Program-made: the position numbers and the translations under genes
The notes under the pieces: model-generated
What the model saw: the letters and a program-made list of their open reading frames with translations, nothing else
What the model was told of the DNA's origin: nothing
Databases searched by the model: none
Shown here: in pieces, positions 1 to 64,000 of the stretch
Position numbering within the stretch: the first letter of the stretch is position 1
Layout: every line of letters begins with the position of its first letter
Assembly: GCA_030657355.1 (NCBI GenBank)
Contig: CP131056.1
Coordinates: 3,058,501 to 3,122,500 of the forward strand
DNA: 64,000 nucleotides
Reading direction: 5' to 3'
From: Radicibacter daui
GTDB taxonomy: Bacteria; Pseudomonadota; Alphaproteobacteria; Radicibacterales; Radicibacteraceae

Positions 1-83
1 GGCCCGGCAACGTCGAGCAGCAGCGTTCGTGGCGGCACCACCACGAAGACGGGGATCACTTTCTGCTGCGTCAGCTCACTCAT
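1..83 (-). CDS. GlxA-like AraC-family regulator, N-terminus only
   Basis: Only the first 27 residues lie in the window; the gene runs off the left edge. It starts at the ATG at 83-81, which overlaps the stop of the upstream cysteine hydrolase as ATGA. The visible end, with a hydrophobic strand followed by RTLLLDVAG, matches the N-terminal DJ-1/PfpI-like domain of GlxA-type regulators, which normally carry a C-terminal AraC helix-turn-helix. Pairing of a GlxA-type regulator with an isochorismatase-fold hydrolase is common. The family call rests on a short segment and the context, so it is tentative. Confidence 0.6.
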   Translation of the reverse strand, partial: MSELTQQKVIPVFVVVPPRTLLLDVAG

Positions 84-643
84 GCCGCCTCGCGCTGCCC
101 TTCTCCGGCAAGAGCCTCTTCCACCGTGGCGATGCGGGCAAAGCGACCGGCAAGTACCAGCTCGGTGCGGGCACGGATCTCCGCGGGGCTCCACACGCGG
201 CCCGAAACATCGGTCATCGGGAAGGTCAACGTAGCTTCACCGACATAATCGACAAGGTACCCGAGGTCACTGGCGTGGCGAGTGGTCGTCTCGCAGCACT
301 GCTCGGTGCGGATGCCGGAGATGATGACGCGGCGGATGCCGTTCTGCGTCAACCAGACATCAAGCCCGCTGCCGACAAGCGCGCTGTGGCGACGTTTGTA
401 GAACACGGCGTCCGCCGCGAGTTTCAGCGGTTGAAGCGGCACGACAAAGCCTGACCCCAGCGAAAACACGCCCGTCTCCTCGACATGGAAGATCTGGACA
501 ATCGGGATGCCCGCCGCACGGGCACCATCGATCAGGGCCTGCTGGCGCTCGATATAGCCCGGCAGCGGCGTTTCCTCGAAATAGGGCCGGTGACGAAAGG
601 ATTCCTGGGCATCGATTACGATAAGGGCGGTATCAGCGGACAT
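80..643 (-). CDS. Isochorismatase-family cysteine hydrolase
   Basis: This 187-residue protein has the isochorismatase/nicotinamidase fold. The N-terminal strand ALIVIDAQ supplies the catalytic Asp11, a Lys lies in the FYKRRHSAL region, and the nucleophile is in GIRTEQCCETTTRHA. Members hydrolyse amides or vinyl ethers (nicotinamide, N-carbamoyl compounds, isochorismate); the substrate here cannot be told from sequence. It is cytoplasmic, with no signal peptide. The start has GGAG 9-12 nt upstream. Its stop overlaps the start of a GlxA-like regulator gene as ATGA, so the two are translationally coupled and the regulator probably controls this gene. Confidence 0.85.
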   Translation of the reverse strand: MSADTALIVIDAQESFRHRPYFEETPLPGYIERQQALIDGARAAGIPIVQIFHVEETGVFSLGSGFVVPLQPLKLAADAVFYKRRHSALVGSGLDVWLTQNGIRRVIISGIRTEQCCETTTRHASDLGYLVDYVGEATLTFPMTDVSGRVWSPAEIRARTELVLAGRFARIATVEEALAGEGQREAA

Positions 644-654
644 TTCAGGTCACT

Positions 655-671
655 CCGTATGAAGGATACGG
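655..671. promoter_or_regulatory. Inverted repeat over the hydrolase ribosome-binding region
   Basis: CCGTAT-N5-ATACGG is a perfect 6-bp inverted repeat beginning 12 bp upstream of the cysteine hydrolase start; its proximal arm is next to the GGAG ribosome-binding site. It could be the operator of the coupled GlxA-type regulator or a small RNA hairpin. Only the symmetry and position are seen; function is inferred. Confidence 0.35.
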
Positions 672-751
672 ACACCATGATACTAGCGTTATCTTGTGCC
701 GAAATGCACGCGCCGGACAGATAGCGGACACTTCACGCCAAAATCATCTCA

Positions 752-783
752 ACCCTTCCCCCCGCTGGTGCGCAGGGAAGGGA
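752..783. repeat. Intergenic palindromic repeat (type CCTTCCCC / GGGGAAGG)
   Basis: The element has CCCTTCC and GGAAGGG arms around GCTGGTGCGC, in the 174-bp gap between sulP and the cysteine hydrolase. Two close relatives lie at 9222-9250 and 9370-9399 downstream of tuf. It may act as a 3' stabiliser or weak terminator for sulP, but there is no clear T-run. Confidence 0.5.
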
Positions 784-817
784 AAAACGTTCTGGCCGAC
801 CCGCAGTGGCTGCCCGG

Positions 818-2545
818 TCAGGACTTCGGCGGGCATTCAGTAAAGATGCATGTCTTGCAGCCGGCACAGATATCGGGGTCAAGCTGGCCCGGTACGATCG
901 CCGCAATCGCGTCATGCCGGTGGCTGTAGATATTCTCGTCCTTCAAAGCCTCAACCACCCCGTACTGCTTCATCTTGTCCAGGAGCGGGGTGTAGCGCGA
1001 GGTCAGGTGCAATCGCCCTCCCCTTGCGCGGCGGCGACGGCTTTCCTCGATCAACAGCTCCGCTCCGGCAAGGTCGAGCTGCCCGATGCCGGTAAGCTTG
1101 AGCAAAAGATGCTTCTGTCCAGGCCGCTCGCGCTCGATCCGCCGGAGGGTCTGGCGTAGCTTTTCGACGACGCCGAAATAGAGTGGCCCGTTGAGCCGGG
1201 CGAACAGCAGCTGCGGACATTCCGGGCTGCCGTGGCGCACATTATGAAAGGAATGGTTGGGGCGGTTTTGGTCGGGAACCGTCAGCTCAAGCTCGGCATT
1301 GATCGATTCATTGAGGAAAAGGGCGAGACTGAGAAAGACCCCCGCAAAAACCGAAAACTCCAGCCCGACAGCGAGTGCCGCGACGAAGGTGACAAGAAAG
1401 GTAAGGGCTTCGCGCCGCGATTGCCGCGCCAATCGATAAAACGCGACGAAATCGATCTGGCGCCAGGCGATCAGGATGATGACGGCCGCCATTGCCGGAA
1501 TGGGCAGGGCACTGAACAGGGGCGCGGCCAGAAACAGGATCGCGATCAATGCCAGTGAGGCAAAGACCGCAGCCAACGGCGTACGGGCACCGGCCTCGTG
1601 GTTGACAGCCGTGCGCGTGAGCGAGCCTGCACCCGCATAGGCAGAGAAGAACGGCCCAATCAGGTTCGAAAGCCCCTGCCCGATGATTTCCCGGTTGCCA
1701 TCAAGATTCTCGTCCCGCCGGTGGGCATAGAGCCGCGCCACGGTGACCGACTGGATCAACCCCACAATGGCAATGGCGAGGGCCGGCTGGGCAAAGGACA
1801 TAACGCTGCCTCCCGACACGTCGGGGATCGCAGGCGTCGGGAAAATCGACGGGATCGCCCCGACTGTGCGGGTTCCGAGCCCGAAGCCCCAATTTACCGC
1901 GCCTCCGACGCAGAGGGCCATGAGATAGGCCGGCAGTCCGGGCGCACAAAACCGTATGATCAGCGCCGCTGCGAAGGTCACTGCCGCGACAATAACCGTC
2001 CCCGGCACGGCGTTTGGCAAGGCCGCGACGAACCGTGAGAAAAAGACTGCGGGCGAGCCCAGATGCGGCAAGGCAACGCCCAGCACATCGCCCAGCTGGC
2101 TCATCGCGATCAGGATCGCAGCGCCTGCGCTGAAGCCGGTGATGACCGGCCCCGACACGAAGGTCAGGAACCGCCCGAGACGCGCCAGCCCTATGGCGAG
2201 CTGGATCGCCCCCACCAGCAAGGTCAGCGCCAGCGCCGCGCCGATCCATTCGGCCGAACCGGACACGTATCGTGATGAAAGTGCTGCAAAAATCAGCGCG
2301 GATACCGCTGTTGTCGGGCCCGAAACCACGATGCGGGAAGAACCGCACAAGGCGGCCACCACCGGCGTGATCATCGCCGAATAAAGGCCGTAAGCCGGCG
2401 GCAGGCCGGCGATGGAGGCGAAGGCAATCGCCTGTGGCAATATGATCGCCGCCCCGGTGATCGCAGCAAAAAGATCGCTGCGCAGCGAGCCGGTGTCGAC
2501 CATATGCCACCAGCGCGGCACGCCACGCTCCTTGATCATGCTCAT
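818..2545 (-). CDS. SulP/SLC26-family anion transporter with STAS domain and cysteine tail
   Basis: The protein has about 575 residues, with many hydrophobic segments from ITGAAIILPQAIAFASIAGL onward. The SulP signature region is GLPPAYGLYSAMITPVVAAL, and a C-terminal STAS domain includes LLLKLTGIGQLDLAGAELL. SulP proteins move sulfate, bicarbonate or dicarboxylates across the inner membrane. A longer start at 2599 is possible, but the ATG at 2545 has GGAAG about 10-14 nt upstream and places the first helices normally. The extreme C-terminus carries CAGCKTC followed by a fourth Cys, unusual for the family. It lies 77 bp after the sulfatase on the same strand, so it is probably co-transcribed and handles the released sulfate. 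Confidence 0.9.
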   Translation of the reverse strand: MSMIKERGVPRWWHMVDTGSLRSDLFAAITGAAIILPQAIAFASIAGLPPAYGLYSAMITPVVAALCGSSRIVVSGPTTAVSALIFAALSSRYVSGSAEWIGAALALTLLVGAIQLAIGLARLGRFLTFVSGPVITGFSAGAAILIAMSQLGDVLGVALPHLGSPAVFFSRFVAALPNAVPGTVIVAAVTFAAALIIRFCAPGLPAYLMALCVGGAVNWGFGLGTRTVGAIPSIFPTPAIPDVSGGSVMSFAQPALAIAIVGLIQSVTVARLYAHRRDENLDGNREIIGQGLSNLIGPFFSAYAGAGSLTRTAVNHEAGARTPLAAVFASLALIAILFLAAPLFSALPIPAMAAVIILIAWRQIDFVAFYRLARQSRREALTFLVTFVAALAVGLEFSVFAGVFLSLALFLNESINAELELTVPDQNRPNHSFHNVRHGSPECPQLLFARLNGPLYFGVVEKLRQTLRRIERERPGQKHLLLKLTGIGQLDLAGAELLIEESRRRRARGGRLHLTSRYTPLLDKMKQYGVVEALKDENIYSHRHDAIAAIVPGQLDPDICAGCKTCIFTECPPKS

Positions 2546-2622
2546 TCTCGAATTTCTTCCGTGCCGGGGAATAGAAGTCGCGATGACTTCATGGAGCACG
2601 CAGGCGCTGCCGGAACTTCCGG

Positions 2623-4137
2623 CTAGCCGGCCGCTTCGGGCACGCCGATCAGCTCCAGCCGATCATATGCCTCGCGGGGGGCGTCATTGGCACGCATCTG
2701 ACGCACCATCTTTTCCACCATCTCCCGCTCCCGGGCAGGATCCGCAAGCGGCCGCTCCTGTCCGGGATCGGCAACGAGATCGTAAAGGCGGGTCTCGTTC
2801 TCGATCAGGCATCCGGGGCCGTAGTTGTAATACATCGGCGAGCGTTCAGTGACCGGCACCTTCAACAGCGGAACATTCTTGGTCCAGTCAAACGGTGGAG
2901 CAAGCGTCGCGGCTTGCAGCTCCTGCGTGGAAAAGCGCGAGGTAATATGGGTGGGCATCAAGGTGTACTGGTTGATCTCTTGCCCGGCGATATGAGCGGG
3001 AAAACGGTGATAACTGCGGACCCCGTCCGTCACATTTATCGCCCCGCCGAAATAGCCGAAGATCACGGCCTCCCGCTCGCCCGCCCGCAGCAAGGACTGG
3101 CCCTGCATCTCGACCGGAGCCTCAATCCCCCAGAAATCAAGAAAGGTCGGCGCCAGATCCGTCGTTTGGGTCAACCGGCCCACCCGGCGCGCGCCGGGGT
3201 CGCGTGGATCGTGCAGGAACAGCGGGATATGGACGATTTCCTCGTACATGTTCATCCGGTTCTTGGCCCAGAAGTCATGCTCGCCCAGCAGAAACCCGTG
3301 ATCGGTCGTAACCACGAGCGCCGTATCCTTCCACATATCGTGGGCATCGAACTCGTCGAGCAATCGGCCGAGAAGCTCATCGCACAGTGATACGACGGCA
3401 TAGTAGTTGGCGCGCAGCTCATCCGCCTCTTCCGGCAGATCCTCGACCCGGCCGTAACGCGGCCAATCCAGAACTCCCCCCTTCCAGCCAGTATCGAAAG
3501 GCTCCTTGAACCGGTCAGGCGCATAGAAGGGCTCGTGCGGATCGAAGGTCTCGATCTGGAGCAGCCAGTCATCGGCGTCCCGGTTGGCCTCCAGAAACTC
3601 GAACCCGGCCTGGAAGCACTGAACCGAGGGAAAATCCTTCTCTTCGCGGATATATTCGCGATTGATCAGATGCGCCCTGTGCTTGGGAACATCGTCGATA
3701 AGGCCAAGCTGACTGGCGTGGTATTTCTCGCGCAGGCGTTCCCATGGGGGCTGCACCAGGGCCTTCCAGGGATCGCTTTCCTGTCCGCGGATAAACTCGA
3801 ACGTGTTGTAGCGATTGTGATAGGTCGCCCCGCCATCTTCCCAATAGTGATAGTGGTCGGTAACCAGATGGCTGTGGATACCCCTGGCCTGAAGCAGTTC
3901 GGGGAATGCGTTGTCGAAGGGTTCGAGCGGCCCCCAGGACCGGTGAAGGAAGCTGAGATGCCCGGTCAGCATGTCGCGCCGGGCCGGCATGCAGGGCAGT
4001 GAGCCGACATAGTGCTTGTCAAACACCTGCACACGGAACGCCAGGCGGTCGAAATTCGGCGTCGGCACCCGGGTGCCCCCGTAACATCCAAGCATGTGCC
4101 GGTTCAGGCTATCGAATAAAACGAAAACGGTTTTCAT
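2623..4137 (-). CDS. Cytoplasmic formylglycine-type sulfatase
   Basis: This is a 504-residue alkaline-phosphatase-superfamily sulfatase. The signature CMPAR at residues 49-53 has the Cys that is converted to formylglycine, followed by RDMLTG. The C-terminal metal and substrate motif VVTTDHGFLLGEHDFWAKN is present. The first metal site reads FDSLNR, so the usual second Asp of the DD pair is replaced. No signal peptide is visible, so the enzyme should act in the cytoplasm on an imported sulfate ester. The substrate is unknown; phosphonate monoester hydrolase activity cannot be excluded. The gene is followed by sulP. Its promoter region holds an operator-like element shared with the tct operon. 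Confidence 0.9.
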   Translation of the reverse strand: MKTVFVLFDSLNRHMLGCYGGTRVPTPNFDRLAFRVQVFDKHYVGSLPCMPARRDMLTGHLSFLHRSWGPLEPFDNAFPELLQARGIHSHLVTDHYHYWEDGGATYHNRYNTFEFIRGQESDPWKALVQPPWERLREKYHASQLGLIDDVPKHRAHLINREYIREEKDFPSVQCFQAGFEFLEANRDADDWLLQIETFDPHEPFYAPDRFKEPFDTGWKGGVLDWPRYGRVEDLPEEADELRANYYAVVSLCDELLGRLLDEFDAHDMWKDTALVVTTDHGFLLGEHDFWAKNRMNMYEEIVHIPLFLHDPRDPGARRVGRLTQTTDLAPTFLDFWGIEAPVEMQGQSLLRAGEREAVIFGYFGGAINVTDGVRSYHRFPAHIAGQEINQYTLMPTHITSRFSTQELQAATLAPPFDWTKNVPLLKVPVTERSPMYYNYGPGCLIENETRLYDLVADPGQERPLADPAREREMVEKMVRQMRANDAPREAYDRLELIGVPEAAG

Positions 4138-4151
4138 GAGTGGATCCGATA

Positions 4152-4421
4152 TCAGGCGGCCAGTAATCGGGCGCCGCGCCGGCCGGCGCGCGCCAGGTAA
4201 CGATCCAGGGCATCCCCGGAAACGGGCATGCTGTGCTCATGGCGCGGAGGGCGACAGACCTGCTTATGGGCTGAGCTTCGCTTCCGGACATGATGCAGAC
4301 GGCTGGCGATCCGCCATGTCGCGCCTGCGGGCCGCCCGTTGATCGTGCGATCAATATCGCCCCCCAAAACCCCCGCCGGCGGCCAGTCAGGCAGATCAGG
4401 CACTATAAAAATCGCGCGCAA
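4152..4421 (-). CDS. Candidate leader ORF upstream of the sulfatase
   Basis: This is an 89-codon frame with a TTG start (4421-4419) 7 nt after GAGGGAGG. It ends 14 nt before the sulfatase ATG. A 9-codon ATG ORF in another frame starts at 4425. The product is arginine-rich and resembles no family I know. I list it only because a similarly placed ribosome-binding site and ORF occur in the tctC leader, at the same distance from the shared operator. Without that parallel I would call it spurious; it may be untranslated leader. The 383-bp gap 4138-4520 holds nothing else recognisable except the operator. Confidence 0.2.
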   Translation of the reverse strand: MRAIFIVPDLPDWPPAGVLGGDIDRTINGRPAGATWRIASRLHHVRKRSSAHKQVCRPPRHEHSMPVSGDALDRYLARAGRRGARLLAA

Positions 4422-4470
4422 GCATCGTCCTCCCTCAGGTCTTTAGACGGAGGTTGTCAGTCGATCAGGT

Positions 4471-4516
4471 ATGTGTAAAATTTCTTTAGATTGGAAATTT
4501 GATAACTTTTTGGAAT
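4471..4516. promoter_or_regulatory. Predicted LysR-type operator, copy A
   Basis: A perfect inverted repeat AAATTTC-N9-GAAATTT (4478-4500) is followed by GATAACTTTTTGGAAT (4501-4516). The whole 46-bp stretch matches 8964-9009 upstream of tctC at 38 of 46 positions. It lies at the start of the LysR gene and about 340 bp upstream of the divergent sulfatase, the usual place for LysR autoregulation with activation of the divergent gene. The binding function is inferred from symmetry, conservation and position. Confidence 0.65.
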
Positions 4517-4520
4517 GATT

Positions 4521-5468
4521 ATGGATCGGCAACTTGCCGCCTTCATGGCTGTCGCCAGGCTCGGCAACCTCACCTCGGCAGCACAGCGGCTCAACCTCAC
4601 CCAGCCCGCGCTCACCAAGCGGCTTCTGGCCCTCGAAGAGCGGCTGGGCGTGGTTCTGTTCGATCGCAAACCGCGCGGCATGGAGCTGACGGCGGCGGGA
4701 AGGATTTATCTGCGCCATGCCAATCGCATAGAGCAGGAGTACCGGCAGGCCAGTGAGGAAATTGGCATCCTTGAGAATGCGGGCATGGAGACATTGCGGG
4801 TCGGCGCCGGCCCGCTCTTTCATCTGCGCTATGTGGCCCAGGCCTTTTCGGCAGTCCGAAAGAGTTTTCCGATGCTGCGGCTCGATCTCGTCGCCCGCAA
4901 CAACGCCGAAACGCTCCCCATGCTCGTGGCGGGGGAACTGGATCTCGTCCTCGGCACGGTCGAGCCGCTGGCTTCGGAATATCTGCTGCGCGTGATCCCG
5001 CTGCTCGAGGTAGAGCAGGCCGTCGCTGTGTCCGAAGATATGCCCTGCGCGGACAAGGAGGTGTTATCGCCTTCTGATCTGGCGGAAATGCACTGGGTTG
5101 GCTACAGCCAGGTCACCGGCAGCCGCGAGCTATTGATGCGTTATTTCTCTCAGCACCAGCTCGGCGCCCCGCAGTTTGCCGCGCAGACAACCTCCTTCAC
5201 CGCAGGGCTGCATCTGATCCGGCATTCGAACCTCGCGATGCAGGTGCCGCTTGAGATCAGGCCTGTCGTCAGCGGCGAAGGCTTGCGCGTGTTACCCGTT
5301 TTCCCCTCATTGGGACGGTCGGCCGCCGGCATCTATTTGCGTGAAAGCTCGCAAGGAATCCCGGCGGTTCAGGCAATGAACAGGGAACTGTGCCGGATTA
5401 CCGGCGCGGAAAACGCTGACATCCAGAACGCTTCGCAAAAGCGCCCCAACACTCCGGAACAACGGTAG
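4521..5468 (+). CDS. LysR-family transcriptional regulator
   Basis: The protein has about 315 residues. An N-terminal winged helix-turn-helix includes LGNLTSAAQRLNLTQPALTK, and a periplasmic-binding-like effector domain spans roughly residues 90-300. Two starts are possible: the ATG at 4515, without a spaced ribosome-binding site, or the ATG at 4521, which has GGA 6 nt upstream and the usual MDRQLAAF beginning. I prefer 4521. The gene is divergent from the sulfatase-sulP pair and sits before the convergent tct operon. The same operator-like element occurs upstream of both, so it probably controls both, sensing a substrate or product of the pathway. Confidence 0.9.
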   Translation: MDRQLAAFMAVARLGNLTSAAQRLNLTQPALTKRLLALEERLGVVLFDRKPRGMELTAAGRIYLRHANRIEQEYRQASEEIGILENAGMETLRVGAGPLFHLRYVAQAFSAVRKSFPMLRLDLVARNNAETLPMLVAGELDLVLGTVEPLASEYLLRVIPLLEVEQAVAVSEDMPCADKEVLSPSDLAEMHWVGYSQVTGSRELLMRYFSQHQLGAPQFAAQTTSFTAGLHLIRHSNLAMQVPLEIRPVVSGEGLRVLPVFPSLGRSAAGIYLRESSQGIPAVQAMNRELCRITGAENADIQNASQKRPNTPEQR

Positions 5469-5635
5469 AAGAGCCTGACTTGCGCGGGGCAGCGACAACA
5501 CCCGGCAAGGTTCTTTCCCCTTCCGGCTTGCAGCCATTGCTCCTGCCGACATCGAAGCTGGTATCTTCGGGGATGCCGCCCTCCTACCCACGGCCGGCAC
5601 CCCCGAAATGATGGGTCATGCATTCGCCATGCAGA

Positions 5636-7150
5636 TCAAGTGTTTACCGGCAACGGCTTTGATCGCCGCCCGGCGAAATGCCGGCGCAGGGTAAAGAAAA
5701 ACACACAGAGCAACAGCGCCGCATTGATGAACACCAGGGTCGCGGAAACCGGGCGGTCGATGAAGATCCGGAGCCCGTCATGCGACAGGAGCAGGGCGCG
5801 CCGGACATTGTTCTCCAGAAGCGGGCCAAGGATCACACCGATCACCATCGGGGCCAGCGGATACCCCCCGGCGCGCAATATCAATCCGACGATGCCGAAG
5901 GCGAACATCACCCACAGATCGAAGATCGAACTGCCGACGGCATAGGTTCCGATCGCACACATCAGCAGCACGGTCGGTATCAGGACCAGCTTGCGCAGGC
6001 GCAGCACGTACACAAACAGCGGCGTCAGCAGAATGCCGACGACGAACAGCGCGATATTCGCAAGCATATAGACAAGGAAGATCCCGCCGACGATGTCCGA
6101 GTGCTGGGCAAAGAGAGTGGGGCCTGGAAAAATACCCAGGATCAAGAGCGCGCCGATCAGCACGGCGGTAACCGCATCACCGGGAATTCCAAGCGCGAGG
6201 GTCGGGACCAGTGCCCCCCCGGCCGTCGCGTTGTTGGCGCTCTCCGAGGCGACGATGCCGCCTTCGGCACCTTCTCCGTAACGCTCGTCAGCCCTGGAAA
6301 ATGTCTTGGCCACCGCATAGGCGGTGAAGGACGAGATCACGCCCCCGGCCCCCGGCAACGCGCCGATAAAGGCGCCGATCGAGGAGGAGCGCAGCAGGTT
6401 CGGCCAGTGCCTGAGTACCAGCAGGACGGTACGGAATCCGGGCCGGGCGATTGAAAGCGTCGGCCGGTCCAGCAAGTCATTGCCAGTCAGCAGATTGCTC
6501 ATCTCCGAGATCGCGAAAAGCCCGACCACGATGGCAACGATGTTGAAACCATCGGACATCTCAAAGAGCCCGAATGTGAAACGTTCGGCGGCTGTGAACT
6601 CGTCCGTGCCGGCTGTGGCCAGCAGCAGCCCCGCCGTCCCGGCGATCAGGCCCTTGAGCATGGACTGGTCCGATACGGCGGCAATCGCGGTCAGCCCGGT
6701 AATCGCCAGCAAGGCATATTCAGGCGGCCCAAACCCGGCCGCGAAAGCTGCGATCGACGGCGAAAACAGGATCAGGATCAGACCGCCAAACGCTCCGCCA
6801 AGCGCCGAGGCGGAGATCGCGATGCCAATGGCATCCGCGGCCCGTCCGTTCTGGGCCATCGGGTAACCGTCGAACAGCGTCGCCGCCGCGAGCGGTGTTC
6901 CCGGTATTCGCAGCAGGATGGCCGAGATGGCCCCGCCACACGAGCCGCCGACATAGATGGCGATCAGGAATCCCATCGCCTGCACCGGCGGAAAGGTGAT
7001 GGCGTAAGGCAGCAGAAGGATAATGCCCATCAGCGGCCCCAGCCCCGGCAGGGCACCGACGAAGAGGCCAATGATGAGCCCGGCGCCAACCAGCGCCGCT
7101 GTCGAAAAGCTCGACACAAGCCCCAGCCCGCCCAAAAGCATGTCAAACAT
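5636..7150 (-). CDS. tctA: Tripartite tricarboxylate transporter large membrane subunit TctA
   Basis: This 504-residue polytopic inner-membrane protein is the large subunit of a TTT-family secondary transporter. The N-terminal LFVGALPGLGPLMGIILLLP and the later GALPGAGG repeat are TctA signatures. The ATG at 7150 is preferred over a longer frame to 7234 because it follows the tctB stop by 4 nt and has a GGTGA ribosome-binding site. It works with TctB and the periplasmic TctC to import a carboxylate using the ion gradient. It is the last gene of tctCBA. Confidence 0.95.
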   Translation of the reverse strand: MFDMLLGGLGLVSSFSTAALVGAGLIIGLFVGALPGLGPLMGIILLLPYAITFPPVQAMGFLIAIYVGGSCGGAISAILLRIPGTPLAAATLFDGYPMAQNGRAADAIGIAISASALGGAFGGLILILFSPSIAAFAAGFGPPEYALLAITGLTAIAAVSDQSMLKGLIAGTAGLLLATAGTDEFTAAERFTFGLFEMSDGFNIVAIVVGLFAISEMSNLLTGNDLLDRPTLSIARPGFRTVLLVLRHWPNLLRSSSIGAFIGALPGAGGVISSFTAYAVAKTFSRADERYGEGAEGGIVASESANNATAGGALVPTLALGIPGDAVTAVLIGALLILGIFPGPTLFAQHSDIVGGIFLVYMLANIALFVVGILLTPLFVYVLRLRKLVLIPTVLLMCAIGTYAVGSSIFDLWVMFAFGIVGLILRAGGYPLAPMVIGVILGPLLENNVRRALLLSHDGLRIFIDRPVSATLVFINAALLLCVFFFTLRRHFAGRRSKPLPVNT

Positions 7151-7154
7151 CAGG

Positions 7155-7658
7155 TCACCAGGGAATATTGAGATGGAAGATGCCGCCGGGGAGAACGACG
7201 TCGAGCTGACTTTCGAAGAACCAGGCCAGGCCAAAGGATATTGCGAGGCTGAGCGCGATCATCTGCCACCATTGGCGTGCCCCGCAGACAGCCATTACCG
7301 CAAACAGCATTGGCGCAGAGGTCAGGTGGAAGCCCAGGGGTCCAAGAAGCCCCAGATAGAGCCCGAAGATAGCGATGACCGCCGCAGGGCGAACAAGCTG
7401 GCGCAGCGTGAACCCGTCCGCCGGCACGCGCCGCCGTGCCACGACCTGGACAACAATCTGCAAGGCCACGAGGCCAAGGAGCACCAGCGTCACACCGCGC
7501 GGATAGGCGGCGGCATTGTCATACGGCCCCCCTTCAGCCATGCCCGATGGCCCCAGCACGTCACGAATCTGCTCGAAGACCAACGCCACAAGGACAAGCA
7601 TGAGCGCGACGGCGCACCACCCTGCGGTGCGCCGTCCGATAACAAGCGGACCCGTCAT
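7155..7658 (-). CDS. tctB: Tripartite tricarboxylate transporter small membrane subunit TctB
   Basis: The protein has 167 residues with about four hydrophobic segments, including WCAVALMLVLVALVFEQI near the N-terminus. That is the size and topology of TctB, the small membrane partner of TctA. The ATG at 7658 overlaps the tctC stop as ATGA, so tctB is translationally coupled to tctC; a start at 7688 would lie inside tctC. TctB sequences diverge widely, so the call leans on position between tctC and tctA. Confidence 0.9.
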   Translation of the reverse strand: MTGPLVIGRRTAGWCAVALMLVLVALVFEQIRDVLGPSGMAEGGPYDNAAAYPRGVTLVLLGLVALQIVVQVVARRRVPADGFTLRQLVRPAAVIAIFGLYLGLLGPLGFHLTSAPMLFAVMAVCGARQWWQMIALSLAISFGLAWFFESQLDVVLPGGIFHLNIPW

Positions 7659-8647
7659 TTCAGGGCCTTGAGGGCATCTTCTTCCCACTTGATGGCATCA
7701 GCCATCGTCGAAAGCTGGTCCCGTACACCCGAGACGATCTCGTCATAGTGGGTATGATCCCAGTCCAGCGGCTCGAAGCCCAGGCGCTCGATCCTGGTCC
7801 GTACGTCGGGATCGGCCATCGCCGTGCCCATTGCCGCCCGTAATTTCTCCACGCGCTCGGACGGGGTATTCTTCTTTACCAACCACCAATCCCAGCCCAT
7901 CGGGGCAAGTCCGCTGAGCCCGAGATCTGCATTGATATCGGTGATCGACGGCGCCCCGCCGAATTCTGCCTTGGCGGCCGGCCTGTCGGACAAGACGAGC
8001 CCGATTTTAAGGGCCTCGGGATCCTGCTTGTAGCTACCGACATTGACGAAGGAGAAATCGAGAATTCCGCTTTTGACATCGTTATTGGCTGTCGGCGGCG
8101 AGTCATAAGGAACGTTTTGCGCAACGACCTGGTAGGACTGGAGCATCTTGGCGATCACAAGATGGGGCAGATTGTTGCGCTGGCCGGAGGAGTAACGCAG
8201 CTTGCCGGGATTGTCCTTGCCCCAGGCCATCATCCCTTCAAAGTCCGACCAACGGGTCTCGTCCGTTCGCCAGCCGATTGCGAAAGCATTTGAAGCAGCA
8301 GCGTGCAGCGGGATGAAATCGTCATACTTCCAGTCCGCCTTGCCGAGGATTGGCTGCAGGACCAGCGGCGCAACATAACCATCAATGATCGTATAACCAT
8401 CGGCGGACTTGTTAAGCCCGGTCTGGAACGCCTTGATGCCCCCTGCGCCCGGCGTAGCAAGCACCGTCAACGAAACGCCAAGCGTCTTGCCCATCGCGTC
8501 AGCGATAATCTGGCTGACCGACATCGCAGGACCAGCGCCCGCAGGCAGGATGCTCTCGATCGTCCGTTCCGGATATTCCGCCAGGGCAGGCCCGCTGATC
8601 GCGGCCAAAGCCAGCACGGCGCCGGTGACGATAGTTTTGAAGTTCAT
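7655..8647 (-). CDS. tctC: Tripartite tricarboxylate transporter substrate-binding protein TctC (Bug family)
   Basis: This is a 330-residue Bug-family periplasmic binding protein. A clear signal peptide ends ISGPALA before EYPERTI, and the family's loop near the N-terminus reads ILPAGAGPAMS. It captures the substrate and hands it to TctBA. Bug proteins bind carboxylates and related small acids; the ligand here is unknown. The start has a strong GGGAGGAAACC ribosome-binding site. The transcript probably begins near the operator-like element at 8964-9009, leaving a leader of roughly 300 nt. Linkage to a sulfatase and SulP suggests a sulfated or sulfur-linked carboxylate ligand. Confidence 0.95.
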   Translation of the reverse strand: MNFKTIVTGAVLALAAISGPALAEYPERTIESILPAGAGPAMSVSQIIADAMGKTLGVSLTVLATPGAGGIKAFQTGLNKSADGYTIIDGYVAPLVLQPILGKADWKYDDFIPLHAAASNAFAIGWRTDETRWSDFEGMMAWGKDNPGKLRYSSGQRNNLPHLVIAKMLQSYQVVAQNVPYDSPPTANNDVKSGILDFSFVNVGSYKQDPEALKIGLVLSDRPAAKAEFGGAPSITDINADLGLSGLAPMGWDWWLVKKNTPSERVEKLRAAMGTAMADPDVRTRIERLGFEPLDWDHTHYDEIVSGVRDQLSTMADAIKWEEDALKALK

Positions 8648-8766
8648 GGTTTCCTCCCGTTTATGTTTTTTTTAAACCTGCTCCCTTCCTCTATCCGGGA
8701 AGGTGCAATCCTCTGTTCGAACTCCGGAAATGTGTTGGGGATTGAGGAGAGCGTGAAGTCACCCTG

Positions 8767-8913
8767 TCAGGCACCGCCCTCCGCATGGAAGAGCAACCGG
8801 AGATCACCGCCTCCGAACCACGACAGCCGCAACTCATTGCCCGGGCCGGCATACAGGCCCGCGCGGCGAAAACCGGCCGGCCGGATTGCCCGAACATCAC
8901 AAAGACAGCTCAC
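8767..8913 (-). CDS. Candidate leader ORF upstream of tctC
   Basis: This 48-codon frame has a GTG start (8913-8911) 7 nt after GGAGGG, a well-spaced ribosome-binding site. It stops 119 nt before tctC. The product starts MSCLCDVRAIRP and matches no family I know. The same GGGAGG-containing block, at nearly the same distance from the shared operator (44 versus 42 bp), occurs ahead of the candidate ORF in the sulfatase leader. It may be a translated leader or simply a conserved untranslated element. The remaining leader (8648-8963) shows no other gene. Confidence 0.3.
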   Translation of the reverse strand: MSCLCDVRAIRPAGFRRAGLYAGPGNELRLSWFGGGDLRLLFHAEGGA

Positions 8914-8963
8914 AAGCTCTCCCTCCTTCGAACGTGTGAGGTGAGCTTGCCGCCTGAAGAAGC

Positions 8964-9009
8964 ATATGTAAAATTTCCTTGAATCAAAAATTAGATAACT
9001 TTTTGGAAT
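8964..9009. promoter_or_regulatory. Predicted LysR-type operator, copy B
   Basis: This is the second copy of the 46-bp element of 4471-4516. The arm AAATTTC (8971-8977) is exact and its partner is degenerate (AAAATTA, 8987-8993). The flanking GATAACTTTTTGGAAT is identical. It lies about 320 bp upstream of the tctC start. No regulator gene follows it on the plus strand, so the conservation is best explained by protein binding rather than by coding sequence. Confidence 0.6.
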
Positions 9010-9108
9010 ATGTCAGTTGTCGGTGCCAAATTCGGGCGCACAGTCGGCCGCCTGATGGAGATGCAGGCCGAGGACTATCTGGACCGGGACTAAGCTCGCT
9101 ACAATTGA

Positions 9109-9399
9109 TCCTCCCCTCTTCGGGGAGGTGCCCGCAAAGCGGGCGGAGGGGGTAATGCATCCTCCAGAGGCAAAGGCCTCAGCCCGGTCGCCCCTCATTA
9201 CCTCCATCCGGGCTTCGCCCACCTTCCCCACGCTGACGCGCAGGGAAGGAAAATTCTCCCCCGGCACGGGGGAGATGCCGCAAAGCGGCAGTGGGGGATG
9301 TGGGCAGTGCAGCTTGTCGGAGGAAGTGCCCGATGGGACGGCCAACACCCCCATCCGGGCTCACGCCCACCTTCCCCCCGCTGACGCGCGGGGAAGGAG
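9109..9399. repeat. Cluster of palindromic intergenic repeats downstream of tuf
   Basis: The 373-bp gap 9094-9466 holds two alternating repeat types. One is CTCCCC..GGGGAG followed by a TGCC(C)GCAAAGC hairpin and a G-run, at 9109-9153 and 9255-9299. The other is CATCCGGGCTTCGCCCACC followed by a CCTTCCCC/GGGGAAGG palindrome, at 9204-9250 and 9352-9399. A third copy of the second palindrome lies at 752-783. Such REP-like elements recur between genes in many alphaproteobacteria. No gene is supported here. Confidence 0.75.
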
Positions 9400-9434
9400 A
9401 AAAAGCAAAACGCCCGCCGGTTTCCCGGCGGGCG
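9400..9434 (-). terminator. Rho-independent terminator of tuf
   Basis: On the minus strand a perfect 10-bp GC stem (CGCCCGCCGG with its complement around GAAA) is followed by TTTTGCTTTTT. It begins about 32 nt after the tuf stop and ends the str operon. Confidence 0.9.
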
Positions 9435-9466
9435 TCTTTCTTCATCCGGCTTTCGCCAGAGGAAGA

Positions 9467-10657
<1,191 letters not shown>

Positions 10658-10755
10658 TTCTTTTTCGCTCCATCAAGCCCCGTCCCGCGAAGGGATCGGG
10701 GGGAGAGGCCTGCCGGGCGAACCCGGACAGGCCTTTGTTCAGGGGTTTAAGTGTA

Positions 10756-12852
10756 TCAGCCGGCCAGCTTGGCCTTGACCGCCTCGGCAACAGCCGCGGG
10801 GACAGGCTCGTAATGGTCGAACTGCATGGTGTACTGCGCACGGCCCTGGCTCATGGAGCGCAGGGTGTTGACGTAGCCGAACATGTTGGCCAGCGGAACG
10901 AAGGCGTCGACCGTCTTCGCAATGCCCTGGTCTTCCATGCCGCGAATCTGGCCGCGACGGCTGTTCAGGTCGCCGATGATGTCGCCCATGTAGTCTTCCG
11001 GCGTCACAACCTCGACCTTCATGATCGGCTCGAGGAGCTGCGGACCGGCCTTGGCGATACCTTCCTTGAAGGCAGCGCGGGCAGCGATTTCGAACGCCAG
11101 CACGCTGGAGTCGACATCGTGGTACGCACCGTCAACCAGGGTGACCTTGAAGTCGATGACCGGGAAGCCGGCGATGATGCCGGTATCCTTGGAGGCGTTG
11201 AGGCCCTTGTCGACGCCGGGGATGTATTCCTTCGGCACCGAGCCACCGACGATGGCGCTCTCGAACTTGAAGCCTGCACCGACTTCCTGCGGCTCGAACA
11301 CCAGCTTGATGCGGGCGAACTGGCCGGAACCGCCGCTCTGCTTCTTGTGGGTGTAGTCGATTTCCGCCTTGCGGGTGATCGTCTCGCGATAGGCAACCTG
11401 CGGAGCACCGACATTGGCGTCCACCTTGAACTCGCGACGCATGCGGTCGACGATGATTTCGAGGTGAAGTTCGCCCATGCCCTTGATCACGGTCTGGCCG
11501 CTTTCATGGTCGACAGACACACGGAAGGACGGGTCTTCGGCAGCAAGACGCTGGAGAGCCTGGGAGAGCTTCTCCTGGTCGGCCTTGGTCTTCGGCTCGA
11601 CGGCAACCTCGATAACCGGCTCGGGGAACTCCATACGCTCCAGGATGATCGGCTTTGCCGGGTCGCAAAGCGTGTCGCCCGTGGTGGTGTTCTTGAGGCC
11701 GGTGATGGCGATGATATCGCCAGCGGAGGCTTCCTTGATCTCTTCACGCGTGTTGGCGTGCATGAGAACGAGGCGGCCGATACGCTCGCGGTTGTCCTTG
11801 ACCGAGTTCAGGAGGTAGGAACCGGCGGTCACAACGCCCGAGTAGATGCGGCAGAAGGTCAGCGAACCGACGAACGGGTCGTTGGCGATCTTGAAGGCCA
11901 GCATGGAAACCGGGGCATCGTCGTCGATCGGACGGCTGTCCGGCTCGCCGGTCTTGAGGTCAACGCCATGCACATCGCCAACGTCGGTCGGGGACGGCAG
12001 GTAGCGGATGACGCTGTCGAGCAGCGGCTGAACGCCCTTGTTCTTGAACGCGGTGCCGTTGATGACGGGAACGAAGAGACCCGCGATGGTGCCCTTGCGG
12101 ATGCACTTGTAGAGGGTTTCGACGTCCGGCATCTCGCCTTCGAGATAGGCTTCCATCGCGGCATCGTCAGACTCGACGGCGGTCTCGATGAGCTTCTCGT
12201 GGTACTCGTCGGCCTGGGCCTTGAGGCTGTCACGGATCTCGCGGTATTCGAACTCGGCGCCGAGGCTCTCGGCCTTCCAGATGATTTCCTTCATCAGGAC
12301 GAGGTCGATGACGCCTTCGTAATCGGCTTCGGAGCCGATCGGCAGCTGGATGCAGAGCGGGTTGGCGCCCAGGCGATCCTTCATCATCTGCACGCAGCGG
12401 AAGAAGTTCGCACCCATGCGGTCCATCTTGTTGACGAAGCACATGCGGGGAACTTTGTACTTGTTGGCCTGGCGCCACACGGTCTCGGACTGCGGCTCAA
12501 CGCCGGCAACCGAATCGAACACGGCGACAGCGCCGTCGAGCACGCGCAGGGAACGCTCGACTTCGATGGTGAAGTCGACGTGGCCCGGGGTGTCGATGAT
12601 GTTGATGCGGTGCTCGGGACCGTCCTCGCCGATCTTCCAGAAGCAGGTGGTCGCGGCGGAGGTGATGGTGATACCACGCTCCTGCTCCTGCTCCATCCAG
12701 TCCATGGTGGCCTGGCCCTCGTGCACTTCGCCGATCTTGTGCGAACGGCCGGTGTAATAGAGGATGCGCTCGGTGGTGGTGGTCTTGCCGGCATCGATGT
12801 GCGCCATGATACCGATGTTACGGTAGCGCTCGAGCGGATGACTGCGTGCCAT
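10756..12852 (-). CDS. fusA: Translation elongation factor G
   Basis: This 698-residue GTPase drives ribosomal translocation. The P-loop [15 protein letters not shown], switch motif DTPGHVDFT and [10 protein letters not shown] are intact, followed by domains II-V, at normal bacterial EF-G length. It lies between rpsG (81 bp upstream) and tuf (98 bp downstream) in the str operon. No second EF-G is seen in the window. Confidence 0.99.
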
Positions 12853-12933
12853 GATGAATACTCGCGGCTTTGAGGGGCTGTCGGGGGAACAGGGGCGGCA
12901 CCGGTTGACCGATACCGCCCCCGAACCTGCGAA

Positions 12934-13404
12934 TTACCAGCGGTAGTGCGAGAAGGCGCGGTTCGCTTCCGCCATGCGGTGCGTATCGTCCTTCTTCTTC
13001 ACGGCGGCGCCGCGCTGCTGGGCAGCGTCCAGCAGCTCGCCGGCCAGCCGGTCAACCATCGTCTTTTCAGAGCGGTTGCGGGCAGCACCGATCAGCCAGC
13101 GGAAGGCCAGGGCCTGGGCACGCTCGTGGCGCACTTCGACGGGGACCTGGTAGGTCGCACCGCCGACGCGGCGGGAACGCACTTCAACAGCCGGCTTCAC
13201 GTTGGTGAGCGCGTCATGGAAGAGCTGGACAGCATCGGCCTTGGCACGGGTCTGGACCAGATCGAGAGCACCGTAAACGATGCTTTCGGCGATCGACTTC
13301 TTGCCATCAACCATGATGTTGTTGACGAACTTGGAAACAACGCGGTCGCCGAATTTCGGATCGGGAAGGACTTCGCGCTTTTCTGCTGCGTGACGACGAG
13401 ACAT
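12934..13404 (-). CDS. rpsG: 30S ribosomal protein S7
   Basis: This 156-residue protein nucleates assembly of the 3' domain of 16S rRNA. It begins [20 protein letters not shown] and contains the family motif [14 protein letters not shown]. Length and sequence are typical. It starts 11 bp after rpsL and is co-transcribed with it. S7 is the usual autoregulator of the str operon. Confidence 0.99.
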
Positions 13405-13415
13405 CTATGCGCTCC

Positions 13416-13787
13416 TTACTTCGGCCGCTTCGCGCCGTACTTCGAACGACGCTGCTTACGATCCTTGACGCCCTGGGTATCAAGGGTGCCGCGAATGATG
13501 TGGTAACGCACACCGGGAAGGTCCTTCACACGGCCGCCGCGGATGAGCACGACGGAGTGTTCCTGAAGGTTGTGGCCTTCGCCGGGGATGTAGCTCGTCA
13601 CTTCGAAACCGTTGGTGAGGCGCACACGGGCGACCTTACGCAGAGCGGAGTTCGGCTTCTTCGGGGTGGTGGTGTACACGCGGGTGCACACGCCACGCTT
13701 CTGCGGGCAGGATTCGAGCGCTGCTGCCTTGTTCCGCTTCGGCAGCGGCTGCCGCGGAGAGCGAATCAGCTGGGAGATTGTAGGCAT
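13416..13787 (-). CDS. rpsL: 30S ribosomal protein S12
   Basis: This 123-residue decoding-centre protein starts at [12 protein letters not shown]; a frame extending to 13865 is upstream sequence. The ribosome-binding site AAGGAAC lies about 10 nt before the ATG. The conserved [20 protein letters not shown] and [11 protein letters not shown] regions are present. The lysines where streptomycin resistance changes occur, in TTPKKPNS and further on, appear to be wild type. It is the first gene of the str operon. Confidence 0.99.
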
Positions 13788-14050
13788 TTGCCGACAGTTC
13801 CTTAAATCAAAGACCAAAGGGTTTGGACAAACCGGCGAAAACACCGGAAAATCCGCACTTTCCAATCGGTTCCACGCGAAGGGACCAACATGAAAAGACC
13901 CACTCGGTGCGGCATCGCCGTTCCGGGCAGGTCACTCTCGATGTCGGGCGCCGGCCCTGAGACCAGTATGGGACCGCGGTGTCCGGCGCCTAATCCCTCC
14001 CCGCGCCAGCAAACCCTTGCGGGAAAAGCCGGGGGAAGAAAAGTGGGCGC

Positions 14051-14079
14051 TATGTACAGCGATGACCGCGCCCCGTCAA
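14051..14079 (-). promoter_or_regulatory. Promoter of the str operon
   Basis: On the minus strand TTGACG (14079-14074) and TACATA (14056-14051) are separated by exactly 17 bp. This close sigma-70-type match lies about 265 bp upstream of rpsL. The 374-bp gap between thiD and rpsL (13788-14161) contains no other gene; the rest is probably the mRNA leader. Confidence 0.75.
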
Positions 14080-14161
14080 GGCCGCTGCGGGCCCGCGCAG
14101 GGGAGCCATGCAGTGGCGAGGGGGCCGGCAGCGACGGCATCCCATACCATCGTCACCGGCA

Positions 14162-14908
14162 TCAATCTTCGACCACTGCCGCTGCAGCAAACCGGGCATC
14201 GACAAGCCCCTTGGCCCGGCGGATCGCTTCCACGAGTGGATGCCCAAGGGCCAGACAGCCGGCAATGCCGCTCGCGAGCTGGCACCCCGTGCCCCTGAGC
14301 GTGCCCGGATAACGGGGCGAGGCAAAAGTCACCGGTTCGTCGTCGCGCCTGTAGAGCGTGTCAGCGCTGAGGCGAGTATCCTCGGTGTCATGTCCGCCCT
14401 TGACCAGAACAGCGCCGCAGCCCTGAGCCAACAGCGCCCGAGCGATATGCTCCGACGCTTCCCCTTCTGCAACCCCGAGAAGGCCGGCCAGCACCTGCAA
14501 TTCCAACAGATTGGGCGTCAGCAAGGAAACGCGCGGCAACAGGCGTTCCACGAGAAGCACTGTCCCTGCGGAATCGAGCAGATCGGCGCCGGAGCTTGAC
14601 CGCAGCACCGGGTCCAGCACCAGCGGCGCGGACGGCAAGGCGGCGGCCACCGCCTGCACAATCCCGACGGTTGCCAGCATGCCGATCTTGATGGCGCCGA
14701 GGTTCGGCCCGGCAGCGGCGATCTGGGCCGCAACCACCTCGGGCGGGACCGGATGGCTGGCCGTCACGGCATGATCGGTCTGTGCGGTGACCGCAGTGAC
14801 GGCGACGCGGGCGGGAACGCCGATCCCGGCCAGGGTGGCGGTGTCGCGCAGCAGCCCGGCCCCGCCGCTGGAATCCATGCCGCCGACAAGCAGGACGGGC
14901 CGAGTCAT
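14162..14908 (-). CDS. thiD: Hydroxymethylpyrimidine (phosphate) kinase ThiD
   Basis: This 248-residue ribokinase-fold enzyme phosphorylates HMP and HMP-P to HMP-PP for thiamine phosphate synthesis. GGMDSSGGAGL near the N-terminus binds substrate, LDPVLRSSSGADLL lies in the middle, and the anion-hole motif GTGCQLASGIA with the catalytic Cys is near residue 210. Its start overlaps the thiF stop as ATGA. It is the last gene of thiCOSGEFD. No terminator is evident after it. Confidence 0.95.
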   Translation of the reverse strand: MTRPVLLVGGMDSSGGAGLLRDTATLAGIGVPARVAVTAVTAQTDHAVTASHPVPPEVVAAQIAAAGPNLGAIKIGMLATVGIVQAVAAALPSAPLVLDPVLRSSSGADLLDSAGTVLLVERLLPRVSLLTPNLLELQVLAGLLGVAEGEASEHIARALLAQGCGAVLVKGGHDTEDTRLSADTLYRRDDEPVTFASPRYPGTLRGTGCQLASGIAGCLALGHPLVEAIRRAKGLVDARFAAAAVVED

Positions 14909-15870
14909 TGCGGCAAGGCCAGAATGGCGACCGGGCCGCCCTGCCGCGCCTGTAACCGCTGCGCCGCCCGCCAGGCACGGAGGCCGGAGGCGCAGACAAA
15001 GACGGTCCGGCGTCCCGGCTCTGGCTGAAAGCCGTCGAGGGCCTCCGGGGGAAGTCGCCGTGCGCGAGGATGCGGAAGGCCGGGCGCCTCCTCCTCTCCC
15101 CTGAGTTCGATGACTGTATCGCTCTCGCCGATATCCTCCAGCGCGACAACAGCCGGCCCCGGACGGTCCGGCGGCTGCGCTCCGTCGAAGCGAAAGCCGG
15201 AGAGGCGCCAGTTTTTGAGATCGATGGTGACCATCTGCCCGAGCGGGCCCGGCTGCTGGCCGAGCAGGATGGCAAGCACCATCTGCGCCTGCAGCGCCCC
15301 CAGCGTGGCAACCGCAGGCCCCATTACCCCGGCCGTGGCGCAGGAGTGCAGGCTCGCCGGCAAATCCGGGAATACGCTGCGATAACCCGGCGCCCCGCCG
15401 CAGAAGCCCCCGGCATAACCGGTAAAGCCGATGACGGAGGCGGTGACGAAGGGCTTTAGCAGCGCCTCACAGAGATCGGAGAGCGCATAGGTGACGGCAA
15501 ACATGTCGGCGGCATCGACCACGATATCGGCCTGTGGCAGCTCGGCCCGCGCCAGTGCCGGGTCGAGCCGGGCGACCAGCGCCGAGATCGTGCAGTCCGG
15601 ATTGAGGGCTGCAAGCGTCGCGGCCGCTACTTCCGCCTTCGCGCGGCCAATGTCACTCATGCGGTAGAGCGTCTGGCGGTGCAGGTTGCTCTCCTCCACC
15701 CTGTCCGGGTCGATGATGCGCAGGTGCCCCACCCCGGCCCCCGCAAGCAGCGGCAGCAAGGTCGCGCCAAGCCCGCCGGCGCCGACCACCAGCACCCGGG
15801 CCCCGGCCAGTTTGACCTGCCCTGCCGGCCCGACTTCGGCAAGGCTGAGCTGACGGGCATAACGGCTCAT
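14905..15870 (-). CDS. thiF: ThiF-like sulfur-carrier adenylyltransferase with rhodanese-like tail
   Basis: This 321-residue E1-like enzyme should adenylate the ThiS C-terminus. It starts at 15870, overlapping the thiE stop as ATGA. The nucleotide loop GAGGLG is at 30-35, with DPDRVEESNLHRQ at 54-66 and CATAGVMGP at 177-185. The zinc CxxC pairs of MoeB/ThiF are absent: the usual CxxC position reads GYRS at 162-165. The last 75 or so residues look like a short rhodanese domain, with the loop CASGLRA and Cys293. It may therefore both activate ThiS and pass sulfur to it. Position in the thi operon makes thiF more likely than moeB. Confidence 0.85.
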   Translation of the reverse strand: MSRYARQLSLAEVGPAGQVKLAGARVLVVGAGGLGATLLPLLAGAGVGHLRIIDPDRVEESNLHRQTLYRMSDIGRAKAEVAAATLAALNPDCTISALVARLDPALARAELPQADIVVDAADMFAVTYALSDLCEALLKPFVTASVIGFTGYAGGFCGGAPGYRSVFPDLPASLHSCATAGVMGPAVATLGALQAQMVLAILLGQQPGPLGQMVTIDLKNWRLSGFRFDGAQPPDRPGPAVVALEDIGESDTVIELRGEEEAPGLPHPRARRLPPEALDGFQPEPGRRTVFVCASGLRAWRAAQRLQARQGGPVAILALPQ

Positions 15871-16478
15871 CGCACATACTCCCGCGTCGCGGTGACCCAT
15901 TCCCAGCACCGGGCCACCGGATCGGCGGCTTGCTGGATGTCGGTGACGACGGCTGCGCTGTCCGCCCCGGCCGCAAACAGGCCGGGCAGCCGCTCCGGGG
16001 TCAGGCCGCCGATGCCGACAAGCGGCGTTTTGCCCGCCATGGCCTTCCAGCTCCGCACGCGCTCCAGACCCTGTGGGCCCCACTTCATCTTTTTAAGCAG
16101 CGTCGGATAAACCGGCCCCAGCGCCACATAGGCCGGGCCAAAGGAGAGTGCCCGCTCCAGCTCCGCCTCATCATGGGTGGAAAGGCCGAAGCGCATACCG
16201 TAGCGGCGCAGGGCGGCGAAATCCGCGCCGTCCATATCCTCCTGCCCGAGATGGACAAAGTCACAGCCCAGATCGAGCGCAATCTGCCAGTAGTCATTGA
16301 CCACCAGTTGCGCCCCGTGGGCCGCGCAGAGCGCCTTGGCTTCGGTGATCTGCTCGCGCAGCTCGGTGCGCGACATGTCTTTCAGGCGCAGCTGCACCAG
16401 CCGGACGCCCAACGGCAAGAGCGGGACCAGCCGCCCCACATCGCCGACGATCAGATAGAACGGATCGATCCGGGTCAT
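15867..16478 (-). CDS. thiE: Thiamine phosphate synthase ThiE
   Basis: This 203-residue TIM-barrel enzyme joins HMP-PP to the thiazole phosphate. Family features are [10 protein letters not shown] near residue 26, [45 protein letters not shown] and the C-terminal phosphate loop region VGIGGLTPE. It overlaps the thiG stop by 4 nt. The regulatory homologue TenI is an alternative for sequences like this. The presence of [10 protein letters not shown] and the complete pathway favour ThiE. Confidence 0.88.
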
Positions 16479-17236
16479 GGGACCAGCTCCGCCAGACCAA
16501 AGATGGGCGTCGAAGCAGCGGCCATATCCCGGCTCGGCATCAGGCCGGCATTGAAGGCGACTTGCCCGGCGGCCACGGCCTGCCCGAAGGCAGCCGCCAT
16601 CGCCACCGGGTCCGCTGCCTTTGCAACCGCCGTATTAAGGAGCACGGCATCAAAGCCCATTTCCATGGCCAGCATGGCCTGCGACGGCGCACCAATCCCG
16701 GCATCGATAACCAGCGGGATATCCGGGAAATGGGCGCGCATGCTACGCAGGCCGCCGATATTGCGCAGCCCCTGCCCGGAGCCGATAGGTGCGCCCCAGG
16801 GCATCAGCACCCGGCAGCCGGCCTCCAGCAGTTTTTCGCCGACGATCAGATCCTCGGTCGTATAGGGAAAAACCTCGAACCCGTCGGCCGAGAGGATACG
16901 TGCCGCTTCCACCAGCGCGAACGGATCGGGCTGCAGGGTGTCGGCATGGCCGATCACTTCCAGCTTGATCCAGCTGGTGCCGAAAAGCTCGCGCGCCATC
17001 TCAGCCGTCGTTACCGCCTCACGCACGCTGTGACAGCCCGCCGTATTGGGCAGAAGACGGCAACCGCTGCCGGCCAGAATGTCCCGGAAGGCCGCCCCGT
17101 CCCGCCCCTCCCGGCGCAGGGAGACGGTTATGACTTCCGCGCCGGAGGCCGTGATCGCCTGCCGCAGGATGGCGGGTGACGGGTATTGCGCGGTGCCCAG
17201 CATGAGGCGGGAGGAAAGAGAGGTGCCATAAAACAT
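16475..17236 (-). CDS. thiG: Thiazole synthase ThiG
   Basis: This 253-residue TIM-barrel enzyme builds the thiazole phosphate from DXP, dehydroglycine and ThiS thiocarboxylate. The N-terminus [32 protein letters not shown], the [14 protein letters not shown] region and [13 protein letters not shown] are characteristic. The ATG at 17236 lies 4 nt after the thiS stop with a G-rich ribosome-binding site; a longer frame to 17374 would lie inside thiS. The glycine-derived imine should come from ThiO upstream. Confidence 0.96.
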
Positions 17237-17240
17237 GGGC

Positions 17241-17427
17241 TCAGCCCCCCTGCATCGGGGCCAGCACCTCGACCCGCGCGCCATCGCTGAGCACGGCCGC
17301 CGCGCGCTGGCCGCGCGGCACAAAGGCGCCGTCGAGGGCGGTCGCCACGCAGGCGGCATCGAAGCCCTGTTCATCGAGCAGCAGCGCCAGTGTTGTGGCC
17401 GCCGTCACCAGCGGCTCACCATTAAGG

Positions 17428-17438
<11 letters not shown>
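17241..17438 (-). CDS. thiS: Sulfur carrier protein ThiS
   Basis: This 65-residue ubiquitin-fold carrier begins MRIDLNGEP and ends in the required diglycine (APMQGG), the site of adenylation and thiocarboxylation. [14 protein letters not shown] matches the family core. It overlaps the end of thiO by 11 bp and lies 4 nt before thiG, so all three should be translated together. Confidence 0.96.
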
Positions 17439-20216
<2,778 letters not shown>

Positions 20217-20304
20217 TCAGGCCCCGGAGGTGTGCGCTTCACACGCAGCAGGGCCTTCGGCCCGAAAGGACCGCCCCGGACAATGTCGGATGGGGGGAAC
20301 GCCC

Positions 20305-20422
20305 TTCGGTCTTCCTACGCCAGTATCAACTGGGTCAGGTTCAAAGGGTCGCTTCACCGTGAACGGGCCATGCCCGCTCCCTGTCAGCCTCTCAGTCCCC
20401 TAAGGCGGGACTCCCCTGACGG
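20305..20422 (-). promoter_or_regulatory. TPP riboswitch (THI element)
   Basis: On the minus strand the conserved blocks appear in order: a P3-type hairpin AGTCCC..GGGACT followed by GAGAGG (the CTGAGAGG box), then ACCCTTTGAACCTGA, then GATACTGGCGTAGGAA. The element ends about 140 nt before thiC. Downstream hairpins, including GGGGCC-TGAT-GGCCCC at 20217-20232, may form the expression platform. A weak -35-like TTGACC lies at 20456-20451 without a good -10. The switch should lower thi operon expression when TPP is plentiful. Confidence 0.95.
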
Positions 20423-20498
20423 GGCGGACCATCGCGCGTTCCAGGCGGGAGGTCAATGATTTGCTCTGCGCGCTTTAACGCAGCTGAATTTTTAAAAC

Positions 20499-20539
20499 AC
20501 CATCACACCGCCGGGCGGCGAGTTGCAGGTTGCTGGCAG
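20499..20539. repeat. Direct repeat: degraded second copy of the fdhD 3' end
   Basis: This stretch matches 20944-20992, the last codons of fdhD, in the same orientation. The alignment has three mismatches and one 8-bp gap in the GC run. The gap breaks the reading frame, so this copy is not functional. The two copies bracket the AT-rich patch 20540-20940. They may mark an insertion or recombination at the fdhD end. Confidence 0.7.
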
Positions 20540-20690
20540 GCATGGCATCGGACTGCGTCACGTGGAGGAGACATGGGATCAAGGACCGTTGCTAATATTG
20601 ATTTTGGCGCGACATCACCAAAATCCGAACGAGGTCCAAAACCAAACTAAAGCTCGGCCGCCAAAATATAAATACCACCTAAAGCTATTG

Positions 20691-20864
20691 CTATTTTCTG
20701 ACCCTTAAAACAATTCCAACCCACATTACGCCTGATACAAAAGAAATAAAAAACAATCTATCTGCGCTTATCCCGAATAGACTAAAATTAAATAATAATT
20801 GATTCAATTTAAAAATAACAATTATTAAAACAACAATTCCTGCAATAAGGCGATCACGATTCAT
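20691..20864 (-). CDS. Small AT-rich two-helix membrane protein, possibly frameshifted
   Basis: This is a 57-codon ORF starting MNRDRLIAGIVVLIIVIFKL, with two hydrophobic segments (about 6-18 and 38-53) and a basic end RVRK. GGGA lies 7 nt before the ATG. Base composition is far more AT-rich than everything around it, which suggests foreign origin. Adding one base to the AAAA run at its end would continue the frame through IAIALGGIYILAAEL to a stop at 20647, giving a 71-residue three-helix protein. It is therefore either a complete small protein, a gene broken by one base, or a site of programmed slippage. I recognise no family. Confidence 0.5.
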   Translation of the reverse strand: MNRDRLIAGIVVLIIVIFKLNQLLFNFSLFGISADRLFFISFVSGVMWVGIVLRVRK

Positions 20865-20936
20865 AATTTCCCGCGCCTCTTCTGTCGAATATCACCCAGT
20901 TCACAACTGGAATCCGCATAATTCTAAACTTCGGCG

Positions 20937-21791
20937 TCAGAATACCATCAAACCGCCGGGCGCGCGGGCGGCAAGCTGCAGGTTGCTGGCAGCCGCCAGT
21001 TGCAAGGCAAGTGCCGTGGGAGCGGACAGGGTTACCAGCGCCGGCACGCCGGCAATCGCCGCCTTCTGCACCAGCTCGAAACTGCAGCGGCTGGACATCA
21101 CGATAAAGCCGTCGGCCGGGTCCTGCCCGCCGCGCAGCAACGCGCCGATCAGCTTGTCGAGCGCGTTGTGGCGGCCAACATCCTCCCGCGACAGGCGGAT
21201 GGCGCCGGTCTCGGTATCACACCACATCGCGGCGTGAACCGAGCGGGTTTCGGCGTTGAGCGGCTGCCAAGCCGGCATGGCATCGAGCGCCGCCAGCATG
21301 ATGTCAGGCGCAACCTCGCGCGGGCAGCTGACGGGCTTCGGGTTCCTCACCGCTTCGGCAAGGGTCGCCACGCCACACAGGCCGCAGCCGGTACGCCCGG
21401 AAATCTCGCGCTGGCTTTCGGCGCGGCGCTCCCCGGCCTTGCCCGCAACGGTCGTGATCTCCACGCCGTAACCGATGCAGCCCGGCACCAGCTCCATGGC
21501 GGCGATGTCACCGGCCGTGGCGACATAACCCTCGGTCACGGCAAAACCGGTGGCAAAATCATCGAGATCCGCCGGTGTCGTCATCATGACCACGGAAGCC
21601 GCGCCATCAAAGCGCAAGGCAACCGGCACTTCCTCCGCCACCGCCCAGCGCCGGTCTTCCGGCCATCCGCCGGAGCGCGCATGAAAGCGCCCTCCGGTCA
21701 GCAGGCTGACTTTGAAGTCAGGTTGGGCTTCGGCACCGGGCGACTGCGTCTCCTCGTCGCCGGCCAGCGGAAGGGGAAAAGAAAGGTTCAC
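20937..21791 (-). CDS. fdhD: Formate dehydrogenase accessory sulfurtransferase FdhD
   Basis: This 284-residue protein transfers sulfur to the molybdenum cofactor for formate-dehydrogenase-type enzymes. The reactive motif CGLC is at 136-139 in SGRTGCGLCG, and the C-terminal region has DVGRHNALDKL and SRCSFELVQKA. It overlaps the end of the adjacent molybdoenzyme gene as ATGA, so the two are co-translated. Its last 50 bp are duplicated, imperfectly, 400 bp downstream. Confidence 0.95.
   Translation of the reverse strand: MNLSFPLPLAGDEETQSPGAEAQPDFKVSLLTGGRFHARSGGWPEDRRWAVAEEVPVALRFDGAASVVMMTTPADLDDFATGFAVTEGYVATAGDIAAMELVPGCIGYGVEITTVAGKAGERRAESQREISGRTGCGLCGVATLAEAVRNPKPVSCPREVAPDIMLAALDAMPAWQPLNAETRSVHAAMWCDTETGAIRLSREDVGRHNALDKLIGALLRGGQDPADGFIVMSSRCSFELVQKAAIAGVPALVTLSAPTALALQLAAASNLQLAARAPGGLMVF
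20944..20992. repeat. Direct repeat: fdhD 3' end, intact copy
   Basis: This is the intact partner of the degraded copy at 20499-20539. It encodes the C-terminal residues of FdhD. Confidence 0.7.
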
Positions 21792-24121
21792 TCGGCTGCC
21801 ACAGCCGCAGCTGCGCTCCCTGCACCGCCGGCCACAGCGCCGGCGAGGCCCTTGATGATGCGTACCGGCACGGATTTGGACGCCGGCACCTTGCTGAGCT
21901 CGGCATGATGGGCCAGCGGCACCAGCACGTTAAGCTCGGGGAAATAACCGGCAAGGCTGCCCATGGGCATGTCGTAGCGGGTGGCCCGCAGGCCATGCAC
22001 CTCGCGCTCCACCCCGTCATCCGCAGCCGACGAGAGCGTCACGAGATCACCCTCGACAATACCGAGGCGCTGCATGTCATCGCCATTCATCATAACGATC
22101 ATGCGGCTGCCATAGATGCCTCGCAGCCGGTCATTATAGTTATAGACGGTGGTGTTGAACTGGCTGCCGCTGCGCAGCGTCATCAGCAGGAAGATATCCG
22201 GATCGTCGAGATGCGGGCGGGAGAGACTGTCCGGCATGACGAAATTGGCCTTGCCGGTGGATGTCTTCCAGATGCGCTCGCGCACCGGCAGCGGCCGCGG
22301 GAAACCGCCGCGCCGGGTAAAGCGCGCCTCGAAATCGCGGAAGACGTCCGGCCAGGTGGCCTCGATGGCGGCGCGCACCTTTGAATAATCATCCACCCAG
22401 CCGCGCCAGTCGACCGTGCCGCCCTCGCCCAGTGTTGCCCGCGCCATGCCGGCAACGATGGCAGGCTCGGAGAGCAGATGCGGGCTTGCCGGCTCCGCCA
22501 CCCCTTCCGAAGCGCTGATATAGGTCATGCTGTCTTCCAGCGAGACCTTCTGCGGGCCGCTGGCCTGCCGGTCGATCTCGGTGCGGCCGAGGCAGGGCAA
22601 GAGGTAGGTGACTGCTCCCGGCACCAGATGGGTGTGGTTCAGCTTGGTGGCGATCTGCACGGAAAGGCGCAGGCGGCCGAAGGCCTCCGTCACCGCCTTC
22701 TGCTCTGGCACCGCGCGCAGGAAATTACCACCAAGGCTGATGAAGGCGCGCGCACTGCCGTCGATCACCGCAGCGCAGGTCTCGACCGTGCTGTGCCCTT
22801 CCCAGCGCGGCGGCTCGAAGCTGTACATCGCGGCCAGCTTGTCGAGCGGCGCGAGCTCCGGCTTCTCGGTAATGCCGACGGTGCGCTGGCCCTGCACGTT
22901 GGAATGGCCGCGGATGGGCAAGATGCCGGCACCCGGGCGGCCTATATTGCCGCGCAGCAGCAAGAGGTTGATGATCATGCGCGCCGTCTCGACGCCATAA
23001 CGGTGCTGCGTCACGCCCATGCCGAAGCAGGCGACGGTCGCCCGCGAGGCCATGTAGCTGTCCGCCGCCTTCTCTATATCCGCGCGGGCAAGGCCGGAGC
23101 GTTTTTCGATTTCCTCCCACGCCATGGCCCGGACCAGCGCCACGAACTCTTCAAAACCGTGGGTGTGTTCGGCGAGGAACGCCACATCCAGCACCCTGTC
23201 GCCGCCATGTTTGACGGCATGGTCATCGGCCGCGATCACCGCCTTGCACATGCCCATGATCGCCGCGCTGTCGCCGCCGGGCTTCAGCTGGAGATATTGC
23301 GAGCTGATGCGGGTCTCGCCGCCGGTCAGCATCTCGAGGGGATTTTGCGGGTTGGAGAAACGCTCAAGCCCGCGTTCCTTCAGCGGGTTGAAGGTGATGA
23401 TGGCGGCGCCGCGTTTTGAAGCCCCCTGCAGCGGGTGCAGAATGCGCGGGGCGTTGATGCCGATATTGTGGCCGAACACGAAGATGCAGTCGGCCTTGTC
23501 CAGATCCTCCAGCAGGATGGAGGCAACGCCCGAACCGATGCTCATCGGCAGCGCGACGGATGTCGTCTCGTGGCACATGTTGGAGCTGTCGGGGAAATGC
23601 TGGGTTCCGTACATGCGCCCGAACAGCTGGTACATGTAGGAGGTCTCCAGCGAGGCGCGGCCGGAGGCATAGAAGATGGCGGCGCGCGGATCGGTCGCGC
23701 GCAGCTCGGCGCCGATTTCGGCAAAGGCCTCTTCCCATTCCACCGGCACGTAGGTGTCGCTGGATGCGTCATACCGCATCGGGTGTGTCAGGCGGCCGAC
23801 ATTTTCCAGCTCATGATCGCCCCAGCTTTTGAGCTGCGCGAGCGTGTGGCTGGCAAAGAATTCCGGCGTGGCGCGCTTGCCCGTCATCTCCCAGGCTGTC
23901 GCCTCGGCGCCGTTGAGGCAGAATTCCGGCCCATGCCCCTTGGCCGGCTTGGGCCAGGCGCAGCTGGTACACATAAAGCCGCCGGGCTGGTTCTGCCGGG
24001 CCAGCGCCTTGACGCTGGCAACCGCCGCGCCCTGCCCCATCACCGCCGAGGCAAGCGCCTTGACCGATCCCCACCCGCCGGCGGGGCCCTTGTAGGGGCT
24101 GACACGGAACTTGCGGCTCAT
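21788..24121 (-). CDS. FdhF/YdeP-family molybdopterin oxidoreductase
   Basis: This 777-residue bis-MGD enzyme has CTSC at 51-54 and Cys68 as an Fe-S site with three visible cysteines, as in the YdeP subgroup. NMCHETTS (Cys183-His184) matches the molybdenum-ligating Cys-His of formate dehydrogenases. Further motifs are FGHNIGINAPRILH, FGMGVTQHRYGVE and GHSNVQGQRTVGI. A C-terminal molydopterin-binding domain follows. YdeP proteins are linked to acid resistance or unknown redox reactions; formate oxidation is not shown. It is co-translated with fdhD, and no electron-transfer or membrane subunit gene is adjacent. No Tat signal is evident, so it is cytoplasmic. Confidence 0.9.
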   Translation of the reverse strand: MSRKFRVSPYKGPAGGWGSVKALASAVMGQGAAVASVKALARQNQPGGFMCTSCAWPKPAKGHGPEFCLNGAEATAWEMTGKRATPEFFASHTLAQLKSWGDHELENVGRLTHPMRYDASSDTYVPVEWEEAFAEIGAELRATDPRAAIFYASGRASLETSYMYQLFGRMYGTQHFPDSSNMCHETTSVALPMSIGSGVASILLEDLDKADCIFVFGHNIGINAPRILHPLQGASKRGAAIITFNPLKERGLERFSNPQNPLEMLTGGETRISSQYLQLKPGGDSAAIMGMCKAVIAADDHAVKHGGDRVLDVAFLAEHTHGFEEFVALVRAMAWEEIEKRSGLARADIEKAADSYMASRATVACFGMGVTQHRYGVETARMIINLLLLRGNIGRPGAGILPIRGHSNVQGQRTVGITEKPELAPLDKLAAMYSFEPPRWEGHSTVETCAAVIDGSARAFISLGGNFLRAVPEQKAVTEAFGRLRLSVQIATKLNHTHLVPGAVTYLLPCLGRTEIDRQASGPQKVSLEDSMTYISASEGVAEPASPHLLSEPAIVAGMARATLGEGGTVDWRGWVDDYSKVRAAIEATWPDVFRDFEARFTRRGGFPRPLPVRERIWKTSTGKANFVMPDSLSRPHLDDPDIFLLMTLRSGSQFNTTVYNYNDRLRGIYGSRMIVMMNGDDMQRLGIVEGDLVTLSSAADDGVEREVHGLRATRYDMPMGSLAGYFPELNVLVPLAHHAELSKVPASKSVPVRIIKGLAGAVAGGAGSAAAAVAAE

Positions 24122-24335
24122 GATCTTTCTGCCTCTTTTTGCATCCGGAAGGCCGGGGCCCTCCGGGGGACGATTTCCCTTACCCTAGCACCCCGCTGCC
24201 GGACGGCAACGGGAGCGAGGGTCGCGCCCGGCACCCGGTAGTGCCGGTCAAAAATGGACGCTCAAATGCCACTGGCACAAAGCCGGTTGCTTGATACCTT
24301 GGAGCACCAGCAATTCCTTGAATGATGGCCCCACG

Positions 24336-25250
24336 ATGTCCTCCTCCTATTCCATTGGCGTTGCCAGCCGCTGCGGCAAGGCCGATGTCAGCGATTTTAC
24401 AGTTTTTATCGACGAGTTGGAGGGGCTGGGGCTCGATATGATCGAGCTGCCGCTGTGCGAGTTGGACCTGCTGGTGGGCGGCCGGATGGTGGGCGAACGG
24501 GTGGGCCGCCTCAAGGAGGCGATGGCCGGACGAACCTTTCGCTGGAGCGGCCACGGCGCCATCGGCCTCAACTTTCTGGATGACGAGGCGCGGCTGGCGA
24601 TGCACCGCGCGACCGCAAGGGCCTATGTCGAACTTGCCGCCGAGATCGGCGCCGAGCGGCTGGTGATCCATAGCGGGCAATATGGCCGGCTCGACGAGGC
24701 GGAGATCAGTCGCCGCTATGCCCGCCAGCGTGAAGAATTGCTGGTACTGGGTGAGTTTTCCTCAAGCCACGGCGTGCTGGTGTGCGTGGAAAATGTCTTC
24801 GGCCATGAAGGCGGACCGGGAACGGCGCTGCCGGGAGAACTGGCGCGCGAACTGGCCGCCACTCCACACCCGGCGCTGACCGGCACGCTCGACTTCTCCC
24901 ACGGTTATATCCACTCCACCGCCTGCGGCGCCGATTTCGTGGCCGGCGCGCTGGCGATGATGCCGCTCTCCCGCCATCTGCACATTCATGACAGCTTCGG
25001 CGTGCCGAAGACGATCTGGACCTATAACCCGGCCGAGGATGCCGCCATGGGCATGGGCGACCTGCACCTGCCCCCCGGCTGGGGCAGCCTGCCCTTCGAC
25101 CGGCTGATGCGCGAAGGCACCCTGCCCGCCGATGCTGTGTTCATGATCGAACTGCACCCACGCTGCTGGGATGCGCTGGGGGAGACGGTGGAAGCAACAC
25201 GGCGGCTGATGGAGAAAGCTGCCAGAGGCAGCGCCCCCGCGGCAGCGTGA
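24336..25250 (+). CDS. Sugar phosphate isomerase/epimerase-family TIM-barrel protein
   Basis: This protein of about 304 residues has the AP-endonuclease-2-like barrel. Metal-ligand motifs are visible in order: LVIHSGQYG, CVENVFGHEG, GTLDFSHGYIHS, HLHIHDSFG and MIELHPRCW. Such proteins isomerise or epimerise sugars or inositol derivatives, so the substrate is open. A TTG start at 24291 is possible, but the ATG at 24336 gives the normal N-terminus; neither has a good ribosome-binding site. It is divergent from the molybdoenzyme operon and 118 bp ahead of a glycosyltransferase operon that may use its product. Confidence 0.8.
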   Translation: MSSSYSIGVASRCGKADVSDFTVFIDELEGLGLDMIELPLCELDLLVGGRMVGERVGRLKEAMAGRTFRWSGHGAIGLNFLDDEARLAMHRATARAYVELAAEIGAERLVIHSGQYGRLDEAEISRRYARQREELLVLGEFSSSHGVLVCVENVFGHEGGPGTALPGELARELAATPHPALTGTLDFSHGYIHSTACGADFVAGALAMMPLSRHLHIHDSFGVPKTIWTYNPAEDAAMGMGDLHLPPGWGSLPFDRLMREGTLPADAVFMIELHPRCWDALGETVEATRRLMEKAARGSAPAAA

Positions 25251-25368
25251 CCGGTACCGGAACGCCCCTGCCTATGGCGCCGCGGCGCCCGGGCGGGTAT
25301 TGAAGGGGCACAGGGCATCCGCCGTCGGTGCCTCTGCCCAAAGACAAAAGCATGGCCAGCCCTTTCGT

Positions 25369-26889
25369 ATGACCGAGCGTCCTTTCTGGAGCGAACCCCG
25401 GACCGTCCGGGTCCTCATTCTTGCCCTGCTCGCCGCGCACGCCATCCTGCGCCTCAGCTTCTGGCCAACGCTGGGAGTGGACGACGCAGAACAGGCGCTC
25501 TTTGCCCATAGCTGGCAGTGGAGCTATCGCTTCCGCCAGCCGCCGCTCTTTACCTGGCTCTTGATGCTGGTGTCGCAGGAGCTGGGCATCAACATCGTGG
25601 CGCTCACGGCGCTGCGTTATGGGCTGCTGGCGGTCTGTTTCCTTTCCACCTACGCCACCGCCCTGCGCCTGATCCCTGACAAGCGCCTTGCCGCCCTTGC
25701 CGGCTTTTCTTTCCTCGGCATCTACACCTTCGCCTATTACAGCCATCACGACCTGACCCACACCACCATGATGGCAACCGCCGTGGCGGTCAGCTGGTAC
25801 CTGATGGTGCGCCTTGCCGAAGAGCAAAGTTCCCGCTGGTATGTGGCGCTCGGTTTTGCCTTTGCCGCTGGCGTTCTGGGCAAATGGAACTTTGCGCTGC
25901 TGCCGATCTCGCTGGCGCTGACCGCGCTGCTGCTGCCGCGTTACCGGCATCTGGTCCTTACCTGGCGCCTGCTGCTCACCATCGCCATCTCGGTTGCCTG
26001 CGTGCTACCGACGGTCACTTATGTGCTGAGCCTCTCCCCGCCCTTCACCGCCATTACCGGCGCGGTGCTGCATGACGGGCGCGGCCCCTTCACCACGCTG
26101 GCCGTCGGCACGGGTGAGCTTGCCAAATCCCTGATCGCCTATCCCGAACCGCTGCTGCCGCTGCTGCTGCTCTGCCTCGGCACGGCGCTCTGGCGCGGCT
26201 GGCGCGCACCGGCCGAAAGCGGCGGCCCGGCGCTCGGCAGCGATTTTGTCGGCTGGGCGATGGTGGTTTCCATCGCGCTGCACTGGCTGCTGGTGCCGAC
26301 CCTGGGCGCAACCGAATTCACCGAGCGCTGGATGCAGCCGGCGATCATGATCCTGCCGGTCTGGCTCCTGATGCTAGCCGGGCGTGGCTCTCCGGCCCCA
26401 AGGGCAATCACCGCGCTGGCCGTGCTGCTGGCCGTTCTGGCCATCGCCGCTTTTGCGGCCCGGGTCATTACCTGGAACCAGCCGGCCGGCCGGGGGCATG
26501 CCCGCGACAAGGTGCCCTTTGCCGATCTGTCGCGTGAACTGGCCCGTATCGGCTTTGACGGCACCGGTACCATTCTGGTGCCCGACCTGCATGAGGGCGG
26601 TAATCTGCGGATTAACTTTCCCGCGGCGCGCACCATCGCGGCCGGATGGCCGCCCGCCCTGTGGCCGACCCCGGCCGGGAATGGCCAGTGCCTTGTCGCC
26701 TGGCCCGATAATGGCGATGGCGAGCGCAATGAGGCCATCGTCAGCGACTACCTCCAAAAAGAGCTTGGCGGCAGCATGGATGCCCCGCATATACGCGGCA
26801 CAGTCAGCGGCCTCATGAAAGGCAGCACGACGCGCTTTTACCGCCTGGCTTACCGTCTCTACCCGCAACCGAATGGCGACTGCCGATGA
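25369..26889 (+). CDS. GT39-family (ArnT/PMT-like) membrane glycosyltransferase
   Basis: The protein has about 506 residues with some ten to twelve hydrophobic segments. The first periplasmic loop carries the acidic motif GVDDAEQALFAHSWQW followed by FRQPPLFTWLL, typical of enzymes that move a sugar from a polyprenyl-phosphate carrier to lipid or protein. The ATG at 25369 is preferred to an upstream TTG at 25300. Its stop overlaps the next gene as ATGA. With the following GT2 and flippase-like genes it forms a complete charge-flip-transfer module; the acceptor is unknown. Confidence 0.85.
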   Translation: MTERPFWSEPRTVRVLILALLAAHAILRLSFWPTLGVDDAEQALFAHSWQWSYRFRQPPLFTWLLMLVSQELGINIVALTALRYGLLAVCFLSTYATALRLIPDKRLAALAGFSFLGIYTFAYYSHHDLTHTTMMATAVAVSWYLMVRLAEEQSSRWYVALGFAFAAGVLGKWNFALLPISLALTALLLPRYRHLVLTWRLLLTIAISVACVLPTVTYVLSLSPPFTAITGAVLHDGRGPFTTLAVGTGELAKSLIAYPEPLLPLLLLCLGTALWRGWRAPAESGGPALGSDFVGWAMVVSIALHWLLVPTLGATEFTERWMQPAIMILPVWLLMLAGRGSPAPRAITALAVLLAVLAIAAFAARVITWNQPAGRGHARDKVPFADLSRELARIGFDGTGTILVPDLHEGGNLRINFPAARTIAAGWPPALWPTPAGNGQCLVAWPDNGDGERNEAIVSDYLQKELGGSMDAPHIRGTVSGLMKGSTTRFYRLAYRLYPQPNGDCR

Positions 26890-27899
26890 CCGACAATCCC
26901 GTTGCTGCCTCCGCCGAAGCCGCCTGCGCGGCTTCCCGCATCAGCATTGTCGTGCCCGCCAAGGAAGAAGCGCCGACGCTGCCGATCCTGGTGAACCGCA
27001 TTCGCGAGGTTTGCGCCGAAGCATCGCTTGATCTTGCCGAGATCGTGCTGGTGGATGATGGCAGCCGCGACAACAGCTGGCAGGTGATGAAGGACCTTGC
27101 TGCCGCCGGCAACGATGTGAAGGCCATCCGCCTGCGCCGCAATTTCGGCAAGGCCACCGGCCTTATGGTCGGCATCGAGGCGACCACCGGTGATATCGTC
27201 ATCACCATGGATGCCGATTTGCAGGATGACCCGGCCGAGCTGCCGAAATTCGTCGCCATGATCGAAGCCGGGCACGATGTCGTCTCCGGCTGGAAGAAGG
27301 AGCGGCACGACCCGGTCTCCAAGACCCTGCCGTCACGTTTCTTCAACTGGATCACGGCCAAGGCCAGCGGCATTCCGCTGCATGACTTCAATTGCGGCTT
27401 CAAGGCCTATCGCCGCGAGATCTTCGACCGCGTGCAGCTTTATGGCGAGCTGCACCGCTATGTGCCGGTGCTGGCACATTCGCTCGGCTACAGCGTGGGC
27501 GAACTGGTGGTGCAGCACCATGCGCGCGAGCATGGCGTCTCCAAATACGGCATCAGCCGTTTCCTGCGCGGGTTCCTGGACCTGCTGACGGTGCTGATGA
27601 TCACCCGTTACGCCTACCGGCCCGGCCATCTCTTCGGCGGCGTCGGCACCATCTTCTGCGGCCTTGGCGGCATCATGCTGGTCTATCTGACCCTGCTGAA
27701 ACTGCTGGCCGGCGCCGAGATCGGCGGCCGCCCGCTGCTCTTGCTGGGGGTCATGCTGGTCATCATCGGTATCCAGCTGCTGCTGTTCGGCCTGCTCGCC
27801 GAACTGGTGAACAACCGCACCCAGCCGCCGGCCCGCAACGCCGACCTCATCAGCGCCCGCACCGATATCACCCCGGGCGCCAGCAACGGGACTAAATGA
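26886..27899 (+). CDS. DPM/GtrB-like polyprenyl-phosphate glycosyltransferase (GT2)
   Basis: This 337-residue protein has a GT-A domain: ISIVVPAKEEAPTLPILV, then VLVDDGSRDNSWQVM, LRRNFGKATGLMVG and the DxD-like MDADLQDDPAELP. Two C-terminal membrane helices (around 235-310) complete the GtrB/ArnC layout. It should load a sugar from a nucleotide donor onto undecaprenyl phosphate on the cytoplasmic face. It overlaps both neighbours as ATGA, so the three genes are translated together. Confidence 0.93.
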   Translation: MTDNPVAASAEAACAASRISIVVPAKEEAPTLPILVNRIREVCAEASLDLAEIVLVDDGSRDNSWQVMKDLAAAGNDVKAIRLRRNFGKATGLMVGIEATTGDIVITMDADLQDDPAELPKFVAMIEAGHDVVSGWKKERHDPVSKTLPSRFFNWITAKASGIPLHDFNCGFKAYRREIFDRVQLYGELHRYVPVLAHSLGYSVGELVVQHHAREHGVSKYGISRFLRGFLDLLTVLMITRYAYRPGHLFGGVGTIFCGLGGIMLVYLTLLKLLAGAEIGGRPLLLLGVMLVIIGIQLLLFGLLAELVNNRTQPPARNADLISARTDITPGASNGTK

Positions 27900-28855
27900 A
27901 GCGTCGCATCCTGATTTCCACGATCGTCGCGGTTGCGCTGACGGTCGTGGTGCTAAAGGCGCTGATCTCGCCGGAAACGCTCTCGGCGCTGGAGGCCGCG
28001 GCAAAAACCGCCAACCGCCCGCTGCTGCTGCTGGCACTCGCACTCAGCTTCGGCATGCAGCTGCTGCGCGCCGCGCGCTTCCGCATCACCGCCTTCGATG
28101 AGTTCGGCATCATCCCCGAGCGGCGCCTGATCGGCATCGCCCTGCAGATCAACGCCTTCAACTTCATCTTCCCCTTCCGCCTCGGCGAGCTGGGGTTCCC
28201 CGTACTGATGCGCCAGGCCTATGGGCTCGACATGGTGAAGGCGACCGGCATTCTGGTGCTGGTGCGCGTGCTCGATCTGCTGATGGTCGCCGCCCTGCTC
28301 TGCCTCGGCGCCGCACTCTGCGGCATCGCCTCGCCGGTACCCTTCGGCACCGGCGGCCTGCTTGTGCTGGCAGCGCTCTTCTTCCTGAGCCCGCTGCCGC
28401 TACTGGCCCTTGGCGGGCTGATGGCGGGACACCTTTACCGCGTGCCCTATATCGGACGCTTCCTTGAGAAGATGGCTTACGGGGTCACGGTGCTCGGCTC
28501 GGCCAAAGCGCGCCTTGCCACACTGCTCAGCACCTTTGCCATCTGGGGCGGGTTTTCGTTGCTGGCGATCTGCGTCACCTCCGCCGTCAGCACCGCCGTG
28601 CCGCCTGCCGCCGCCCTGATGGCCGGCGCCGCCAACAATGTGGCCTTCGCCCTGCCGGTCAACGGCGTCGCCGGCCTCGGCGCTGCACAGGCGGCCTGGG
28701 TGCAGGCGCTGCGTCTGGCCGGTATCGATTTCGAACCGGCGGTTGTCACCGCCCTTGCCGTGCACGCTGTCGTACTGGGCTCGGCGCTGCTTTTTGGTTT
28801 GCCGGCGGCACTGCGTTACTGGCTGAAGCGCAATACCGCAGCGCCATCGCCCTGA
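27896..28855 (+). CDS. LPTD / UPF0104-family membrane protein, putative glycolipid flippase
   Basis: This 319-residue protein has about eight hydrophobic segments and belongs to the lysylphosphatidylglycerol-synthase transmembrane (AglD/YbhN-like) family. Conserved features are FNFIFPFRLGELGFPVLMRQAYG and the glycine-rich GAANNVAFALPVNGVAGLGA. In glycan operons these proteins are thought to flip or present polyprenyl-linked sugars. Here it follows the enzyme that makes the carrier-linked sugar and the one that uses it. The flippase role is inferred from context. Confidence 0.8.
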   Translation: MKRRILISTIVAVALTVVVLKALISPETLSALEAAAKTANRPLLLLALALSFGMQLLRAARFRITAFDEFGIIPERRLIGIALQINAFNFIFPFRLGELGFPVLMRQAYGLDMVKATGILVLVRVLDLLMVAALLCLGAALCGIASPVPFGTGGLLVLAALFFLSPLPLLALGGLMAGHLYRVPYIGRFLEKMAYGVTVLGSAKARLATLLSTFAIWGGFSLLAICVTSAVSTAVPPAAALMAGAANNVAFALPVNGVAGLGAAQAAWVQALRLAGIDFEPAVVTALAVHAVVLGSALLFGLPAALRYWLKRNTAAPSP

Positions 28856-28977
28856 CATTTACCTGACTTTTTCTGCTGCTTTCCCGTTCTAAAAAGACGG
28901 GGCGGGCGGACCTATGCCCGCAAATCCATCTGGACAATTCCACCATAAATTACTAGAGGCTTTTCGGTGGATTAAGG

Positions 28978-29005
28978 TTGTCGGAAGTTCAACGTAATAT
29001 ATAAA
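28978..29005 (+). promoter_or_regulatory. Candidate promoter of the RTX gene
   Basis: TTGTCG and TATAAA are separated by 16 bp, about 160 bp upstream of the RTX start. The 309-bp gap 28856-29164 turns AT-rich here and holds no gene. No strong terminator for the preceding operon is seen; a weak CCCGT/ACGGG stem near 28887 is the only candidate. Confidence 0.35.
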
Positions 29006-29164
29006 AGTTTATGCATTTCAGTGCCGTAAGTCAACCTTCTGGAAAACAGAATTCTGACGAACAACGGCCTGAAAGCCCCCCGGGACAAAGAGACGCCGAG
29101 AATACCGGTCCATGATCGCTGATCGCCCCATCAGACAAGGGGCAGCATTAAGGCAGGAAAGCTG

Positions 29165-32100
29165 ATGGCAACGATTGCGTTTACCTCAACCCGTAGCTTT
29201 CCCGGCTTCGACATGCGCGAAGGCGGTTTTCCGGTAGCTGATGTCGCTCGCTCCATCACGAGAAGCACCACGCAATTCAAGCTCGTCTATTCAGACGGCG
29301 GATATGATGACCTGACAGGCACTGGCTTCACCTACGACGAAAATGGTGACCCGACCGGCGGCACCATCACCGGCTGGACGGCGGGTGATGCGGGCAAGCA
29401 GTTTGCCTCCCTGACCATCAACATCTCCGTCAGCGATTTTCTGACCTTTGCCGAGAATGACGACTGGAATGGCCTGATGGCGTTCGCCCTTGGCGGCGAC
29501 GATCAAGTCTCGGGCACAAAAGGCAACGATTACCTTCTTGGTTTCGACGGTAACGACACGCTGAACGGCGGTGCGGGTGCGGATACGCTTGTGGGCGGTG
29601 CCGGCGACGATACCTATATCATCGACAATGCCCGCGACGGCGTAATAGAGGCCGGTGGCGAAGGCACGGACCTCATCCAGTCCAGTGTCAGCATCAATCT
29701 CTCCTCCAGCACCTTCAGCGGCCAGGAGATCGAGAATGTCACCCTCACCGGCAAGGCATCGCTGAGCATCACCGGCAATGAGCTGGACAACACCCTTACC
29801 GGCAATGCCGGCGCCAATGTGATCGATGGCGGAACCGGCGCAGACACCATGATCGGCGGGGCCGGCAACGACACCTATGTCATCGATGATGCCGGCGACA
29901 CCGTCACCGAACTCGCCAATGGCGGCACCGACCTCATCAAGGCCAGCGTCTCCATCGATCTGGCCGACTATGCCAATGTCGAGAACATCACCCTCACCGG
30001 TACCGGCAACATCGACGCCACCGGAAACGATGGAGCCAACATCCTCACCGGCAACGACGGCAACAACATCCTCGATGGCGGGCTGGGCGCCGACACGATG
30101 ACCGGTGGTCTCGGCGATGACACCTATGTCGTCGACAACATCAAGGACAAGGTCGTCGAAGCAAAGACCGGCACCGCCGGCGGTACCGATACCGTCCAGA
30201 CCAGTCTGGCCAGCTACAGCATCGCCAGCCTCAAGGGCATCGAGAACCTGACCTATACCGGGTCATCGAACTTCACCGGCACTGGAAACACCCTGGCCAA
30301 TATCCTTACCGGCGGCAGCGGCAATGATATGCTGAACGGCGGTGCAGGCGCAGACAGCCTTATCGGCGGTGGTGGCGACGATACCTATATCATCGACAAT
30401 ATTGGCGACACCGTCACCGAAGCCGATGGCGAAGGCACCGACCTCATCCAGTCCAGCGTATCCATCGACCTCTCCGCCGGCGGCTTCGCCGGACAGGAGA
30501 TCGAGAATATCACCCTCACCGGCAAGGCAGCCATCAACGCGACCGGAAACGAGCTCGACAACATTCTCACCGGCAATGCCGGCGCCAATATCCTTACCGG
30601 CGGCGAAGGTAACGACACGCTGAACGGCGGTGCGGGTGCGGATACGCTTGTGGGCGGTGCCGGCGACGATACCTATATCATCGACAATGCCCGCGACGGC
30701 GTAATAGAGGCCGGTGGCGAAGGCACGGACCTCATCCAGTCCAGTGTCAGCATCAATCTCTCCTCCAGCACCTTCAGCGGCCAGGAGATCGAGAATGTCA
30801 CCCTCACCGGCAAGGCATCGCTGAGCATCACCGGCAATGAGCTGGACAACACCCTTACCGGCAATGCCGGCGCCAATGTGATCGATGGCGGAACCGGCGC
30901 AGACACCATGATCGGCGGGGCCGGCAACGACACCTATGTCATCGATGATGCCGGCGACACCGTCACCGAACTCGCCAATGGCGGCACCGACCTCATCAAG
31001 GCCAGCGTCTCCATCGATCTGGCCGACTATGCCAATGTCGAGAACATCACCCTCACCGGTACCGGCAACATCGACGCCACCGGAAACGATGGAGCCAACA
31101 TCCTCACCGGCAACGACGGCAACAACATCCTCGATGGCGGGCTGGGCGCCGACACGATGACCGGTGGTCTCGGCGATGACACCTATGTCGTCGACAACAT
31201 CAAGGACAAGGTCGTCGAAGCAAAGACCGGCACCGCCGGCGGTACCGATACCGTCCAGACCAGTCTGGCCAGCTACAGCATCGCCAGCCTCAAGGGCATC
31301 GAGAACCTGACCTATACCGGGTCATCGAACTTCACCGGCACTGGAAACACCCTGGCCAATATCCTTACCGGCGGCAGCGGCAATGATATGCTGAACGGCG
31401 GTGCAGGCGCAGACAGCCTTATCGGCGGTGGTGGCGACGATACCTATATCATCGACAATATTGGCGACACCGTCACCGAAGCCGATGGCGAAGGCACCGA
31501 CCTCATCCAGTCCAGCGTATCCATCGACCTCTCCGCCGGCGGCTTCGCCGGACAGGAGATCGAGAATATCACCCTCACCGGCAAGGCAGCCATCAACGCG
31601 ACCGGAAACGAGCTCGACAACATTCTCACCGGCAATGCCGGCGCCAATATCCTTACCGGCGGCGAAGGTAACGACACGCTGAACGGCGGTGCGGGTGCGG
31701 ATACGCTTGTGGGCGGTGCCGGCGACGATATCCTGATCGGCGGCGCCGGCAACGACACCTATATTATCAGCCAGGGCGACGGTTTCGATACCATCACCGC
31801 CGGCTCCTATAATACCGGGGATATCATCAGGTTCACTGATGCGGATCGTTATGACCTCTGGTTTGACGTTTCCCCTGACGGCACATTGACCCTCGCCGCT
31901 GCCGCGAATGAAAATTTCGATCCCGACACGGATGAATATCTGACTGTGGAGAGTTTTTTCGGCGGCACTGGCTCCATCACGGTGCAGATCGACACTTCCG
32001 ACAATGAATATTACGGCACGAACGCGGATCTCGCGACCATCGTGATCCAGCGCGGCCTCAATGGCACCAACAACAAGAACACCGCCGAGATCATCATCGG

Positions 32101-33643
32101 CACCACCGGAAACGATGTCATCAACGGTAACGGCGGCTATCATGACGAACTCTATGGCGGCAGTGGAAACGACACCATTAATGCAGGATACGGCGACGAT
32201 TACCTGTCCGGTGGATCAGGAGATGACATCCTCCGTAGTGGAGCCGGCGACGATGTTCTCTATGGCGGCACCGGAAACGACACCCTCGACGGTGGCGCCG
32301 GATATGACGTTGCCTACTATTCTTCATCCACTAGCGGCGTAACAGCGTCCGTGTCATGGGACGGCAGACACCTCACCGGCACGGTCAGCGATGGCCTTGG
32401 CGGCACCGACACCCTGATCGATGTCGAAGCGATTGTCGGTTCATCCTATGACGACACACTGACGGTCGACGATTATGGGATAATTCTGGTTGGCGGTGAC
32501 GGCAACGATACCTTGAAGACAAGCGCCTACAGCATTCTCTATGGCGACGGCGGTAACGACACCCTGACAGCCGACTTCCAGAGTGAGCTCTATGGCGGAG
32601 AAGGTGATGACAAGTTAACGGCGGGCGCCAACAGTTACCTGGAGGGTGATGATGGCGACGACACACTCAACGCCGGTGGATACAGTATCCTTTATGGCGA
32701 TGCCGGCAATGATACCCTCACGGCAGGCGAGCAGAGCAACCTCTATGGCGGTGATGACGACGACACACTCACCGCCGGTGGATACAGTATCCTTTATGGC
32801 GATGCCGGCAATGACACCCTCAGGGCCGGCGTGCAGAGCAATCTCTATGGCGGTGATGGCGACGATACGCTAACTGCCGCGAGCTACAGCTATCTCGAAG
32901 GGGGCGATGGCAATGACACCCTTGGAACAGGCAGTTACAGCTACCTGGACGGCGGAGCAGGCAATGACACTCTAAGCGCCTATAGTAATAGCACCGTAAA
33001 TGGTGGCGATGGTGATGATTATATTACTGCCTGGTTTGATTGTTATGTAATGGCCGGCGCCGGGGACGATAACGTTACCGGAGGCGGGTATATATATGGT
33101 GAAGACGGTAACGATACCATTTCCATTTCCGGCACGGGCTATGAAGTAGATGGAGGGTCCGGAGATGATAAAATATACGGAAACACTTACTCCGACACTA
33201 TGTATGGTGGCATCGGTGATGACATTCTTGATGGTTACAACGGCGACGATTATTTGAGTGGTGGCGATGGGGATGACTATTTAATTGGCAACCTCGGAGA
33301 CGACTATTTGATCGGTGGCGCCGGTAGCGATATTTTTTCTTATTATATAATTCCCGGCTTTTCCGACGGAAACGACGTGATTGCCGACTTTGAAATCGGC
33401 ACAGACACGCTGAAATTCGCCGGCGTGTATGATGCAGATGGGAGTGGAAGTGTCGACATCGATGATTTAATTCAATGGATATCAAGCATTACAGATGCGG
33501 GATCCGGTCAGGATGTTACGGTTAATTTTCAAGAGGGTGGAAAGTTAACATTTTCCGGAATTGGGACGGGGTCAATAAACTCAATAGATCAGATCGTTTC
33601 AGACAGTAATCACATAATAATATCTTCATCTTCAATTAGATAA
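29165..33643 (+). CDS. Large RTX (hemolysin-type calcium-binding repeat) protein
   Basis: This 1492-residue secreted protein is built from GGxGxDxLx nonapeptides, with blocks of NDTYVIDDAGDTVTE type repeated every 90-100 residues. It has no Sec signal, as expected for type I secretion. Residues about 129-855 include two apparently identical 353-residue units plus the start of a third. A stretch of YSILYGDAGNDTLTAG-type repeats follows at about 1120-1260. Near the C-terminus an EF-hand-like loop DADGSGSVDIDDL precedes a Ser/Ile-rich tail, probably the secretion signal. The ribosome-binding site is AGGAAAG. No enzymatic domain is visible, so an adhesin or surface-layer role is more likely than a toxin. 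The last 700 bp are more AT-rich than the rest. Confidence 0.93.
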   Translation: MATIAFTSTRSFPGFDMREGGFPVADVARSITRSTTQFKLVYSDGGYDDLTGTGFTYDENGDPTGGTITGWTAGDAGKQFASLTINISVSDFLTFAENDDWNGLMAFALGGDDQVSGTKGNDYLLGFDGNDTLNGGAGADTLVGGAGDDTYIIDNARDGVIEAGGEGTDLIQSSVSINLSSSTFSGQEIENVTLTGKASLSITGNELDNTLTGNAGANVIDGGTGADTMIGGAGNDTYVIDDAGDTVTELANGGTDLIKASVSIDLADYANVENITLTGTGNIDATGNDGANILTGNDGNNILDGGLGADTMTGGLGDDTYVVDNIKDKVVEAKTGTAGGTDTVQTSLASYSIASLKGIENLTYTGSSNFTGTGNTLANILTGGSGNDMLNGGAGADSLIGGGGDDTYIIDNIGDTVTEADGEGTDLIQSSVSIDLSAGGFAGQEIENITLTGKAAINATGNELDNILTGNAGANILTGGEGNDTLNGGAGADTLVGGAGDDTYIIDNARDGVIEAGGEGTDLIQSSVSINLSSSTFSGQEIENVTLTGKASLSITGNELDNTLTGNAGANVIDGGTGADTMIGGAGNDTYVIDDAGDTVTELANGGTDLIKASVSIDLADYANVENITLTGTGNIDATGNDGANILTGNDGNNILDGGLGADTMTGGLGDDTYVVDNIKDKVVEAKTGTAGGTDTVQTSLASYSIASLKGIENLTYTGSSNFTGTGNTLANILTGGSGNDMLNGGAGADSLIGGGGDDTYIIDNIGDTVTEADGEGTDLIQSSVSIDLSAGGFAGQEIENITLTGKAAINATGNELDNILTGNAGANILTGGEGNDTLNGGAGADTLVGGAGDDILIGGAGNDTYIISQGDGFDTITAGSYNTGDIIRFTDADRYDLWFDVSPDGTLTLAAAANENFDPDTDEYLTVESFFGGTGSITVQIDTSDNEYYGTNADLATIVIQRGLNGTNNKNTAEIIIGTTGNDVINGNGGYHDELYGGSGNDTINAGYGDDYLSGGSGDDILRSGAGDDVLYGGTGNDTLDGGAGYDVAYYSSSTSGVTASVSWDGRHLTGTVSDGLGGTDTLIDVEAIVGSSYDDTLTVDDYGIILVGGDGNDTLKTSAYSILYGDGGNDTLTADFQSELYGGEGDDKLTAGANSYLEGDDGDDTLNAGGYSILYGDAGNDTLTAGEQSNLYGGDDDDTLTAGGYSILYGDAGNDTLRAGVQSNLYGGDGDDTLTAASYSYLEGGDGNDTLGTGSYSYLDGGAGNDTLSAYSNSTVNGGDGDDYITAWFDCYVMAGAGDDNVTGGGYIYGEDGNDTISISGTGYEVDGGSGDDKIYGNTYSDTMYGGIGDDILDGYNGDDYLSGGDGDDYLIGNLGDDYLIGGAGSDIFSYYIIPGFSDGNDVIADFEIGTDTLKFAGVYDADGSGSVDIDDLIQWISSITDAGSGQDVTVNFQEGGKLTFSGIGTGSINSIDQIVSDSNHIIISSSSIR
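29549..31730 (+). repeat. 1059-bp tandem duplication inside the RTX gene
   Basis: The sequence from 29549 recurs at 30608 and again at 31667, where it ends after about 64 bp (2.06 copies). Reading the copies side by side I find no base difference. The period is 353 codons, so the frame is kept. Such identity implies a very recent event, gene conversion, or an assembly error. Confidence 0.95.
32661..32864 (+). repeat. 102-bp imperfect tandem repeat in the RTX gene
   Basis: Two adjacent 102-bp units (34 codons each) begin ACACACTC, at 32661 and 32763, and differ at scattered bases. They encode the GGYSILYGDAGNDTL type of RTX repeat. They show the same expansion process as the 1059-bp repeat, but older. 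Confidence 0.75.
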
Positions 33644-33731
33644 CTGAAAAACGGTGGAATTAACGGCAAAATATGCACATCAAAGCTAAAATATAGCACT
33701 AATATTAAAATAAAAGCTACCATAAACGGAG

Positions 33732-35906
33732 ATGAGTGTGTCGACTGCTATTCAACCTCCGGGCATCGGCCACGAACCTCCGACTGATTTGATACTCCAG
33801 ACAAACTCACTTTCACTTCTTTTTCGCCTTCATGGTCTCGCCCTAAGCGCCGATACGCTAACACGAGAGATTGCCGGGCAATCAAAGATAGGCCTCGACG
33901 GCGCCGTCCGCCTAGTCCGCCGCCACGGCCTTAAAGCCCGCCGTATCACCAGCCGCTTCGACCGGCTGCCAGGCACCCCCCTGCCCGCGCTGGCACAAAC
34001 CCTCGATGGCAGCCTGGTGATCGTCGCCAGGGTTACGGCGGACAAGGTGCTGATCCATCGTGGACAGGACAGCCGGCCGGAGCTTATGGACCGGGCAGCG
34101 TTCGAGGCCGAATGGGACGGCTCGCTGGTGCTGGTGACCAAGCGGCTGGCACTCTCCGATCTCGGCCGGCGCTTCAACCTCTCCTGGTTTGCCTCCGCCC
34201 TCTACAAATACCGCGGCATCTTCTCCCAGATCCTGCTGGCCTCCTTCTTCCTGCAACTTCTGGGACTGGTGTCCCCGCTCTTCTTCCAGGTCGTCGTCGA
34301 CAAGGTGCTGGTGCATCACGGCCTGTCCACGCTCGATGTGCTGCTAATCGGGCTGGTGACGGTTTCGCTGTTCGAAACCGTGCTCGGCATCGTGCGCACC
34401 TACCTCTTTTCCCACACCACCAACCGCATCGATGTCGAGCTTGGAGCGCGGCTCTTTGCCCATCTGCTGGCGCTGCCGCTCGCCTACTTCGGCAGCCGGC
34501 GGGTGGGGGACAGCGTGGCGCGGGTACGCGAGCTGGAAAACATCCGCCAGTTCATTACCGGCTCCAGCCTCACCTTCGTCATCGATCTTGTCTTCACGCT
34601 GGTCTTTCTGGCGGTCATGGCCTGGTACGACCTGTGGCTGACGGCAATCGTCGTCGCTTCGCTGCCGCTTTATGCCGGTATCAGCCTCGCCCTGACGCCG
34701 CTGTTCCGGGCCGAGCTGGACCGCAAGTTCCGCCGCGGAGCGGAAAACCAGTCCTTCCTCGTCGAGGCCATCACCGGCATCGAGACGCTGAAGGCAATGG
34801 CGGTGGAGCCGCAGGCCCGCCGGCAATGGGAAGAGCAGCTGGCAGCCTATGTCACCTCTTCCTTCCGGGTCAGCAATCTCGGCAACTATGCCAGCAACAT
34901 CATCCAGCTCGTCTCCAAGGTCGCCAGTGCCGCCATCCTGTTCTTCGGCGCCAAGGCGGTGATGGAGGGCAGCCTGACGGTGGGTGAGCTGGTGGCCTTC
35001 AACATGTTTGCCGGCCGCGTGGCCCAGCCGGTGCTGCGCCTTGCCCAGGTGTGGCAGGATTTTCATCAGGCCCGGCTTTCCATCGAACGTCTTGGCGATA
35101 TCCTCAACACCCCGCCGGAACCCGCGCACTCGGCCACCCGCGCCACCCTGCCCCGTATCAAGGGGAATATCCGTTTCGAGCAAGTGGATTTCCGCTATCA
35201 GCCCGACGGGCCGGAAATCATCCGCAAACTCACCCTGGCGATCGAGGCCGGCCAGTCCGTCGGCATCGTCGGCTCTTCCGGTTCAGGCAAATCCACGCTC
35301 GCCAAGCTGGTGCAGCGGCTTTATGTGCCGGGTAACGGGCGCGTTCTTGTGGATGGCGTCGACCTTGCCATGGTGAATACCAGCTGGCTGCGTCAGCAGA
35401 TCGGCGTCGTGCTGCAGGAAAATGTGCTGTTCAACCGCTCGGTGCGCGAGAACATCGCCCTTACCGATCCGGGCATGCCGATGGAGCGGATCCTCCAGGC
35501 GGCCCGCCTTGCCGGCGCACATGAGTTTATCCTGAAGTTGCCGGAAGGTTACGACACCCGCATCGCGGAGCGCGGCGCCACCCTTTCGGGCGGCCAGCGC
35601 CAGCGCATTGCCATTGCCCGCGCCCTGGTGACCGACCCGCGCATCCTCATTTTCGACGAAGCCACCAGCGCCCTCGATATCGAGAGCGAGCAGGCCATCC
35701 AGCGCAACATGCGCTTCATCAGTAAGGACCGCACGGTCCTGATCATCGCACACCGCCTCTCCACCGTGCGCCATTGCGACCGCATCCTCACCATCGAGAA
35801 CGGCATGCTGATCGAGGATGGCAGCCACGAGGAGCTGCTGCGCCGGGGCGGGCGGTATGCCGCGCTCCACCGCGCCCAGTCCGGGGAGATCAGCGGTGTC
35901 GCCTGA
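33732..35906 (+). CDS. Type I secretion ABC transporter (HlyB-like)
   Basis: The 724-residue protein has an N-terminal C39-like domain (about 1-130), a membrane domain (about 150-440) and an ATPase domain. The C39-like domain lacks the catalytic Cys: the position reads NSLSLLFRLHG. It is thus a non-cleaving substrate-binding domain, as in HlyB. The ATPase has Walker A GSSGSGKST, signature LSGGQRQRIAIARAL and Walker B ILIFDEATSAL. The annotated ATG touches its GGAG, so the GTG at 33738 with 6-nt spacing is a plausible true start. It lies 88 bp after the RTX gene, its likely cargo. No TolC gene is present here. Confidence 0.95.
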   Translation: MSVSTAIQPPGIGHEPPTDLILQTNSLSLLFRLHGLALSADTLTREIAGQSKIGLDGAVRLVRRHGLKARRITSRFDRLPGTPLPALAQTLDGSLVIVARVTADKVLIHRGQDSRPELMDRAAFEAEWDGSLVLVTKRLALSDLGRRFNLSWFASALYKYRGIFSQILLASFFLQLLGLVSPLFFQVVVDKVLVHHGLSTLDVLLIGLVTVSLFETVLGIVRTYLFSHTTNRIDVELGARLFAHLLALPLAYFGSRRVGDSVARVRELENIRQFITGSSLTFVIDLVFTLVFLAVMAWYDLWLTAIVVASLPLYAGISLALTPLFRAELDRKFRRGAENQSFLVEAITGIETLKAMAVEPQARRQWEEQLAAYVTSSFRVSNLGNYASNIIQLVSKVASAAILFFGAKAVMEGSLTVGELVAFNMFAGRVAQPVLRLAQVWQDFHQARLSIERLGDILNTPPEPAHSATRATLPRIKGNIRFEQVDFRYQPDGPEIIRKLTLAIEAGQSVGIVGSSGSGKSTLAKLVQRLYVPGNGRVLVDGVDLAMVNTSWLRQQIGVVLQENVLFNRSVRENIALTDPGMPMERILQAARLAGAHEFILKLPEGYDTRIAERGATLSGGQRQRIAIARALVTDPRILIFDEATSALDIESEQAIQRNMRFISKDRTVLIIAHRLSTVRHCDRILTIENGMLIEDGSHEELLRRGGRYAALHRAQSGEISGVA

Positions 35907-37401
35907 CAGCCTTGACCGGGACCCCTCCCCCGCGAACAGCGAAACAACACCTCCCCCGGAAACCGCCCGCAGCCCGCAGCCCGGGCGGCGCAAGCTCGCC
36001 TGGGGAGCGGACGAACGCGAATTCCTGCCGGCCGCGCTGGAGATTATCGACACCCCGCCCTCACCGGCCGGCCAGGCAGTGGGTTTGACCATCGCGGCAC
36101 TGGCGACCATCGCCGTCGCCTGGGCCTGCATCGGCAAGCTCGACATCATCGTCGCGGCGCCCGGCAGCATCATTCCCGATGGCAAGACCAAGATCGTGCA
36201 GCCGGTCGAGACCGGCATCGTCAAGGCCATCCATGTTGCCGATGGCGACCATGTCGCGGCGGGCGCTCCGCTGATCGAGCTCAACGACGAGCAGGCGCTG
36301 GCGGACCGGGACCGTTTCCGCCGTGATCTGAAACAGGCCCGGCTGACCCTCTCGCGTTACCGGGGGCTGGCGGCACCCTTTTCAGAAACCGGCAACACTA
36401 CGCCACTGGCGCTGATCGACCCTCCCGGCAATGCGAGCACGGCTGAAATAGCCCTGACACAAACGGCCATGCGGGCTGAAGCTGCCCTGCAGGACGGCAC
36501 GCTGGCGGAGCTCGATCAGCAAGCGGCCGGCAAACGCGCGGAAGCCCAGGAAGCCCAGGCCACCATCGACAAGATCGAGGCCACCCTGCCGATGGTGCGG
36601 CTTCAGGAGCAGATAAGGCGCGAGCTCAAGGACAAGGAGTTCGGCAACAAGCTGGCCTGGTATCAGGCCAACCAGCAGCTCATCGAATATACGCAGGAGC
36701 TGCCGGCTGAACGCAGCCGCAAGCAGGCAGCCGAGGCTGCCGTCTATGCCATCCAGCAGAAACGGGCGGCGGCCGTCGCCCAGTATCAGGTCGACATCCT
36801 GCAACAGCTCGACAAGACGGCAGCGCAGGTGAGTGAGCTGACCGCAGCCCTGATCAAGGCCGAGCAACAGCTCTCGCAGATGACGCTCAGCGCCCCGATC
36901 GATGGCACAGTCCAGCAGCTCGCCATTCATACCGTGGGCGGCGTCGTCACCCCGGCGGAACAGCTGCTTTCGGTCGTCCCCGACCAAGGCAGGCTGGTTG
37001 TGGAAGCCATGATCCAGAACAAGGATGTCGGCTTCGTACGCGCAGGCCAACCCGCCCGGATCAAGATCGACGCCTTCCCGTTCACGCGCTACGGCATCAT
37101 TGAAGGCGCCGTGCTCAATGTGACGCGCGACGCGATCCAGGGTGCCGACAAGAGCAGCGCAACCCGCAAGGCCGCCTCGGCGGCTGGCGACGACAATACC
37201 GGCTCCCGGGATGGCAGCGCCCCCGCCTACATCGCCCGCATCGAACTCGGCACCGACACTATCGAGACGGAAACCGGCCCGGCCCGGCTCGGGCCTGGCA
37301 TGCAGGTTTCGGCGGAAATCCAGACCGGCCAGCGCCGCATCATCGAATATCTGCTCTCACCGATCCTGCGGCGCGTCGATGAAAGCATGCGGGAGCGCTG
37401 A
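35896..37401 (+). CDS. Type I secretion membrane fusion protein (HlyD-like)
   Basis: This is a 501-residue adaptor with a single N-terminal membrane helix (AVGLTIAALATIAVAWACIG), a lipoyl/barrel region (APGSIIPDGKTKIVQPVETG), a long coiled coil (about 170-320) and the C-terminal HlyD signature TRYGIIEGAVLNVTRDAIQG. The start is GTG at 35896, with GGGGAG 7 nt upstream, overlapping the ABC gene by 11 bp. A frame open back to 35818 is not needed. It links the ABC transporter to an outer-membrane TolC encoded elsewhere. Confidence 0.94.
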   Translation: MSPDSLDRDPSPANSETTPPPETARSPQPGRRKLAWGADEREFLPAALEIIDTPPSPAGQAVGLTIAALATIAVAWACIGKLDIIVAAPGSIIPDGKTKIVQPVETGIVKAIHVADGDHVAAGAPLIELNDEQALADRDRFRRDLKQARLTLSRYRGLAAPFSETGNTTPLALIDPPGNASTAEIALTQTAMRAEAALQDGTLAELDQQAAGKRAEAQEAQATIDKIEATLPMVRLQEQIRRELKDKEFGNKLAWYQANQQLIEYTQELPAERSRKQAAEAAVYAIQQKRAAAVAQYQVDILQQLDKTAAQVSELTAALIKAEQQLSQMTLSAPIDGTVQQLAIHTVGGVVTPAEQLLSVVPDQGRLVVEAMIQNKDVGFVRAGQPARIKIDAFPFTRYGIIEGAVLNVTRDAIQGADKSSATRKAASAAGDDNTGSRDGSAPAYIARIELGTDTIETETGPARLGPGMQVSAEIQTGQRRIIEYLLSPILRRVDESMRER

Positions 37402-37872
37402 ACCGTACGAGCACACACTCTTCACAGTAGCAGGCCGCTCAGGGCCGCAGAACCCACTCCTGATTTAAAAGCATTTAATTTCAATATGTTATAAAAAATC
37501 CTGCGAACAACTCAGGTAATTTTACAGCTGATTCGCCTTTCTGAAGGCATTGTTCGATCCGATCCTAAGTAGAACGTTTTAATTTAGTTTCATTAGCCAC
37601 CTACGATTAGATAAATCGGTTTACACCCCTATTAATTGGGCGCCGCACGCCGCATCCCCTTGGGCCTCGGGATGCACTCCTTTCGGGCAAAAGCCCTATC
37701 CTTTCCTGCCACAGCCCCTCTTCCGGGGGTTACACCCCCTATACTTCGGCGCAAAAATCCGCAGTATTAACAGTGACTTTCAACAACCTATCATTGTCAG
37801 CAAGCCGACCGGGCGGCCTCCTCCAACCTTCGAGGCACACCCCCTCGCCCGGGCAATTTGCTGGAGATGACC
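37402..37872. other. Intergenic region before the fimbrial operon
   Basis: This 471-bp gap has an AT-rich first half (to about 37640) and a GC-rich second half with several short stem-loops, such as around CCCCTCTTCCGGGGG near 37727. Promoter elements for the fimbrial operon are probably here, but I cannot single one out. No ORF with a credible ribosome-binding site is seen. Confidence 0.5.
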
Positions 37873-38409
37873 ATGAGTGTGACGCTCCGTTTCGCGTCTG
37901 TCGTGAAGTCCAACACCCGGGCCCTGCGCATCGCCGCAACGGCCACGGCCTTCATCGCCGTCGCCACTGCCGCCCAGGCCGGCACCGCGACGGACACGTT
38001 TAATGTGACGGCCACCGTCAATAATGAGTGCCTCGTGGACGCCAGCGATCTTGCCTTCGGCACCTACTCGATTTCCTCCGGTGCACCCAATACCGCGTCA
38101 TCTAACATCTCGGTGACCTGCACCAACGGCACGACCTACGCCGTTGCGCTCAATGGCGGTGTGAACGGCAGTCTGGCCACCCGCCAGATGCGCAACACGG
38201 ACAGCGGCTCGACCGCCAAGCTCAGCTACCAGCTCTACACCACCAGCGCCTACTCGACCGTGTGGGGTGACGGCTCCACCGGTGTAACCCAGGCCGGAAC
38301 CGGTTCGGGTACTGCGCAGAACCTTACCGTTTACGGCAGCATGCCGGTCAACCAGGCGGCGACCCCGGGCTCCTATCTCGACACGATCACGGTGACCGTC
38401 GCCTACTAA
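37873..38409 (+). CDS. Spore coat U-domain secreted subunit (fimbria-like), first copy
   Basis: This 178-residue protein has a signal peptide ending AATAAQA before GTATDTF. A spore-coat-U (SCPU) domain has one Cys in NNECLVDASDLAFGTY and another in NISVTCTNGTTY, then RQMRN and SYLDTITVTVAY at the C-terminus. The ATG at 37873 has GGAG 6 nt upstream. SCPU proteins are subunits of chaperone-usher secreted fibres. This is the first gene of a four-gene cluster. Its free position before the chaperone suggests it is the major, abundant subunit. Confidence 0.9.
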   Translation: MSVTLRFASVVKSNTRALRIAATATAFIAVATAAQAGTATDTFNVTATVNNECLVDASDLAFGTYSISSGAPNTASSNISVTCTNGTTYAVALNGGVNGSLATRQMRNTDSGSTAKLSYQLYTTSAYSTVWGDGSTGVTQAGTGSGTAQNLTVYGSMPVNQAATPGSYLDTITVTVAY

Positions 38410-38460
38410 TCGCCAGAAAGGAGGGTTATTCGCATCACACGCCCAGCCACGCAGTCAGCC

Positions 38461-39183
38461 TTGCGGCGACCCGGTAGGCCGGTTACCCGCTTCGCCCTTC
38501 TGGCAGCCCTCCTCTCCTTCCTGCCCTCCGCACCGGCAAATGCCGCCCTGCAGGTATCGCCGGTCACGCTTGAGCTCCCGGCAGCCCGGCCCGCGGCCAC
38601 CCTGCTCGTGAGCAACAATGGCAACAGGGATTCAACCATTCAGGTCCGCGCCTTTGACTGGCACCAGCCGAATGGGAGCGATGACCTGCAACCCACTACC
38701 AGCCTGCTGGTCAGCCCGCCCCTGTTCACCCTCAAGCCGGGAGAAGAACAGGTCGTGCGCGTGCTGTTGCGGCAGTCGCCCCCCAGCGAAACCGGCTACC
38801 GGCTGCTGGTGGACGAACTGCCGGTCGCGGAAGGTCAGCAGCAGGCGATCCAACTGCCGATCCGCTTCAGCTTGCCGGTTTTTGCCGGAACGACCGGCAA
38901 TGCCAAATCGTCGCTCGCCTGGAGCGCCAGCCGCAGTCCCGGAGGCGGGTTTTCCCTTACAGCCAGCAACAGCGGCGCCCGCCGGGCCAAGCTCGCCAAT
39001 CTGGTGGTCAAGACTCCGGACGGCCAGGAAATCGCCCGGCAGGATGGACTTGCCGGTTATGTGCTGGCCGGGGAAAGCCGCCTCTGGCGGCTCGACGCGG
39101 CCGGAGAGGTCCTGCCGGCAAAACTGGAGGTCAATGCCGTAACCGAGGCCGGTCCGCTGTCCATCAGCGTCGATGTCAGATAA
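38461..39183 (+). CDS. Periplasmic fimbrial chaperone (PapD-like)
   Basis: This 240-residue protein has a signal peptide (FALLAALLSFLPSAPANA) and two Ig-like domains. The first contains VSPVTLELPAARPAATLLVSN and SPPLFTLKPGEEQVVRVLL, the conserved G1-strand region of fimbrial chaperones. It donates a strand to nascent subunits. The TTG at 38461 has no ribosome-binding site. The frame is open upstream to an ATT at 38428 that sits 3 nt after a strong AAGGAGG, so translation may begin there with a rare AUU codon. It overlaps the usher gene by 11 bp. Confidence 0.9.
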   Translation: MRRPGRPVTRFALLAALLSFLPSAPANAALQVSPVTLELPAARPAATLLVSNNGNRDSTIQVRAFDWHQPNGSDDLQPTTSLLVSPPLFTLKPGEEQVVRVLLRQSPPSETGYRLLVDELPVAEGQQQAIQLPIRFSLPVFAGTTGNAKSSLAWSASRSPGGGFSLTASNSGARRAKLANLVVKTPDGQEIARQDGLAGYVLAGESRLWRLDAAGEVLPAKLEVNAVTEAGPLSISVDVR

Positions 39184-41497
39184 CAGCCGCCGGCTGCTGG
39201 CACTCGGCGCCGTTATCGCCGGGCTCACCCTGCGCGCAGTTCCGGCACAGGCGGAAGCGTTGCTGCTGGATGTCGCGCTTAACGGCCGGCCGCTGGGAGA
39301 GATCATCGCCTTCGAGCAGCAGGGAGACCATATGCTTGCCTCGCTGGACGACATGCGTCGTATCGGCCTGCCGCTTACCGGTGTCGGCGGCGACGCACAG
39401 GGCATGGTTGATCTCGGTGATATCCCCGAACTCACCTACAATTACGATGAACGCAAGCAGAGCATCGATCTGGTCGCCGGTCGCAACCTGCTTGATCGCT
39501 CCTTCGTGGTACAACTGCGCCCCCACGGCCGCGCGCTGAAACCCACCAACGACATCCAGAGTTTCGGCGGCGTGCTCAATTATGACCTGTTCGGCGAACA
39601 GGTCGACGATCCTTCAGGCACCAGTACCCGCCTTGCCGGTTCTGGCGAGCTGCGGTTCTTTCACGGCGACGGGCTGGCCAGCACCAGTTTCATTGCCGAC
39701 CTCGATTCAACCTCGCCCCAGACGATCCGCCTCGATACCGCCTATGCGGCTGACAACCCGGATACGCTGTTTTCCTACCAGCTTGGTGACAGCATCACCG
39801 GCGGCCTTGCCTGGTCTCGTCCCATCCGCATGGGGGGAGCCCGCTTCGGCACCAACCGGGATCTCCGGCCTGACCTCATCACCACTCCCACCCCGATCAT
39901 CCAGGGCAGCACCAGCGTGCCGTCGGTCGTGGATGTCTATATCAACGACACACTCTACACCCGCCAGAACGTGCCGGCCGGCCCGTTCGAGCTCAACGAC
40001 CTGCCGGTGGTGAACGGCCAGGGGGAGGCCCGGGTGGTGGTGCGCGATGCACTCGGTCGGCAGACCGTGCAGGTCATCCCGTTTTATGCCAGCCAGGGCC
40101 TGCTGGCGCCCGGCCTCTTCGACTATTCCATTTCCGCCGGCGCCATCCGCGAGAACTACGGCGTCTCAAGCTTCGACTATGGCGTACCCGCCGCCGAGAC
40201 CACGCTGCGTTACGGCTTCGACGACACCCTCACCTTCGAGGGGCATGGAGAGTTCGCCAGGAGCCTTGCCCTTGCCGGTGGCGGTGCACTCTACAAACTG
40301 GGAAATTACGGGGTGCTCAGCGGCGCCCTTGCCGTCAGCCGCAAATCAGGCGGCACCAGTGACGAGGACACCGCCGGCGGCGGCCTCGCCTCGCTCAATT
40401 TCGAACATTATGGCCAGGCCATCTCCTACGGCGCTTCGATCACCCAGACGACCGACGGTTATGGCGACCTTGCCAGCCTTGCCGGCGACAACTGGCCCAC
40501 GCAGCAACTGCGCTTCAATATCGGCCTTCCCGTGCCAGCGCTCGATGGCTCACTTGGTGCCGGTTTCTTTTCCCAGACCAGCAGCAACGGGGACCGCATC
40601 TCGGTCGCCAGCGCCACCTACAGCCGCCTCGTTTTCGACCGGGCCTTCCTCATCCTTTCGGCCAGCAGCGATCTTGACACCCGCAACTACAATGTCGGCC
40701 TCTCGATCTCGCTGCCGCTCGGGCGTTACGACACCTCGGCCGGCGTACAGACCAGCCAGACCGCCACCACCTTCCGCCAGTCCGCCGCCCGCATTACCCG
40801 CGGTGATGGCGACTGGGGCTGGCGCGCCGATGCCCAGGAGGGGGGTGACGACAGCCGCTTTGACGGCAGCATGATGTGGAATGGCAAACAGGGTGACCTG
40901 AGCGCGGATGTAAGCTCCACCAGTCAGGGCAACGGCATCCGCGCCGGCGCCAACGGGTCGCTTTTGTGGCTGGATGGCGAGCTTTTTGCCGCCGATACCA
41001 TCAACGATACCTTTGCCGTGGTGGATACCAGCGGCGAGCCGGATATCACCGTCTATCGCGAAAATCGCGAGGTGGGAAAAACCGGCGCTTCCGGCAAGCT
41101 GGTGGTGGATGATCTGCGCGCCTACACCTCCAACCGCATTGCCGTGGAACCGCTGGACTTCCCCTTCGACCGCTCGGTAATCGATCCAGGCCGGGTGGTC
41201 GTGCCGCGGTCGCGCTCCGGTGTCATCGTCAAGTTCGACATCGATGACAGCGCCCGAGCGCTCATCCTGCTGGTGCTGCCGGACGGCGCGCCGGTGCCGC
41301 TGGGAGCGAGGCTTGCCTCCCCCACCGACAAATCGGTCGTCGGGTATGACGGGCAGGCCTATATCGGCGGCCTCAAGCCCCACAGCCGCCTGAGCGCGAC
41401 CTGGGAGAGCGGAAGCTGTGTGGCGGAGTTCGATCTGCCGGAAGTGCCCGCCGCCATGCTTGGGCCCTATACCTGCCAGCCGGAGACCGCGCCATGA
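39173..41497 (+). CDS. Outer-membrane usher (FimD/PapC family)
   Basis: This 774-residue usher has a signal peptide ending AVPAQA, a short N-terminal chaperone-binding domain, and the 24-strand barrel with NTD/plug features such as GSTSVPSVVDVYINDTLYTR and GPFELNDLPVVNGQGEARVV. C-terminal domains include DFPFDRSVIDPGRVVVPRSR and a closing Cys pair around SCVAEF and YTCQ. It secretes and assembles the SCPU subunits across the outer membrane. It overlaps the next subunit gene as ATGA. Confidence 0.95.
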   Translation: MSDNSRRLLALGAVIAGLTLRAVPAQAEALLLDVALNGRPLGEIIAFEQQGDHMLASLDDMRRIGLPLTGVGGDAQGMVDLGDIPELTYNYDERKQSIDLVAGRNLLDRSFVVQLRPHGRALKPTNDIQSFGGVLNYDLFGEQVDDPSGTSTRLAGSGELRFFHGDGLASTSFIADLDSTSPQTIRLDTAYAADNPDTLFSYQLGDSITGGLAWSRPIRMGGARFGTNRDLRPDLITTPTPIIQGSTSVPSVVDVYINDTLYTRQNVPAGPFELNDLPVVNGQGEARVVVRDALGRQTVQVIPFYASQGLLAPGLFDYSISAGAIRENYGVSSFDYGVPAAETTLRYGFDDTLTFEGHGEFARSLALAGGGALYKLGNYGVLSGALAVSRKSGGTSDEDTAGGGLASLNFEHYGQAISYGASITQTTDGYGDLASLAGDNWPTQQLRFNIGLPVPALDGSLGAGFFSQTSSNGDRISVASATYSRLVFDRAFLILSASSDLDTRNYNVGLSISLPLGRYDTSAGVQTSQTATTFRQSAARITRGDGDWGWRADAQEGGDDSRFDGSMMWNGKQGDLSADVSSTSQGNGIRAGANGSLLWLDGELFAADTINDTFAVVDTSGEPDITVYRENREVGKTGASGKLVVDDLRAYTSNRIAVEPLDFPFDRSVIDPGRVVVPRSRSGVIVKFDIDDSARALILLVLPDGAPVPLGARLASPTDKSVVGYDGQAYIGGLKPHSRLSATWESGSCVAEFDLPEVPAAMLGPYTCQPETAP

Positions 41498-41970
41498 CCT
41501 GCCGTGCCAGGCGTTTCCTTGCCGCCATCGCCGCCGCGTTCCTGCTCGGCGCCCACCCCGCACTGGCCGCCGTCTGCAGCGCCACCTCTACCCCGCTTGC
41601 CTTTGGCATCTACCGCCCGTTCGATATGACGGCAACCTACTCCAACGCCACCGTGACCGTGCATTGCACCTCGCTCGTCACGCTGCTGCTCACTTTCAAC
41701 GTGTCGCTCTCCTCCGGCAGCGCCGGCAGTTACTCGTCGCGGCAGATGAGAAACGGCAGCGCTTCGCTCGGCTATAATCTCTATCTCAGCAACCAGTATT
41801 CGAGCGTGTGGGGAGATGGCACCGGCGGCACCGCCAATGTGGGCTTCAGCTCTCTGGTGACGATTTTTCCCTTCGACATCGTCTACACCATGTATGGGCG
41901 CATTCCCGCCCAGCAACCGGTACGCGCCGGTGCCTATATCGACACGGTGCAGATCGTCATCACCTACTGA
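41494..41970 (+). CDS. Spore coat U-domain secreted subunit, second copy
   Basis: This 158-residue protein has a signal peptide ending AHPALA before AVCSATS. The SCPU domain keeps the fold markers TPLAFGIYRPF, VTVHCTSLVT, SRQMRNGSASLGYNLY and AYIDTVQIVITY. It is translationally coupled to the usher, unlike the first SCPU gene. It is probably a minor or tip subunit made in low amounts. No classical pilin is present in the cluster. Confidence 0.88.
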   Translation: MTCRARRFLAAIAAAFLLGAHPALAAVCSATSTPLAFGIYRPFDMTATYSNATVTVHCTSLVTLLLTFNVSLSSGSAGSYSSRQMRNGSASLGYNLYLSNQYSSVWGDGTGGTANVGFSSLVTIFPFDIVYTMYGRIPAQQPVRAGAYIDTVQIVITY

Positions 41971-42103
41971 GGCAGGTCTCCAACGCGTCTGCCGGCATCG
42001 TTCTCCCCTGCCCGTGACCGGAGGACTGCGCTATTCTTGCGGAACAAGAGGCGGCCCCGCCTTCACCCGGCCGGGCCGCTGACCAACCGGAGGGAGCAGC
42101 GGG

Positions 42104-42304
42104 ATGATCACCATCGAACAGCTCGTGGAAGAATGGCGCGCTACCCGTGCCCGGCACGACGCCACGCTGGCCTATCTGGAGGCCGGCAACATGATCTATC
42201 TGGACGGCGTGGAATCCGAGGAAGCCACCGGGCAGCATATTGCACGCCTGGTGGAATGGATCGCCGAGCTCGACAAGCTGCTGGATGAGTACGGGGCCGG
42301 GTGA
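42104..42304 (+). CDS. Small acidic helical protein of unknown function
   Basis: The gene encodes 66 residues, MITIEQLVEEWRATRARHDA at the start and LVEWIAELDKLLDEYG at the end, predicted mostly helical and acidic, with no membrane segment. GGAGGGAG lies about 7 nt before the ATG, supporting translation. It lies between the fimbrial operon and the convergent chemoreceptor gene, 7 bp from the latter's stop. I recognise no family. Confidence 0.65.
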   Translation: MITIEQLVEEWRATRARHDATLAYLEAGNMIYLDGVESEEATGQHIARLVEWIAELDKLLDEYGAG

Positions 42305-42311
42305 GTTTCTT

Positions 42312-43982
42312 CTAGGACCCCGCCTCATCAGCCGCGCGCTGCATGTTCTGCGCCATTTCGTTGGCAACCGTACTCTGTTCCTCGATGGCGGCTGCCGTTG
42401 AATTCACATACTCGGTCAATTCGTCGATCGAGCCGCGGATGGCGTTGAGGGCACTGGTCACGTCACCCGAAATGCCGCGCATACCCTCGATTTCACCGGA
42501 GATCCGCTCCGTCGCGGCCTTGGCCTGGTTGGCGAGGTTCTTGACCTCGCCGGCAACGACGGCAAAACCCTTGCCCGCCTCGCCGGCCCGCGCGGATTCA
42601 ATGGTGGCGTTCAGGGCCAACAGGTTGATCTGGCCAGTGATGTTGTTGATGACATCGACGATGCCGCCCATGGCTTCCGCGGCAGAGGCAAGCCGCTTGG
42701 CAGCCCCGTCCGCCTCGACGGCGAGCCCGGTTGCGTGCCCTGCCGTCCGGCTGGAACTGGCCATGCTGGAGGAAATTTCCCGGACTGAAAGGTTCAGCTC
42801 CTCGGCGCCCGCGGCCACGTTGTGAAGCATCTCGCTGACGCGCTTGTTCTTCTGCGCCTCCAGCACCTTCTGCGTCACATCCGTTGCGAACTTGACGATC
42901 TTGAGCGGCTTGCCGGAAGCGTCCAGCACCGGGTTATAGGATGCTTCGATCCAGACCGGGCGACCGCCCTTGCCAATGCGGCGATACTGATCGGCCTGGT
43001 ATTCGCCCTTGCGCAGCTTGTCCCAGAACGCCTTGTAGGCAGCGGACTCCCGCTCCGCCGGATCGACAAACATACTGTGATGCTTGCCCCGGACTTCCTC
43101 GAGCGTATAGCCGAGCGCCTTGAGGAAGTTGGCGTTGGCGCTAACGATCGTGCCATCCAACATAAATTCAATGACAGCCTGCGCCCGGTCGATGGCAGCA
43201 AGGCGGCCCGCATTGTCCGCAACCTCTTCCTGCCGGGCGGTTACGTCGGTCGCGAACTTGACCACCCGTACGACCTTGCCCTGCGCATTGAGGACCGGAT
43301 TGTAACTTGCCCGTAGCCAGACGGCCCGCCCGCCTCGGGCAACGCGCGGGAAAAGCCCCGACTGATATTCACCGGCAGCCAGCTTCTTCCAGAAATCGCG
43401 GTATCCGGAACTCTCACGTTCCGCCTCTGCCACGAACAGGGAATGATGGCGCCCTTTGATCTCGGCGAGCCCATATCCCATGACCGCGATAAAATTCTCG
43501 TTGGCATCAAGGATAGTGCCATCGGCGGTGAACTCGATCACCGCCTGTGACTTGTTAATCGCAGAGAGGCGACCAGCATTGAGCACGGCTTCCTGCTTCT
43601 TTGCCGTGATGTCGGTCGCAATCTTGATAACCTTGACTGCCCGGCCGTCCCTGCCAAGCAGTGGGCTATAGGCCGCTTCCAGCCACAGATCCTCACCTGA
43701 CTTGCGCAACCGGCGAAACTCGCCCACCTGCTCCTTGCCTGCTGCCAGCTGGCGCCAAAACTCCTCGTAGGCCGCGCCTTTTGTCTCCGCCGGATCGACG
43801 AGCATGCTGTGATGCCTGCCCTTGATCTCCGTCAGCGTATATCCGACCGCGCGCAGGAAATTCTCATTGGCGCCGGTTATAATACCGTCCGGCGTGAATT
43901 CGATGCAGGCGAAGGATTTGTCCACCGCCAGGCGTAGCGCGGCCTGGTCAACATCGGTGTGGCTGCGGGACCGGAAGAGCAT
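42312..43982 (-). CDS. Soluble chemoreceptor with three PAS domains
   Basis: This 556-residue cytoplasmic methyl-accepting-type protein has three tandem PAS/PAC units (about 14-125, 135-247, 257-368), each ending in KIATDITA- or KFATDVT-type sequence, then a short signalling domain. The kinase-contact hairpin [20 protein letters not shown] is intact. No membrane segment is present. The helical bundle is short, and no clear methylation helices remain. The PAS repeats are similar to one another and keep no obvious heme or flavin ligand I can assign. It likely senses redox or a small ligand. Its promoter region and first two PAS domains are duplicated just upstream. Confidence 0.92.
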
Positions 43983-44059
43983 GAAGGGTCACTCCAGGCG
44001 GGAGAGAAACAGTCATCAAGGACTGAGAGTTTTATAATCTGGTTTGTGCCAATCCATCT

Positions 44060-44197
44060 CGGCGTATGCGGCTAGGTTCCTGTCAGTTTGCTGTCCATTG
44101 GTATGTATTTGGGTTTACCGCTCTACATCAGACGACTGGCCCTTTCCTCGTCGATACGAACAACAAAGCCCCGCCGGATCACTCCTGCGGGGCTTTG
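44060..44197. repeat. Diverged copy of the rpoC terminator and PAS-gene promoter region
   Basis: This stretch resembles 45125-45251: CGTATG.GG.TAG.TTCC and GGTATG..TTGG.TTTA align at an offset of about 1065 bp, and both end in the hairpin AAAGCCCCGC..GCGGGGCTTT. The two PAS genes start at the same offset (43982 and 45046). It shows that about 1.06 kb, from the terminator through two PAS domains, was duplicated in tandem. The rest of 43983-44236 holds no gene. Confidence 0.7.
44162..44197 (-). terminator. Terminator-like hairpin after the truncated PAS gene
   Basis: A perfect 12-bp stem ACAAAGCCCCGC / GCGGGGCTTTGT surrounds a 12-nt loop, 40 bp downstream of the truncated PAS gene. It appears to be a duplicated version of the rpoC terminator. 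The T-run on the minus strand is short (CTTTGTT). Confidence 0.75.
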
Positions 44198-44236
44198 TTC
44201 TCAAGACGGCTCGCTTCCAATGCCGGGACCTTCGGG

Positions 44237-45046
44237 TCAGGGGGCGTCATCGGCAACGTCGCCAGCACAACCGGTATTTTCCGTGACCTCAAGCTGGCGG
44301 GCGGTCACATCCGTGGCAAACTTTATAACGCGGATGACCACTCCCTGCTCGTCCAGGACCGGGTTGTAGGCAGCGCGCAGCCAGATTTTTTTGCCGTCCC
44401 GACCACGGCGAAAGAAAAGACCCGCCTGATGCTCGCCTGCGGCCAGCCGGTTCCAGAAACTGCGGTAATGCGCACTATCGCCCTGCTCCTCCGGCACAAA
44501 CAGGGAATGGTGCTGCCCTCTGATCTCGGCCAGCTCATAGCCCATGATCGACAGGAAATTGTCATTGGCATCAAGGACCCTGCCGTCCGCCGTAAACTCG
44601 ATGACCGCCTGCGTGCTGTGCGCCGCCAGCAGCCTGCCGGCGCCTGACGGTACCTCCAGCTTTCTGGCGGTGATATCGGTCGCGATCTTGACGACCCGGG
44701 CGACCCTGCCATGTTGCCCGGGCACCGGGCTGTAGGCGCCCTCCAGCCAGAGCTCTCCGCCCGATTTGTGCAACCGGCGAAATTCGCCCCCCTGCTCCTT
44801 GCCGGCCGCAAGCTGCCGCCAGAATTCGCGATAAGCGTCACTCCCGGCCTCGCGCGGATCGACAAAGATACTGTCATGCCGGCCCTTGATCTCGGCGAGA
44901 CTATAGCCGGCCATCCGCAGGAAATTGTCATTGGCGCCGGTGATGATGCCATCCGCGGCAAATTCCACGCAGGCGAAGGATTTGTCGACAGCCAGGCGAA
45001 GGGCGCCGGGATCGAGATCGGACGGATTGCCGGACCGGATGAACAT
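44237..45046 (-). CDS. Two-PAS protein, truncated duplicate of the adjacent chemoreceptor
   Basis: This 269-residue protein has two PAS/PAC units (about 14-125 and 135-247) clearly paralogous to the first two of the neighbouring receptor; both begin with [12 protein letters not shown]. It ends shortly after the second PAC with an unrelated tail (TGCAGDVADDAP) and has no third PAS or signalling domain. A duplicated terminator follows at once. It could be an inert by-product of duplication, or a sensor that pairs with the full receptor through PAS dimerisation. The frame is intact and many changes are accumulated, so selection may be keeping it. Confidence 0.85.
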   Translation of the reverse strand: MFIRSGNPSDLDPGALRLAVDKSFACVEFAADGIITGANDNFLRMAGYSLAEIKGRHDSIFVDPREAGSDAYREFWRQLAAGKEQGGEFRRLHKSGGELWLEGAYSPVPGQHGRVARVVKIATDITARKLEVPSGAGRLLAAHSTQAVIEFTADGRVLDANDNFLSIMGYELAEIRGQHHSLFVPEEQGDSAHYRSFWNRLAAGEHQAGLFFRRGRDGKKIWLRAAYNPVLDEQGVVIRVIKFATDVTARQLEVTENTGCAGDVADDAP

Positions 45047-45212
45047 GGACCCCTCCTCGAGGCGGAAAGAAACCGAAGCCGCAATGGCCTGGGAGGTTAT
45101 AAACCCGACGGCGCGATGACATATCTGCGTATGAGGTTAGATTCCGGCCCGTTTTTTGTTCATCGGTATGCACTTGGATTTACTTTCTGCTCTCCTCCGA
45201 TACCCGGCGGGA

Positions 45213-45251
45213 ATACAAAAAGCCCCGCCGGATCGCTCCGGCGGGGCTTTT
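45213..45251 (-). terminator. Rho-independent terminator of the rpoBC operon
   Basis: On the minus strand a 14-bp stem AAAAGCCCCGCCGG / CCGGCGGGGCTTTT with a 6-nt loop is followed by TTGTATT. It begins 24 nt after the rpoC stop. Confidence 0.92.
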
Positions 45252-45274
45252 CAGTAGCTGGCTTCTGGCCCGGC

Positions 45275-49609
<4,335 letters not shown>

Positions 49610-49783
49610 TCAGCGGTTCCGGCCATGTGCCGCCTGGCGGAACCCGACGGCGGCATCCCTCGCTGGCTGGATGGAGGGAAAATGCCGCCTGAAAAAACAC
49701 AAGTATAACCCCTGCCGGTGCGCCAATCGCCCCGGCACCCTTGACGGGCACCGGGGCGTCTGACGACCCCGCGACGGGGCTTC

Positions 49784-53977
<4,194 letters not shown>

Positions 53978-54320
53978 GAGTGTCCCTCGTGATCGCTTTC
54001 GACCCGTGTCCATCACCGCGACGGCGATGACGGCAGTTACCGCCCCGCCTTGTGGCGAAGCAGCTTGTGTCCCGCGAGGCGCGGCCTTCGGCTGGGCCCG
54101 ACTCCGGAAAACGGACCGGCACACATCCAGAATTTCCAGGGAAACCCCTTGGAAGATCAAGGATCCGTCTGCCGGTGACAGGCAAACCCGGGCGGTGCGA
54201 TACCGACCGGGCGCCCTATAAAGCAAGGGTGACGCCGAACCGTCTCCTCTACCCGAGGAAGAGGAGAAGGTCCAGCGTCAACCCTTAAACTTTTAACGAC
54301 AAGTTACCAGAACCGGAGTC
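53978..54320 (-). other. rplL-rpoB intercistronic leader
   Basis: A 343-bp gap lies between rplL and rpoB. It holds a perfect 8-bp inverted repeat TCTCCTCT / AGAGGAGA (54243-54267) just after rplL without a T-run. This is where many bacteria have an attenuator or RNase III site that sets the ratio of L12 to polymerase. No gene is supported. Confidence 0.55.
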
Positions 54321-54701
<381 letters not shown>

Positions 54702-54830
54702 TTGATAAATCTCTCTACTTGATGTGGCTTGAACATGGCGCCGCCGCAAGGGGGCGGGCCGATTTTGGTTCTGGCACTCGGTTCTGGCAGGTTATCCGGC
54801 GGCGCTCACGCGGCTGCCGGAAGGGCCTGC

Positions 54831-55346
54831 TCAGGCCGCGTCCTTGGTGGCATACGCGTTGAGCACGCGAGCCAACTGACCAGCCGGAGCCTGAGTGATC
54901 GACGCCAGTTTCTGGGCCGGAGCACTGATGACACCGATGATCTTGGCACGCAGCTCGTCGAGGGACGGCAGCTTGGCCAGGGCGTCGACACCAGCGGCGT
55001 CGAGCACCTGAGTTCCCAGCGCACCACCGACGATCTGAACCTTGTCATTCGTCTTGGCGAACTCGCTGAGCACCTTGGCGGCTGCAACCGGATCGGCGGA
55101 GTAGCCAATCGCGGTCGGACCGGAAAACAGGTCCTCACTCTTCTCGAACGGCGTGCCCTTCAAGGCGAGACGCGCAAGCGTATTCTTGGTGACCTTGAAG
55201 GCCGCCCCCGCTTCGCGCATCTTGCGGCGCAGGTTCGTCGATTCGCCCACCGACATGCCCGACTGACGGACAACGACGATGATGGCAGCCTCGGACAGAG
55301 CCTGATTGAGTGCCGCGACCGTGGTTTCCTTTTCGGTACGGTTCAC
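54831..55346 (-). CDS. rplJ: 50S ribosomal protein L10
   Basis: This 171-residue stalk base protein starts at a GTG (55346) preceded by AGGAG with good spacing; the product begins MNRTEKETTVAALNQALSEA. The frame open to 55403 is leader. L10 binds L12 dimers through its C-terminal helix and normally represses its own operon by binding the leader upstream. Confidence 0.98.
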   Translation of the reverse strand: MNRTEKETTVAALNQALSEAAIIVVVRQSGMSVGESTNLRRKMREAGAAFKVTKNTLARLALKGTPFEKSEDLFSGPTAIGYSADPVAAAKVLSEFAKTNDKVQIVGGALGTQVLDAAGVDALAKLPSLDELRAKIIGVISAPAQKLASITQAPAGQLARVLNAYATKDAA

Positions 55347-55738
55347 GGAACGCTCCTTTCGCCCTTTCGGGGTGGCTTCCAGCCTCGCCCTGCCGGATGG
55401 CAAGGTTCGGCGGCGGAAGCCGGTTCACACCTTTGGGCGCGTTTCCAAAGCCTTTCGGCTCCGAAAACCCGCCCGGTTCGGATCCTGTCCCAGAAGTTCA
55501 AGCCGGGTATTCAAGGAAAGACAGCTGACCAAAGGCCGGCGGCTTTCGCCTTAAAATTCCGGTTTCACTCCCGTCTATGCAGGGCATTTAAGTCTGGCGG
55601 ATGCCACACACCTGCAGTCTCGGACAGGTGCCGCCGGCGGTGGTCTATCCGGTTTCCCGGACACGCCCCCGCCGGGGGCTACCCCGCCCTTCCCAAAGGG
55701 AAAGACGGGGGATTTCGTCAACGTCGCAGAACCGGCAA
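55347..55738 (-). promoter_or_regulatory. L10 leader region
   Basis: A 392-bp gap precedes rplJ. It contains stem-loops on the minus strand, including CACCTG / CAGGTG (55609-55630) and G/C-rich stems near 55660-55715. By position this should hold the L10-L12 autoregulatory mRNA structure, and possibly an internal promoter. No gene is present. Confidence 0.5.
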
Positions 55739-56431
<693 letters not shown>

Positions 56432-56437
56432 TTACCC

Positions 56438-56866
56438 TTACCCCGTCACTTCGATGCCCATGGAACGCGCGGAGCCCAGGATCATCTGGACGGCGCCTTC
56501 CAGGTCGTTTGCATTGAGATCGACCATCTTGGTCTGAGCGATCTCACGGACCTGAGCCATGCTCACCGAACCGGCGGTGCCACGACCCGGGGTCTGCGAA
56601 CCCTTGTCCAGCTTGGCAGCCTTCTTGATGAAGTAGCTGACCGGCGGGGTCTTGGTTTCGAAGGTGAAGGTACGGTCGCCATAGGCGGTGATCACCACGG
56701 GAATCGGCATGCCCGGCTCGAGGCTCTGGGTCTTGGCGTTGAACGCCTTGCAGAATTCCATGATGTTCAGACCGCGCTGACCGAGCGCGGGACCGATGGG
56801 CGGAGACGGGTTGGCCTTACCCGCCGGGACCTGCAACTTAATGAGGCCAATGACTTTCTTTGCCAT
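56438..56866 (-). CDS. rplK: 50S ribosomal protein L11
   Basis: This 142-residue GTPase-centre protein begins [20 protein letters not shown] and has the [19 protein letters not shown] motif with the prolines that face thiostrepton, plus the RNA-binding C-terminal domain ending [10 protein letters not shown]. It follows nusG in the usual order. Confidence 0.99.
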
Positions 56867-57027
56867 GTTCCCTTACTCACTCCTCTTGTGCGGTCACGGC
56901 CTAAGGGATGGCCTCCCGCACCGGGTTTGACCGTCTGGCAGCTCATCGCCACCCGGCGGCCCGCCCCACCCGGGTCAAGACCCCGGCGGGACAAATCTCG
57001 CTAACGAAACGCTGGCTGGTGACCTTC

Positions 57028-57558
57028 TCAGGCCTTTTCCACCTGCGCATATTCCAGTTCGACCGGGGTCGCACGACCGAAGATCGACACCGACACCTTG
57101 AGGCGTGCGCGCTCTTCGTCCACTTCCTCGACCACGCCGCTGAACGACGTGAACGGACCATCGGCCACCCGCACCGTCTCGCCGACCTCGTAGGAGATCG
57201 AGGGCTTGGGCTTCTCAACACCTTCCTGCACCTGCTGCAGGATACGCTGGGCTTCCGTTTCCGTGATCGGCTGCGGACGACCGCCACCGCCAAGGAAGTT
57301 GGTCACCTTGGGAATGTTGCGCACCAGCGACCAGGTCTCGTCGGTCAGCTCCATCTTCGCCAGCACGTAGCCGGGGAAGAACTTGCGCTCTGCATTCACC
57401 TTCTGGCCGCGGCGAACTTCCACCACTTCCTCGGTGGGGACGATCACCTCGACAAACTTCTCCTCAAGGCCCTTTTGGGCAGCCTTCTCGAGGATGTTCT
57501 GCGCGACCTTCTTCTCGAAGCCGGAATAGGCGTGAATTACGTACCAACGTGCAGCCAT
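57028..57558 (-). CDS. nusG: Transcription termination/antitermination factor NusG
   Basis: This 176-residue protein starts [20 protein letters not shown] at 57558. The N-terminal domain binds RNA polymerase, and the C-terminal KOW domain has [20 protein letters not shown] and ends [19 protein letters not shown]. The frame extending to 57891 covers secE in another frame and is not used. It lies 8 bp after secE. Confidence 0.99.
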
Positions 57559-57566
57559 TGTACTCT

Positions 57567-57764
57567 TCAGCCTCCGAAACCGAGGATCTTGCCGATCGAG
57601 AAGCTCAGGACCGCATCGACCGCCAGAAAGAAGATCGACGCGGCGATCACGAAGCCAAACACCATCGCGGTCGAAACCAGGGTCTCCTTGCGGCTCGGCC
57701 AGGTGATACGCCGGCCTTCCTGCTTGACCTGATTGAAAAACTGCACCGGATTGAACTTCGCCAT
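57567..57764 (-). CDS. secE: Preprotein translocase subunit SecE
   Basis: This 65-residue single-helix subunit of SecYEG has an amphipathic segment with the motif [20 protein letters not shown], then one membrane helix (about 35-58). This is the short form usual in alphaproteobacteria. It lies between tRNA-Trp and nusG on one transcript. The 261-bp gap to the tRNA has no other gene. Confidence 0.98.
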
Positions 57765-58025
57765 ATCTCTCGCCGTTCACGAGGGGAGCCTCTTTCGATA
57801 CCCCCAGCCACGCCTGAACCCGACCCAGAACCTTATTGGGACCCGAATCCCTGATCGCCTTGCCATCCGGCCGCCGGATCGCCCGCCTCAAGCCAATGGG
57901 CGCCCGTGCGCTACATCTCCCCTGCTCCCCACGAAGCTCGTGGAATATCAGGCAGATGGCGCTCCAGACGCCTCACCAGCCGGGCGAACCTTCACCACTT
58001 TTTCAGCACTTATTCCCGGTGCGGC

Positions 58026-58101
58026 TGGCAGGAGTGGAGGGTCTCGAACCCCCAGCCCCCGGTTTTGGAGACCGGTGCTCTACCAATTGAGCTACACTCC
58101 T
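58026..58101 (-). tRNA. trpT: tRNA-Trp (anticodon CCA)
   Basis: The minus strand reads AGGAGTG at the 5' end, a D-arm GTAGCTCAATTGGTAGAGC, an anticodon arm with CTCCAAA (anticodon CCA), a T-arm with GGTTCGAGACC, and CACTCCT-G-CCA at the 3' end, with CCA encoded. It is 76 nt long and lies upstream of secE, a common arrangement. Confidence 0.98.
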
Positions 58102-58203
58102 AGCCGCACGCCGGAAATCCCTGAAAAGACGGGAAAGTCTGGCGGCTATATGGCACCGGGCCGCGGCTCTCTTGTGGAGAACCAGCGGCCCGGAGCGGCG
58201 CGT

Positions 58204-58232
58204 GTTATGCGTCACATGATGGAGCTTGTCAA
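58204..58232 (-). promoter_or_regulatory. Promoter of the tRNA-Trp - secE - rpoBC transcript
   Basis: On the minus strand TTGACA (58232-58227) and CATAAC (58209-58204) are spaced by exactly 17 bp, about 100 bp upstream of the tRNA. The -35 is consensus and the -10 matches at four of six positions. A single promoter here could drive tRNA-Trp, secE, nusG and the ribosomal and polymerase genes. Confidence 0.75.
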
Positions 58233-58344
58233 CAGCCTGCGGCGCACAAAAGATGCGGCCTTGCCCTGCATCCGCAGCAAGCCTTGCCGGAGCCTGCCGC
58301 CTTGCGCAAAAAGGCCTCTTCATCCTGCGCCGGACCGAGGAAAT

Positions 58345-58941
58345 ATGCCAGAGCCCTGCCCCTTTCAGCCGCTGGAGACCAGCCGCCTTGTGCTGCGTCT
58401 CGCCTGCCCTGCCGATGCCGGCGAGATCGCCGCACTGGTCGATGGCGAGGTTGCCGCCATGACGGCCACGTGGTTTTCCCCGATGCCGGAGAAAGAGGTG
58501 CGCAACCGGCTTGAACGTGCGGAGGCTGACCTGCCGCAGGGCGGCGCGCTTTCCCTCGTCCCGGCCCTGAAGCAGGTGGAGAGCGGTCATCCGGCGGGCA
58601 GCATCGTCGGATGGGTCCGTATCGGCCCGGATCGGGAAAAGCCCGGCACCATCAGCCTCGGCTACTGGACGGGCGCGCCCTTCCGCCGCCGGGGTTATAT
58701 AGAAGAAGCTGTACGGGCCGCCCTGCCCGCGGCGGCCCGTCATTTCGGCACGGACCGCATCGAGGCCGGGGCGCTGCTGCGCAATCCCGCCTCACTCACC
58801 CTGCTCGGCAAACTGGGCATGGTGGCAACAGAAGAGCGCGCGAGTTATTCCAGCGCCCGTAACATCAGCGAGATCTGCCGCTTCTTTGAGTGGCGGCTGC
58901 CGGCAGAAGCTGCGGAAGCTCAGGCTGCGCGGCCGGCATAG
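58345..58941 (+). CDS. GNAT-family N-acetyltransferase
   Basis: This 198-residue protein begins MPEPCPFQPLETSRLVLRLA; the RimJ/RimL-type opening and the acetyl-CoA-binding region GAPFRRRGYIEEAVRAAL (the R/Q-x-x-G-x-G/A-like loop) support the call. The ATG at 58345 has GAGGAAAT just upstream; the longer open frame crosses the tRNA-Trp locus and is not coding. The substrate is unknown. Its 3' end overlaps the convergent HigA-like gene by 22 bp. Confidence 0.85.
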   Translation: MPEPCPFQPLETSRLVLRLACPADAGEIAALVDGEVAAMTATWFSPMPEKEVRNRLERAEADLPQGGALSLVPALKQVESGHPAGSIVGWVRIGPDREKPGTISLGYWTGAPFRRRGYIEEAVRAALPAAARHFGTDRIEAGALLRNPASLTLLGKLGMVATEERASYSSARNISEICRFFEWRLPAEAAEAQAARPA

Positions 58942-59246
58942 GCCGGCGCATAGGCAGCGGCATCGAAAGCCCGCTGGCTGTCGAGCCACACACGGGCACT
59001 GGAGCCGAAGAAATCGGCCAGCGCCAGCGCCACGTCGGACGTCACCGCCCGCTCGCCGCGCAGCAATGCCAGCACAAGATCGCTGGAAAGGCCACTCGAC
59101 CGGCTGAGTTCGGCAATGGTGGCGCCGGTATCGGCAAGCTTGCGGCCGAGGATTTCACCCGGATGCTCGAGGACGGCAGCCGGCGCCTCAAGGCCGGCAT
59201 CAGCACGGACCAGGGCATCGGAAGCAAAGGCAGCGAACGCGTTCAT
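58920..59246 (-). CDS. Orphan HigA-like XRE-family antitoxin
   Basis: The protein has about 108 residues. EHPGEILGRKLADTGATIAE begins the helix-turn-helix, followed by LSSDLVLALLRGERAVTSDV, ALALADFFGSSARVWLDSQ and a short Ala-rich tail. This is the VapI/HigA pattern. The ATG at 59246 is preferred; the frame is open to 59312. HigA partners normally follow a higB toxin gene, but none lies upstream (59313-59443 is empty) and the downstream neighbour is the convergent GNAT gene. It may be a domesticated regulator or an antitoxin that has outlived its toxin. Confidence 0.8.
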   Translation of the reverse strand: MNAFAAFASDALVRADAGLEAPAAVLEHPGEILGRKLADTGATIAELSRSSGLSSDLVLALLRGERAVTSDVALALADFFGSSARVWLDSQRAFDAAAYAPAYAGRAA

Positions 59247-59443
59247 CGTGGGCACCTCATCATCAAATCCATCGGCGGGGCCGCCGTAGCGGACAACCGC
59301 ACACAGGAGCAAACGCCCGGACGCCCGAAAAAGCTGCGAGCTTCTTCACGCCCGGGTGTGATTTTCTGTGAATTTGTTCTCTATTCGTTTCTATCGCGGC
59401 AAGCAAGTGCTCTTACGATCTGACCGGTGGATACCGTGCCGGC

Positions 59444-61279
59444 CTATTCGGCCGCCTGCTGCTCGCCTTCGCCGGCCTCCAGCTGGCGTTGCCAGAGCTC
59501 GGCATACTTTGCGCCGAGATCGAGCAGTTCGCCATGGGTGCCGCGCTCCACGATCACGCCGCCTTCCAGCACGATGATCTGGTCCGCCTCCACCACGGTG
59601 GACAGGCGGTGGGCGATCATCAGCGTGGTGCGCCCGCGCGAGACTTCGCGCAGGTTGGTCTGGATCTGCTTTTCGGTGTGGGTGTCGAGCGCGGAGGTCG
59701 CTTCATCGAACAGGATGATCGGCGGATCCTTGAGGATGGTGCGGGCGATCGCCACACGCTGCTTCTCACCGCCGGAAAGCTTGAGCCCGCGCTCGCCCAC
59801 CATGGTCTCGTAACCATCCGGCAGGCTCATGACGAAATCGTGGATATGGGCAAGCCGCGCCGCCGCCTCCACTTCCGCCCTCGTGGCCGAAGGGCGGCCA
59901 TAGGCGATGTTGTAATAGACGGTATCGTTGAAGAGTACGGTATCCTGCGGGACGATACCCAGCGAGCCGCGCAGGCTCTCCTGCGAAATGCCACGGATAT
60001 CCTGCCCGTCGACGGTGATGCGCCCGCCGGTTACGTCATAAAAGCGGAAAAGCAGCCGGCTGATGGTGGATTTGCCCGCCCCCGTCGGCCCGACGATGGC
60101 AACGCTGCCGCCCGCCGGCACAGTGAAGGACACGCCCTTGAGAATGGGGCGGCGGGCATCGTAGCCGAACTCCACCCCCTCGAAGGCAATGCTGCCGCCG
60201 GTCACCGCCAGGGCCGGGGCGCTGGCTACGTCCTGCACTTCCTGCTTCTGGTCCAGCAGCTCGAACATGTCGTCGATATCGACGAGCGCCTGCTTGATCT
60301 CGCGATAGACGAAGCCGAAGAAACCGAGCGGGCGATAGAGCTGCATCAGATAGCCCACCACCATCACCATGTCGCCGGAAGTGAGCGTGCCCCCGGCGAT
60401 CCCCCGCGCCGCCATCAGCATGACCACGGTGGTGCCGAGCGAGATGATGGCCGACTGGCCGATATTGAGCAGCGAGAGCGAGGTGAGCGACCGCACGGCC
60501 GCCTTTTCATAGGCCGCCAGCCCTTCGTCATAGCGCGCCACTTCATGGCGCTCGTTGCCGAAATACTTGACGGTCTCGAAGTTCAGCAGGCTGTCGATGG
60601 CCTTGGTGTTGGCCTTGCTGTCCTGCTCGTTCATCACCTTGCGGAACTGGAGCCGCCAGGCGGTTACGATGATCGTATAGGCGATATAGATCACAACGGT
60701 GCCAAGGGTCACCAGCGCAAAGGCGGCGTCCAGCAGACCCCACAGGACCACGGTGACAAGCGCGATCTCCGCCAGCGTCGGCAGGATATTGAAGAGCATG
60801 AAACGCAAGAGCGTATCGATGCCGCGCGTACCGCGCTCGATGGAGCGGGACAGCCCGCCGGTACGCCGGTCGAGATGGAAGCGCAGCGACAGGCGGTGCA
60901 GATGGGCAAAAACAGCAAGGCCGACACGGCGGATCGCCCGCTGCGCCACCTTGGCGAACACGGCATCGCGCAATTCGTTGAAGGCCAGCGAGCCGATATT
61001 GGCAAGGCCATAGGCCACGATGAGGCCGATGGGAATGACCGTCAGCGGCCCGGCATGGGGCGAGACCGCGTCGATGACCATCTTGTAGAGATAGGGCACA
61101 TAGACGCCGATGATCTTGCCGGCGATGAGAAAGCTCATGGCAATGACGACGCGCAGACGCATCTCGCGCTCGCCGCGCGGCCACAGATAGGGCATCAGGT
61201 TGCCCAGCGCCCCCAGCTCCAGCGCGGCCTCGCGCCTGCCATGCCCGTCATCGCCGCCGCGCATTCTCATGCCGCGCAT
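59444..61279 (-). CDS. Atm1-like ABC exporter (permease-ATPase fusion)
   Basis: The protein has about 611 residues, with six membrane helices (about 40-320) and an ATPase domain: Walker A GPTGAGKST, signature LSGGEKQRVAIART, Walker B IILFDEATSAL. The motifs NFETVKYFGNERHE and YREIKQALVDIDDMFELL are typical of the Atm1/HMT1 subgroup, which exports glutathione-linked sulfur or metal conjugates. Starts at 61366, 61327 or 61279 are possible; 61279 has GGGAG 9 nt upstream. It functions as a homodimer in the inner membrane. Confidence 0.93.
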   Translation of the reverse strand: MRGMRMRGGDDGHGRREAALELGALGNLMPYLWPRGEREMRLRVVIAMSFLIAGKIIGVYVPYLYKMVIDAVSPHAGPLTVIPIGLIVAYGLANIGSLAFNELRDAVFAKVAQRAIRRVGLAVFAHLHRLSLRFHLDRRTGGLSRSIERGTRGIDTLLRFMLFNILPTLAEIALVTVVLWGLLDAAFALVTLGTVVIYIAYTIIVTAWRLQFRKVMNEQDSKANTKAIDSLLNFETVKYFGNERHEVARYDEGLAAYEKAAVRSLTSLSLLNIGQSAIISLGTTVVMLMAARGIAGGTLTSGDMVMVVGYLMQLYRPLGFFGFVYREIKQALVDIDDMFELLDQKQEVQDVASAPALAVTGGSIAFEGVEFGYDARRPILKGVSFTVPAGGSVAIVGPTGAGKSTISRLLFRFYDVTGGRITVDGQDIRGISQESLRGSLGIVPQDTVLFNDTVYYNIAYGRPSATRAEVEAAARLAHIHDFVMSLPDGYETMVGERGLKLSGGEKQRVAIARTILKDPPIILFDEATSALDTHTEKQIQTNLREVSRGRTTLMIAHRLSTVVEADQIIVLEGGVIVERGTHGELLDLGAKYAELWQRQLEAGEGEQQAAE

Positions 61280-61452
61280 ATCGTGCCGCTCCCTGTCGCC
61301 GGCGCCCAAGGGCGCGGCTTTTATCATTGGCTGATCTTGTCTGCACCTAACGCATCGGGCCGGCATCCGGCAAGGAAGCGCGCCACAATCGGGTGTGATC
61401 CCGCTACGGCGGCGGGGCGTAAGGCAGAGGCGAGGACGAAGGCGGCAGCCGC

Positions 61453-61722
61453 CTACTTGTTGCCGTCGTTATACATCATGTGGCGCACGACCTTGGCGAG
61501 GCCGGCGATCTTGTCTTCATCGCTGAAGGCGCCTTCGATCATGTGCCGTGCGCGCTGCATGTTCAGGCTCTCGCCAACATTGCGGCTGGCCTTGTCGATG
61601 GCAAGCGCGGCTTCGGAGAGCGGCTCCGGCTCACTGGCGGCAGCGGCCTGCTTGACGCCGGCGCCGCGCTGCGCGGCCTTCAGTGCCTTTTTCTTGTCGT
61701 CCCCAGAGTTTCCAGCCGCCAT
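61453..61722 (-). CDS. Small conserved-looking helical protein, function unknown
   Basis: The gene encodes 89 residues. The N-terminal third is basic and low-complexity (KKKALKAAQRGAGVKQAAAA). The rest is predicted helical, with NVGESLNMQRARHMIEGAFS and a C-terminal AKVVRHMMYNDGNK. There is no membrane segment or metal motif. The ATG is preceded by AAGGC at 10 nt, a weak ribosome-binding site. It is upstream of and co-directional with the ABC exporter. I recognise no family. Confidence 0.65.
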   Translation of the reverse strand: MAAGNSGDDKKKALKAAQRGAGVKQAAAASEPEPLSEAALAIDKASRNVGESLNMQRARHMIEGAFSDEDKIAGLAKVVRHMMYNDGNK

Positions 61723-62019
61723 GACCCAAGCCTTTTCCAGAATTCGGGCAGCGCCCCTTATGAACCGTGCCAGATTCTACTTTAACCGCCGGACAAAGTC
61801 AGCCGGGGCTTCTGCGGCGGTAATCACCATGTCTCTCAACCCACCGGTGCTATGACAACTTACTTTCGGTTTGCCCTTCCGCGAATTGAATTGCTTTTGC
61901 CCCAGCTTTTGTGAAGAATTGTTAAAGTTACAGCAGGTATGCTGCTCGCAGGCCAAGCTGGCCGGAACCCGACCAATCGCGCCCATTACGGCCCACGACT
62001 ACTGACAGGCATCGCTGCC

Positions 62020-62325
62020 ATGGATGATATCTCCGCTTCCAGCAAATCCAGCATCATTCGCAACGTCACCGTTGCGGATCGTCGCACCAGCATTCGCATG
62101 GAGCCTGCCATGTGGGCAGCGCTTGAAGAGATCTGCCTGCGTGAAAACATGACGATCAACCAGATCTGTTCGCGCATCGACCGCCAGCGCGCCGACTCCG
62201 GTCTGACCGCTGCGGTTCGCCTCTTCATCCTCTCCTATTTCCGTTATCTGGCCCATCAGCGCGAGGGAGCGGCCCGCTCCAGCGCGACCCCCGTCAGCCG
62301 CGCTTTCGCCAGCGTCGGCGCCTGA
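62020..62325 (+). CDS. Ribbon-helix-helix protein (RHH_4-like)
   Basis: This protein of about 102 residues has the pattern SIIRNVTVADRRTSIRMEPA-MWAALEEICLRENMTINQIC, matching the alphaproteobacterial ribbon-helix-helix family 4. A beta strand with RTSIRME is followed by two helices. It probably binds DNA as a dimer; the target is unknown. The start is uncertain: the frame opens at an ATG at 61939, but neither ATG has a good ribosome-binding site. The upstream gap shows no other gene. Confidence 0.8.
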   Translation: MDDISASSKSSIIRNVTVADRRTSIRMEPAMWAALEEICLRENMTINQICSRIDRQRADSGLTAAVRLFILSYFRYLAHQREGAARSSATPVSRAFASVGA

Positions 62326-62337
62326 GGGAACAGCCAT

Positions 62338-62379
62338 CAAACAAAAAAGGGCCTCCCGGCGGGAGGCCCTTTTTTGTTT
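62338..62379. terminator. Bidirectional terminator
   Basis: AAACAAAAAAGGGCCTCCCG is followed by its complement, giving a stem with A-tract and T-tract on both sides. It lies between the convergent RHH gene (stop 62325) and the HAD gene (stop 62401), and should end both transcripts. Confidence 0.95.
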
Positions 62380-62400
62380 GGCTACCGAAAACCGGCGGCC

Positions 62401-63318
62401 TTACCAGATGAGGCCCGGCGCAACCCAGGTGGGCTTGGCGTGAGAGCCGGCGATAAGCCGGTCGAGTGCACTCGCCTCCGCCACCTCACCCCAGGCCAGT
62501 TCCAGTTCGCGCGCATGCAACCCACCGGTTACCAGCATGCTGTCGATGCCGGCGGCCTGCGCCCCGGCAATATCCGTGCGCAGGCTGTCGCCCACAGCCA
62601 GGATACGGCCCCGGGCCACGCCCTTCAGCAGGGCAAAGCAGCGCGTATAGACCCCCGCATGCGGTTTGCCATGATAGCGCACGGTTCCGCCCTGCTCTTC
62701 ATACCAGGCCGCCAGCGCCCCGGCGCACAGCACATGGCGCGGGCCCATCATCACGGTAAGGTCCGGGTTGGCGCAGATCATCGGCAGCTTGCGCTCAAGC
62801 CCTTCCTGCATCACCGGCAGATAACCGCTCATATCCTCGGTGAATTCATAGGGGCCGGTATTGATGATGACGTCTGCGTCTGCCAGCGAGGAGACCTCGT
62901 GGTGGTTCGGCAGGCCTTCCAGCACGTCGTCATCCTTCTCCGGCCCCAGATGATAAAGCCGGGGGCCAAGGCCGCGGTGCCAGTCGTCATCCGGGCTGGC
63001 GAGTGCCAGATGCGTCGCCTCGCCCGAGGTCATGACATGATCGTAGAGATCGCGGGTGATGCCGAGATCTTCCAGCTTGGCCACCGTGGCGCTCAGGCGG
63101 CGCGGTGCGTTGGAGAGCAGGCAGATGCGCTTTCCCTGTGCCTTCATCTCGCGCAGGCAGGTGATCACGCCGGGATAGGGGGCCATGCCGTCATGCAGCA
63201 CGCCCCACAGATCGAGGATGAAGCCGTCATAAAGCTCGGCGATGGTGCTGAGACCATCGATCATCGTGCTTTCGGCAATGGCCCGATGGCCGGTGGTCTC
63301 GGAGGGATCGGCACTCAC
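62401..63318 (-). CDS. HAD-superfamily hydrolase, NagD-like (TIGR01459-type)
   Basis: This 305-residue subclass IIA HAD phosphatase has motif I FILDLWGVLHDGMAPYPGV (the usual first catalytic Asp, with W in place of the second Asp region), motif II LLSNAPRR, and motif III/IV GDSLRTDIAGAQAAGI. The pattern DLWGVLHDG is typical of the alphaproteobacterial TIGR01459 group, of unknown substrate. It is cytoplasmic. The ATG at 63318 is used; a second ATG lies at 63264. Confidence 0.92.
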   Translation of the reverse strand: MSADPSETTGHRAIAESTMIDGLSTIAELYDGFILDLWGVLHDGMAPYPGVITCLREMKAQGKRICLLSNAPRRLSATVAKLEDLGITRDLYDHVMTSGEATHLALASPDDDWHRGLGPRLYHLGPEKDDDVLEGLPNHHEVSSLADADVIINTGPYEFTEDMSGYLPVMQEGLERKLPMICANPDLTVMMGPRHVLCAGALAAWYEEQGGTVRYHGKPHAGVYTRCFALLKGVARGRILAVGDSLRTDIAGAQAAGIDSMLVTGGLHARELELAWGEVAEASALDRLIAGSHAKPTWVAPGLIW

Positions 63319-63441
63319 GGTAGCGGCTGGCCTTCAGCTGGAAAGAAACTTTCAGGTGAAGGCCAGCCTATAGCGTGCCGGCGCCAGCAGTACCAAATCA
63401 AACTATCATGACAGGCATGCGCCCGCCGGACCGCCCCCGCC

Positions 63442-63951
63442 TCAGCCGAGCGGGCCGAGATAATCGCGCTTGCCGATCTGGACGCCCTGGTTGCGCAGGA
63501 TGTCGTAGGCGGTGGTGACGTGGAAATAGAAGTTGGGCAGGGCAAAGACGGTGAGATAACCGAGCCCTTCGAACTTCAGCTCGTTGGGGCCGACCTTGAG
63601 CACGATTTCGCGGGCTTCCGAGCCATCGATGGCGTCGCGGGACACGCTCTTGATGAAATCCTCGGTCTTCGCCACCCGCTCGCGCAGTTCGGCCACCGAA
63701 GTCTCGGTATCCGGCATGCTGGGCGGCTGCTGGCCGGACAGGCGGGCGATGGCGCCCTTGGAGGTATCGCTCACGGCCTGAATCTGGCGGGTGAAGGGGT
63801 GCATGTCGGGGGCAAGGCGCGCGCCGAGCAGATCGCCATGAGCAAGGCCCTTCTCCGCGCTGAAGGCATCCAGCTTGTCGAGCAGGTGATGCATGCGCCC
63901 GAGGCCGCGCAGGAAAACGGGTACGGAGACATCGTACATAGAGACGGGCAT
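63442..63951 (-). CDS. DUF1993-family protein
   Basis: This 169-residue protein begins MPVSMYDVSVPVFLRGLGRM and includes DMHPFTRQIQAVSDTSKGAI, then PNFYFHVTTAYDILRNQGVQ and GKRDYLGPLG at the C-terminus. These fit the DUF1993 (DinB-like helical) family, whose function is unknown. It is co-directional with the HAD gene, 123 bp upstream of it. The last 49 bp of the window hold no further feature. Confidence 0.9.
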   Translation of the reverse strand: MPVSMYDVSVPVFLRGLGRMHHLLDKLDAFSAEKGLAHGDLLGARLAPDMHPFTRQIQAVSDTSKGAIARLSGQQPPSMPDTETSVAELRERVAKTEDFIKSVSRDAIDGSEAREIVLKVGPNELKFEGLGYLTVFALPNFYFHVTTAYDILRNQGVQIGKRDYLGPLG

Positions 63952-64000
63952 GGTGGCTCTGGTTCCCTGAAAGCGGCGGCGGGCGGGATGCCCGGCCGGA

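Follow-up and report, generated by a model that had tools for sequence, protein, structure and literature searches.

Integrative elements that insert into the 3′ ends of protein genes, such as e14 in icd, restore the gene end and keep the old end at their far border. Duplicated gene ends were also obtained in Escherichia coli, where the attempts of Amarir-Bouhram et al. (2011) at homology-facilitated illegitimate recombination (HFIR) mostly duplicated the end of the homologous gene over 109-950 bp, an outcome ascribed to a single crossover of a circular molecule without part of the gene end (PMC3240628). In Vibrio cholerae, type VI effector-immunity modules are accompanied by an old gene 3′ end shifted downstream, and the authors proposed a mechanism akin to HFIR (PMC5361080). 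Insertion of foreign DNA with a long target duplication, involving restriction-modification genes in Helicobacter, was described by Nobusato et al. (2000), as cited in PMC1643837.

In Radicibacter daui, the 3′ end of fdhD is duplicated around foreign-looking, AT-rich DNA, and the same layout recurs at three other genes. As in the E. coli products (PMC3240628), the gene is followed by foreign DNA and then by a duplicated 3′ part, with lengths of 109-950 bp in the laboratory and about 50 to >500 bp here; unlike in those experiments, the event here is deduced from sequence that is old and decayed, its donor would have been diverged, and the intermediate is not observed. The Vibrio cholerae displacement is similar in that a new module is joined at a shared gene region and the old 3′ end is moved downstream, whereas here the anchors, which remain intact, are ordinary genes of metabolism and regulation, and the cargoes of the sites are unrelated to one another.

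The duplicated 3′ end of fdhD and the DNA that it encloses

The features of the locus within the window, which is the whole stretch of 64,000 nucleotides analyzed, are as follows (window coordinates).

18360-20159, minus strand: thiC, native flank (Pfam PF01964, E 1e-187; longest open reading frame starting at 20195)
20295-20427, minus strand: TPP riboswitch of thiC, just past the relic, native flank (Rfam RF00059, 56 bits)
20492-20539, minus strand, as fdhD: decayed, 5′-truncated copy of the final part of fdhD (the relic), downstream of the intact one (sequence alignment)
20539-20559, minus strand: possible extra fdhD scraps joined to the relic in gene order, 12 bp (= 21274-21285) and then 9 bp (= 21742-21750)
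20540-20936, no strand: cargo between the two fdhD ends, 397 bp, 39% GC (composition)
20691-20864, minus strand: open reading frame of 57 amino acids with two hydrophobic segments with basic ends, GC3 22%
20937-20992, minus strand: intact copy of the duplicated fdhD 3′ end, a 56-bp block including the stop codon
20937-21791, minus strand: intact fdhD, an FdhD/NarQ family formate dehydrogenase accessory protein (Pfam PF02634, FdhD-NarQ, E 3.2e-61)

The relic matches the end of fdhD at 40 of 44 aligned bases over 20496-20539, or at 42 of 48 if the stop codon is included. These 44-48 bases correspond to 52-56 bp of fdhD, the relic having undergone one 8-bp deletion by which it is frameshifted. 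Their local alignment score of 26 compares with at most 17 (mean 9.2) for 1038 other stretches of the window, so a chance match is ruled out and the duplication of the gene end around the AT-rich DNA is confirmed. The initial annotation had described a degraded, directly oriented copy of 41 bp some 400 bp away; its coordinates and the duplication itself stand, and only the length was slightly short. A profile search with FdhD in the translated frames of the patch gave nothing significant, as expected because the relic is so short.

Six substitutions separate the two copies in the frame of fdhD (CAG/CAA, CTT/CTC, TTG/GTG, GTA/GTG, TTC/TTT and TGA/TAA). Five are silent and the remaining one is a conservative Leu/Val exchange, at a position where Val is common in related FdhD proteins, and the C-terminus of the protein can be aligned with its relatives right to the end. 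Such a prevalence of silent changes suggests that both ends were once parts of working genes and probably diverged as such, although the signal at fdhD alone is weak (P 0.009 if the changes were random, 0.07 if one copy arose by duplication and then decayed). Adjoining the relic, the 12-bp and 9-bp scraps are exact and contiguous matches to fdhD, so that two segments cover 21 bp, compared with a maximum of 18 in 4000 background draws. Their order could mean that the relic is a longer copy of fdhD shrunk by deletions, which is suggestive only, as the comparison was made post hoc.

The DNA between the copies was initially noted as much more AT-rich than its surroundings, which the measurements bear out: with 39% GC over the whole cargo and 36% in its core (20590-20936), it lies in a region of 63% GC and holds the lowest 300-bp GC value of the window (0.353, against 0.628 for the whole window, sd 0.046). 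The cargo is without a recognizable gene, so its presumed foreign origin rests on composition. The open reading frame of 57 amino acids may be a real gene for a small membrane protein or may be due to chance, as an ATG-initiated frame of this size arises in 11% of Markov shuffles. No relatives of it were found in Pfam, phages or viral contigs and none that were convincing in plasmids or in class-wide and phylum-wide genome samples, with no match at E 0.01 or better among the 398 genomes of the phylum-wide sample. Kinship with alphaproteobacterial membrane proteins of ~220 amino acids carrying an SGVMWIG motif was considered and set aside, the recurring matches being weak (E about 0.01-0.5) and unconvincing. 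The genome itself yielded no further significant copy of the patch or of the repeat, and searches of phages, plasmids and viral contigs gave no clear mobile-element match, the plasmid DNA matches listed being short and weak (E >=0.1). In the region beyond the open reading frame, RNA structure is no more stable than in shuffled sequences (z -0.13).

Among the fdhD relatives found, the closest show no more than 57% identity and do not adjoin thiC, and thiC was not found near fdhD in any of the 80 fdhD loci examined. Contig 2 (C2:120090-122357) carries another gene for the molybdopterin oxidoreductase linked to fdhD, with 54% identity, whereas only one fdhD was found in the genome. The other AT-rich spot of the window (33300-33650) is the 3′ end of the gene for a glycine/aspartate-rich repeat protein of 1492 amino acids, and has no flanking repeat. 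This gene is followed by genes for an ABC transporter and a HlyD-like protein, and together they have the look of a type I secretion cluster (29165-37401).

The same layout at three other genes

We read 2.46 Mb of the same chromosome, in a genome of 5.06 Mb. AT-rich patches, defined by a 300-bp GC below 0.42 and with nearby stretches merged, numbered 25. Direct repeats were scanned for at distances of 150-3000 bp between copies, and this range was later widened to 15 kb. In the shorter scan, repeats with an interior GC below 0.45 occurred at three places only (fdhD, a kdpE-like gene and hyuB), and in the stretch read as a whole those with an interior GC below about 0.47 occurred at four sites only. 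The three sites besides fdhD are listed here with their coordinates on the chromosome.

C1:3301823-3301877 and C1:3302847-3302901: 3′ end of a gene for a KdpE-like response regulator (kdpE), 55 bp, 91% identical
C1:3666157-3666375 and C1:3663872-3664090: 3′ end of a hydantoinase/oxoprolinase gene (hyuB), 219 bp, 96% identical
C1:3216808-3222783: Xaa-Pro aminopeptidase-like gene (pepP, a name assigned from the look of the sequence), 505 bp, 92.5% identical, and a 140-bp piece past an internal deletion; from the 15-kb scan

At all four sites, an intact gene is followed by an AT-rich cargo and then by a 5′-truncated relic of the 3′ part of the same gene. Control scans with gene middles and 5′ ends returned mainly the same loci among matches with AT-rich interiors. 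Short-range repeats whose interior GC was ~0.5 or higher, in the regions at 2.74, 2.03 and 3.05 Mb, at first sight resemble tandem paralogues or ordinary duplications and were left aside. A repeat family of up to ~140 bp, with ~15 similar places on the chromosome, has one copy immediately outside the relic of the hydantoinase gene (C1:3663716-3663857).

The cargoes at kdpE, hyuB and pepP have 36-41% GC, and those of the four sites are mutually unrelated. The hyuB cargo holds an open reading frame of 584 amino acids (34% GC) whose distant relatives occur on plasmids of enterobacteria and in two alphaproteobacteria; that at kdpE holds two small AT-rich frames, one of which is weakly DUF6864-like; and that at pepP comprises three AT-rich genes clustered over 3.4 kb which, by eye, resemble those for a dioxygenase, a GSCFA protein and a methyltransferase.

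At kdpE (region C1:3301185-3308903), the relic has a composite structure. The ~80 bp in front of it correspond to the beginning of an SDR gene, of which the intact copy lies 5.3 kb downstream, and the two pieces meet at a common sequence of 4 bp, GCCT. A junction of the non-homologous end with little or no shared sequence is clear at kdpE, while at fdhD it has decayed.

Origin of the duplicated gene ends

In regard to the mechanism leading to such structures, we lean towards the fdhD patch being the decayed scar of an additive recombination with DNA of a near relative, combining homology in a shared gene with illegitimate joining of the other end. The donor molecule would have had the 3′ portion of a diverged but working fdhD, followed by the AT-rich DNA. 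Its fdhD would have recombined with the resident gene by homology, while its other end would have been joined illegitimately, either after circularization of the donor and a single crossover or through HFIR. The product would have been an intact, hybrid fdhD, followed by the AT-rich cargo, a 5′-truncated second fdhD end and thiC, and the redundant end would later have been eroded by deletions and a frameshift. The mechanism itself is already known. A gene of the ComEC family is present in the genome, but such genes are common and little informative.

Several lines of evidence lead us to favor additive recombination between diverged genes followed by decay: the duplication itself, the silent bias, the recurrence of the layout at kdpE, hyuB and pepP, the end of homology near the stop codon, the SDR fusion, and the precedents from the laboratory and from Vibrio. 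Pooled over the four sites, silent changes make up 43 of 63 differences (P 1.3e-10 for random changes, 1.7e-4 for a duplication within the same genome followed by decay of one copy). These orthologue-like differences come mainly from pepP (25 of 38), are weak at fdhD and are absent at kdpE itself (2 of 5), while all 5 differences in the SDR fragment beside it are silent. Homology ends 0, 0, 4 and 19 bp short of the stop codon, much as it might between orthologues of different lineages. The fusion of the SDR piece with the kdpE end is what could be expected if donor DNA from the same neighborhood of a relative's genome had been joined illegitimately to the resident kdpE end, while an attachment site predicts no such structure. 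As additive recombination would also have it, the duplicated gene segments are variable in length, 5′-truncated and situated downstream of an intact copy. On the other side, the fdhD site taken by itself is also compatible with a remnant of an attachment site or with a decayed tandem copy, and the four sites may have different causes. Moreover, every one of the four relics is a 3′ end, an outcome to be expected about 1 time in 16 from a symmetric process, and this leaves room for a preference for gene ends.

The initial annotation took the patch for a remnant of an integrative element that had inserted site-specifically into the 3′ end of fdhD, replaced that end with its own copy and left the old end as its far border, with the integrase and most of the element subsequently lost. 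We consider this unlikely, although several of its observations remain sound: there is a direct repeat of the gene end, fdhD is intact, and the old end lies beyond foreign-looking DNA, just as e14-type elements restore the gene end and keep the old one at the far border. The 3′-end position including the stop codon, the direct orientation and the AT-rich interior agree with it, as does the fact that all four sites are 3′ ends, and the silent bias would fit as well if the element had brought the gene end of a relative. What does not hold up is the specific attribution to an integrase and an attachment site. The initial statement that no integrase lies between the copies is correct, as 20540-20936 contains no such open reading frame, and none of the four cargoes has one; only five tyrosine-recombinase genes (PF00589) were found in the genome, all outside these cargoes. 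Unlike e14-type elements, the sites share no common core or ends: the repeats range from about 50 to >500 bp, the inner ends differ, and the four have neither an inner-end motif nor terminal inverted repeats in common, a comparison that is meaningful only if the four are of one kind. At the sister site kdpE, the relic is joined to a piece of an unrelated host gene; at pepP, it extends as far back as residue ~287 of 616 and has an internal deletion; and phage records lack the fdhD region beyond a short match to fdhD. Integrase-mediated integration is therefore disfavored. A variant, in which the four sites would form one class of very small, integrase-free islands, specific for gene 3′ ends and restoring the gene, with the enzyme supplied from elsewhere, seems to us decidedly improbable.

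A second complete fdhD in tandem could also have lost almost everything but its 3′ end, with the AT-rich DNA being ordinary intergenic sequence or acquired independently. Such an origin would account for the ordered scraps beside the relic, for the silent bias and for the internal deletion in the pepP relic. By itself, however, it leaves the AT-rich cargo between gene and relic unexplained at four genes, and a search of the genome found only one fdhD, so that we regard it as quite unlikely. Insertion with a long target duplication is the least credible explanation, and very improbable: long, variable direct repeats of host sequence around AT-rich inserted genes fit the pattern known from the Helicobacter restriction-modification genes (PMC1643837, PMC3031569), but the differences here are mostly silent where fresh copies should be identical, at each of the four sites the repeats end within 0-19 bp of the stop codon where such a process has no reason to stop, and in none of the cargoes was a restriction-modification gene identified.

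Gene-end relics as a possible signature of imported DNA

Copies of a gene end around AT-rich DNA are easily taken for attachment sites of lost mobile elements. The four sites of this chromosome, one of them with a composite relic, suggest that the same picture can arise by recombination with the DNA of relatives at a shared gene. Relics of gene ends are a simple signature, readable from a single genome, by which small imported segments could be counted and the two routes told apart.
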